Positions 1 through 31,370 of a stretch of DNA of 31,370 bases are shown one piece after another (the first letter of the stretch is position 1; each line of letters begins with the position of its first letter). Source of the stretch: a virus. The notes beneath the pieces are model-generated. The model worked only from the letters and a program-made list of their open reading frames with translations, made no database searches and had not been told where the DNA came from. The DNA lies in IMG/VR virus record IMGVR_UViG_3300044624_002468, positions 1 through 31,370 of that record; one strand, given 5' to 3'. The position numbers were made by a program, and so were the translations under genes.

Positions 1-288
1 GCGCAAATTTGGCACAGCAAAAGTAGTTAAACCATTCCCAGCACCATAACGAACACCAACGACACCAAAAAGGTTCGAAAAAGTTTCACGAGACACTTCG
101 GCACCATTGCACAAAAGCCACCCAGCAGGAGCAGCAGCACCAGCAAATGTGACAATAGAACCAGAAGGCATATTAGCCCCATATGAAAATGCTGTCTCTA
201 TACTATTCGCCATCCTAGCAAGGTCACCAGCAAAAGACACTGGATCAATCAGAGATGGAGACCATATACCCAACGCTGTACTTGGCAT
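1..288 (-). CDS. Tail collar (fibre/receptor-binding) protein, C-terminus beyond window
   Basis: The frame opens at ATG (complement of 286-288) behind a GGAG site seven bases upstream and runs open off the left edge, so 96 N-terminal residues are visible. Residues 1-40 (MPSTALGIWSPS...) are a module shared with the next gene. Residues about 41-96 carry the phage tail collar pattern: GSIVTFAG, then PAGWLLCNG, then a VSRETFSNLF helix, YGAGNGLTTF and VPNLR. Tail collar domains (PF07484 type) sit at the tip or fibre of tails and usually precede a receptor-binding region, which would lie outside the window. It is the last visible gene of the leftward virion operon, 23 bases after its paralogous neighbour. 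The collar assignment is strong; the role in host recognition is inferred from the family. Confidence 0.85.
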   Translation of the reverse strand, partial: MPSTALGIWSPSLIDPVSFAGDLARMANSIETAFSYGANMPSGSIVTFAGAAAPAGWLLCNGAEVSRETFSNLFGVVGVRYGAGNGLTTFAVPNLR

Positions 289-311
289 TAAAACACTCCG
301 TATTCTTGTTT

Positions 312-842
312 TTAGTTAGTTATTCTGGAAATTGTCCACATGACAGAAAGTGTTTGCTGGTTAGCGGCACCTATCTGCACGAACCTTGCCCCAATGTTTG
401 TTGAAGACCCAGTGCTTGCTGTGCTAAGCATTCCAAGCGACCCGTAACCTGAACCAATGTTTGTTAAAGATATACTGAATGCGTAACCGGCTGGCGCAAC
501 TGCTGGAACGTTGAACAAAACATTTGTGGCGTAAATGTTCATGCCACCAACTTGCCCGAGTGGTCCAGTTGGAACTGAAACAATTCCGCACCTGTCGGTT
601 AGTGGCGACCATTCGCCTTGATTTTTAAACCACATCAATCCATTAGAGTCGGTGTCTTTCCACATTGCACCTTCTTTTGCTGAAGCTATAAAAGCGACAC
701 GCTGTGCCGCTGTACCCGAGTGCATGTTTGCCCCAGAGTCCAATAACATATCTATCGTTGATGCCATTGTGGCAAGGTTAATTACTGGATCATAATTGTC
801 GTCATCTGATGGTGTCCATATACCTCTTGCGGTAGTTGGCAT
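312..842 (-). CDS. Minor tail / fibre-like protein sharing the collar protein's N-terminal module
   Basis: This 176-residue protein starts at ATG 842, which has GGAG eight bases upstream; a longer TTG start at 857 would place that Shine-Dalgarno inside the gene. Residues 1-40 (MPTTARGIWTPS... to DSGANM) align with the start of the collar protein at 288, including IW-PS, a central TMAST/RMANS helix and GANM, so the two are paralogous at their N-termini. The rest includes RVAFIASAKEGAMWKDTDSNGLMWF and a beta-rich glycine/serine C-terminus, consistent with a virion surface protein. I infer that the shared module attaches both proteins to the same tail-tip component. No enzymatic motif is visible. 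Confidence 0.6.
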   Translation of the reverse strand: MPTTARGIWTPSDDDNYDPVINLATMASTIDMLLDSGANMHSGTAAQRVAFIASAKEGAMWKDTDSNGLMWFKNQGEWSPLTDRCGIVSVPTGPLGQVGGMNIYATNVLFNVPAVAPAGYAFSISLTNIGSGYGSLGMLSTASTGSSTNIGARFVQIGAANQQTLSVMWTISRITN

Positions 843-869
843 ACTATCGTTCTCCAATCATTTGTTTAA

Positions 870-1460
870 TTAAATCTTTTGTGAAGGAAGTATTTGAGCT
901 AATATATTTGAAATGTTTATAGAGCCATCATATGCGGTGAACTTTTGCGAATATGCTGAAACTTGAATAACTGAACCAGATTTAAGCTGAAACCCAGAAT
1001 TAACACTCCAGCTCGGCAAGTATTCAGGCGGCGTAGACGCGGCAGAAACCCTCACCTGAGACCTTGATATAACATTGCCGTCAATAATTATTTGCAAAAA
1101 CAATGAAGCATCAAGAAATGGTGAAGTTGTTGCAGGGGTACTTGATGCGTAAATTGCAGCGTACCTTGGTGCGTCAATTGGCTGGTCAATGGTGGCCGAC
1201 GAACTTGCAGAAACCCAACTGTTTTGTTGTGGAGTAATTGAAATGTCTGGTATTTTTATTGAAAACTGTCGTTGCTGATACAGCTCTGAAACCTGGTAAG
1301 ACAAGTTATCAATTGATGATGATGCTGACCTCCCACTATTAAATGATGAAGACTCAGATAATTCAAAACCGTTTCTTAGATTAACTATTTCATTTTCAAC
1401 AAACCTTCCCCACGGCTCAGACATTGGAGACAAGTTCCTCAGTGGCGGTCTATTTGTCAA
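870..1460 (-). CDS. Minor tail protein, 196 aa
   Basis: The gene starts at TTG 1460, with GGAG six bases upstream, and overlaps the stop of the preceding gene as TTGA. The N-terminus (LRNLSPMSEPWGRFVENEI) matches that of the upstream gene (ENLPSECMPWGRWVTGEL), so the pair carry the same anchoring module of about 30 residues with a conserved P-WGR-V core. A likely coiled stretch follows (residues about 45-65), then a beta-rich body containing SASSSATIDQPIDAPRYAAIYASS and no catalytic motif. The P-W-G-R-W/F-V start is typical of actinophage minor tail proteins placed after the hub protein. The exact role is unknown. Confidence 0.6.
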   Translation of the reverse strand: MTNRPPLRNLSPMSEPWGRFVENEIVNLRNGFELSESSSFNSGRSASSSIDNLSYQVSELYQQRQFSIKIPDISITPQQNSWVSASSSATIDQPIDAPRYAAIYASSTPATTSPFLDASLFLQIIIDGNVISRSQVRVSAASTPPEYLPSWSVNSGFQLKSGSVIQVSAYSQKFTAYDGSINISNILAQILPSQKI

Positions 1461-2071
1461 GTGCTGCTCCTAAATGTCAGAAACAATTCTACCTGACTTG
1501 CATCAACACTAAAGCTGGCATCTGATGAGGTATCATTGTAGCTGCCTATCTCCAGTCTTAAATAATTTTGAGTACCAGGGGAAATCCATCCACTCCCATT
1601 GAAAGATAGTCGCACAGATTTTATTGGATCATTTTCTCTGTATTGAATATCTTCGATAGGGATAAGACCATTAAGTTTAGTGCCATTAAGTTTCATTAAA
1701 ATTGCTTGAGGTTTGCTCTGTGTTTGCGTTATAAGCGTACCAGGTATTGTAAGTGAAACAATAATATTAGCAACAATATTTACGCCATATGGTGCATTAA
1801 AGAAATAGTCAACACCGTATGAAACCCAAGTGTTTGGCTGACCGGAAGCGTACCCAGATATGTCAGGGGCATTTAATAACATCGACTGCCTCAAGTCCAT
1901 GCCATTTATTGATTCTGATATGTTATCGTAGCTAGGTTTTAATTGTGAAGATAAATTAACTGCATCATTTGAAACATATGAACTATATTTACTTAAGTCA
2001 TCAAGTTCACCAGTTACCCACCTACCCCAAGGCATACACTCACTCGGCAGGTTCTCCCTAGGCGCTACCAC
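1457..2071 (-). CDS. Minor tail protein, 204 aa
   Basis: It begins at GTG 2071, inside the last codons of the upstream gene (AAGTGGTAG), which suggests translational coupling. The N-terminal module ENLPSECMPWGRWVTGELDD is paralogous to that of the following gene. The remainder has a short helical linker (residues 30-55) and then a beta-rich domain with strands such as GVNIVANIIVSLTIPG and NYLRLEIGSYND. Length and position between a tail hub-like protein and collar proteins fit a minor tail or fibre-base protein. No membrane segment, signal or enzyme motif is visible, so the assignment rests on synteny and the shared N-terminus. Confidence 0.6.
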   Translation of the reverse strand: MVAPRENLPSECMPWGRWVTGELDDLSKYSSYVSNDAVNLSSQLKPSYDNISESINGMDLRQSMLLNAPDISGYASGQPNTWVSYGVDYFFNAPYGVNIVANIIVSLTIPGTLITQTQSKPQAILMKLNGTKLNGLIPIEDIQYRENDPIKSVRLSFNGSGWISPGTQNYLRLEIGSYNDTSSDASFSVDASQVELFLTFRSST

Positions 2072-3708
2072 TTCGGCAACCCACCAATAGTAACGTCACG
2101 ATACGTGCTGCCACTAAATTTACTAGAAAGATCACCATATGTTTTACCAGGACAACTGCCAACATGATCAGCCCAAGTAACATCAGAATCAGCAGAAATA
2201 GTTGTCTGAACCCAAGTGGTTGTAGCATCACGAACCCTGAACCACATCCTAGAATCCCTATCCCAAAACCTTGCCCCAGCAACATTACCAAACAACTGAT
2301 TGCCTGTACCATCACGAACCAAACCTACAAGATAATCATCAAGCTGACCATAATTTCTACCAAAATTGCTTGCATCAAAATCGGCATAAGTTCCAGGCGT
2401 AAAAACGTCCTCAGCGAACTGCCAAGTAGGATAAAGCTCAGAACCCTGCTGACCACTTTGGTTTACAGCAGAAACGTTTGCACTTAACTTGACAAGCTTC
2501 CCAGAATAACGACTAGCGCCACGAGCTCCAGCAGAACACGCAGCATCAAGAGAGTTAATGAAATCACTATCAATTGTTGGAGCCTTAACAACCCTATCTA
2601 CTGCAACACTTCCATCAATATTCATCGGATATTCTATACCAGTAGGAATAATGATCGAGTTTTTTTGCAAATGGACAGCATCCCCAACTATCCTCAACGT
2701 AGAATAAGTGGAATCGCTCGTTCCAGCACTAAGCGCAACACGAAAATTACGCATTGGTGTTCCATCAATTTTCACCAAACCTTTAGGCCCACGCATTTTA
2801 ACTAAAAGTCTTCTAGTATCAGGATCAATTGAAACCGTCAAAGACCCACCATAATCTCGCCACTGGGGTGGCTGTATCGGAATATTATCGTCACCAACAA
2901 TGGTATACACAGAACCAGAAGAATATCCAGGAGCAACATTATTTAACATCACTGGAGTCTGGATGGAAGTAATAGAAGCATCAGTTTCGAGTATATGTTC
3001 AGCGTCTTCGCCAGCATTAACAGAAATGATTTTCGTTTCTGGTGTCCACCCACCTGGAGGATATATTAAACCGTTAACAAGTCTTTTAGTTTTATACCAA
3101 ATAACCTCTTGCTCATGGGCCTTGACTGTCGAATCGTAAGTGACGGAAGATGTTGATCCAGCGTCTTCAACTGCTGTAAAACTTCTCACTGGCCTAAAAC
3201 GTACCACACCTGAAATGAGGTTTATTTCAATTCCGTAAGCTACAGCTATTTCTTTCATGTAAGTCCATAGGTTGCCAGAAAAGCCAGGAAAGTTTACAGG
3301 TACGTTGTAAATTATTGGAGATACAGTAATATTAGTGGTGATATTTGCGTAGGCGGCGTAACCTAGAAATGCGTCGCCAAGAACGCCTGAGAATGGTTGA
3401 ACTTGCACATCTATCATAAACGCAGACAGCCTAGAGTCTGATTCTATATCCCACGAGTCGCCATCTTTAGATTTTGATAAAACACTTACGCTGCCGCTAG
3501 TTATGCCTCTGGCGCTGTCTATGAAGTCAACTTTACCGTTAAGGTCTTTGTGGCTTATGCTTTTTTTAGTATTTGATACTGCTTCGCGTATCGTTATTGT
3601 TCCTACTGCACCAGAAGAGTCGCCACCAGATAGAGGTGTTGCTGACTCTGATATGCTGTATTCTCCTGCTTCAATGTTTGAGCCGTTAAGTTTTATGTTT
3701 ACACCCAA
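2065..3708 (-). CDS. Large minor tail protein, possible tail hub / baseplate-like component
   Basis: This 547-residue protein starts at TTG 3708 with AAGGAGGTT upstream, inside the end of the preceding gene (10-base overlap). The first 110 residues are beta-rich (MGVNIKLNG..., GTITIREAVSN, GKVDFIDSARGITSG). A segment near residues 145-175 (LWTYMKEIAVAYGIEINLISGVVRFRP) resembles the part of tail hub proteins that builds a local frame near the tail tube, and VTYDSTVKAHEQEVIWYKTKRLVNGLIYPPGGWTP follows. Position after tape measure and distal-tail-like protein fits the hub/tail-tip slot of siphoviruses. No lysozyme or peptidase motif is visible. Structural role is likely; the hub assignment is inferred from synteny. 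Confidence 0.65.
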   Translation of the reverse strand: MGVNIKLNGSNIEAGEYSISESATPLSGGDSSGAVGTITIREAVSNTKKSISHKDLNGKVDFIDSARGITSGSVSVLSKSKDGDSWDIESDSRLSAFMIDVQVQPFSGVLGDAFLGYAAYANITTNITVSPIIYNVPVNFPGFSGNLWTYMKEIAVAYGIEINLISGVVRFRPVRSFTAVEDAGSTSSVTYDSTVKAHEQEVIWYKTKRLVNGLIYPPGGWTPETKIISVNAGEDAEHILETDASITSIQTPVMLNNVAPGYSSGSVYTIVGDDNIPIQPPQWRDYGGSLTVSIDPDTRRLLVKMRGPKGLVKIDGTPMRNFRVALSAGTSDSTYSTLRIVGDAVHLQKNSIIIPTGIEYPMNIDGSVAVDRVVKAPTIDSDFINSLDAACSAGARGASRYSGKLVKLSANVSAVNQSGQQGSELYPTWQFAEDVFTPGTYADFDASNFGRNYGQLDDYLVGLVRDGTGNQLFGNVAGARFWDRDSRMWFRVRDATTTWVQTTISADSDVTWADHVGSCPGKTYGDLSSKFSGSTYRDVTIGGLPKW

Positions 3709-4607
3709 GAGCCAACCTCCTTGAGCTCACATGACAGCGATACTTGTCCGCCACCGATGCCGCTGTTGTTGTACACTGTTGGGCTACCGACGAACTTGCA
3801 ACCTGAGTGTCCTTCGCCGGTATACCAGTATGGTTCAGTTATTTCTCCAAGACCAGGCCACCTTATTCTTGCCGTCATTGCTGAAACTGTTATGACTGAT
3901 TGAACTGTTGCCTTGTTTGTTGAAATGTACATTTCAGCGTATGAACCATCATCTCCGCCATCTATGACTAGTGGTGTTGGGGATGTTTCGTCAGCTGGAG
4001 TCTCTATCAGGTCGTATGTTTGATCGGCGACGCCACCTTCTCTTACTTTTATTGAAGCTCCGCCGATACTTGAATAATGCGCCCAAATAATGAGTTCGGC
4101 ACCAGGTGGCACTGGTATCCAAATCGAGTCGCCAGATTTCAACCCATCGTAACTTTCGTTGGGTTTGAATGTGTAAGAAACTGAGTTTACTGGTAGGCCG
4201 TTATTGTTGTTTTGTGTGTATGTGATTGATGGTTGGTGAGACTGCCCAGCAATTCCTGGCGCTTCATAGTTGAGCGACATTGATGGGTCTGCCCAACGCT
4301 GAGGTAGAATATTTGTTTCATAATACATTGGGTCTATGAAATAAATTAAACCTCTGCCGTAAGACCCGTTACGGTAAGCACGAATAATCGAGGACATTCT
4401 GCGGTCAACAGAACTACCCCAAGTGAAATTATAGTTCTTGTTAGAATCAAACGAGTTTCTAACATGAGCTCCACCGTTAATTAAATCAACATTGGCAACG
4501 TTCCCAGAAGTTGAAACATTAGCTCCAGTAAGCGGCGTATCAATCCACTGCATATGTTCCTTTGTTCCAAACCACATTTTGTCAACATTTTGGAAAACAT
4601 TAGACAT
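3699..4607 (-). CDS. Distal-tail-like minor tail protein, 302 aa
   Basis: The ATG at 4607 shares one base with the tape-measure stop (TGATG) and has GGGGGAG upstream, a coupled start. The sequence is beta-rich with many aromatic residues and no catalytic motif: MWFGTKEHMQWIDTP near the start, YGRGLIYFIDPMYYETNILPQRW around residues 83-105, and LVIDGGDDGSYAEMYISTNKATVQSVITVSAMTARIRW near 208-245. It is the first gene after the tape measure, the position normally held by the distal tail protein joining the tube to the tip. Length near 300 residues suits that family. Function is inferred from position. Confidence 0.65.
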   Translation of the reverse strand: MSNVFQNVDKMWFGTKEHMQWIDTPLTGANVSTSGNVANVDLINGGAHVRNSFDSNKNYNFTWGSSVDRRMSSIIRAYRNGSYGRGLIYFIDPMYYETNILPQRWADPSMSLNYEAPGIAGQSHQPSITYTQNNNNGLPVNSVSYTFKPNESYDGLKSGDSIWIPVPPGAELIIWAHYSSIGGASIKVREGGVADQTYDLIETPADETSPTPLVIDGGDDGSYAEMYISTNKATVQSVITVSAMTARIRWPGLGEITEPYWYTGEGHSGCKFVGSPTVYNNSGIGGGQVSLSCELKEVGSWV

Positions 4608-7600
4608 CAGTTACTCCCCCTCTGAGCAAGCCTCGCATCACCGTTAGACGTAGCCATGGCAAGCTCCTGACGGTCAACCCTAAGGCCAACATTAACTTGC
4701 CTACCAAGCCTCTCAATTGTATACTCTCCAAGCTCAATGGCACCACCTCCGCCAACATATCCACCATTGGCGTAACCTGCCGAACCAGAGCTGCCTTTAG
4801 GTGCTGGTCTGCCATTCTTCAGAGACTCCATGTATTCAATCTTTGGTAGACCAGTTCTCTGATCAACAAACTTCTTTGGCACAACATGCTCACCCATATG
4901 CACAATACCAGCAGGTTCGAGCCAATGCCCTCGGCCAGTAAAACCACCACTAGCAAAACCTTTTGGCTTATTATTCGATCCACTCTTTCCACCACCAGGC
5001 TTGAAAGAAAAGCCAGGCATATTAAGAATGCTATCAAATTTCAAGAAAGAAACGAACCTATCCCACCAACTAGCCCCAGCCTCACCACCCGACTTCCCCG
5101 CAGCTTTGTTGGTAGATTCTTTAGAAGAGTTTATTTTCTCAGCAATCTTGCCACCTGGATCAGCCTTAGAACCTGCTTCTGAATTATATTGACCCATATT
5201 AAAATCAGCCAATATTTTAGCCTCTTGGTTTGTTAGCTCTTTACCATCTCTTATTTTCTGCGCAATCTTTCCCATTGGATCACTTTTAGAGAACTGAGTC
5301 TCATAAGTCAAACCATTAGCGGCAGCAACAATGCTAGCCTCCTGGTTTGTCAAAGACGCACCATTCATAATTTTTTCTTTAATAATATCCGCAGGGCTAA
5401 CGCCACCATTCAAAGCTTCATTATATGACTGACTGTTGGCCTGTCCAAGAGCATAGAACTCTCCAGTAAGTGAATCCCTAGCATATTCAATACCATCCTT
5501 CAGGTAAGTGCCCTGATCAGTTTTACTATACGCATCACCAAACTCTTTAGCATTAATAGCACCATACCTTGATGAAATGCCGCTCGCTGCATCATATTGG
5601 TACAATATTCCGTCAACAAAATACTCGTCACGCTTCAAACCCTTCTGGAACTCAGTACCAAAAGCGGACGCACCAAAATAACCAATGCCACCAAACCTAT
5701 TTTTAGACTCTGATGCAAACCTATCAAAACTTGTACCAAAAATTGATAGAAATGGTAAACCGCCAGCAACATCGCCAAGTGGCTTAACTATAGCGAGAAA
5801 TATGTCACCAATTACCTTAATCGTATCCCTACCGAAGTTGCCAAGCTGCTGCCATGCCGCAGTAACCCAGTTTCTAGAATCCTCAGCACCTTTCCTTCTC
5901 CAATCATCATCGGAAGGCATACTAGCAATAGGGTCAGGCATTGCAAAGTCACCACCACCACCACCGCCACCAATACCATCACCAAAACCATCATTAAACG
6001 CTCCACGAGCAGCACTACCAGCAGACGCAGCACTCTGCTTAGCGGAAGCGGCAAACTCAGCAAGAGCCTGCAAAGCCGGATCACCATTAAACTCAACAGT
6101 AACATCCCTAGGGGCACCAGCAACAACCTTAGACATATCAGTAAACGCAGCACTATACACACCAAGCTCACTAGAATTATAGCCAAGCGCAGTAGCCTGC
6201 TCAATAAACTCCCTATTAATCCGCTGAATCTCAGCCTGCAAAAACTCCTGAGAAGCGCCACTCGCGGCTAGAGATTTTATGTAATCCTGATACCCAGAAA
6301 CAAGGTCACGCATCGCTGAACGATTATCAATTGCCGTGTTAGTGCCACCAGCAAGCTCACGAGATGCACCGGCTTGAGCCTTAGCCAACTTATAATCAAT
6401 GTCAGATATTTCGCTCCTCAACTGTGAAGCACGAATCTGATCATCATACAGTTCAGCAACACTCAACCAATACTGAAGCAAAGACTTATCGGCAGTAAGT
6501 TTATTTATCTCCTGCTGGTACTGCTCAGCCTGCTCCCTCAGTTTAATCCACTTAGAAATAACTGAGTCCATAGATGAGGCAGAATCAAACCTCAAAGAAT
6601 ACGATCTTGACATTACGCTAGAAAGATCACTAGCGTAATCAGTGAGCAATCGAACCTTTTCTGCCGCCTTCGATGCGCCATCCGCTACGCTTGGTGAACC
6701 ACCGCCACCTTTACCGCCAAGCTTATCAGCAAGGTTCTCTACCTCTTCACCAGTTCCGGCAGAAACATTCTTCGCGTCCTGTGCTATTTGATTGTACTCG
6801 TCAAGACTTATGCTAGCGTCTTGCGTGTCACCTCGAAGGCCCTGCATTTTATTGGCAAAATATCCGATAGCTCCAATAGCCAACCCAATACCTGCACTCT
6901 TAGCAGCAATAGAGAAAAACTTTAAAGCTACAGAAGCTCGCTTAGCACCAACCTCAACACCCAACAGGCCACGAACAAGCCCACGCATGGAATATGCTGC
7001 ACCCTGAGTTGCAACACCAGCTGTAGTCGCGGCAACCCTGTACGCTAGCAGTGCAGAGTTAGCGCGAACAATCGCTGCACGGAAAACAAGCATCAACCCA
7101 GTAATTGTAACAACAGCTGTACCAATACCGAATATCGTTGCAGCCCATTTGTTTTTTTCAAACAGCTCGATCATCGCAAAAAGTAAAGCGTTTACAGCTT
7201 TAAGGAACCCACCAAGCACCGGTATGCCTTCACCATTCATTGCATCAAGCAATCCCCTTATACCGCTCTGGAATATGGTTAGCTGAGCATTAACAGTGTT
7301 TAGAGTGTAATCATACTGCCTAATTGCTTCGTCGCCAGAAATGAAACCCTCAGTCGCAATTCCCATATTCTTACTAAAGTCATCAACGTTTTGCGATAGC
7401 CTTGTGAAAGTGTTGGTCACTCTAAGCTGCTTAAGGTTAAGCTCGTCAAGTGCATTAGTGATCGAAACAGAATCGTACTTATTTAAGTTCTTAAGGAAGC
7501 CTTCAAGAACTTCAGCCCCTTTACCAGACCTGACCATACTGTCAAGCTCATCGGCAGTAACACCAACAACAGTAGCAAAGTTTTCTAAATCCCTGCCACC

Positions 7601-8908
7601 TTCAGCTACCGCACGTTTCAATGTCTGGAAATAAGTTTCAAGCGAACCTCTTGATCGCTCAGCAGGTATCCTCAAAGAAGCAAGTGTAGTGGATAGACCA
7701 ACAACCTGATCAGCACTAAGCCCGGCACCAGTAGCAAGCGACGCGATCTCTCGCGATACTGAAAGTATTTCAGCTTCAGTAGCGTTAGAGTTCACAGAAA
7801 CAAGCGCCAAAGAAGAAGCCAAGTTCTCAAGATATTGCGGAGCCAAACCAGTCTGAGCCATAAAGCCACCAAAAGCTTTAGACGTTTCCTCAATAGAAAC
7901 ACCAGAAACCGATGAGAACCTAGCTATAGTTCCCGTGAATCCGATAATGTCATTCGCTGCTATGTCCATCTGGTTACCAATAGTTGCTATCTTTGATAGC
8001 TCCTCAAAAGTTACCGGTATTTGCCCACTCAATTGAACGAGGCTGTTTCTGATCCCGTCAACACTTACAGATAATTTGTTTGCTGCAAGGTCTGATGGGG
8101 AAAGTGTGCGCTCCACGTTTGCAAATGCGGCCTGGAAGCTTGCGGCAGCCGACATTGAATATATGCCTATGCCTGCTAGAGCTCCTCCAAAAACGGCTAA
8201 AGTGTTGCTGATGTCGTTTAGCGCGTACCTCTGCCGGCTAAGCTGTGACACATAATCTCGCTGCTGCTGAGCAGCAGATTTCTGCATTTTCGTTGAATAT
8301 GCAGTCGCTTTACCTAGGTTTACTTCTGCTGCCTCGGTTTGGCGTATCGCGTTAGCGTAACCCCTGCTAGCATCAGCTAGTGCCTTTTTGCCTGAAGCTG
8401 TGGATAAGTCTCCACCTTCAGCGTCAGAGAGAGACGATGCTGCCGAGCGTTGCTCTTTCCATGCTGCATTTAACTGTTTTTGTGCTTCTTTAACACCGAG
8501 AAGTTCTGCCTTGCGTTTGTCAAGCCTAGCATTCTGCTTATCCATTTCAGCGCCAAGCGCTGCGTCGCTTGCTTTAAGTTGCTTCTGTGCAGATTCTAAA
8601 TCTCTGGTTGCCTTTGCAGAGTTCTGGTATTGTATAAACCTGCCGCCACTACCACTGTTACTTGCGCCACTAATGTCTCTGCCGTCGCGCGCTGCCTTGT
8701 TGAAAGCTTCTTGAGCTCTTGCAGATTCCCTAAGATTGCTGGCGTGCTTAGGCATCGTGCTCGAAAGCTTGAGCAGAAAACGATCATAGTCTTCGTAACT
8801 TTTTGTTCCAGAAATTACTTTTTCAGTTAATTCCTTAAACTCTTTTGAGGCTTTTGCTGCACCCTTAAGCTCAATAGTATACTCTATGAAACCATCTTCA
8901 ACTGCCAT
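4607..8908 (-). CDS. Tail tape measure protein
   Basis: This 1433-residue protein is the largest in the window. ATG 8908 is preferred because GGGG lies six bases upstream; a TTG at 8920 is possible. The N-terminal 240 residues are charged and helical. A TP901-type tape-measure domain follows (about 225-560, with LNDISNTLAVFGGALAGIGIY and SGVSIEETSKAFGGF), then hydrophobic segments near 565-700 (LLFAMIELF, IFGIGTAVVTITGLMLVF, GIGLAIGAIGYFA). A glycine run (GIGGGGGGGDF) sits near 990. The C-terminus carries SGGFTGRG-WLEPAGIVHMGEH, VVPKKFVDQRTGLP and a GYANGGYVGGG tail, the usual ending of actinophage tape measures. It sets tail length and is probably ejected during infection. Internal repeats are listed separately. 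Confidence 0.95.
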   Translation of the reverse strand: MAVEDGFIEYTIELKGAAKASKEFKELTEKVISGTKSYEDYDRFLLKLSSTMPKHASNLRESARAQEAFNKAARDGRDISGASNSGSGGRFIQYQNSAKATRDLESAQKQLKASDAALGAEMDKQNARLDKRKAELLGVKEAQKQLNAAWKEQRSAASSLSDAEGGDLSTASGKKALADASRGYANAIRQTEAAEVNLGKATAYSTKMQKSAAQQQRDYVSQLSRQRYALNDISNTLAVFGGALAGIGIYSMSAAASFQAAFANVERTLSPSDLAANKLSVSVDGIRNSLVQLSGQIPVTFEELSKIATIGNQMDIAANDIIGFTGTIARFSSVSGVSIEETSKAFGGFMAQTGLAPQYLENLASSLALVSVNSNATEAEILSVSREIASLATGAGLSADQVVGLSTTLASLRIPAERSRGSLETYFQTLKRAVAEGGRDLENFATVVGVTADELDSMVRSGKGAEVLEGFLKNLNKYDSVSITNALDELNLKQLRVTNTFTRLSQNVDDFSKNMGIATEGFISGDEAIRQYDYTLNTVNAQLTIFQSGIRGLLDAMNGEGIPVLGGFLKAVNALLFAMIELFEKNKWAATIFGIGTAVVTITGLMLVFRAAIVRANSALLAYRVAATTAGVATQGAAYSMRGLVRGLLGVEVGAKRASVALKFFSIAAKSAGIGLAIGAIGYFANKMQGLRGDTQDASISLDEYNQIAQDAKNVSAGTGEEVENLADKLGGKGGGGSPSVADGASKAAEKVRLLTDYASDLSSVMSRSYSLRFDSASSMDSVISKWIKLREQAEQYQQEINKLTADKSLLQYWLSVAELYDDQIRASQLRSEISDIDYKLAKAQAGASRELAGGTNTAIDNRSAMRDLVSGYQDYIKSLAASGASQEFLQAEIQRINREFIEQATALGYNSSELGVYSAAFTDMSKVVAGAPRDVTVEFNGDPALQALAEFAASAKQSAASAGSAARGAFNDGFGDGIGGGGGGGDFAMPDPIASMPSDDDWRRKGAEDSRNWVTAAWQQLGNFGRDTIKVIGDIFLAIVKPLGDVAGGLPFLSIFGTSFDRFASESKNRFGGIGYFGASAFGTEFQKGLKRDEYFVDGILYQYDAASGISSRYGAINAKEFGDAYSKTDQGTYLKDGIEYARDSLTGEFYALGQANSQSYNEALNGGVSPADIIKEKIMNGASLTNQEASIVAAANGLTYETQFSKSDPMGKIAQKIRDGKELTNQEAKILADFNMGQYNSEAGSKADPGGKIAEKINSSKESTNKAAGKSGGEAGASWWDRFVSFLKFDSILNMPGFSFKPGGGKSGSNNKPKGFASGGFTGRGHWLEPAGIVHMGEHVVPKKFVDQRTGLPKIEYMESLKNGRPAPKGSSGSAGYANGGYVGGGGAIELGEYTIERLGRQVNVGLRVDRQELAMATSNGDARLAQRGSN
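5095..5660 (-). repeat. Internal protein repeats in the tape measure C-terminal half
   Basis: The encoded protein contains three related units with the pattern I-KI-xG-xLTNQEA-I (IIKEKIMNGASLTNQEASI, then IAQKIRDGKELTNQEAKI, then a decayed IAEKINSSKESTNKAA) spaced about 45 residues apart. Just before them is a separate doublet of about 40 residues, FGTEFQKG...YFVDGILYQYD and FGDAYSKT...TYLKDGIEYARD. Units like these may set tail length or be ejected with the protein; that is inference. Confidence 0.6.
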
Positions 8909-8946
8909 AAAAAACCCCAATCAATATCAATACAATACTACATCAC

Positions 8947-9438
8947 TTAAGTATCAACATTTAATGGAACAGAACCCTCAATCTTTAACCTAGCCCGCTC
9001 CTCAGCAGCAACCCTAAGATTAGCCATCTTATCGTTAGGCTCCTCAACCCCACTATTCTTCATGGCCCAATCCGCACGCCTAGGCCACTTGGCCCCCTCC
9101 CTAAGCTTAGGAACAGCAACAATCCTCACACCATAATTCTTGGCATTACCCTTACTCATCTTCTCCTGCTCGGCCTCAACGGCGGCAGCAGAGCGCAACT
9201 TTTTACGCTTAACTGACCATGAAATATCTGGAGACTCTTCGATATGTATCGGGTATCCATCAATCTCAAAAACTTTATTTAAATGGTAAGCGTGTACAAG
9301 TTTAATATCCCATTTAGACCAAGTTTCACGCCTGCCTGGATCGTTCATTAAGAAAGCAAGCGGTGGCATGTTTATTGAGATGCTTGCCTCTATTATCGGC
9401 TTCAGGTAGGAGTGAGTTTCCCAGTCTAACGCTTCACT
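8947..9438 (-). CDS. Tail assembly chaperone, frameshift (T-type) extension
   Basis: This frame has no good start of its own. Counted from its first ATG (9369) it gives 140 residues, but it stays open upstream through the stop of the preceding gene to the slippery site at 9438-9444. A -1 shift there joins SEALDWETHSYLKPIIEAS... and then MPPLAFLMNDPGRRETWSKWD to the upstream chaperone, giving a fusion of about 369 residues. The C-terminal part is basic and Ala/Lys-rich (VKRKKLRSAAAVEAEQEK). In lambda (G/GT) and actinophages such fusions guide the tape measure during tail assembly, and the gene lies 39 bases before the tape measure. Translation by frameshifting is inferred from sequence and synteny. 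Confidence 0.85.
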   Translation of the reverse strand, partial: SEALDWETHSYLKPIIEASISINMPPLAFLMNDPGRRETWSKWDIKLVHAYHLNKVFEIDGYPIHIEESPDISWSVKRKKLRSAAAVEAEQEKMSKGNAKNYGVRIVAVPKLREGAKWPRRADWAMKNSGVEEPNDKMANLRVAAEERARLKIEGSVPLNVDT

Positions 9439-10055
9439 AAAAAATCTGCGTCAATCCTGTTCTCAAAAGCTTCCGAGCTTGCGTGGAGAGCCTGTATTGC
9501 TGCCTGTAGTTTCATTTTCTGTGACGTTGGAGCCTTGTCCATGAATTTTGCAATCTCGTCAACCGAAGGGGCTGTGAGAACCCTACCGTCGTGGCTAACA
9601 ATCTGTGCAATGTGGACATGAAGCATTAAAGCGTTAGTGTAACGAAGGTAATTGGCCTGTTCGCTTTGTGGAAGAATCCGGTCAAGTCTGCCGGAAGCTG
9701 ACTTTACTGGCTTTTTCTTTGACTCAAACTCTGCCTCCGCAATATCGTTAAGGTCAACAATTGTGTCATCCGAAACGCCAGTCAAGTGAAAAACGTAAGC
9801 ACTTTCGTCAATCAGTTTCGCGTACATTTCAGCATCAGCGACCATGCTATCAAGCGCATCAATATCATCATCATCAACACTTTTAATTGATTGAGATATT
9901 TTATCTAAAGAGTACGCCGCAGCTTCGTTCATGTAAACAGTTACCGTATCTTTTGGGTATGCAACCTCATTAAGAACGTCGATGAAACTGAAAGTTTCCG
10001 GAGTTAGATTGTCTTCAAAATCTTCTAAGCTTTGATTGCTATTGTCTTTGGTCAT
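9426..10055 (-). CDS. Tail assembly chaperone, G-type
   Basis: From ATG 10055 the protein has 209 residues (MTKDNSNQSLEDFEDNLTPETFSFIDVLNEVAYPKDTV...); a GTG at 10070 would add five. No strong Shine-Dalgarno is seen for either. It is acidic and helical, with a predicted globular region about 40-190 and a short tail after the slippery site (DADFLVKR, then TAG). Its place directly before the tape measure and the overlapping -1 frame mark it as the first tail assembly chaperone. These proteins keep the tape measure soluble until tube assembly and are absent from the mature virion. A 12-bp hairpin between it and the major tail gene may lower its transcript level relative to the structural genes. 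Confidence 0.85.
   Translation of the reverse strand: MTKDNSNQSLEDFEDNLTPETFSFIDVLNEVAYPKDTVTVYMNEAAAYSLDKISQSIKSVDDDDIDALDSMVADAEMYAKLIDESAYVFHLTGVSDDTIVDLNDIAEAEFESKKKPVKSASGRLDRILPQSEQANYLRYTNALMLHVHIAQIVSHDGRVLTAPSVDEIAKFMDKAPTSQKMKLQAAIQALHASSEAFENRIDADFLVKR
9438..9444 (-). promoter_or_regulatory. Programmed -1 frameshift site (T TTT TTA)
   Basis: On the minus strand the zero frame reads GCA GAT TTT TTA GTG AAG CGT TAG, giving the heptamer T TTT TTA in exactly the X XXY YYZ register required for -1 slippage. The zero-frame stop follows three codons later. After a -1 shift translation continues as AGT GAA GCG TTA GAC TGG into the long downstream frame. The same heptamer drives HIV-1 gag-pol shifting. 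Confidence 0.85.
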
Positions 10056-10073
10056 AACAACAGTATACACAAC

Positions 10074-10106
10074 AAGGCCAGGTAGAAAAATTAACTACCT
10101 GGCCTT
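10074..10106 (-). terminator. 12-bp hairpin between major tail and chaperone genes
   Basis: AAGGCCAGGTAG (10074-10085) pairs perfectly with CTACCTGGCCTT (10095-10106) around a nine-base loop. On the transcribed (minus) strand it follows the major tail gene by 42 bases and is followed by TTGTTGTG rather than a clean T-run. It may therefore be a partial terminator or an mRNA-stabilising hairpin that raises major tail protein over the chaperones. It ends about 20 bases before the ATG at 10055, so it could also affect translation. Confidence 0.6.
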
Positions 10107-10148
10107 GCATATTCAATTATTTATTTATTTATTTATAATCAATGAAAC

Positions 10149-10934
10149 TCACTCAACAGTAATTGCAACAGTTCGAGTCACCAAAGGAGAAGTTCCAGGC
10201 AACTCAACCGTCACAGTTGCCGAACCGGCAGAAACAGCCTTCACCACACCAGACGGAGACACGGTAACAATAGCAGGGTCAGAAGTCTTAAAATTAGCGC
10301 CCCTAGTCCAATTCCGATTATTCACATCAACATCAACACTACTAACATCACCAACAGACAAAGCAGGATCAGCTATGCTAGCAATCATTGCCGGAGCAGA
10401 CAAACTAGCAACAGTATAAGTGCGAACAAAACCATTCTTCAAGAAGTTCCTAGTGTAATAGAAAGCTTCCTCACCAGTAATGGCATCAGTCCACTCGTCA
10501 GTAATAATCTTGAAAACTGAAACAAAATCACCATCAGAAAAAGTGAAATCAATATCAGGCTGACCAGACTCACCAATCTCGCCATCAACAGAAGTAACCA
10601 AATACCCAGGCTGATTAACTTCCTTCATAATGTCATAAACAACCGAAGCAAGATTCTGCATATCGCCACTATCGCCAGGATACCAGAACGAAGCACTACC
10701 ACCATACTCAGCAGCAGCACGCTTAGACACAGCACTCTTAGCCTTAATGGAAGAAGTATCCGAAGTGCCGGAAGCCTGAGAGCCAACCTCAAAACTATCC
10801 CAAAGCGTACAAGCCTCCAACTCCTGGCCGGCATTCAATTCAGAAACAAGCGGCCAATAAGCGTTAGCAAAAGCACCTTCAGGATAAAACCTGAACCTAA
10901 CATTTCCCTTAGAGGGAAGTCTCTCATCTGTCAT
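10149..10934 (-). CDS. Major tail (tube) protein with C-terminal Ig-like domain
   Basis: The ATG at 10934 has AAGGAGAT upstream, one of the strongest sites in the window, fitting an abundant virion protein. Residues about 1-180 form a beta-rich tube-like domain (GNVRFRFYPEGAFANAYWPLVSELNAG near the start, EYGGSASFWYPGD in the middle). Residues about 195-261 are a bacterial Ig-like (BIG2-type) domain with SDPAIVTVSPSGVVKAVSAG and SATVTVELPG, a common decoration at the C-terminus of siphovirus tube proteins. It is followed by the hairpin at 10074-10106 and the tail chaperones, the standard order. The upstream gene is a shorter tube-like relative. The tube assignment is strong. Confidence 0.88.
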   Translation of the reverse strand: MTDERLPSKGNVRFRFYPEGAFANAYWPLVSELNAGQELEACTLWDSFEVGSQASGTSDTSSIKAKSAVSKRAAAEYGGSASFWYPGDSGDMQNLASVVYDIMKEVNQPGYLVTSVDGEIGESGQPDIDFTFSDGDFVSVFKIITDEWTDAITGEEAFYYTRNFLKNGFVRTYTVASLSAPAMIASIADPALSVGDVSSVDVDVNNRNWTRGANFKTSDPAIVTVSPSGVVKAVSAGSATVTVELPGTSPLVTRTVAITVE

Positions 10935-10946
10935 TAAACTATCTCC

Positions 10947-11504
10947 TTACGCACTAGGCTTAATATTCCACGCCAAAAAACCATTAGGCAAAGGCGTGAC
11001 AGAAATCATTGCAGGATCACCATCTGCAAGAACATCTTGCGGAAAATCTGCTTTAAACAAACCAATACGGATGTCATCGGTAGCCTCAAAAGGCTTAGAA
11101 AGCTGCCCAACACCAGTACCAGTAGCCCCAGAATCCTGAGGCCCAACACGCTGCACAAGGAAAAACTCAAAGTCCTCATGGCGAAGCCAATCAAACGCAG
11201 CATTAAAAATGCCATTAGCGTTACGATCTTTATCACGGTAAATGCCTATAGAAGCTTCAGGGTTAATGCCCTGTGGCCGAGAAGCGCCTACCCCGTCACA
11301 GAAGGAAAGCCGCTCATCAATGTCTGAACTACCCAACGTGAACGTAGTGTTATCCTCGTCTAGGGCGCAAGTAAAGTCGAGCTTTAGTGCGGCGTTTGTT
11401 GTATTCAGTTCGTCAAGCTTCGGGTCGGCAGGATTAGCGAAAGCAGCTAAATCGTACAGGCACCATGTTACTGAATTACGCCTAAGGTCACGCGTAAAAT
11501 CCAT
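10947..11504 (-). CDS. Tail-tube-like structural protein, 185 aa
   Basis: ATG 11504 shares a base with the previous stop (TAATG). The middle region (RPQGINPEASIGIYRDKDRN, then AFDWLRHEDFEFFLVQRVG) lines up by eye with a segment of the downstream major tail protein (KRAAAEYGGSASFWYPGD, then VYDIMKEVNQPGYLVTSVDG), which suggests that they share the tube fold. It lacks the Ig-like domain. Two consecutive tube-like genes occur in some actinophages; one could form the tube and the other a terminal ring, or both could be tube subunits. It sits between the tail terminator cluster and the main tube gene. Which protein is the more abundant is not decided by sequence. Confidence 0.65.
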   Translation of the reverse strand: MDFTRDLRRNSVTWCLYDLAAFANPADPKLDELNTTNAALKLDFTCALDEDNTTFTLGSSDIDERLSFCDGVGASRPQGINPEASIGIYRDKDRNANGIFNAAFDWLRHEDFEFFLVQRVGPQDSGATGTGVGQLSKPFEATDDIRIGLFKADFPQDVLADGDPAMISVTPLPNGFLAWNIKPSA

Positions 11505-11782
11505 TATTTATCTCCATCATTTTCTTGTTCAGTGGCATGTTCAATCGAAAGGGCTTCTTCGGTAATTCTTGTTTTTCTTTTAGCTGAACCTTTTGCTGTC
11601 TCGATTGACTTTCCAGAAATGCTATTTACCTTATCTGGCTGATCTCCGCATGTTATACATACTCCGGGCTCGTCAACCTGCACAAGGTTCTTGCCAAGAA
11701 CTGGGTGGTCTAGGAGTTTGCTGTTGATTTGGGCTACGATGCCGCTTATTTTGTTTAGCGCGTAAATATTTTTATTACTCAT
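11504..11782 (-). CDS. Small hypothetical protein of the tail module, 92 aa
   Basis: The frame starts at ATG 11782 with no clear Shine-Dalgarno and ends one base into the next gene. The first 40 residues are probably helical (MSNKNIYALNKISGIVAQIN), followed by a single CxxC (VCITCGDQ, about residues 42-49) and a basic then acidic C-terminus (KGSAKRKTRITEEA... to ENDGDK). I do not recognise the family. Its place between the tail terminator and tube-like proteins suggests a virion or assembly role. It could be a small connector-associated protein; a lone CxxC is not enough to claim metal binding. Confidence 0.55.
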   Translation of the reverse strand: MSNKNIYALNKISGIVAQINSKLLDHPVLGKNLVQVDEPGVCITCGDQPDKVNSISGKSIETAKGSAKRKTRITEEALSIEHATEQENDGDK

Positions 11783-11806
11783 ATGAATAGTCTACACAAT
11801 ACTTTT

Positions 11807-12268
11807 CTAAATTGTTTTCTTTGAAAAAATGCCCCACTCAACAGAGTACGGTATTGCCCATCTGGAAGGACGGTTTGCGGTGTCTATTTTTCTTGAGTCG
11901 CGCCATAGTTGCCTGTCTGATTCAACTACTACGCCAGACCCGTATGGTTTGAATCCGATGAGTCTGTCTATTATGTCGTTCATGACTCTCCTTGCTTCGG
12001 TTCCACTTCTTGCGACCACCACAATGTCAGCTGATGCTACTCTTTGATCTAGCCTGGCTCCGGCAAACGACCTGCCTGATGTTAGCCTTCGTGGCGTTTG
12101 GAACCATAAAACTATGAATGGTTTAACTGAACCGTCATCGTATGTTTTTATTTTTCCGTTATCGTCGTCAAGTAGCCCGTCTTCAATGACTGGTATGTGT
12201 GGGTATTCTTCCCTGAGCATTTCAGCCACACTATCTTGCGATTTTTGTGGGTTTATGTTGTATGTCAT
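11807..12268 (-). CDS. Tail terminator / tail completion protein
   Basis: This 153-residue protein begins MTYNINPQKSQDSVAEMLREEYPHIPVIEDG at ATG 12268. The central part, VKPFIVLWFQTPRRLTSGRSFAGARLD, continues into ASADIVVVARSGTEARRVMNDIIDRLIGF. It has the alternating strand-helix pattern of tail terminator proteins in actinophages, which cap the tube and join it to the head. Size (about 150 residues) and place after the connector genes and before the tube genes both fit. It lies nine bases after its neighbour's stop. The assignment combines sequence pattern with synteny. Confidence 0.75.
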   Translation of the reverse strand: MTYNINPQKSQDSVAEMLREEYPHIPVIEDGLLDDDNGKIKTYDDGSVKPFIVLWFQTPRRLTSGRSFAGARLDQRVASADIVVVARSGTEARRVMNDIIDRLIGFKPYGSGVVVESDRQLWRDSRKIDTANRPSRWAIPYSVEWGIFSKKTI

Positions 12269-12277
12269 TTGTTTTGC

Positions 12278-12766
12278 CTAGAAATCTAGATTAGCTATAT
12301 CTTTTGCTATTTTTTCTGCTTTTGACTCGAACTGTGCGTCAACAAATTGACCAACATCTCGCATTATCTTCATTCCCTCCACACGTTCACCGGTAATGCT
12401 GTGCCTAAATCCTTCTTCCTGGGCTATGAAGTACCTATCTTCACCGAGCCGGCCGAGCCAACCAATTCTGCCATTAACTTTACCGGCAGAAACAGAAGAC
12501 TCAAACGAAAACTTTTCACGCATTTTCCCACTAGCCACTCTGCCTGGGGTTGATGATTGTCTTCCTGGGTGCGAGTTCTTCATGCTACCCCAGTCTCCAC
12601 TCCATGTCTTACCAGTGCCAGCAGTATCAATTCTGCTTCTGCCGTAAGCTTGACCTTCTTTTAGTGATTCACGCATTGCAGAGTCAAGTTTTTTCTGCAA
12701 AACGTCACTTGCTTCACCAATTTTTTTAGAAGTTGAAGTAAAACCCCTAACGATCAGCCTACCCAT
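12278..12766 (-). CDS. HK97 gp10-like neck / minor tail protein
   Basis: From ATG 12766 (GGA eight bases upstream) it has 162 residues; a TTG at 12778 would add four. The N-terminal helix (LQKKLDSAMRESLKEGQAYGRSRID) leads into a beta section with SGDWGSMKNSHPGRQSSTPGR and WLGRLGEDRYFIAQEEGFRHSITGERVEGMKIMRD. The EEGFRH...GMKIMRD pattern matches gp10-like head-tail connector proteins (minor capsid/neck). It is positioned between a head-tail stopper-like gene and the tail terminator, the usual slot. It probably sits in the neck ring. No enzymatic role is expected. Confidence 0.72.
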   Translation of the reverse strand: MGRLIVRGFTSTSKKIGEASDVLQKKLDSAMRESLKEGQAYGRSRIDTAGTGKTWSGDWGSMKNSHPGRQSSTPGRVASGKMREKFSFESSVSAGKVNGRIGWLGRLGEDRYFIAQEEGFRHSITGERVEGMKIMRDVGQFVDAQFESKAEKIAKDIANLDF

Positions 12767-12782
12767 TTTTGCATCCAATCAG

Positions 12783-13268
12783 TTAAATATATGAAACGTT
12801 GCCTTCGTCATCAATATCCCAATTCCACTCAATCTCACGCATTGTTGCAGTCAGTTCAATTGTTTTAACCGCCTGATGTGATGAGTTTATTGCAGAGTTC
12901 ACTACAAAAATAAGTTTCTCAAGATCATTATCTCCGCTACCATATTGGTCAGCGTTCAAAATTCTGACCTTAGCGCCCTCTGATATGAACCTAGGTATTG
13001 AGTTTGCTTCAACCTGCATCCTGAAAGCGACGTTAGCACCAGCCTGATATTCAGTAGCGAACACATTTGGTGTCCTAAGTTTCTGAACCCTAGCACTGCC
13101 AACAAATATTGGCGTTACTTTAAACTCTATACCAGAGCCAGTTATGGGATCATAATCGCTTTCACTAGAATCTGTTTCATATATGCAAACTTTTGCATTC
13201 ATGAAAAGTTTAGCAACATCAGCTATTGCATCAGTCCAATTCTTTGGCGGAGGCTTCATCGAAACCAT
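12783..13268 (-). CDS. Head-tail stopper / connector-like protein
   Basis: The ATG at 13268 overlaps the previous stop as TAATG, so I use it rather than a start at 13319, which would add an Arg/Leu-rich stretch that is the shadow of the upstream gene. The 161-residue protein reads MVSMKPPPKNWTDAIADVAKLFMNAKVCIYETD, with FKVTPIFVGSARVQKLRTP and AFRMQVEANSIPRFISEGAKVRIL later, the small-barrel pattern of head-tail connectors acting as stoppers. It ends EWNWDIDDEGNVSYI. Neighbours on both sides are connectors. Assignment rests on pattern and gene order. Confidence 0.68.
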   Translation of the reverse strand: MVSMKPPPKNWTDAIADVAKLFMNAKVCIYETDSSESDYDPITGSGIEFKVTPIFVGSARVQKLRTPNVFATEYQAGANVAFRMQVEANSIPRFISEGAKVRILNADQYGSGDNDLEKLIFVVNSAINSSHQAVKTIELTATMREIEWNWDIDDEGNVSYI

Positions 13269-13747
13269 TAGCAAAGCCCGCAGTAACCGCCGGCGCAGCC
13301 AACGCACTGAACCGGACAAGGAGAAGCTTCAGCCCTGGCCCCGCTCGAACCCCTTCTAATCGGCTCAATAATATCAAAGTAGATGTTAGTAGCATTCTCT
13401 TCCTTATCCCTTGCGACCTTATCCCAATGTTCTGCAAGCTTCAGCCAGTTGTCTACCGAATCTTTTGCGGAATAGGTTAGGTCGTCTGTTTTTATTGTAG
13501 CGCCGCTTGAAGCCCAAGACGCACCTATTTGACGGTAAGCCATGGATATTGCCCTAGGTACACTACCGTCAGCAATATCCAAAAATACTATAAGTTCATT
13601 GTCTGAAAATATTTGGTATGCACCAAGGCCTTCTTCTGGTGGATTTAAATCAGTCCATTCTGAATCGCCGAGTGCCACACGCATTTTACCAGTATCAGAG
13701 CTTATGTCTGGTGGTGCTACACCAATATTTTTCTTATTTTCTGTCAT
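13268..13747 (-). CDS. Head-tail adaptor/connector with Cys-rich C-terminus
   Basis: ATG 13747 overlaps the previous stop (ATGA) and has AAGGGG upstream. The 159-residue protein has a helical core typical of adaptor proteins that dock onto the portal: ADGSVPRAISMAYRQIGASWAS, then SAKDSVDNWLKLAEHWDKVARDKEENA. The unusual part is the last 16 residues, CPVQCVGCAGGYCGLC, with five cysteines in two CxxC pairs. The helix pattern resembles gp6-type connectors. Proteins of this family often end in a short conserved motif, but a five-cysteine end is not something I recall, so it is flagged as a finding. Confidence 0.7.
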   Translation of the reverse strand: MTENKKNIGVAPPDISSDTGKMRVALGDSEWTDLNPPEEGLGAYQIFSDNELIVFLDIADGSVPRAISMAYRQIGASWASSGATIKTDDLTYSAKDSVDNWLKLAEHWDKVARDKEENATNIYFDIIEPIRRGSSGARAEASPCPVQCVGCAGGYCGLC

Positions 13748-14637
13748 ACTGCACCCCTTGGCAAGTTCTCTATTGGTGAACTTACCCTTAATATACTCAA
13801 TATATTTACAGTAAAATCAGGATCATTGAAAGCAGGTAAAACGCCTAACTGGTACCCCTTTCCAGATGCTATTGAGTTACTGTCTGCGACTGTTTTGAAT
13901 AGTATTGAGAACCTACCGGTTGTTACGCCACTTTGTAGCGGTATGTTTGAGCTGAGCAAGAATGTGCTGTCTGGGTTGAAGAACTCTAGGTAAACTGCGC
14001 CAGTGTTTGTAAATTCTTTGTTTGCGAATGTTCCTACTATTCTCCACTCGTGCACTTGGCCGGGTATTGGGTTTTCCTTCAGCCTGTCTGCCGTTTGGTC
14101 GTAAAGTCCTGGGTTGTATGATTGTACGCCGTCTATTGGGTATGTTGTTACTGGTGATGGTGCTACTGTTGGTGTTCCTGATGCTATTGTGAAAACTTTT
14201 CTAACGTTTGGGGCCAGGTTTGTTACTGAGAGCGTGGTGTAGTCTGCGCGTATTTGTCCTGTGTAGTTTTTTGAGTAGTCAATTGGCAATGTTGACTGCA
14301 CTCCTGATGAGTTGTTGTAGTATATGAGAGAGTTTCCGTTTGATGATTTTACTGCTCCGACGCTTTCTGCGTCTAGTACAACGTCACCAGCTTTGCTGTT
14401 CACCGTCTTGACCGGGAAGTTAATCGCCGCGATCTTAGTGTCAACTTGAGCGTTAGTCGTCGCACCTACACTTGCAGCATTAAGTACAACGTCACCGGTC
14501 TTACCATTAACCGAAGACACACCAGACTCGCCACCGCCAGAGCCTGCGCCGTACAAACCAATCGGCATTGAGCCACTTGGAGCCTGCGCGGCGCTACCAG
14601 AATCAACAACTACTAATGGTAAAGGCTTTCCTACCAC
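13744..14637 (-). CDS. Head-fibre-like protein with two NGKTGDVVL-type motifs
   Basis: It starts at GTG 14637 with AAGGAG upstream, giving 297 residues. The N-terminus (MVGKPLPLVVVDSG, then PIGLYGAGSGGGESG) leads into SVNGKTGDVVLNAASVGA and a second copy TVNSKAGDVVLDAESVGA. These motifs are common linkers in phage fibre and head-fibre proteins. The C-terminal half (about 150-297) is beta-rich (WRIVGTFANKEFTNTGAVYLEFFNPDS) and closely matches the preceding gene at 14738-15520. Position between major capsid and connectors suggests a capsid-surface fibre rather than a tail protein. It shares an exact 86-bp DNA repeat with its paralogue. Function is inferred. Confidence 0.65.
   Translation of the reverse strand: MVGKPLPLVVVDSGSAAQAPSGSMPIGLYGAGSGGGESGVSSVNGKTGDVVLNAASVGATTNAQVDTKIAAINFPVKTVNSKAGDVVLDAESVGAVKSSNGNSLIYYNNSSGVQSTLPIDYSKNYTGQIRADYTTLSVTNLAPNVRKVFTIASGTPTVAPSPVTTYPIDGVQSYNPGLYDQTADRLKENPIPGQVHEWRIVGTFANKEFTNTGAVYLEFFNPDSTFLLSSNIPLQSGVTTGRFSILFKTVADSNSIASGKGYQLGVLPAFNDPDFTVNILSILRVSSPIENLPRGAV
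14483..14568. repeat. 86-bp direct repeat, copy 1
   Basis: These 86 bases are identical to 15366-15451. They encode the PIGLYGAGSGGGESG linker and SVNGKTGDVVL motif in the downstream head-fibre-like gene. Perfect DNA identity, against only moderate identity elsewhere in the two genes, indicates recent duplication or gene conversion. Confidence 0.9.
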
Positions 14638-14737
14638 AAAAACTCCTTAAAATAAGCTAACTCAATAATATACCAAATAAAATAAAACTTTATTTAAATA
14701 TTTGATTCCACTTGATCAATAACTTTAAAAATAACAT

Positions 14738-15520
14738 TTAAAGGTTTGGAAAGTTCTCAATAGATGAACTTATCCTCAATATACTTGAGATACTTACAGT
14801 AAAGTTATCATCTATAAATGTAACCTCTGCACCTAGCTTATAGCCCATGCCGGAACCCAACGAGTTAGTATCTGAAATTGTCTGGAAAACACTAGTAAAA
14901 GTTCCTCCGGTAACACCTTGGGGCATGTCCACGGCACTAATCAACTGGAAAGAAGAGTTGGGATTAAAAAGTTTAAAATACAATGCTCCAGTGTTTGTAA
15001 AGTTCTTGTTTGCGAAAGTTCCGACAATTCTCCAAGTGTGAACCTGCCCAGATATTAGATTCTCCCTAAGTCTTCCTGATTGAGAATCATAAAACCCTGG
15101 GTCATAAGATTCAACCGACTGAAAAGGGAAAATTGTAGTTGGGTAGCCAGCAATGGTTGGCGTTGCTGCGCCTATATCAAACTCCGTTAAAGTGTTTGCC
15201 GTAGGTATTGTTAGCGAAAGGTTTGCGTAATTAACTCTGACTTGACCAGCATAGTTATTTAAAAAACCGTATGGGCTAATGCCTACTATTTCCCCAGCTA
15301 AGTCTTTGTAAAAAATTGTAGCTCCAGGAATGCTGTTTGGAACAGCATTCACGCTTTCTGCGTCTAGTACAACGTCACCGGTCTTACCATTAACCGAAGA
15401 CACACCAGACTCGCCACCGCCAGAGCCTGCGCCGTACAAACCAATCGGCATGGCACCAACAGGAGCATCACCAACATCACCAGAATTGGCGACAACTAGC
15501 GGAACAGGCTTACCAGACAA
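14738..15520 (-). CDS. Head-fibre-like protein, paralogue of the next gene
   Basis: The start is TTG 15520 with GGAG six bases upstream; length is 260 residues. It shares the leader (MSGKPVPLVVANSG, then PIGLYGAGSGGGESG), one SVNGKTGDVVLDAESV motif and the beta-rich C-terminal domain (VHTWRIVGTFANKNFTNTGA) with the downstream gene. It has one motif copy instead of two. It is the first gene after the capsid terminator, so it needs either read-through or its own promoter. The most likely role is a capsid surface decoration or fibre; adhesion to host or mucus surfaces is speculation. A 97-bp AT-rich gap separates it from its paralogue. Confidence 0.65.
   Translation of the reverse strand: MSGKPVPLVVANSGDVGDAPVGAMPIGLYGAGSGGGESGVSSVNGKTGDVVLDAESVNAVPNSIPGATIFYKDLAGEIVGISPYGFLNNYAGQVRVNYANLSLTIPTANTLTEFDIGAATPTIAGYPTTIFPFQSVESYDPGFYDSQSGRLRENLISGQVHTWRIVGTFANKNFTNTGALYFKLFNPNSSFQLISAVDMPQGVTGGTFTSVFQTISDTNSLGSGMGYKLGAEVTFIDDNFTVSISSILRISSSIENFPNL
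15366..15451. repeat. 86-bp direct repeat, copy 2
   Basis: This is the second perfect copy, in the upstream head-fibre-like gene. A shorter 29-base match joins 14360-14388 with 15351-15379, covering the second GDVVLDAESV motif, so three motif-coding segments are related in all. Confidence 0.9.
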
Positions 15521-15563
15521 AACACACTCCTCAATAAAACAGTTACAACATTAAGTCTACATT

Positions 15564-15604
15564 AAAAAAGTGGCGGCCTAACATTTAAGTAGGCCGCCAC
15601 TTTT
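15564..15604 (-). terminator. Rho-independent terminator after the major capsid gene
   Basis: A 15-bp perfect stem (15566-15580 paired with 15590-15604, GC core GTGGCGGCC) closes a nine-base loop. On the minus strand it is followed by six T residues. It lies 31 bases after the major capsid stop, so it would end or attenuate the head transcript and separate highly expressed capsid genes from the later module. Confidence 0.9.
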
Positions 15605-15635
15605 AAAAATGCATCAAAGTAATAAAAACTAGTAC

Positions 15636-16871
15636 TTAAGCTTTATTTGTTTTAGCATTAAGAACACCATCACCATCAGAAACAACAGCGAAAGCAGTCT
15701 CCCACCCAAGTCCGCCACCAATAACACGGCCACGAATAGCAGCAGAGTCAGTAGAGAACGAACCCTCAAACGGTGCAACCATACCGCCACCAAGATACTG
15801 ACCAGTAGCATTCTCGACGCGAACCTCTGGGCCAACGTGGCCGCGCAGGCGACCAAACTTGTAAAATTGGCGAGTTCCGCGAATCGCGCCCTTATCTGGA
15901 ATCAACGCCCACTGAGAACCAGTAAGGTAATCAGTTTCAGTGTAACCAGCAATCTTCTGAATAGGGTTATATGCAGAAGTGGTAGAGCGAATAACGAGAC
16001 CGTCAACCTTCTGAGTAACGCCCTCACTTATCTGATTAAGGAAATAATTAGCGCGAATACCAGCCCCACGAGGAACAATCAAACGCCAAGCATTAACGTT
16101 AACCTTACGCCCAGGAATGATCTCACGATTCTCTGCCTGCTCAACGGCAGCAATCAAGGCCTCACGAGAAAGCGCACCATCAGTAGCAACAGTTCGCCCA
16201 TCAATAGTCTCGCCACCCTGCAAATGGTTAGCAGAAACCCACATGTGAGTAATCAAACCCATCCAAGCATCATACTCTTCACGCTCAAGCAAAGACTCAG
16301 CAATAAGCTCAGGGATAAGAGGAACAATCGAAGCAGCGTCATTAACGATTTCCTCAAACGTCAAGTCATAACGTCCGCCAGCCTTATGCAAAGCGCCAGA
16401 CTTAGCAACCTCACCACTGAACTTAAAGTGCGGGTAAGGCGACCCCTCAGGCACAATAGGAACAATATGGGCAGGCTTATCTGGCTCACTCTGTGGACGA
16501 GCAAACCCATCCGTAACAGGATTTACCGAGTAATACTTAGGAGCATTAAAGCTACTAACTTCCTTAACCTCAATGGCCTCTTCCCAAGTGCGAACAGCAG
16601 CTTCCCACTCATTAACTACAGCAGCTGCGGTCAGTTGCCCAAAAGCGAAAATAAAATCATCACCTGTGGTATGAATCGCCTCACCGAACTGGCAACCCAT
16701 GCTACGACGGAACTGAGCGATAGAGTTATGATCTCCTCGGCTCACACCTTCAAGGATTTTATCGGCAGCAATAATCTTCTCATTGCTGAGAGCTGCCGCT
16801 GGAGAGTCAACGAAACCAATGAGTCCGTTTCGTGTAATTTGTTCAAGTAGATTAGCCAAGGTTAATTCCAA
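15636..16871 (-). CDS. Major capsid protein
   Basis: This 411-residue protein (from TTG 16871; a TTG at 16859 giving MANLLEQITRNGLIGF is also possible, and neither has a strong Shine-Dalgarno) has the features of an HK97-fold shell protein. It has an N-terminal helical arm (LANLLEQITRNGLIGF), a spine-helix region (LTFEEIVNDAASIVPLIPELIAESLLEREEYDAWMG), an A-domain-like segment (GRKVNVNAWRLIVPRGAGIRANYFLNQISEGV) and a beta-rich end (WETAFAVVSDGDGV). It follows protease and cement genes and precedes the terminator. Length and context make capsid the only reasonable assignment, although it belongs to a divergent branch. Confidence 0.88.
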   Translation of the reverse strand: MELTLANLLEQITRNGLIGFVDSPAAALSNEKIIAADKILEGVSRGDHNSIAQFRRSMGCQFGEAIHTTGDDFIFAFGQLTAAAVVNEWEAAVRTWEEAIEVKEVSSFNAPKYYSVNPVTDGFARPQSEPDKPAHIVPIVPEGSPYPHFKFSGEVAKSGALHKAGGRYDLTFEEIVNDAASIVPLIPELIAESLLEREEYDAWMGLITHMWVSANHLQGGETIDGRTVATDGALSREALIAAVEQAENREIIPGRKVNVNAWRLIVPRGAGIRANYFLNQISEGVTQKVDGLVIRSTTSAYNPIQKIAGYTETDYLTGSQWALIPDKGAIRGTRQFYKFGRLRGHVGPEVRVENATGQYLGGGMVAPFEGSFSTDSAAIRGRVIGGGLGWETAFAVVSDGDGVLNAKTNKA

Positions 16872-17286
16872 TCGTTACGGCAGTATCTTTGTCTGAAGTT
16901 TCACCGCGGAAAAACTCTACGACACCGAACTTCGTGTTGCTTCCGGCGGTTAGTGTGAGCACTCCACCATTAGTGATGTAAACAGTGGTTCCGCCGTTTG
17001 TCGCAGCAGTTGCGCCAGTAACATCAAAACCGTATGTTCCAGTGAATGTGACTGTAGCGTGGTCGTCAAGCAGCCCAACGCCTCCGCGATGGCTACCAAT
17101 CCCAAGCATAGTATCAAGTGACGCGTTTCCGGTTGAAGTTAGCCCACCTGCGTAGTCGCCAGAACCAGTAATTGTTACAGCTGGGCGACCGCCAACAACC
17201 AGTGGTTTGCCCGGGGCAACGTTGTTTCCGACCTTGACCGGGCGGCGCTCTGACTCAATATCTGAATAAATGACGTTAAGTGCCAT
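16852..17286 (-). CDS. Capsid cement / decoration protein (DUF2190-like)
   Basis: ATG 17286 is preceded by AAGGTAGGT. The 144-residue protein is small, beta-rich and Gly/Thr-rich: VKVGNNVAPGKPLVVGGRPAVTITGSGDYAG near the start, HATVTFTGTYGFDVTGATAATNGGTTVYI in the middle, and DKDTAVTIGINLG at the end. The order (pass-through loop, beta barrel, 'VTIGINL' end) fits DUF2190-type cement proteins that trimerise on the capsid and stabilise it. It lies between the maturation protease and the major capsid gene and overlaps the latter's start by 20 bases. Function is inferred from pattern and position. Confidence 0.78.
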   Translation of the reverse strand: MALNVIYSDIESERRPVKVGNNVAPGKPLVVGGRPAVTITGSGDYAGGLTSTGNASLDTMLGIGSHRGGVGLLDDHATVTFTGTYGFDVTGATAATNGGTTVYITNGGVLTLTAGSNTKFGVVEFFRGETSDKDTAVTIGINLG

Positions 17287-17288
17287 AT

Positions 17289-18281
17289 TTATTTACCTAC
17301 CTTCAATGAAGATTTAAAGCCTTTAAGTTCATAGCCTGACGAACCAGATTCGCTGAACTGTCCAGACTCTACAACGTTTACCGATCCGACATTACGCCCG
17401 GAAGCAGACTCGCGTGCTTCTTTAGCGATAGCCTTTGCCGACTCAAGGGTCTGACTAATGTCTTTACCTTCAGAAGCAAGCTTTTTCAGCTCAGCCTCTT
17501 GTGTGGGAAGAAGTTCAGCGGCAGCAATCGCATCAATGTTTTTGGCGTAAGCCTCAACACCTGCTGCGATGCCTGCTTCAACGGCAGAGGATAGCGCATC
17601 GGCATCAACTACGGCCTGAGCTTCATTCTTCACAGACTCAACAAGGGCATCAACAGTGACTGCTAGGTTGCTCAAAGCTTCAAGCACATCCTTTTCTGCC
17701 ATTTCTGATAGTCCTTCCTTTTCTTTCGTGACCTCTGCCGATGTGACAGAAGCATTTTCTACGCGATTTGCGTAAAACCTTTTTTGTGATTCAAGTATTT
17801 TCCCGCGAGCCCCCGCAGCAATAACTACGTCTACGCTAGTGTATGGATCATCGAAAAACTCTGTAACTTTGAAAACACCTGACTCGCTCACTTCGCCTTC
17901 GCCGACAGCAAATATTGAAACTCCGAGCTTTTTCTTGTAACGTTCAAGTTTGCCACGATATTCTGGGTCTGGCAGGTACCACCCATAGACGGCAGCCATG
18001 CCACGCTCATCGTTTTCCACCCAAGTTTTGCCAACAATTTCTCCGGCAATCATGGTGAAGTCTCTACTTTCTGGGCCTTCATCATTGGTTGGATGATTTT
18101 TGTAACTTAAAACATCATCGAAAACTGTGTGGAAACTTTCAAGCAAGCTTCTGGTGTAGTATCCGCTAGAACCTTGGCCTTCTGAAATTATGCGAACTTT
18201 CCATGCGCCATCTTCACGCGGAGCTTCACCAGCGAGTGACGCGGATTCAAATATGTTCCGCTTCTCAGTAGTAATAGTCAT
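17289..18281 (-). CDS. Capsid maturation protease with C-terminal scaffold region
   Basis: The chosen start is ATG 18281 (MTITTEKRNIFESASLAG), giving 330 residues; further starts at 18293 and 18323 have no better ribosome site. The protease domain spans about 1-165, with KNHPTND (His about 63) and LGVSIFAVGEG (Ser about 122), a His/Ser arrangement as in assemblin/U35-type phage proteases. Residues about 185-300 are highly charged and Ala-rich, a probable scaffold coiled coil, and the C-terminus ends in a short conserved-looking GYELKGFKSSLKVGK. The fusion of protease and scaffold is usual. It acts in the procapsid and is removed on maturation. It lies 54 bases after the portal stop. Confidence 0.85.
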   Translation of the reverse strand: MTITTEKRNIFESASLAGEAPREDGAWKVRIISEGQGSSGYYTRSLLESFHTVFDDVLSYKNHPTNDEGPESRDFTMIAGEIVGKTWVENDERGMAAVYGWYLPDPEYRGKLERYKKKLGVSIFAVGEGEVSESGVFKVTEFFDDPYTSVDVVIAAGARGKILESQKRFYANRVENASVTSAEVTKEKEGLSEMAEKDVLEALSNLAVTVDALVESVKNEAQAVVDADALSSAVEAGIAAGVEAYAKNIDAIAAAELLPTQEAELKKLASEGKDISQTLESAKAIAKEARESASGRNVGSVNVVESGQFSESGSSGYELKGFKSSLKVGK

Positions 18282-18335
18282 ATTAAGTAGCATAGCATTA
18301 AAATGTTTACTGATAGTTAACACATATAACGCATG

Positions 18336-19913
18336 TTAATTCATTGAATTAGTATCATCCCTAGAAGCATTACCGTTACTATCAAGCGAACCAACAGAGC
18401 CGCTATTGCCTTGACTTGCTATCGCACTACTGCCGCCACTAGAACTGTCAACATTATCATCATCAGACTGCAAAAGCAACGAAGCAACCTTAGAGCCAGT
18501 CCACTCATCAGGATCAGGCAAATCACTACTCACCGGATCAATATCAAGCAACTCCACCGCACGATTTCGGCCCTCCTCACGATGAATGAAGCCAAGCTCA
18601 CGAGCGATACCAATACTCTGCATCGAACGATGAATAGGATCAACATCAAGCCTATTAAAATCAATCACAGCACCAGCAGCACCAATAGCACTAAAAATTT
18701 GCCTAAAAAAGTCAACAAAATCTTGCTGCCTCGAAAGCGCCGCAAGTTGCTCCGGCTGAGACAGGGCACTCTCCGAAGCATACGAACCACCAAGCCCAGG
18801 ATCAGCAGCAAGACCAGTGACCGAAACGTCCATAGCTGCCGCAGCTTGCGCCTGAATCGGCCTACCCTCATACAAGTTAACCGCACCAGAACGTGGAACC
18901 TGACTAATTTCAGTATCAGGTCCGCCAATTGCTGTAGCACCAACCTTACCCTGACTCAACTTAGCACCAGCAGTCCTAGCAGCAATCTCAGTCTTAGCCT
19001 TAACAATATAAGAAATAGCGGCTAAGGCGTTCTGTAGCTTCGCACCGTCTTTAATATATGTTGAATATAGTACAGCCCACGGCGCTGCACCGAAAGCGTC
19101 TGGGACCCCCCAAGTTTCACCGTTATCTTTATTTACACGCTTCTCAATTATCACAGCGGTCTGGTTTACAGGTATCCTTTTGCCACTATCTGCACCGCCA
19201 CCTGGCAGACTTTTAGGCAGGCTCCTTCTTTCTTTACGCAAACGAGTCAAATATGTGAAAGTTGGTACATACTCAATTGAGTCAGATGTTCCCATGCCAC
19301 CAATTTCATCATTTTTTGATATTGATCGAAGAATATACTTTATTCTACTTTTATTGTCTGCATAAGTGACCGCCCCAACAATGTTTATATCAATTGCTAG
19401 CCGGTCTATTGTTTTATATTTAGAGTCATACATGACAAACAGGTTGCCTGATGTGAAAAGTATCCTATTGAGCTCTTTCAGTGCGCCCTGAGAGAATATT
19501 CCACTCCAGTTGTCTTCGTCGTGGATGAAGTTCTCCACCCAAGTTTTCAGCTTCCCACCATCAAGGCCAGTAAGGTTTGCTTTGTACGAATGTCCGCGAC
19601 CAAAAACGTGATTGTTTTTAAGCCTCAGCCCTCTACCAAGCAGCCCGCCCATAAGTTTTGTTTGCTTTTCAAGATACTTAGTAACTTTTTTGACATCCTC
19701 AAGCGACATGCCTTTTCGGTCTTCGCTACCAAACGCATTATTTATTGCAGTCCAGCCATCATCTTCAAGTTTCAGTAAGTCATTAACCACACCAGAAAAC
19801 GCTTCAACTAAAGCGTCTGTTGCAGAGTCACCAAAACCAGCAATATCTTCAACCTGTTTCCGGTAACGCTCCTGCGTGATCTTCAAAGAACTTGACCTAC
19901 TAATACTCGACAT
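18336..19913 (-). CDS. Portal protein
   Basis: This 525-residue protein starts at ATG 19913 with no clear Shine-Dalgarno. Features of the SPP1/HK97-like portal group are visible: a helical N-terminus (ERYRKQVEDIAGFGDSATDALVEAF), a stretch with FTSGNLFVMYDSKYKTIDRLAIDINIVGAV, a clip/stem region with RIPVNQTAVIIEKRVNKDNGETWGVPDAFGAAPW, and a crown-side helix run after residue 340 (ALSQPEQLAALSRQQDFVDFFRQIFSAIG). The Ser/Asp-rich C-terminal tail (DDDNVDSSSGGSSA...) is probably disordered. It lies between terminase and protease, the standard order, separated from the terminase by 127 bases of AT-rich DNA. It forms the dodecameric DNA entry ring. Confidence 0.9.
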   Translation of the reverse strand: MSSISRSSSLKITQERYRKQVEDIAGFGDSATDALVEAFSGVVNDLLKLEDDGWTAINNAFGSEDRKGMSLEDVKKVTKYLEKQTKLMGGLLGRGLRLKNNHVFGRGHSYKANLTGLDGGKLKTWVENFIHDEDNWSGIFSQGALKELNRILFTSGNLFVMYDSKYKTIDRLAIDINIVGAVTYADNKSRIKYILRSISKNDEIGGMGTSDSIEYVPTFTYLTRLRKERRSLPKSLPGGGADSGKRIPVNQTAVIIEKRVNKDNGETWGVPDAFGAAPWAVLYSTYIKDGAKLQNALAAISYIVKAKTEIAARTAGAKLSQGKVGATAIGGPDTEISQVPRSGAVNLYEGRPIQAQAAAAMDVSVTGLAADPGLGGSYASESALSQPEQLAALSRQQDFVDFFRQIFSAIGAAGAVIDFNRLDVDPIHRSMQSIGIARELGFIHREEGRNRAVELLDIDPVSSDLPDPDEWTGSKVASLLLQSDDDNVDSSSGGSSAIASQGNSGSVGSLDSNGNASRDDTNSMN

Positions 19914-20040
19914 ACATCAAAGTTTACACCAAAACTTCACACACTTTACCGCCATTTATGCAAAACTAATACAACATTCATGGAAAATTTATGCAAAAAA
20001 CATTAAATTAATAAAAAAATACAAAAAATTTTTTAAACAC

Positions 20041-21792
20041 TCAAACCCAGAAACTATTTGAAGAAAACATGTTACTCGTCATCAAATCAATATCCATAGA
20101 AAAAACATCACCAACAGAAACACCAGAAAACAAACTATCATCAAGCAAAGCAGCAGAATAACTAGCAGCATCAGCAGCATCTGGAGATTTCAAACCATTC
20201 TTACGCAAATCCTTCTTACTGACCAAAAGAATGGACTCAGCACTCCCAGCAGCAAACTTATACTCAATACCACCCAACTGCTTACACAACTGATGCTCCT
20301 CACCATCAGGCTCTATATCAATCTCGCCCTTACGCATACGCTCAGCAAGACTCGAATACCAGTAAGCACGCGTGTTATACCAAGCATTACGGTCAGGCGA
20401 CGGATCATTATTTTTCATACGCACAATATGGTAACTGTCATCAGAAACGTCAAGCATCGCATCATGCATCAAAGCACCCATACCGTCGGCATCTAACCGC
20501 AACTGGTCAGCCCCAAGGTCAACCATGTGAGCATGGACACGCTCATTAGCCGCCATATCTTCCTGACGTTGGCCGCTAGAGTTATGGATAGGGAAAAACG
20601 GTAACCCGCGCCACCTATCAAGATACCGCAACTTCAAACCTCGCCTACTTGTCCTCCGCGGCTCAGCCAAACGATACCAGTTAGCCCCCTCAGCACCAGA
20701 ATCGCGCCACTCGAAAAGTTCCTGAACCCAACCCTCCTCAGCAACATACAAATAAGAGAAGTCGCCCTTCTCTGACCTAGCAACGTCAAACCCGATACGA
20801 GGTTTAACATCAGGATCAGGTTCAACACTCGCATCCAAACCAGCCTGCACAACTTCCTCAGTGAAAAGAATATAGCCAGTATCGAGCGCCCACTCGCCCT
20901 TCACACGAGACCTGAAGTTTGCACTATCCTCACCATACTCGTCACGCATATCATCAACGTAACCCTCAGAAGCAAGATACTTCAAAACATCATCTGGTAA
21001 AACTTTTTTCTCATCAGTGAAGTTTGGGGAATCCAAAACAGAAATAGTTATCCTATTCCACTGAGCAGACCTCCGAGGATCATTCCAAATCTGCCCCATC
21101 TCAGAAGAAGGATTCGTAGGGTTAGCGATCATCAAAATACGGTCATCGTCAGCAGTAGTGTTGTTCCTCAAAGTACCAATCATGTCAGCAGAAACACCAA
21201 CAGCCTCATCAGCGATAGCTAAAACGCCGCCATGAATGCCCTGAAAAGCGTCACCCTCACGACCCCTCGGCGGAGTCCTACCAGCACCAACCTCAACACC
21301 GTCATCAAGCCGCCACACAGCAGCAGACGTAACATAACCAGGCAAACAGTGATCAGGCAAACCAGAAGTATCCTCACCATTAGCAACAGCATCCAAATAG
21401 TTACGGTGCCGCTCCCTAGACTTCTGATGCAACAACTGCACCTCACGCCAAACAATACCACGAACCTGAGCAGTAGTAGGCGCAGTAGTCAACACACGAG
21501 CCTCACCCGGAGGATGCGTATCAATCCACCAACAAATCAAAACAGCCGTCAAAAAACTTTTACCAACAGAGTGCCCAGCCGCCACCATCGTGCTGTGATT
21601 AGAAACAATAGAGTGACAAATTTCGATCTGCTTCGACCACAACGTCACACCCAAAACATCAAACGCCCAAATTTCCGGCCGCTTACTGTACAAAGAACGC
21701 CTATTTTGCAACTCCAATTGTCGCAGCACAGCATTCTGAAACATGAACCTATACTCAGGCGTACTCTCAACACTCAAATCAACCATAGACAT
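20041..21792 (-). CDS. Terminase large subunit
   Basis: The 583-residue protein (ATG 21792; GTG 21795 and ATG 21786 are alternatives, none with a clear ribosome site) has both terminase domains. The ATPase has Walker A AAGHSVGKS near residues 71-79, Walker B VLAIADEA near 190-197 and a coupling motif MIANPTNP near 221-228. The nuclease domain (RNase H fold) has RIGFDVARSEKGDF near 332-345, LDADGMGALMHDAM later, and a final SPDAADAASYSAAL near the C-terminus, giving the acidic metal-binding residues. It cuts and pumps phage DNA into the procapsid through the portal. The length is normal for the family. Confidence 0.95.
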   Translation of the reverse strand: MSMVDLSVESTPEYRFMFQNAVLRQLELQNRRSLYSKRPEIWAFDVLGVTLWSKQIEICHSIVSNHSTMVAAGHSVGKSFLTAVLICWWIDTHPPGEARVLTTAPTTAQVRGIVWREVQLLHQKSRERHRNYLDAVANGEDTSGLPDHCLPGYVTSAAVWRLDDGVEVGAGRTPPRGREGDAFQGIHGGVLAIADEAVGVSADMIGTLRNNTTADDDRILMIANPTNPSSEMGQIWNDPRRSAQWNRITISVLDSPNFTDEKKVLPDDVLKYLASEGYVDDMRDEYGEDSANFRSRVKGEWALDTGYILFTEEVVQAGLDASVEPDPDVKPRIGFDVARSEKGDFSYLYVAEEGWVQELFEWRDSGAEGANWYRLAEPRRTSRRGLKLRYLDRWRGLPFFPIHNSSGQRQEDMAANERVHAHMVDLGADQLRLDADGMGALMHDAMLDVSDDSYHIVRMKNNDPSPDRNAWYNTRAYWYSSLAERMRKGEIDIEPDGEEHQLCKQLGGIEYKFAAGSAESILLVSKKDLRKNGLKSPDAADAASYSAALLDDSLFSGVSVGDVFSMDIDLMTSNMFSSNSFWV

Positions 21793-21880
21793 CACAAAAC
21801 ACTAACAATAATCGCAGCAACAACAAAAAGTTTACAAAAAATTATCAACCCAAACAGAAACCTATCAAACAAACCAAACA

Positions 21881-22423
21881 TCACTCACCACCATCCACAC
21901 CATCCACACCATCAACACTCTTCACAGTACGAGCCTCCAAAAAACGAGAAGACTCCGCAACACCAACACCCACCAACTCCCCAACATCCTCAGCATCAAC
22001 CTCCAACAAACCACGCCTCGACAACTCCCCCAACAACGCATTAAACCCCACCACAAACCCCTCAACATAACTCGCAGCATGAGCCTCAGCAAGCTTCGTA
22101 CTCACCTCACCAACATTCACATTAGTGCGCTCCACCTGATCACTCAACAACTTATACGACCGAGCAATAGCAGACCAAGACAACGGATTATCCCGCTGCT
22201 CCTTCAACCACTCCAAATGCTCAGCCATACCAATCAACAACAACCGCCGCTCCTCAACATCATCCAACACAGTACGAGAAGACAACAAAGACCTCACACG
22301 CTCAACACACTGCGCCGGAGTCAACTGCCCCAACACCCGCTCAGACATCACCTCCCCAGACTCATACCTCGCAGCAGAACGCAACAACCTACGATCAACA
22401 GAACTATCAGGAATCAAAGACAT
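21881..22423 (-). CDS. Candidate terminase small subunit
   Basis: From ATG 22423 (MSLIPDSSVDRRLLRSAAR) the protein has 180 residues. The in-frame extension to 22567 is hydrophobic, low in complexity and crosses a C-run, so it is not used. The body is helical: LTPAQCVERVRSLLSSRTVLDDVEERRLLLIGMAEHLEWLKEQRDNPLSW, then SAIARSYKLLSDQVERTNVNVGEVSTKLAEAHAASYVEG. It sits directly before the large terminase, 88 bases apart, which is the usual place of the DNA-recognition subunit. The last residues, VDGVDGVDGG, come from a tandem nine-base repeat at about 21888-21917. I infer small terminase from position and helical content; no clear helix-turn-helix is proven. Confidence 0.55.
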   Translation of the reverse strand: MSLIPDSSVDRRLLRSAARYESGEVMSERVLGQLTPAQCVERVRSLLSSRTVLDDVEERRLLLIGMAEHLEWLKEQRDNPLSWSAIARSYKLLSDQVERTNVNVGEVSTKLAEAHAASYVEGFVVGFNALLGELSRRGLLEVDAEDVGELVGVGVAESSRFLEARTVKSVDGVDGVDGGE

Positions 22424-22599
22424 AAATACAGCATACCCAACAAAACAACCCCCCCCAACAAAAAATGTGTGCCACACAAAACCCAAAGCAATAGGGGGAA
22501 AAGTTTCATGTGACACACACAGCAGCAAAAAGTGACCCAAAAAGCCGCCAAAAAAACAATACCACAAAAACTACAAAACAAAAAAACTAACCAAAAAAA

Positions 22600-23010
22600 C
22601 TAACCAAAAAACCTATCAAAAAAACCAAACAAAAAAGCATTCAACACACCAACACCAGCAATCAAAGAAGACACCAACCAACGATTCTTCACAGACCTAG
22701 CAGCATTAAACCTCTCATTACGCTCAAACCCAACAGAAACCTCATCACTCACCCGAGCCAAACCAGCAAACATCTGCGACCGCAAATCCAACAAACCAGA
22801 ATCCAACTTATCCTCAATACTCGCATCCCGAACCTCCAAACGCTGCACCGTCGCAGCAAACTCAGAATAAGTCACCATCTTATCAAAATTAGCCTCAATC
22901 CGATCATTAGCCCGCTCCTGCCGCTCAAAACCAGACCGCACATCATCAACCAAATCACTAATACGATCATGAGTCAAATACAAACCACTACCATCACCAG
23001 AAACACCCAT
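22600..23010 (-). CDS. Coiled-coil protein with C-terminal membrane segment (holin/XhlA-like?)
   Basis: From ATG 23010 it has 136 residues: MGVSGDGSGLYLTHDRISDLVDDVRSG, a long charged helical region (residues about 12-105, with FERQERANDRIEANFDKM and LRSQMFAGLARVSDEVSVGFERNERF) and one membrane span near the C-terminus (WLVSSLIAGVGVLNAFLFGFF). A longer start at TTG 23082 would add a second hydrophobic stretch but passes through T-rich leader, so it is less likely. Coiled coil plus a C-terminal anchor is the architecture of XhlA-like lysis accessory proteins. It is the first leftward gene beside the divergent control region. Lysis involvement is only a suggestion. Confidence 0.5.
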   Translation of the reverse strand: MGVSGDGSGLYLTHDRISDLVDDVRSGFERQERANDRIEANFDKMVTYSEFAATVQRLEVRDASIEDKLDSGLLDLRSQMFAGLARVSDEVSVGFERNERFNAARSVKNRWLVSSLIAGVGVLNAFLFGFFDRFFG

Positions 23011-23082
23011 AACAAAACAATACAACAAAAAACAAACACCCACCAACACACAAAACAAAAAAAACAAAACAAAAACAAACAA

Positions 23083-23410
23083 AAAAAATTACACACAAGC
23101 GCCCCCCAGGTTGTATTAGGGTAACCTATGTTTTAAATATGACGGCTTTGTGTTTGTTATTTTGTGTTTCTTTGGTTTGTCTTTGCTTGTGCTGGGTTGG
23201 TGTGGTGTGGGGTGTCGGCGTGTCGTGTTGCGTGTTGGTGTGGTGTGTGGTAGTGGTGTGTTGCTATGTGTGGGGGTGTGGCGTGTGCGGTATGAACCTG
23301 AGAGTTGGCTGTGAGCTTGGGTCATAGTGTACACCAGGCTATGTGCGGTGTCTCAAGTATGATAGACTAGTACTGTAAGCAAGGAAGACAAAAAAAGCGG
23401 GGTTGGAATA
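23083..23410. promoter_or_regulatory. Divergent intergenic control region (328 bp)
   Basis: No convincing gene lies here. The left end is A/C-rich (the leader of the leftward arm on its own strand is G/T-rich) and from about 23140 the plus strand becomes G/T-rich, so composition flips within about 60 bases. It contains a candidate rightward promoter at 23111-23139, a second possible -10 (TATGAT, 23358-23363), the eight-base palindrome GTGTACAC (23328-23335) and a TGTCTCA (23349-23355), the inverse of the TGAGACA element at 26 kb. Both arms are probably transcribed from here. Confidence 0.6.
23111..23139 (+). promoter_or_regulatory. Candidate rightward promoter
   Basis: TTGTAT (23111-23116), a 17-base spacer and TAAATA (23134-23139) have sigma-70-like spacing. 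The spacer and flank contain an AGGTT...AACCT inverted pair that could bind a regulator. Each hexamer matches consensus only partly. Confidence 0.4.
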
Positions 23411-23854
23411 ATGTCAGACATTAAAGCAATTAATCTAGCAAGTGCAGCAGCAGAGAAGATGATCGCCGACACTCAGGCCGGCGCACCATATGGCTTTGAA
23501 TCAGAGTCAGGCCGGGCGCTTAGCGTCGAGGCGGTTCTTGCTGAGGTTGAGACTTGGACGGCGGCAGAAGCTGAGATCGCTGGTGAGGCTTGGGTGTCGG
23601 TGCGTGATGGTAGATACGCTGCGGCGTGGGGTGAGGCACGGAAGGCGGGGCGGCACGCGGCGTTGGATGCGGCGTGGGCTGCGGTGAACGGCGCTGCTTA
23701 CGGTGCGGCGTGGGGCGCGGCGCGTGGCGCGGTGCTCGGCGCTGCTTACGATGCTGCGATGTGTGTTATTGTTGGTGACCTTATTTCAGAAGAACACCGC
23801 GAAGTGTTGAATGCTGGCTTGAACGCGGTGCGTGAACATAGGGGCGTGAGCTAA
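23411..23854 (+). CDS. Alanine-repeat family protein, member 1
   Basis: This 147-residue protein starts at ATG 23411 behind GGTTGGA. It has the family layout: an N-terminal segment VEAVLAEVETWTAAEAEIAGEAW (residues about 39-61), an Ala-rich middle with a four-residue rhythm (AALDAAWAAVNGAAYGAAWGAARGAVLGAAYDAA), and a C-terminal block CVIVGDLISEEHREVLNAG then LNAVREHRG. The extra 38 residues before the Trp motif are specific to this copy. Five relatives lie at 26274, 27552, 29370, 30438 and 30931. It is the first gene of the rightward arm, and its stop overlaps the next ATG (TAATG). Function is unknown; an all-helical fold is likely from the alanine spacing. Confidence 0.8.
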   Translation: MSDIKAINLASAAAEKMIADTQAGAPYGFESESGRALSVEAVLAEVETWTAAEAEIAGEAWVSVRDGRYAAAWGEARKAGRHAALDAAWAAVNGAAYGAAWGAARGAVLGAAYDAAMCVIVGDLISEEHREVLNAGLNAVREHRGVS

Positions 23855-24066
23855 TGTCGTCTATCTCCAAGCCCGTGTTCTACTACCGGGGCAGGCGTTA
23901 TCGTGTCAATGTGATAGACACGGTAGCGGCAATAATGTTACTTGCAATTGTTTTATTTTTGCCTATATTTAATCAATGTAGTGGCGGAGATAATCTACTT
24001 TGTACAGTCAATAATTCTAATGGCTGGTTATCCACTCACTACTATTTTTTCACAATTAGCCGGTAA
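23854..24066 (+). CDS. Small single-span membrane protein, 70 aa
   Basis: ATG 23854 overlaps the stop of the alanine-repeat gene, so the two are probably translated together. The sequence begins with a basic segment (SSISKPVFYYRGRRYRVNV), followed by one clear membrane helix at about residues 21-39 (IDTVAAIMLLAIVLFLPIF) and a polar tail with two cysteines (NQCSGGDNLLCTV), possibly outside the membrane. The positive-inside rule places the N-terminus in the cytoplasm. I do not recognise the family. It could act at the host envelope during infection, but no direct evidence is visible. Confidence 0.6.
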   Translation: MSSISKPVFYYRGRRYRVNVIDTVAAIMLLAIVLFLPIFNQCSGGDNLLCTVNNSNGWLSTHYYFFTISR

Positions 24067-24086
24067 GGCTGAAAGGCGGGTTTATT

Positions 24087-24371
24087 ATGCGTAAGGTTTT
24101 CTGCTCACCATATGAGGCGATAATAACAGAGATTCAAGATTCTTTGTGCGGCCACTATGCGACCATGGATGAGATGAGAGAGATATTCGATTCCACATAC
24201 AGTGCAGCGTCAATGCCTGACGGTCACATCGGGTTTACTATGGCGGTGCCGCTTGAAGAGTATTACGATCATGTCGAGTATGTGCTTGAGCGTGATTCTG
24301 TAGGGCAGACTATGGAGGAATATTTCGCTAATGTTAATTCGATCTTAGAAGATGGTGGGAGTAATGAATAA
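24087..24371 (+). CDS. Hypothetical acidic protein, 94 aa
   Basis: The ATG at 24087 has AAGGCGGG upstream, a good ribosome site. The protein (MRKVFCSPYEAIITEIQDSLCGHYATMDEMREIFDSTYSAAS...) is acidic and mostly helical by appearance, with a Glu-rich second half (EEYYDHVEYVLERDSVGQTMEEYFANVNSILEDGG). No cofactor or nucleic-acid motif is evident, and I do not recognise the family. The gene lies 20 bases after the membrane protein and overlaps the next gene by eight bases, so it belongs to the same rightward operon. Confidence 0.65.
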   Translation: MRKVFCSPYEAIITEIQDSLCGHYATMDEMREIFDSTYSAASMPDGHIGFTMAVPLEEYYDHVEYVLERDSVGQTMEEYFANVNSILEDGGSNE

Positions 24372-24645
24372 GTTTCAGTCACGCAATTTCGATAAGTTTG
24401 ATAGACGCGTACTGCCTGCATTACAGGTTAGGCAGGGTATGAGGTTGCAGGTGTCGCCTAGTAATTTAAGGACCGGCGTTCTGCCTTCTGTACCTTCTGG
24501 TCGTATTTTTAATGCGCAGGTGACGCGGGTTTCGCTGGGTGTAGATTCTGTGATTGTGTCTGTGGATGTTGCCGGCCTGGGTGTGCATAATTTTAGTATT
24601 AAGCCTGGGAGTAAGCTTGCTGTCGGTGTGAAAGTTTACTCGTAA
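24364..24645 (+). CDS. Hypothetical basic beta-rich protein, 93 aa
   Basis: I take ATG 24364 (GGTGG five bases upstream); ATG 24352 in the same frame would add four residues. The protein is basic: MNKFQSRNFDKFDRRVLPALQVRQGMRLQVSP, then a probable beta domain (IFNAQVTRVSLGVDSVIVSVDVAG, GVHNFSIKPGSKLAVGVKVYS). The strand pattern would suit a small barrel, but I cannot name a family. It overlaps the acidic protein upstream, so the two may be coupled; the acidic/basic pairing hints at possible interaction, which is speculation. Eleven bases separate it from the next gene. Confidence 0.6.
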   Translation: MNKFQSRNFDKFDRRVLPALQVRQGMRLQVSPSNLRTGVLPSVPSGRIFNAQVTRVSLGVDSVIVSVDVAGLGVHNFSIKPGSKLAVGVKVYS

Positions 24646-24656
24646 GGGTTGCTGCT

Positions 24657-25094
24657 GTGAGAATATATGGCGATGTTGCTCCGGTGTCGCGGTTGCTTGA
24701 TTGTCCTGATCCTGCTATTGCTTTGCATAGGATTGAGACTGTGATTGTAGCTGATCTTGTTTGTATCGGCTATGTTTCTTCTGAGTTTCTCGATCTTGTT
24801 TCTTGTGCGCTGCCGGTGTGTGGGTTTGCTGCTGTGTATGACAGGATTGTTGCCTGTGTTTCTCGCGTGTATGGTGGTCGTTTAGGTGGTTGCGATTCGC
24901 TGTTTTTGTTTCTGTTTTCTGCTTATGGGTGGGCTGTGAGTGATCTTAAGCGCGAGGGCATTGATCGTATGTTTCGTAGTCCTGGCTATGGGTTTATTCC
25001 GGTGCCTTATCCGGTGCCTGCTATGGATCTGGTGGGCGTGGGGTGTGTTTTAGCGGCTATGTGTGTTGGCTATGTGGGTTTGCCTACAGAGTAG
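24657..25094 (+). CDS. Hypothetical protein, 145 aa, Cys-containing
   Basis: The start is GTG 24657 with AAGGG 12 bases upstream. The sequence opens MRIYGDVAPVSRLLDCPDPAIALHRIETV, has several Cys and aromatic residues (SCALPVCGFAAVYDRIVACVSRVYGG), and ends with a hydrophobic stretch (AMDLVGVGCVLAAMCVGYVG, about residues 121-140) that could be a membrane anchor or a buried helix. I do not recognise the family. It is the last gene of the compact group 23411-25094; after it comes an untranslated stretch of more than 400 bases. Coding is supported by codon rhythm and tight spacing. Confidence 0.55.
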   Translation: MRIYGDVAPVSRLLDCPDPAIALHRIETVIVADLVCIGYVSSEFLDLVSCALPVCGFAAVYDRIVACVSRVYGGRLGGCDSLFLFLFSAYGWAVSDLKREGIDRMFRSPGYGFIPVPYPVPAMDLVGVGCVLAAMCVGYVGLPTE

Positions 25095-25540
25095 TATCTG
25101 GCCCGTGTCGCGTTCAATGTCTTATCTTGTCTGGTGGGTGACATATTTGTTAGTGGCAGGCAGGCAGTCGGATAGGTGGTCTGGGATCGGATTGGTAAGT
25201 CTGGTGTGCTTATCGCCTAGAGCGCTAAGTCCGGGATAATTAATATTTCGGCGCGCCACTCGACCTGCCAGAAACGCGGAGGCAAGCGCCTGGGCATTGG
25301 CTTCTGAGTTGTGGATCTATCGCGCCTCCGTGGACCGTTCTGCTCTGAGGTTGTGTCGTGTATTGCGTCTTGATGGGTGTGTGGCGGCTTGGTGTGTGTT
25401 GTTGCGCTCGCCGCATTGGTTTGTGTGTGTTGGTGTTGGTGTTGGTGTTGGTGTTGGTTGCTTTCCGTGTCGTGTGCCGCCCGGGTTTGTGTCGGTTTGT
25501 GTTTATTTTGTTTAATTAATGTTTAATATTGGAGTTTCTT
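25095..25540. other. 446-bp stretch without a convincing gene
   Basis: No well-supported gene is seen. A possible structured segment is bounded by CGGAGGC (25277-25283) and GCCTCCG (25323-25329), seven complementary bases around a 39-base interior. There is an eight-base palindrome GGCGCGCC (25251-25258) and a tandem six-base repeat of GTTGGT type at about 25433-25459. One open frame (25297-25515) crosses that repeat and has a poor start, so it is not called. Confidence 0.4.
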
Positions 25541-25699
25541 ATGATTTCTTTGTTTGTTGTTTGTGGTTTCTTTGTCGCGATAGTGCTGCTCGGGATCGGG
25601 TCTTCTAGATTTTTTGGTGTTGATGCGAGCACGGTGACTTTGGCTATTTCGGCTTTTGTGAGTGTTTTTACACTGGTTTTAATTGTGTCTGTTTCTTGA
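25541..25699 (+). CDS. Small two-span membrane protein, 52 aa
   Basis: ATG 25541 has GGAG seven bases upstream. The 52-residue product has two hydrophobic helices, residues about 2-21 (ISLFVVCGFFVAIVLLGIG) and about 31-51 (TVTLAISAFVSVFTLVLIVSV), joined by a short loop (SSRFFGVDAS). Two-span proteins this small occur among phage holins, antiholins and superinfection-exclusion factors; nothing here separates those options. It stands alone between two untranslated stretches. Good ribosome site, clean two-helix hydropathy and an in-frame stop support it despite its length. Confidence 0.6.
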   Translation: MISLFVVCGFFVAIVLLGIGSSRFFGVDASTVTLAISAFVSVFTLVLIVSVS

Positions 25700-25749
25700 G
25701 TTTTTGTTTTGTGTTTTCTGTGTGTTTGCTGGGTGTGTTTTGCTTTTTT

Positions 25750-25788
25750 GGGTGAAAAAATCGTTTTTCGCCCCCGCCCGGCGAAAAG
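25750..25788. other. Mutually exclusive hairpins
   Basis: GGGTGAAAAA (25750-25759) can pair with TTTTTCGCCC (25764-25773), with one G-T pair. Alternatively TTTTCGCC (25765-25772) can pair with GGCGAAAA (25780-25787). The shared middle arm means that only one hairpin can form at a time, as in an attenuator. Neither has a classic T-run. Confidence 0.4.
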
Positions 25789-26044
25789 TGTATTAATTGT
25801 ATTAGACTTGATAGACTTTGTGTATTTTACCTTGTCTATATGGTCTAGTACTACTTAGACTTTTTTGTATGTGTGTACGTGAGTTTTACTGTTTTGTGTA
25901 GCGGATGGTTGAGACAGTTTTTTTTGTCGTGTTTGGTTGTTTTTTGCCTGGTGGGGTGCGGTTTATGCTTGGTGCTCTCAGCTGCCGTGGGTGTTGTTTT
26001 TGTGTTTTTTTTGAATTTTCATGTCGCACAGCTTTCGTGATGCC

Positions 26045-26067
26045 ATTGATACTAGACTACTGAGACA
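26045..26067. repeat. TGAGACA element, copy 1
   Basis: This 23-base element reads ATTGATACTAGAC then TACTGAGACA and matches 26142-26164 at 19 of 23 positions. The same ATTGA...TGAGACA frame recurs after the -10 of the 26201-26229 promoter, with a one-base length difference. It is probably an operator or a decayed promoter-proximal sequence. Confidence 0.6.
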
Positions 26068-26096
26068 CCTACTTTCTCGCGGATCATAGACGCTCT

Positions 26097-26138
26097 GTCT
26101 AAAGTATGGTAGATTTTTTGTCCAAAGTACGGTAGATT
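26097..26138. repeat. Two 19-base direct repeats, 23-base period
   Basis: GTCTAAAGTATGGTAGATT (26097-26115) and GTCCAAAGTACGGTAGATT (26120-26138) differ at two positions, both pyrimidine exchanges. Spacing of about two helical turns suits adjacent protein binding sites. The TAGATT at each end could also serve as a weak -10. Confidence 0.65.
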
Positions 26139-26141
26139 CCC

Positions 26142-26164
26142 ATTGATCCTAGACCAATGAGACA
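26142..26164. repeat. TGAGACA element, copy 2
   Basis: This second copy reads ATTGATCCTAGAC then CAATGAGACA, 97 bases from copy 1. It directly follows the second 19-base direct repeat. Confidence 0.6.
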
Positions 26165-26200
26165 ACAATTCTCGCGACACGCCCGGGATACACCTAAAAG

Positions 26201-26253
26201 TTGCGCCACCTGCTTTAGGTGGGTAATGTATTGAGTACAAGGTCAGTGAGACA
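26201..26253 (+). promoter_or_regulatory. Promoter with dyad spacer and conserved initial transcribed region, copy 1
   Basis: TTGCGC (26201-26206), a 17-base spacer (26207-26223, CACCTGCTTTAGGTG dyad) and TAATGT (26224-26229) are followed by a 24-base segment ending GTCAGTGAGACA. The -10 and downstream segment match the copy at 26859-26911 at nearly every position. The ATG of the alanine-repeat gene lies 20 bases after the conserved block, behind GAGGGGAAG. Confidence 0.7.
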
Positions 26254-26273
26254 CGAAATGAGGGGAAGAAATA

Positions 26274-26846
26274 ATGTCATTAACCAAAGCTGGGGCGCAC
26301 CGGAAAAGCTACCGAGAAGCGCACACTGCGCCCAGCCGCTTTAGCCGCGACGGCGAAGACTATAAAGAATGGTGCACCGAAGCCGACGCGAGTGGCTGCA
26401 CACTACACGAATGCGAAATATGCGAAATATGCGAAATATGCGAAATATGCGAAATATGCCACAGTGACAGTGACAGTGACAGTGACAGTGACAGTGAAAT
26501 ACTTAGCAAGGCAAAAGCCGTCGTCCAATACGGGCGCGGGTGGAGCAAAGAGGAAGAGCAGCTAGCCGCAGCAGCTAGCGGGCACGACAGCCACGACGAC
26601 GCATGGAGAGCAGCGCACACCGCGGCAGTATCAAGTGCGAGGATTGCAGGGTTCAGGGCAATCCGTAAAGAATGCTCTGACGCAATTATCGGCCAAAGTA
26701 AAATTTCCAAGCTTGCAAGGTTGTCTTTAGAAGATGCGGCAATTGCTACTTTGTTGTGTGACTTGCTGTCGGCTGATGAGATTGCGCAGTTGATGGCTGG
26801 TGTTGAGGCTGTTCGTGAGCATCGTGCAGAGAGTGCGGTTAAGTAA
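26274..26846 (+). CDS. Alanine-repeat family protein, member 2, with CEIC and SD repeats
   Basis: ATG 26274 follows a strong GAGGGG site. This longest member (190 residues) has an added N-terminal region. It contains CEICEICEICEICEIC (about residues 47-62), a run of cysteines every third residue, then an acidic SDSDSDSDSDSE stretch. The family part begins about residue 78 (AKAVVQYGRGWSKEEEQLAAAA), has a short Ala/His middle (AWRAAHTAAVSSARIAGF) and ends DAAIATLLCDLLSADEIAQ...AVREHRAE. Regularly spaced Cys and Asp suggest metal binding, which is inference. Nine- and six-base tandem repeats encode the runs, so copy-number change would keep the frame. It has its own promoter (26201-26229). Confidence 0.75.
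   Translation: MSLTKAGAHRKSYREAHTAPSRFSRDGEDYKEWCTEADASGCTLHECEICEICEICEICEICHSDSDSDSDSDSEILSKAKAVVQYGRGWSKEEEQLAAAASGHDSHDDAWRAAHTAAVSSARIAGFRAIRKECSDAIIGQSKISKLARLSLEDAAIATLLCDLLSADEIAQLMAGVEAVREHRAESAVK
26412..26456 (+). repeat. Nine-base tandem repeat, five copies (TGCGAAATA)
   Basis: Five perfect copies of TGCGAAATA encode the Cys-Glu-Ile run. The unit is a multiple of three, so slippage would change the number of cysteines without breaking the gene. Confidence 0.95.
26461..26496 (+). repeat. Six-base tandem repeat, six copies (ACAGTG)
   Basis: Six perfect copies of ACAGTG encode the Ser-Asp run directly after the Cys run. Expansion or contraction would stay in frame. Confidence 0.95.
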
Positions 26847-26858
26847 TGTCCGAAAGTG

Positions 26859-26911
26859 TTGACAGCCCTAATTTAGGGCGCTAATGTATTAAGTGCAATG
26901 TCAGCGAGACA
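26859..26911 (+). promoter_or_regulatory. Promoter with dyad spacer and conserved initial transcribed region, copy 2
   Basis: TTGACA (26859-26864, full consensus), a 17-base spacer (26865-26881) and TAATGT (26882-26887) form the best promoter in the window. The first 15 spacer bases, GCCCTAATTTAGGGC, are a perfect dyad. The 24 bases after the -10 repeat the copy-1 block, ending GTCAGCGAGACA. A repressor bound to the dyad would block the polymerase. The gene starts at 26945 behind GGAAG. Confidence 0.85.
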
Positions 26912-26944
26912 AGCTAAGTTACTACAAGAAAGTTGGAAGATAAA

Positions 26945-27271
26945 ATGACAACCACAGCAGCAACCACAGCACAAGCAAACGCGGCAGAAAAACTCAGAAA
27001 ATTCATGACGGCAGGTACAAAAGTATGGGCGAGCATACAGCACGTATCGCAAAGCGGCATGACCAAATGGGTGCGACTCTCAATAGTCAAAGATGACAAC
27101 ATCATCGACATTACATACGCCGCCGCGCACATCATCGGCACCGGATACTCACTAAAGTACGGGGGGTTGAAGATGAGCGGCGCGGGCGTGGGTATGGGCT
27201 TCTACGCCGTCTACCTGCTATCACTAGAGTTGCACGGCGACGGTGACGCGCTGAAGCACCAGAAGTTCTGA
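26945..27271 (+). CDS. Conserved phage protein with SGMTKW and GMGF motifs, 108 aa
   Basis: The start is ATG 26945 with GGAAG upstream, rather than TTG 26933, which would lie on that site. After a low-complexity Thr/Ala start the protein reads VWASIQHVSQSGMTKWVRLSIVKDDNIIDITYAAAHIIG, then YGGLKMSGAGVGMGFYAVYLLSLELHG. This order ('HVS-SGM-R/K', 'hydrophobic DIT', 'GG-KVSG-GM-MGF--VY-LS') marks a widespread family of small phage and prophage proteins of unknown biochemical role. The usual D of GMDMGF is G here (GVGMGF). It is the first gene of the transcript from the 26859-26887 promoter, 45 bases before the next gene. Confidence 0.75.
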   Translation: MTTTAATTAQANAAEKLRKFMTAGTKVWASIQHVSQSGMTKWVRLSIVKDDNIIDITYAAAHIIGTGYSLKYGGLKMSGAGVGMGFYAVYLLSLELHGDGDALKHQKF

Positions 27272-27316
27272 TAATAAAAACATTACGAAAAACAAATAGT
27301 AAAAGGGGTGTAGGAC

Positions 27317-27565
27317 ATGCGACAGATAAATGAAAAACAAACAGTGGTATTCACCGGGCTAGGGACGCATAAAGCGATGTGGTATTGCACGTGTGGGGCG
27401 TACACAGAGCTCGAACCGCTCGAAGACTTTAACAGCGGGAACATATCGCACGGTAATACAGCACGGGCTCGCGCGGTCAGATCAGCACAAAAACATGCCG
27501 AAAAACATATTAAGGCGGGCACGCCGGCAGGTTGGGTGAAAGGGGTAAAAAGTGAGTGGTCTTAA
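27317..27565 (+). CDS. Small possible zinc-binding protein, 82 aa
   Basis: ATG 27317 follows AAAGGGGTGTAGGAC. The sequence has WYCTCGAYTELE (residues about 22-33, a CxC pair) and later ARAVRSAQKHAEKHIKAG (residues about 50-67), giving HxxxH. C-x-C plus H-x3-H is consistent with a compact zinc-binding fold, seen in several small actinophage proteins; that is family-level inference. The final residues (GWVKGVKSEWS) overlap the start of the next gene by 14 bases, so the two are probably coupled. It belongs to the operon starting at 26945. Confidence 0.6.
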   Translation: MRQINEKQTVVFTGLGTHKAMWYCTCGAYTELEPLEDFNSGNISHGNTARARAVRSAQKHAEKHIKAGTPAGWVKGVKSEWS

Positions 27566-27941
27566 ATATGGGGTAAATACTGTAGCGGTCGAGGCGGTTA
27601 TATCTGAGGTTTGTTCTTGGACTGAAGAAGAGGCTGAAATTGCTTCCGATGCGTGGGAGGCGTTGCCATATGAGGCGTGGAATGTGGCGCACAATGCGGC
27701 GCGTGGTGCGGTGTGGTCTGCGACGGAGGATGCGGTGTTGGATGCGGTGTTGGATTCGGCGCGTTCTGCTGCGTGGGATGCTGGGCGTGAGGCGGCGTTG
27801 GAGGCTGCGTCGGATGCGGCGGTGTGTGCTGTGGTGTCTGATCTTATCCCCGAAGAGTACCAAAAATTGTTGAATGTTGGGGTTGAAGCGGTGCGTGAGT
27901 TTCGTGGGTTAGATGCTGGTGTTTGGCGTGGTGTTGAATGA
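27552..27941 (+). CDS. Alanine-repeat family protein, member 3
   Basis: GTG 27552 lies inside the end of the previous gene, with AAGGGG upstream. The 129-residue protein is compact: MSGLKYGVNTVAVEAVISEV, CSWTEEEAEIASDAW (Trp at about residue 22), an Ala-rich middle with Trp and Asp (AWNVAHNAARGAVWSATEDAV, then SAAWDAGREAALEAASDAA), and the end CAVVSDLIPEEYQKLLNVG then VEAVREFRG. At DNA level its first 32 bases and its C-terminal block closely match member 5 at 30931, while the middles differ. Function is unknown. The four-residue alanine rhythm suggests packed amphipathic helices. Confidence 0.78.
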   Translation: MSGLKYGVNTVAVEAVISEVCSWTEEEAEIASDAWEALPYEAWNVAHNAARGAVWSATEDAVLDAVLDSARSAAWDAGREAALEAASDAAVCAVVSDLIPEEYQKLLNVGVEAVREFRGLDAGVWRGVE

Positions 27942-28024
27942 AAGAATTTTGTTTGAAGTTGGTTTGAAGTAACTTAATGTAAGTAAAAAAATTTTGTTTA
28001 ATTTTTAATGTTTAGGGGTTTGTT

Positions 28025-28750
28025 GTGAAAGAGTTTTCGTTGCCGCTGTCTGCTTTGATGTCGATTGAGACGCTTGGCGCTGTTGTGAGTAAGGATAAGA
28101 ATGATTTTGTTGGTATAAAAAAAGTTAATGTTGTTGTTTCTAGTGTTGGTTGGCGTGCTATTGCTACTGATAAGTATGTTGCTGGTGAGGTGTCTGGTGA
28201 TTTTTTGGGTAATGATGGTTTGGGTGATGATGTTGTGAGTTTTTGTGTTGAGCCTTCGTTGTTGAAGATGGTGGTTTCTGCTGTGAAGGTTTCGAGGGTT
28301 TTTCGTGATTTTCGCGGTGATGTTGGGGGGTTTGATTTGGGTTTGCGGCTTGATGGTGGTGTGTTGGTGTCGGTTGATGGTTGCTTTGGTGATGTTGATG
28401 TTGATGTTGATGTTTCGCCTATTTTTGATAAGGCTCGTAGGCTTCTTGCTGATTTTAGTGATTGTGATGATAGTTCTGGTAGTAATTTAGCTGGTTATTT
28501 TGTTTTGCCTATGGTTGCTTTGGCGAAGTTTGGGAAGGTTAAGACTTCTGATGAGGTTTTGCGTAGGGGTGTTGATCCTGCTAAGGCTGTTGTTTTTTAT
28601 CCTAGCAAGAGTTTTTCGGATAGTTTTGGGGGTGTTGGTTCGCCGTCTGGTCTTTTGCATGTTTTTTTTGCTGAGACTAAGGCTAATCGTGGTGATGTTT
28701 CTGTTTTTCGTGGTGCTATGGTGTCTCGTTCTTTGAAGGTTTTGGGGTGA
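28025..28750 (+). CDS. Sliding-clamp-like protein (putative)
   Basis: GTG 28025 follows TTTAGGGG. The 241-residue protein has a beta-clamp flavour: LPLSALMSIETLGAVVSKDK, then VNVVVSSVGWRAIATDKYVAGEVSGD, which resembles the 'v-ATD-yrla' strand pair of DNA polymerase III beta subunits and phage clamps. VSFCVEPSLLKMVVSAVK follows, and later SPSGLLHVFFAETKANRG. An Asp-Val run (DVDVDVDV, about residue 123) sits in a loop. Length is shorter than the three-domain bacterial clamp (about 370) but near that of phage clamp-like proteins. If correct it would tether a phage or host polymerase. The match is by pattern only, so confidence is moderate. Confidence 0.5.
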   Translation: MKEFSLPLSALMSIETLGAVVSKDKNDFVGIKKVNVVVSSVGWRAIATDKYVAGEVSGDFLGNDGLGDDVVSFCVEPSLLKMVVSAVKVSRVFRDFRGDVGGFDLGLRLDGGVLVSVDGCFGDVDVDVDVSPIFDKARRLLADFSDCDDSSGSNLAGYFVLPMVALAKFGKVKTSDEVLRRGVDPAKAVVFYPSKSFSDSFGGVGSPSGLLHVFFAETKANRGDVSVFRGAMVSRSLKVLG

Positions 28751-28826
28751 TTTTTGTGTTTGTTTTTTGGGTTGGTTGATGGTTTTTGTGTTGGGTTCTC
28801 GCCGAATATTTTTTGGGTGGTGTTTC

Positions 28827-28997
28827 ATGTTTTTGGGTTTTCTTTTTTTTGGTTTTGTTTTTTCTTACGCTGTTTGTTCCTTTTCTTTTATTCTTTTTGT
28901 TTTTTTTGATGTTGAATGTGAACACGTTGTTTTCGTTTCTTTTTATTCTTGTGTCACTTTATTGTTACTTTCTGCTATTTTTTCTGTTTTACTTTAA
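28827..28997 (+). CDS. Small hydrophobic membrane protein, 56 aa (uncertain)
   Basis: ATG 28827 has GGGTGG six bases upstream; a same-frame ATG at 28779 would extend it. The product is almost wholly hydrophobic, with one helix at about residues 1-26 (MFLGFLFFGFVFSYAVCSFS), a polar link (DVECEH) and a second helix at about 33-56. The stretch is so T-rich that any frame looks like a membrane protein, and a competing frame (28786-29010) exists, so this call is tentative. It sits next to another small membrane protein, suggesting a pair. Confidence 0.35.
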   Translation: MFLGFLFFGFVFSYAVCSFSFILFVFFDVECEHVVFVSFYSCVTLLLLSAIFSVLL

Positions 28998-29012
28998 GGC
29001 TTGGGGTTAGTT

Positions 29013-29192
29013 ATGTTAGGTTTTGTTTATCTTTTTTTACTTTTTTTTGTTATTTTTTGTATCTTTGTTTTCATAATGTGTGCGGGCTTTCTTGTGTCAA
29101 AGTTTTCTGGTGCGGATAGAGCTTCTGCTGTGCTGTGCGTGTCTGCTGTGGTCTTGGTGCTGTCTTTGGGTTATCTGCTGACTGTGTCGTGA
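29013..29192 (+). CDS. Small two-span membrane protein, 59 aa
   Basis: ATG 29013 follows GGGGTTAGTT. The 59-residue protein has two membrane helices, about residues 1-26 (MLGFVYLFLLFFVIFCIFVF) and about 38-59 (ASAVLCVSAVVLVLSLGYLL), joined by a polar loop LVSKFSGADR. The second half has normal codon use, which supports real coding better than the T-rich neighbour upstream. Holin-like or envelope-acting roles are possible. The preceding stop is 15 bases away. Confidence 0.5.
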   Translation: MLGFVYLFLLFFVIFCIFVFIMCAGFLVSKFSGADRASAVLCVSAVVLVLSLGYLLTVS

Positions 29193-29226
29193 TTTTTGCG
29201 CTAGGGTGGCGTGTGGTGTGGGGTGG

Positions 29227-29261
29227 GGTGTTTGGTGTTTGGTGTTTGGTGTTTGGTGTTT
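29227..29261 (+). repeat. Seven-base tandem repeat, five copies (GGTGTTT)
   Basis: Five perfect seven-base units lie in a non-coding G/T-rich stretch between the membrane protein and the next gene (29193-29366). The unit length is not a multiple of three and no frame uses it. It may be slippage-prone filler or affect spacing upstream of the 29370 gene. Confidence 0.9.
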
Positions 29262-29369
29262 TTATGGGCCTGTTGCTTGTGTGTTTTTGACTGATTTTTT
29301 GGATGAGTTTTTTTGGTAGTGGTTCGAGTTAGCAGATTTTAATACTATTTTTGATTGGAGTTTTTTGTG

Positions 29370-29765
29370 ATGTATGAAATTAATTTATCTGGTTTGCCGG
29401 ACCTGGTGGTAAAAAGTGTTGATAATGCTTTACGTAAAGTTGCTGCATGGGGTCGAGAGGATTGGGTTAGGGTTTGCGCTAGTAATTCGCGTGATTGGTC
29501 TGATTCTTGGCGTGACGTTTGGCACGCGCTTGAAGACAGTGACCGTTTAGATGTTGCATTCGATTTGTGTGATGCAGTCGTATCAATGGCTAAAGTTGCG
29601 CCTGGGTCTGAGAGTTGGGTGTGTGAATATAAGTGTGATCCATATTGTGATGGGGTTTGCGGTATCTGGATTTCTGGCGCTAAGGCTGTTGTTCTTTCTG
29701 CACTGGTTGTAGACATTGTTGGTACCGATGTGGTCGATAATTTTGCTGCACATGGCTTAAATTGA
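29370..29765 (+). CDS. Divergent alanine-repeat family protein, member 6-like
   Basis: ATG 29370 or GTG 29367 both suit the GGAG at 29357-29360; the 131-residue version starts MYEINLSGLPDLVVKSVDN. I place it in the family because VDNALRKVAAWGREDWVRVCASN has the spacing of the other members' VEAVLAEVETWTAAEAEIAGEA, and GAKAVVLSALVVDIVGTDVVDNF matches the C-terminal 'DA-CAVVSDLI' block. The middle has Trp/Asp repeats (SRDWSDSWRDVWHALEDS) instead of strict alanine spacing, plus a four-cysteine segment (CEYKCDPYCDGVC). Metal binding by those cysteines is possible. It is the most diverged copy. Confidence 0.65.
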   Translation: MYEINLSGLPDLVVKSVDNALRKVAAWGREDWVRVCASNSRDWSDSWRDVWHALEDSDRLDVAFDLCDAVVSMAKVAPGSESWVCEYKCDPYCDGVCGIWISGAKAVVLSALVVDIVGTDVVDNFAAHGLN

Positions 29766-29841
29766 TTAGTGTGCGATAATTGGTTTGGTTCGATTTTTTT
29801 CGTTCTAATTTATTTTATTTATTGTGTTGAAAGGTGTTTTT

Positions 29842-30027
29842 GTGATAATTCCAAAGTCTTACGGTGCAGGTGGTAGCGGTGGAGATGGTCGCGATGATGG
29901 CGATGATCGTGATTTTTTGGTGCCAGATAATGTGCAGAAAATTATGGCAGATATTCGGCAGTTGAAGCATAGCGATTGGATGGTTTTGAAGGATTTGCTT
30001 GATGATTGGGGTGTTGATGGGTATTAA
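29842..30027 (+). CDS. Small acidic hypothetical protein, 61 aa
   Basis: GTG 29842 is favoured, with AAAGG seven bases upstream; a GTG at 29824 would put that site inside the gene. The product has a Gly/Asp-rich flexible start (SYGAGGSGGDGRDDGDDRD) and a helical C-terminal half (NVQKIMADIRQLKHSDWMVLKDLLDDWGVDGY). The second half could bind a partner protein. I do not recognise a family. It ends the gene group before the 400-base stretch that contains a strong terminator. Confidence 0.55.
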   Translation: MIIPKSYGAGGSGGDGRDDGDDRDFLVPDNVQKIMADIRQLKHSDWMVLKDLLDDWGVDGY

Positions 30028-30437
30028 TTTTTAGCATTTGTGTGAATATTTTTTGATTATATTTTTGTTTGTTTAGTTTTTGATTGGGCTTGGGGTGGGT
30101 TTGGGGTGGGCAATGTTTTTTAATTTTGTTTAATGTTTTTTGATTATTTTTTATTACAATAGGGTTTCTATAAAGTCGGTTCCAATGATTTTGTAGAAAA
30201 TAAAACTGTGCGTGATTTGGTTGCGTTATTTGGTTAATGCGTGTTCTGCTGCTTTACCTCACGTCAATAAAAATAAGCATTTCTCTAGGGCTTCGACAAG
30301 CAGTGCTGTTTTTTATGGTGACAGGTTGTATCCTAATGACGCATATACCATTGCGAGGTATAAGTTTTCTGGTTTTGGCGGCGGTCAAGTTTTCATTTTC
30401 TTGGCCGCCGCTTTTTTAATTTTTGGAGGATCAAGTT
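30028..30437 (+). ncRNA. Candidate structured leader or small RNA ending in a terminator
   Basis: This 410-base stretch has no convincing gene. A possible -10 TACAAT lies at 30155-30160 with no good -35. From about 30165 the DNA changes from T-rich filler to mixed sequence up to the strong terminator at 30378-30417, giving a possible RNA of about 250 bases. It may be a free small RNA or an attenuated leader for the alanine-repeat gene starting 21 bases later. A short hairpin (GCGTTA with TAATGC) lies near 30224-30240. The frame 30212-30466 runs through the terminator and is not called. Confidence 0.4.
30378..30417 (+). terminator. Strong rho-independent terminator
   Basis: A 12-bp stem (30378-30389 with 30400-30411, one G-T pair, seven consecutive G-C pairs at the base) and a ten-base loop are followed by TTTTTT (30412-30417). 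It terminates rightward transcription just 21 bases before the start at 30438. Confidence 0.92.
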
Positions 30438-30827
30438 TTGAGCAAAAAAATTTTCAGCAATGTTGACATTGTTGGTTCGCCGACAGAAATTTCTGCCGGT
30501 GTTTTGGAGTTAGTTTCAACCATTGAAGGCTGGTCTGAAGGCGATTGCGATGTCGCCTTAGCTGCGGCCAGGAATTATGATGCTTTTTATGTTTTTTCTG
30601 ATGTTTCTGATGCTAGGTTTGCTGCGCGTTGCGCTGCTCGTGGGTTTGGTAGGCATGTTTTTTGGCATAATGCGCGTAGTGTTGTTCCTGAGCGTGTTAG
30701 GGGTGTTGTTTATGATGCTGTTTTGGGTGTTCTTGTTTCTGATTTGTTGGCTGGTGATTTGGTTGATTCTTTGATGGTGGGGGTTGATGCGGTTCGTTTT
30801 GGCCGTTTGGTTTCTGGTGATTTTTAG
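30438..30827 (+). CDS. Alanine-repeat family protein, member 4
   Basis: TTG 30438 is chosen because GGAGGA lies seven bases upstream; the TTG at 30423 would sit before that site. The 129-residue protein reads MSKKIFSNVDIVGSPTEISAG, then VLELVSTIEGWSEGDCDVALAAARNYDAF, a shorter Ala/Arg middle (DARFAARCAARGFGRHVFW) and the C-terminal block YDAVLGVLVSDLLAGDLVD then VGVDAVRFGR. It keeps the Trp-Ser-x-Gly/Glu start and the DLL...AVR end of the family but has few alanine repeats. It begins 21 bases after a strong terminator, so its expression depends on read-through or on regulated antitermination. Confidence 0.75.
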   Translation: MSKKIFSNVDIVGSPTEISAGVLELVSTIEGWSEGDCDVALAAARNYDAFYVFSDVSDARFAARCAARGFGRHVFWHNARSVVPERVRGVVYDAVLGVLVSDLLAGDLVDSLMVGVDAVRFGRLVSGDF

Positions 30828-30896
30828 TTTTTATTTTTGTATTTTTCTAAAAAGGTTGATTGCGCACGTTTTAGGGTGTATTGTTGTTTGTGGTTA

Positions 30897-30938
30897 GAGA
30901 GTGCGGTTCGTAAACATAGGGGAGAACAAAGTGAGTGA
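30897..30938 (+). pseudogene. Remnant of an alanine-repeat family C-terminus
   Basis: Read in frame, this stretch encodes ESAVRKHRGEQSE and a stop, matching the AVREHRG ending of members 1 and 2. The bases AGAGAGTGCGGTT are identical to the end of member 2 (26828-26840), and CATAGGGG matches the end of member 1. No intact gene precedes it. It overlaps the start and ribosome site of member 5, as if a former copy had been deleted up to its last codons. Confidence 0.55.
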
Positions 30939-31370
30939 TCTTAAATACGGTAAAAATACTGTGCAAGTCGAAGCGGTGTTGGCTGAGGTTGAGACATGGA
31001 CGGCAGCGGAAGCGAAAATCGCTGGTGCGGCGCGGGATGCGGCGCGGGGTGCGGCGATGTACGCGGCGGGGGATGCGGCGCGGTATGCGGCGGGGTATGC
31101 GGCGGGGGATGCGGCGCGTGATGCTGTTTTGTGTGCTATCGCGTGTGATCTTATCCCCGATGAGTACCAAAAAGTGTTGAATGTTGGTTTGAATGCGGTG
31201 CGTGAGTATCGTGTAAAGAAGGAAAATGCTTCCGCGCACGGCGACACGAGGAGGCGTGCGCTTGCTGAGTGGGCGCGGAAGCGTGCAAAAAAGGCGCGCA
31301 AGAAGGCCGAAAGATCAGGGGGAACGGTGCACCAGTATGAGCGTGCGGACATTCTTGGAGAAATTGCTGA
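30931..31370 (+). CDS. Alanine-repeat family protein, member 5, with basic / HNH-like extension, cut by window end
   Basis: GTG 30931 follows GGGGAG, and the frame is open to the window end (146 codons). The N-terminus (MSDLKYGKNTVQVEAVLAEV, ETWTAAEAKIAG) is followed by the most regular alanine repeat, units of AARDAARGAAMYAAGDAARY type from GCG-rich 12-base DNA repeats. The C-terminal block is VLCAIACDLIPDEYQKVLNVG, then LNAVREYR. Unlike other members it does not stop there: a basic helix follows (RRRALAEWARKRAKKARKKA) and then GGTVHQYERADILGEIA, which recalls the lead-in of phage HNH endonucleases ('y-r-dI-er'). The HNH core, if present, lies outside the window. Confidence 0.7.
   Translation, partial: MSDLKYGKNTVQVEAVLAEVETWTAAEAKIAGAARDAARGAAMYAAGDAARYAAGYAAGDAARDAVLCAIACDLIPDEYQKVLNVGLNAVREYRVKKENASAHGDTRRRALAEWARKRAKKARKKAERSGGTVHQYERADILGEIA
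31027..31121 (+). repeat. 12-base GCGGCG-centred tandem repeat
   Basis: GCGGCG recurs about every 12 bases, separated by CGGGAT, CGGGGT, GGGGAT, CGGTAT and GGGTAT type units, encoding Ala-Ala-x-x. It is a G+C-rich island in an AT-leaning region, which suggests growth by slippage or unequal recombination. Confidence 0.8.

Follow-up and report, generated by a model that had tools for sequence, protein, structure and literature searches.

The window, a virus record of 31,370 bases, carries two related sites 658 bp apart. We read them, with a probability of roughly 55%, as two dispersed phage promoters, each with a dyad operator inside the spacer between the -35 and -10 hexamers. The paired sites most likely belong to an already known type of control element, of which they are a neat but ordinary example. 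The features discussed are the following:

26043..26068, plus strand: repeat m1, CCATTGATACTAGACTACTGAGACAC, upstream of site 1 within the leader; has GAGACA in common with the sites, kinship putative
26140..26165, plus strand: repeat m2, CCATTGATCCTAGACCAATGAGACAA, in the same leader; kinship to the sites putative
26191..26198, plus strand: extra half-site CACCTAAA, forming a perfect 8-bp inverted repeat with TTTAGGTG at 26214-26221, with 15 nt between
26201..26206, plus strand: weak -35-like hexamer of site 1, TTGCGC (consensus match only)
26207..26221, plus strand: spacer dyad of site 1, CACCTGCTTTAGGTG, operator-like, an RNA hairpin in the rival reading (dyad scan, shuffles, folding)
26224..26253, plus strand: -10-like TAATGT of site 1 with the conserved block that follows it, as far as GAGACA (found twice in the window against 0 expected)
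26274..26846, plus strand: 190-aa ORF downstream of site 1, its C-terminal part weakly like phrog_8332 (E 0.0035)
26859..26864, plus strand: -35-like hexamer of site 2, TTGACA (consensus match)
26865..26879, plus strand: spacer dyad of site 2, GCCCTAATTTAGGGC, with perfect 7-bp arms (dyad scan, shuffles)
26882..26911, plus strand: -10-like TAATGT of site 2 with the conserved block that follows it, as far as GAGACA (found twice in the window against 0 expected)
26945..27271, plus strand: 108-aa ORF downstream of site 2, like phrog_12365

Site 1 (26201-26229) reads TTGCGC-CACCTGCTTTAGGTGGG-TAATGT and site 2 (26859-26887) reads TTGACA-GCCCTAATTTAGGGCGC-TAATGT, both with a 17-bp spacer. The dyad of site 2 is perfect (7+1+7). 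That of site 1 is 5+5+5, or 6+5+6 with the final -35 base added, and its two inner pairs are broken. Dyads as good as that of site 1 (arms of at least 5) are found in 1.7% of the window's 17-mers, and dyads as good as that of site 2 (arms of at least 7) in 0.08%. The first-pass annotation had described both 17-base spacers as dyads, and we confirm this. Both are real dyad features, because only 4.5e-5 of 200,000 joint permutations of the 17 columns gave dyads in both. The core CCT-N5-AGG and the downstream block are common to the two copies. The 30-bp block from TAATGT to GAGACA, TAATGTATTRAGTRCAAKGTCAGYGAGACA, occurs only at 26224 and 26882, with 0 expected from shuffles, and the copies are identical at 26/30 positions. 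The twin TAATGT sites and their 658-bp distance thus stand as first described, but the description of the next 24 bases as almost perfectly alike was generous (20/24 identical). Weak dyads also lie inside these 24 bp, TGTA-N5-TACA in site 1 and TGTC-N5-GACA in site 2.

Between site 1 and site 2, two outer dyad pairs are changed at both bases (C-G/G-C and A-T/C-G) and complementarity is kept. The matched outer-arm changes noticed earlier are real. On its own this compensation is weak and no more than suggestive: at least two compensating pairs arise from six random substitutions on a perfect dyad with P = 0.025, a statistic resting on two copies (n = 2). The extra half-site CACCTAAA supports the compensation signal, since it matches site 1's own variant. 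CACCT is present in all three half-sites of site 1, including the one at 26191-26198, and GCCCT in both half-sites of site 2. Finding this 8-mer in the 56 nt upstream of site 1 has P of about 0.003 by shuffling.

The hexamers of both sites lie at the standard spacing of 17 bp, the -35 of site 2 is a perfect TTGACA, and a dyad sits between -35 and -10 in both. In the seven intergenic intervals examined, from about 23.1 to 30.4 kb, these are the only two promoter-like sites (16-18 bp spacers) with a dyad arm of at least 5. The hexamers are otherwise poor. TAATGT matches TATAAT at 3/6 positions, as does the -35 of site 1 against TTGACA, and neither site passes a sigma-70 scan, which itself shows no excess of sites over shuffles. 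Comparing the copies, the block that follows the -10 is also better conserved than the -35, which is unexpected and counts against a promoter if the conservation reflects RNA polymerase contacts.

From the sequences, their symmetry and their duplication we infer promoter activity, repression and a regulator that binds the dyads. The promoters (TTGNNN-17-TAATGT) would serve small-gene groups, and the spacer dyad would be an operator bound by a dimeric regulator that probably represses by blocking RNA polymerase. Both copies would go back to a single ancestral element, with half-sites that changed in step (CACCT versus GCCCT), and they may differ in affinity or in the regulator bound. The conserved 24 bp after the -10 probably provide extra regulator contacts or a shared 5′ leader.

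Similar architectures are known or predicted in other phages. The ESAS of the cluster K mycobacteriophages (Adephagia, TM4, Pixie) are dispersed intergenic elements of about 47 bp that precede small genes (PMC3203893, PMC11373665). Adephagia has seven ESAS promoters with hexamers 17-18 bp apart and an inverted repeat proposed to bind a regulator (PMC11373665), and the ESAS half-site consensus differs between subclusters at the same repeat positions (PMC3203893, PMC11373665). The sites in the window share with ESAS the inverted repeat, the dispersed intergenic position and the small genes downstream, as well as the spacing of the SigA-like hexamers, which is 17 bp in both sites here, with weak hexamers in site 1. 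The two differ in several respects. In ESAS, each repeat is 15-17 bp long and the spacer varies, whereas each site here has one 15-bp dyad, with arms of 5-7 bp, inside the promoter spacer. ESAS are mostly paired with a 13-bp SAS at the start codon, and we found no match to the SAS, GGGATAGGAGCCC (13 bp), at the downstream starts or elsewhere in the window with up to 2 mismatches. The ESAS consensus variants are spread across subclusters, whereas both variants here are in one genome, in two copies only. By this comparison the element would work like the ESAS promoters but is not one, given the absent SAS and the dyad within the spacer.

Gordonia phage Turuncu (L094, 2218-2247) has TTGACA-CCGGTTGACGTCAACCGG-TACATT, in which a perfect 18-bp palindrome exactly fills the spacer between standard hexamers. 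Its sequence is unrelated to that of our sites, and it is likewise a prediction from sequence. TTGACGTCAA is found again in Turuncu near 2366 and 4985, before other genes. On contig L016 (1868-1896), the promoter-like TTGCAC-ACTATAGTTATAGTGTG-TAGAGT is overlapped in its -35 and spacer by a 20-bp palindrome-like sequence, CACACTATAGTTATAGTGTG. The architectures of Turuncu, contig L016 and the Adephagia ESAS count in favor of promoters with operators in the spacer.

The interpretation in the first-pass annotation is partly supported: promoters with an operator-like spacer dyad are the best reading. Its proposal that the variants are recognised by different dimeric regulators is unproven: none of the window genes scanned was recognised as a DNA-binding regulator, the copies number only two, and a single tolerant regulator would explain them equally well. 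A single regulator with a different affinity for each copy, the variants forming a timing series and not two specificities, is a possible sub-case of the promoter reading that we hold tentatively. The CCT-N5-AGG core and downstream block common to both sites are consistent with it, and the operators of one repressor commonly vary. Against it, the symmetric change of both half-sites exceeds the usual random drift, but weakly. If the variants do bind different regulators, this one phage would show, on a small scale and in nature, how operator specificity can split after duplication. The Microbacterium-phage-like terminase of the window (see below) and the lack of a recognised regulator do not settle the choice between promoter and RNA element.

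The main rival, which we consider unlikely, makes the repeated unit an RNA element whose transcription starts upstream. Like HK022 put or lambda nut, it would influence either the polymerase during elongation or the translation of the following gene. Its parts would be the spacer dyad as hairpin 1, UGUAU-UNA-GURCA as hairpin 2, and a 3-bp stem, GUC/GAC. As RNA, hairpin 1 is CACCUG(CUU)UAGGUG in site 1 and GCCCUA(AUU)UAGGGC in site 2; hairpin 2 is UGUAU(UGA)GUACA and UGUAU(UAA)GUGCA, respectively. RNAalifold, given the two copies only, predicts three stem-loops in which 14/14 pairs are kept, with two double compensations and two one-sided changes with G-U. The variable stem pairs at alignment columns 22-26 and 39-47, not Watson-Crick in the DNA reading, are of the G-U type. 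Of 1000 column shuffles of the 65-nt alignment, 3 reach the consensus energy (P of about 0.003), and conservation extends far downstream of the -10. Against this, a DNA dyad folds as RNA anyway, so the RNA signal is not independent. The double changes of the consensus fold are confined to hairpin 1, the longer elements, folded as single sequences, do not stand out (z -0.9 and -1.1), and a search of Rfam gave no match at gathering thresholds. An RNA element would also make the TTGACA-17-TAATGT spacing coincidental.

As in HK022 put and lambda nut, there are two copies in what would be early transcripts, with small stem-loops. The stem of site 2, GCCCU/AGGGC, is presumably the same as the lambda boxB stem, a lead only, but its loop, AAUUU, is not like the GNRA-like boxB loop. 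The put stems are far longer than the stems here. HK022 nevertheless has two-copy, two-stem elements of about 70 nt, and a -10-like sequence lies within putL as well (PMC9378689). A narrower version of the idea is less probable still: in this actinobacterial phage, two copies of an RNA element of about 50 nt, each a boxB-like hairpin with the conserved block behind it, would provide a put/nut-like signal for antitermination or a leader function, and their stems would have diverged by compensatory changes within one genome. Were the sites an RNA element, they would add a put/nut-like signal to a phage group in which, to our knowledge, there is no known example.

It is quite unlikely that a short intergenic segment was simply duplicated, leaving site 2 as a functional promoter and site 1 as a decaying copy with matched changes by chance. 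In favor of this, site 1 has a poor -35 and a broken dyad center, and the compensation taken alone is weak (P 0.025, n = 2). Site 1 nonetheless retains arms of 5-6 bp and a third matching half-site upstream (P of about 0.003), and the joint dyad probability of 4.5e-5 from column shuffling also argues against decay.

Selection on a hairpin or cruciform had also been suggested. The hairpin is viable as RNA, where G-U mends the stem pairs that are not Watson-Crick, but not as DNA, and a cruciform is unlikely, as established DNA physics makes one improbable in 15-bp dyads with a 1-5 nt center. A coding explanation of the sites fails, since the two copies have no open frame in common that runs through them, and their differences follow no codon-position pattern. 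Two other kinds of site were considered and rejected. The cluster A stoperator, a 13-bp asymmetric site like GATGAGTGTCAAG, is absent from the window with up to 2 mismatches. DtxR-type boxes carry their half-sites in the orientation opposite to these dyads.

The window is part of an actinobacterial virus. Its terminase shares 64% identity with the terminases of the Microbacterium phages Jacko and vB_MoxS-ISF9, and a terminase search of bacterial genomes returned distant Chloroflexi relatives only. Structural genes are on the minus strand, and small genes are on the plus strand from about 23.4 kb. Region 24000-29000 had no DNA-level relative among 50,697 phage records (megablast). Against phage records, BLASTN of the leader returned nothing and BLASTN of site 2 a single short partial match, in an Enterococcus phage record. 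Scans of IMG/VR with four exact patterns gave either no matches or matches lacking the dyad or shared context; the stray matches lie inside genes and are apparently due to chance. In IMG/VR, protein-guided searching uncovered relatives of neither the site-2 gene nor 28025-28747, and comparison of terminase-guided loci and phage regions found no second copy of the element. A covariance model (R1) run on the window and 18 related records scored well only on the window's own two copies.

The leader upstream of site 1 has repeats of its own. Repeats m1 and m2 form a two-copy repeat, CCATTGATMCTAGACYAMTGAGACAM, each copy followed by TTCTCGCG, in a non-coding leader. Profiles built from this pair or from the two sites fail to rank the other pair, and a single motif family of all four is unproven. 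A weaker m1/m2-like site is located on the minus strand at 25854-25832, and the leader contains a 23-bp tandem duplication, TGTCYAAAGTAYGGTAGATT, at 26087-26136.

The ORFs downstream of both sites have plausible start sites. The ATG of the 190-aa ORF (26274) is 45 bases after site 1. Site 2 lies just past the end of this ORF and about 58 bases before the ATG of the 108-aa ORF (26945), whose homologues in Curtobacterium, Microbacterium and Gordonia phages lie at or close to the start of a series of small genes that follows a non-coding gap. The claim that each site drives a different small-gene group is partly right. We found no terminator between the gene at 26274-26846 and site 2 (26859), so transcripts from site 1 probably continue into the second gene group. 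Short ORFs overlap the sites: a 12-codon ORF (26846-26884) in site 2 only, and a two-codon frame, ATG TAT stop, in both. The latter lies at 26226-26234 and 26884-26892, ends in TGA in one copy and TAA in the other, and is just past the AGG-bearing dyad arm. These frames resemble a minigene and may be due to chance.

The 190-aa ORF contains in-frame perfect tandem repeats at 26411-26497, ATGCGAAAT x5.4 and then ACAGTG x6.2, which encode (CEI)n and (SD)n tracts. It belongs to an alanine-rich paralogue family (23411-23854, 26274-26846, 27552-27941 and 30423-30827) that matches phrog_8332 with E from 5.6e-12 to 0.0035. Several of the paralogues have a 12-base period, and a DNA-level copy is also found at 30967-31213.
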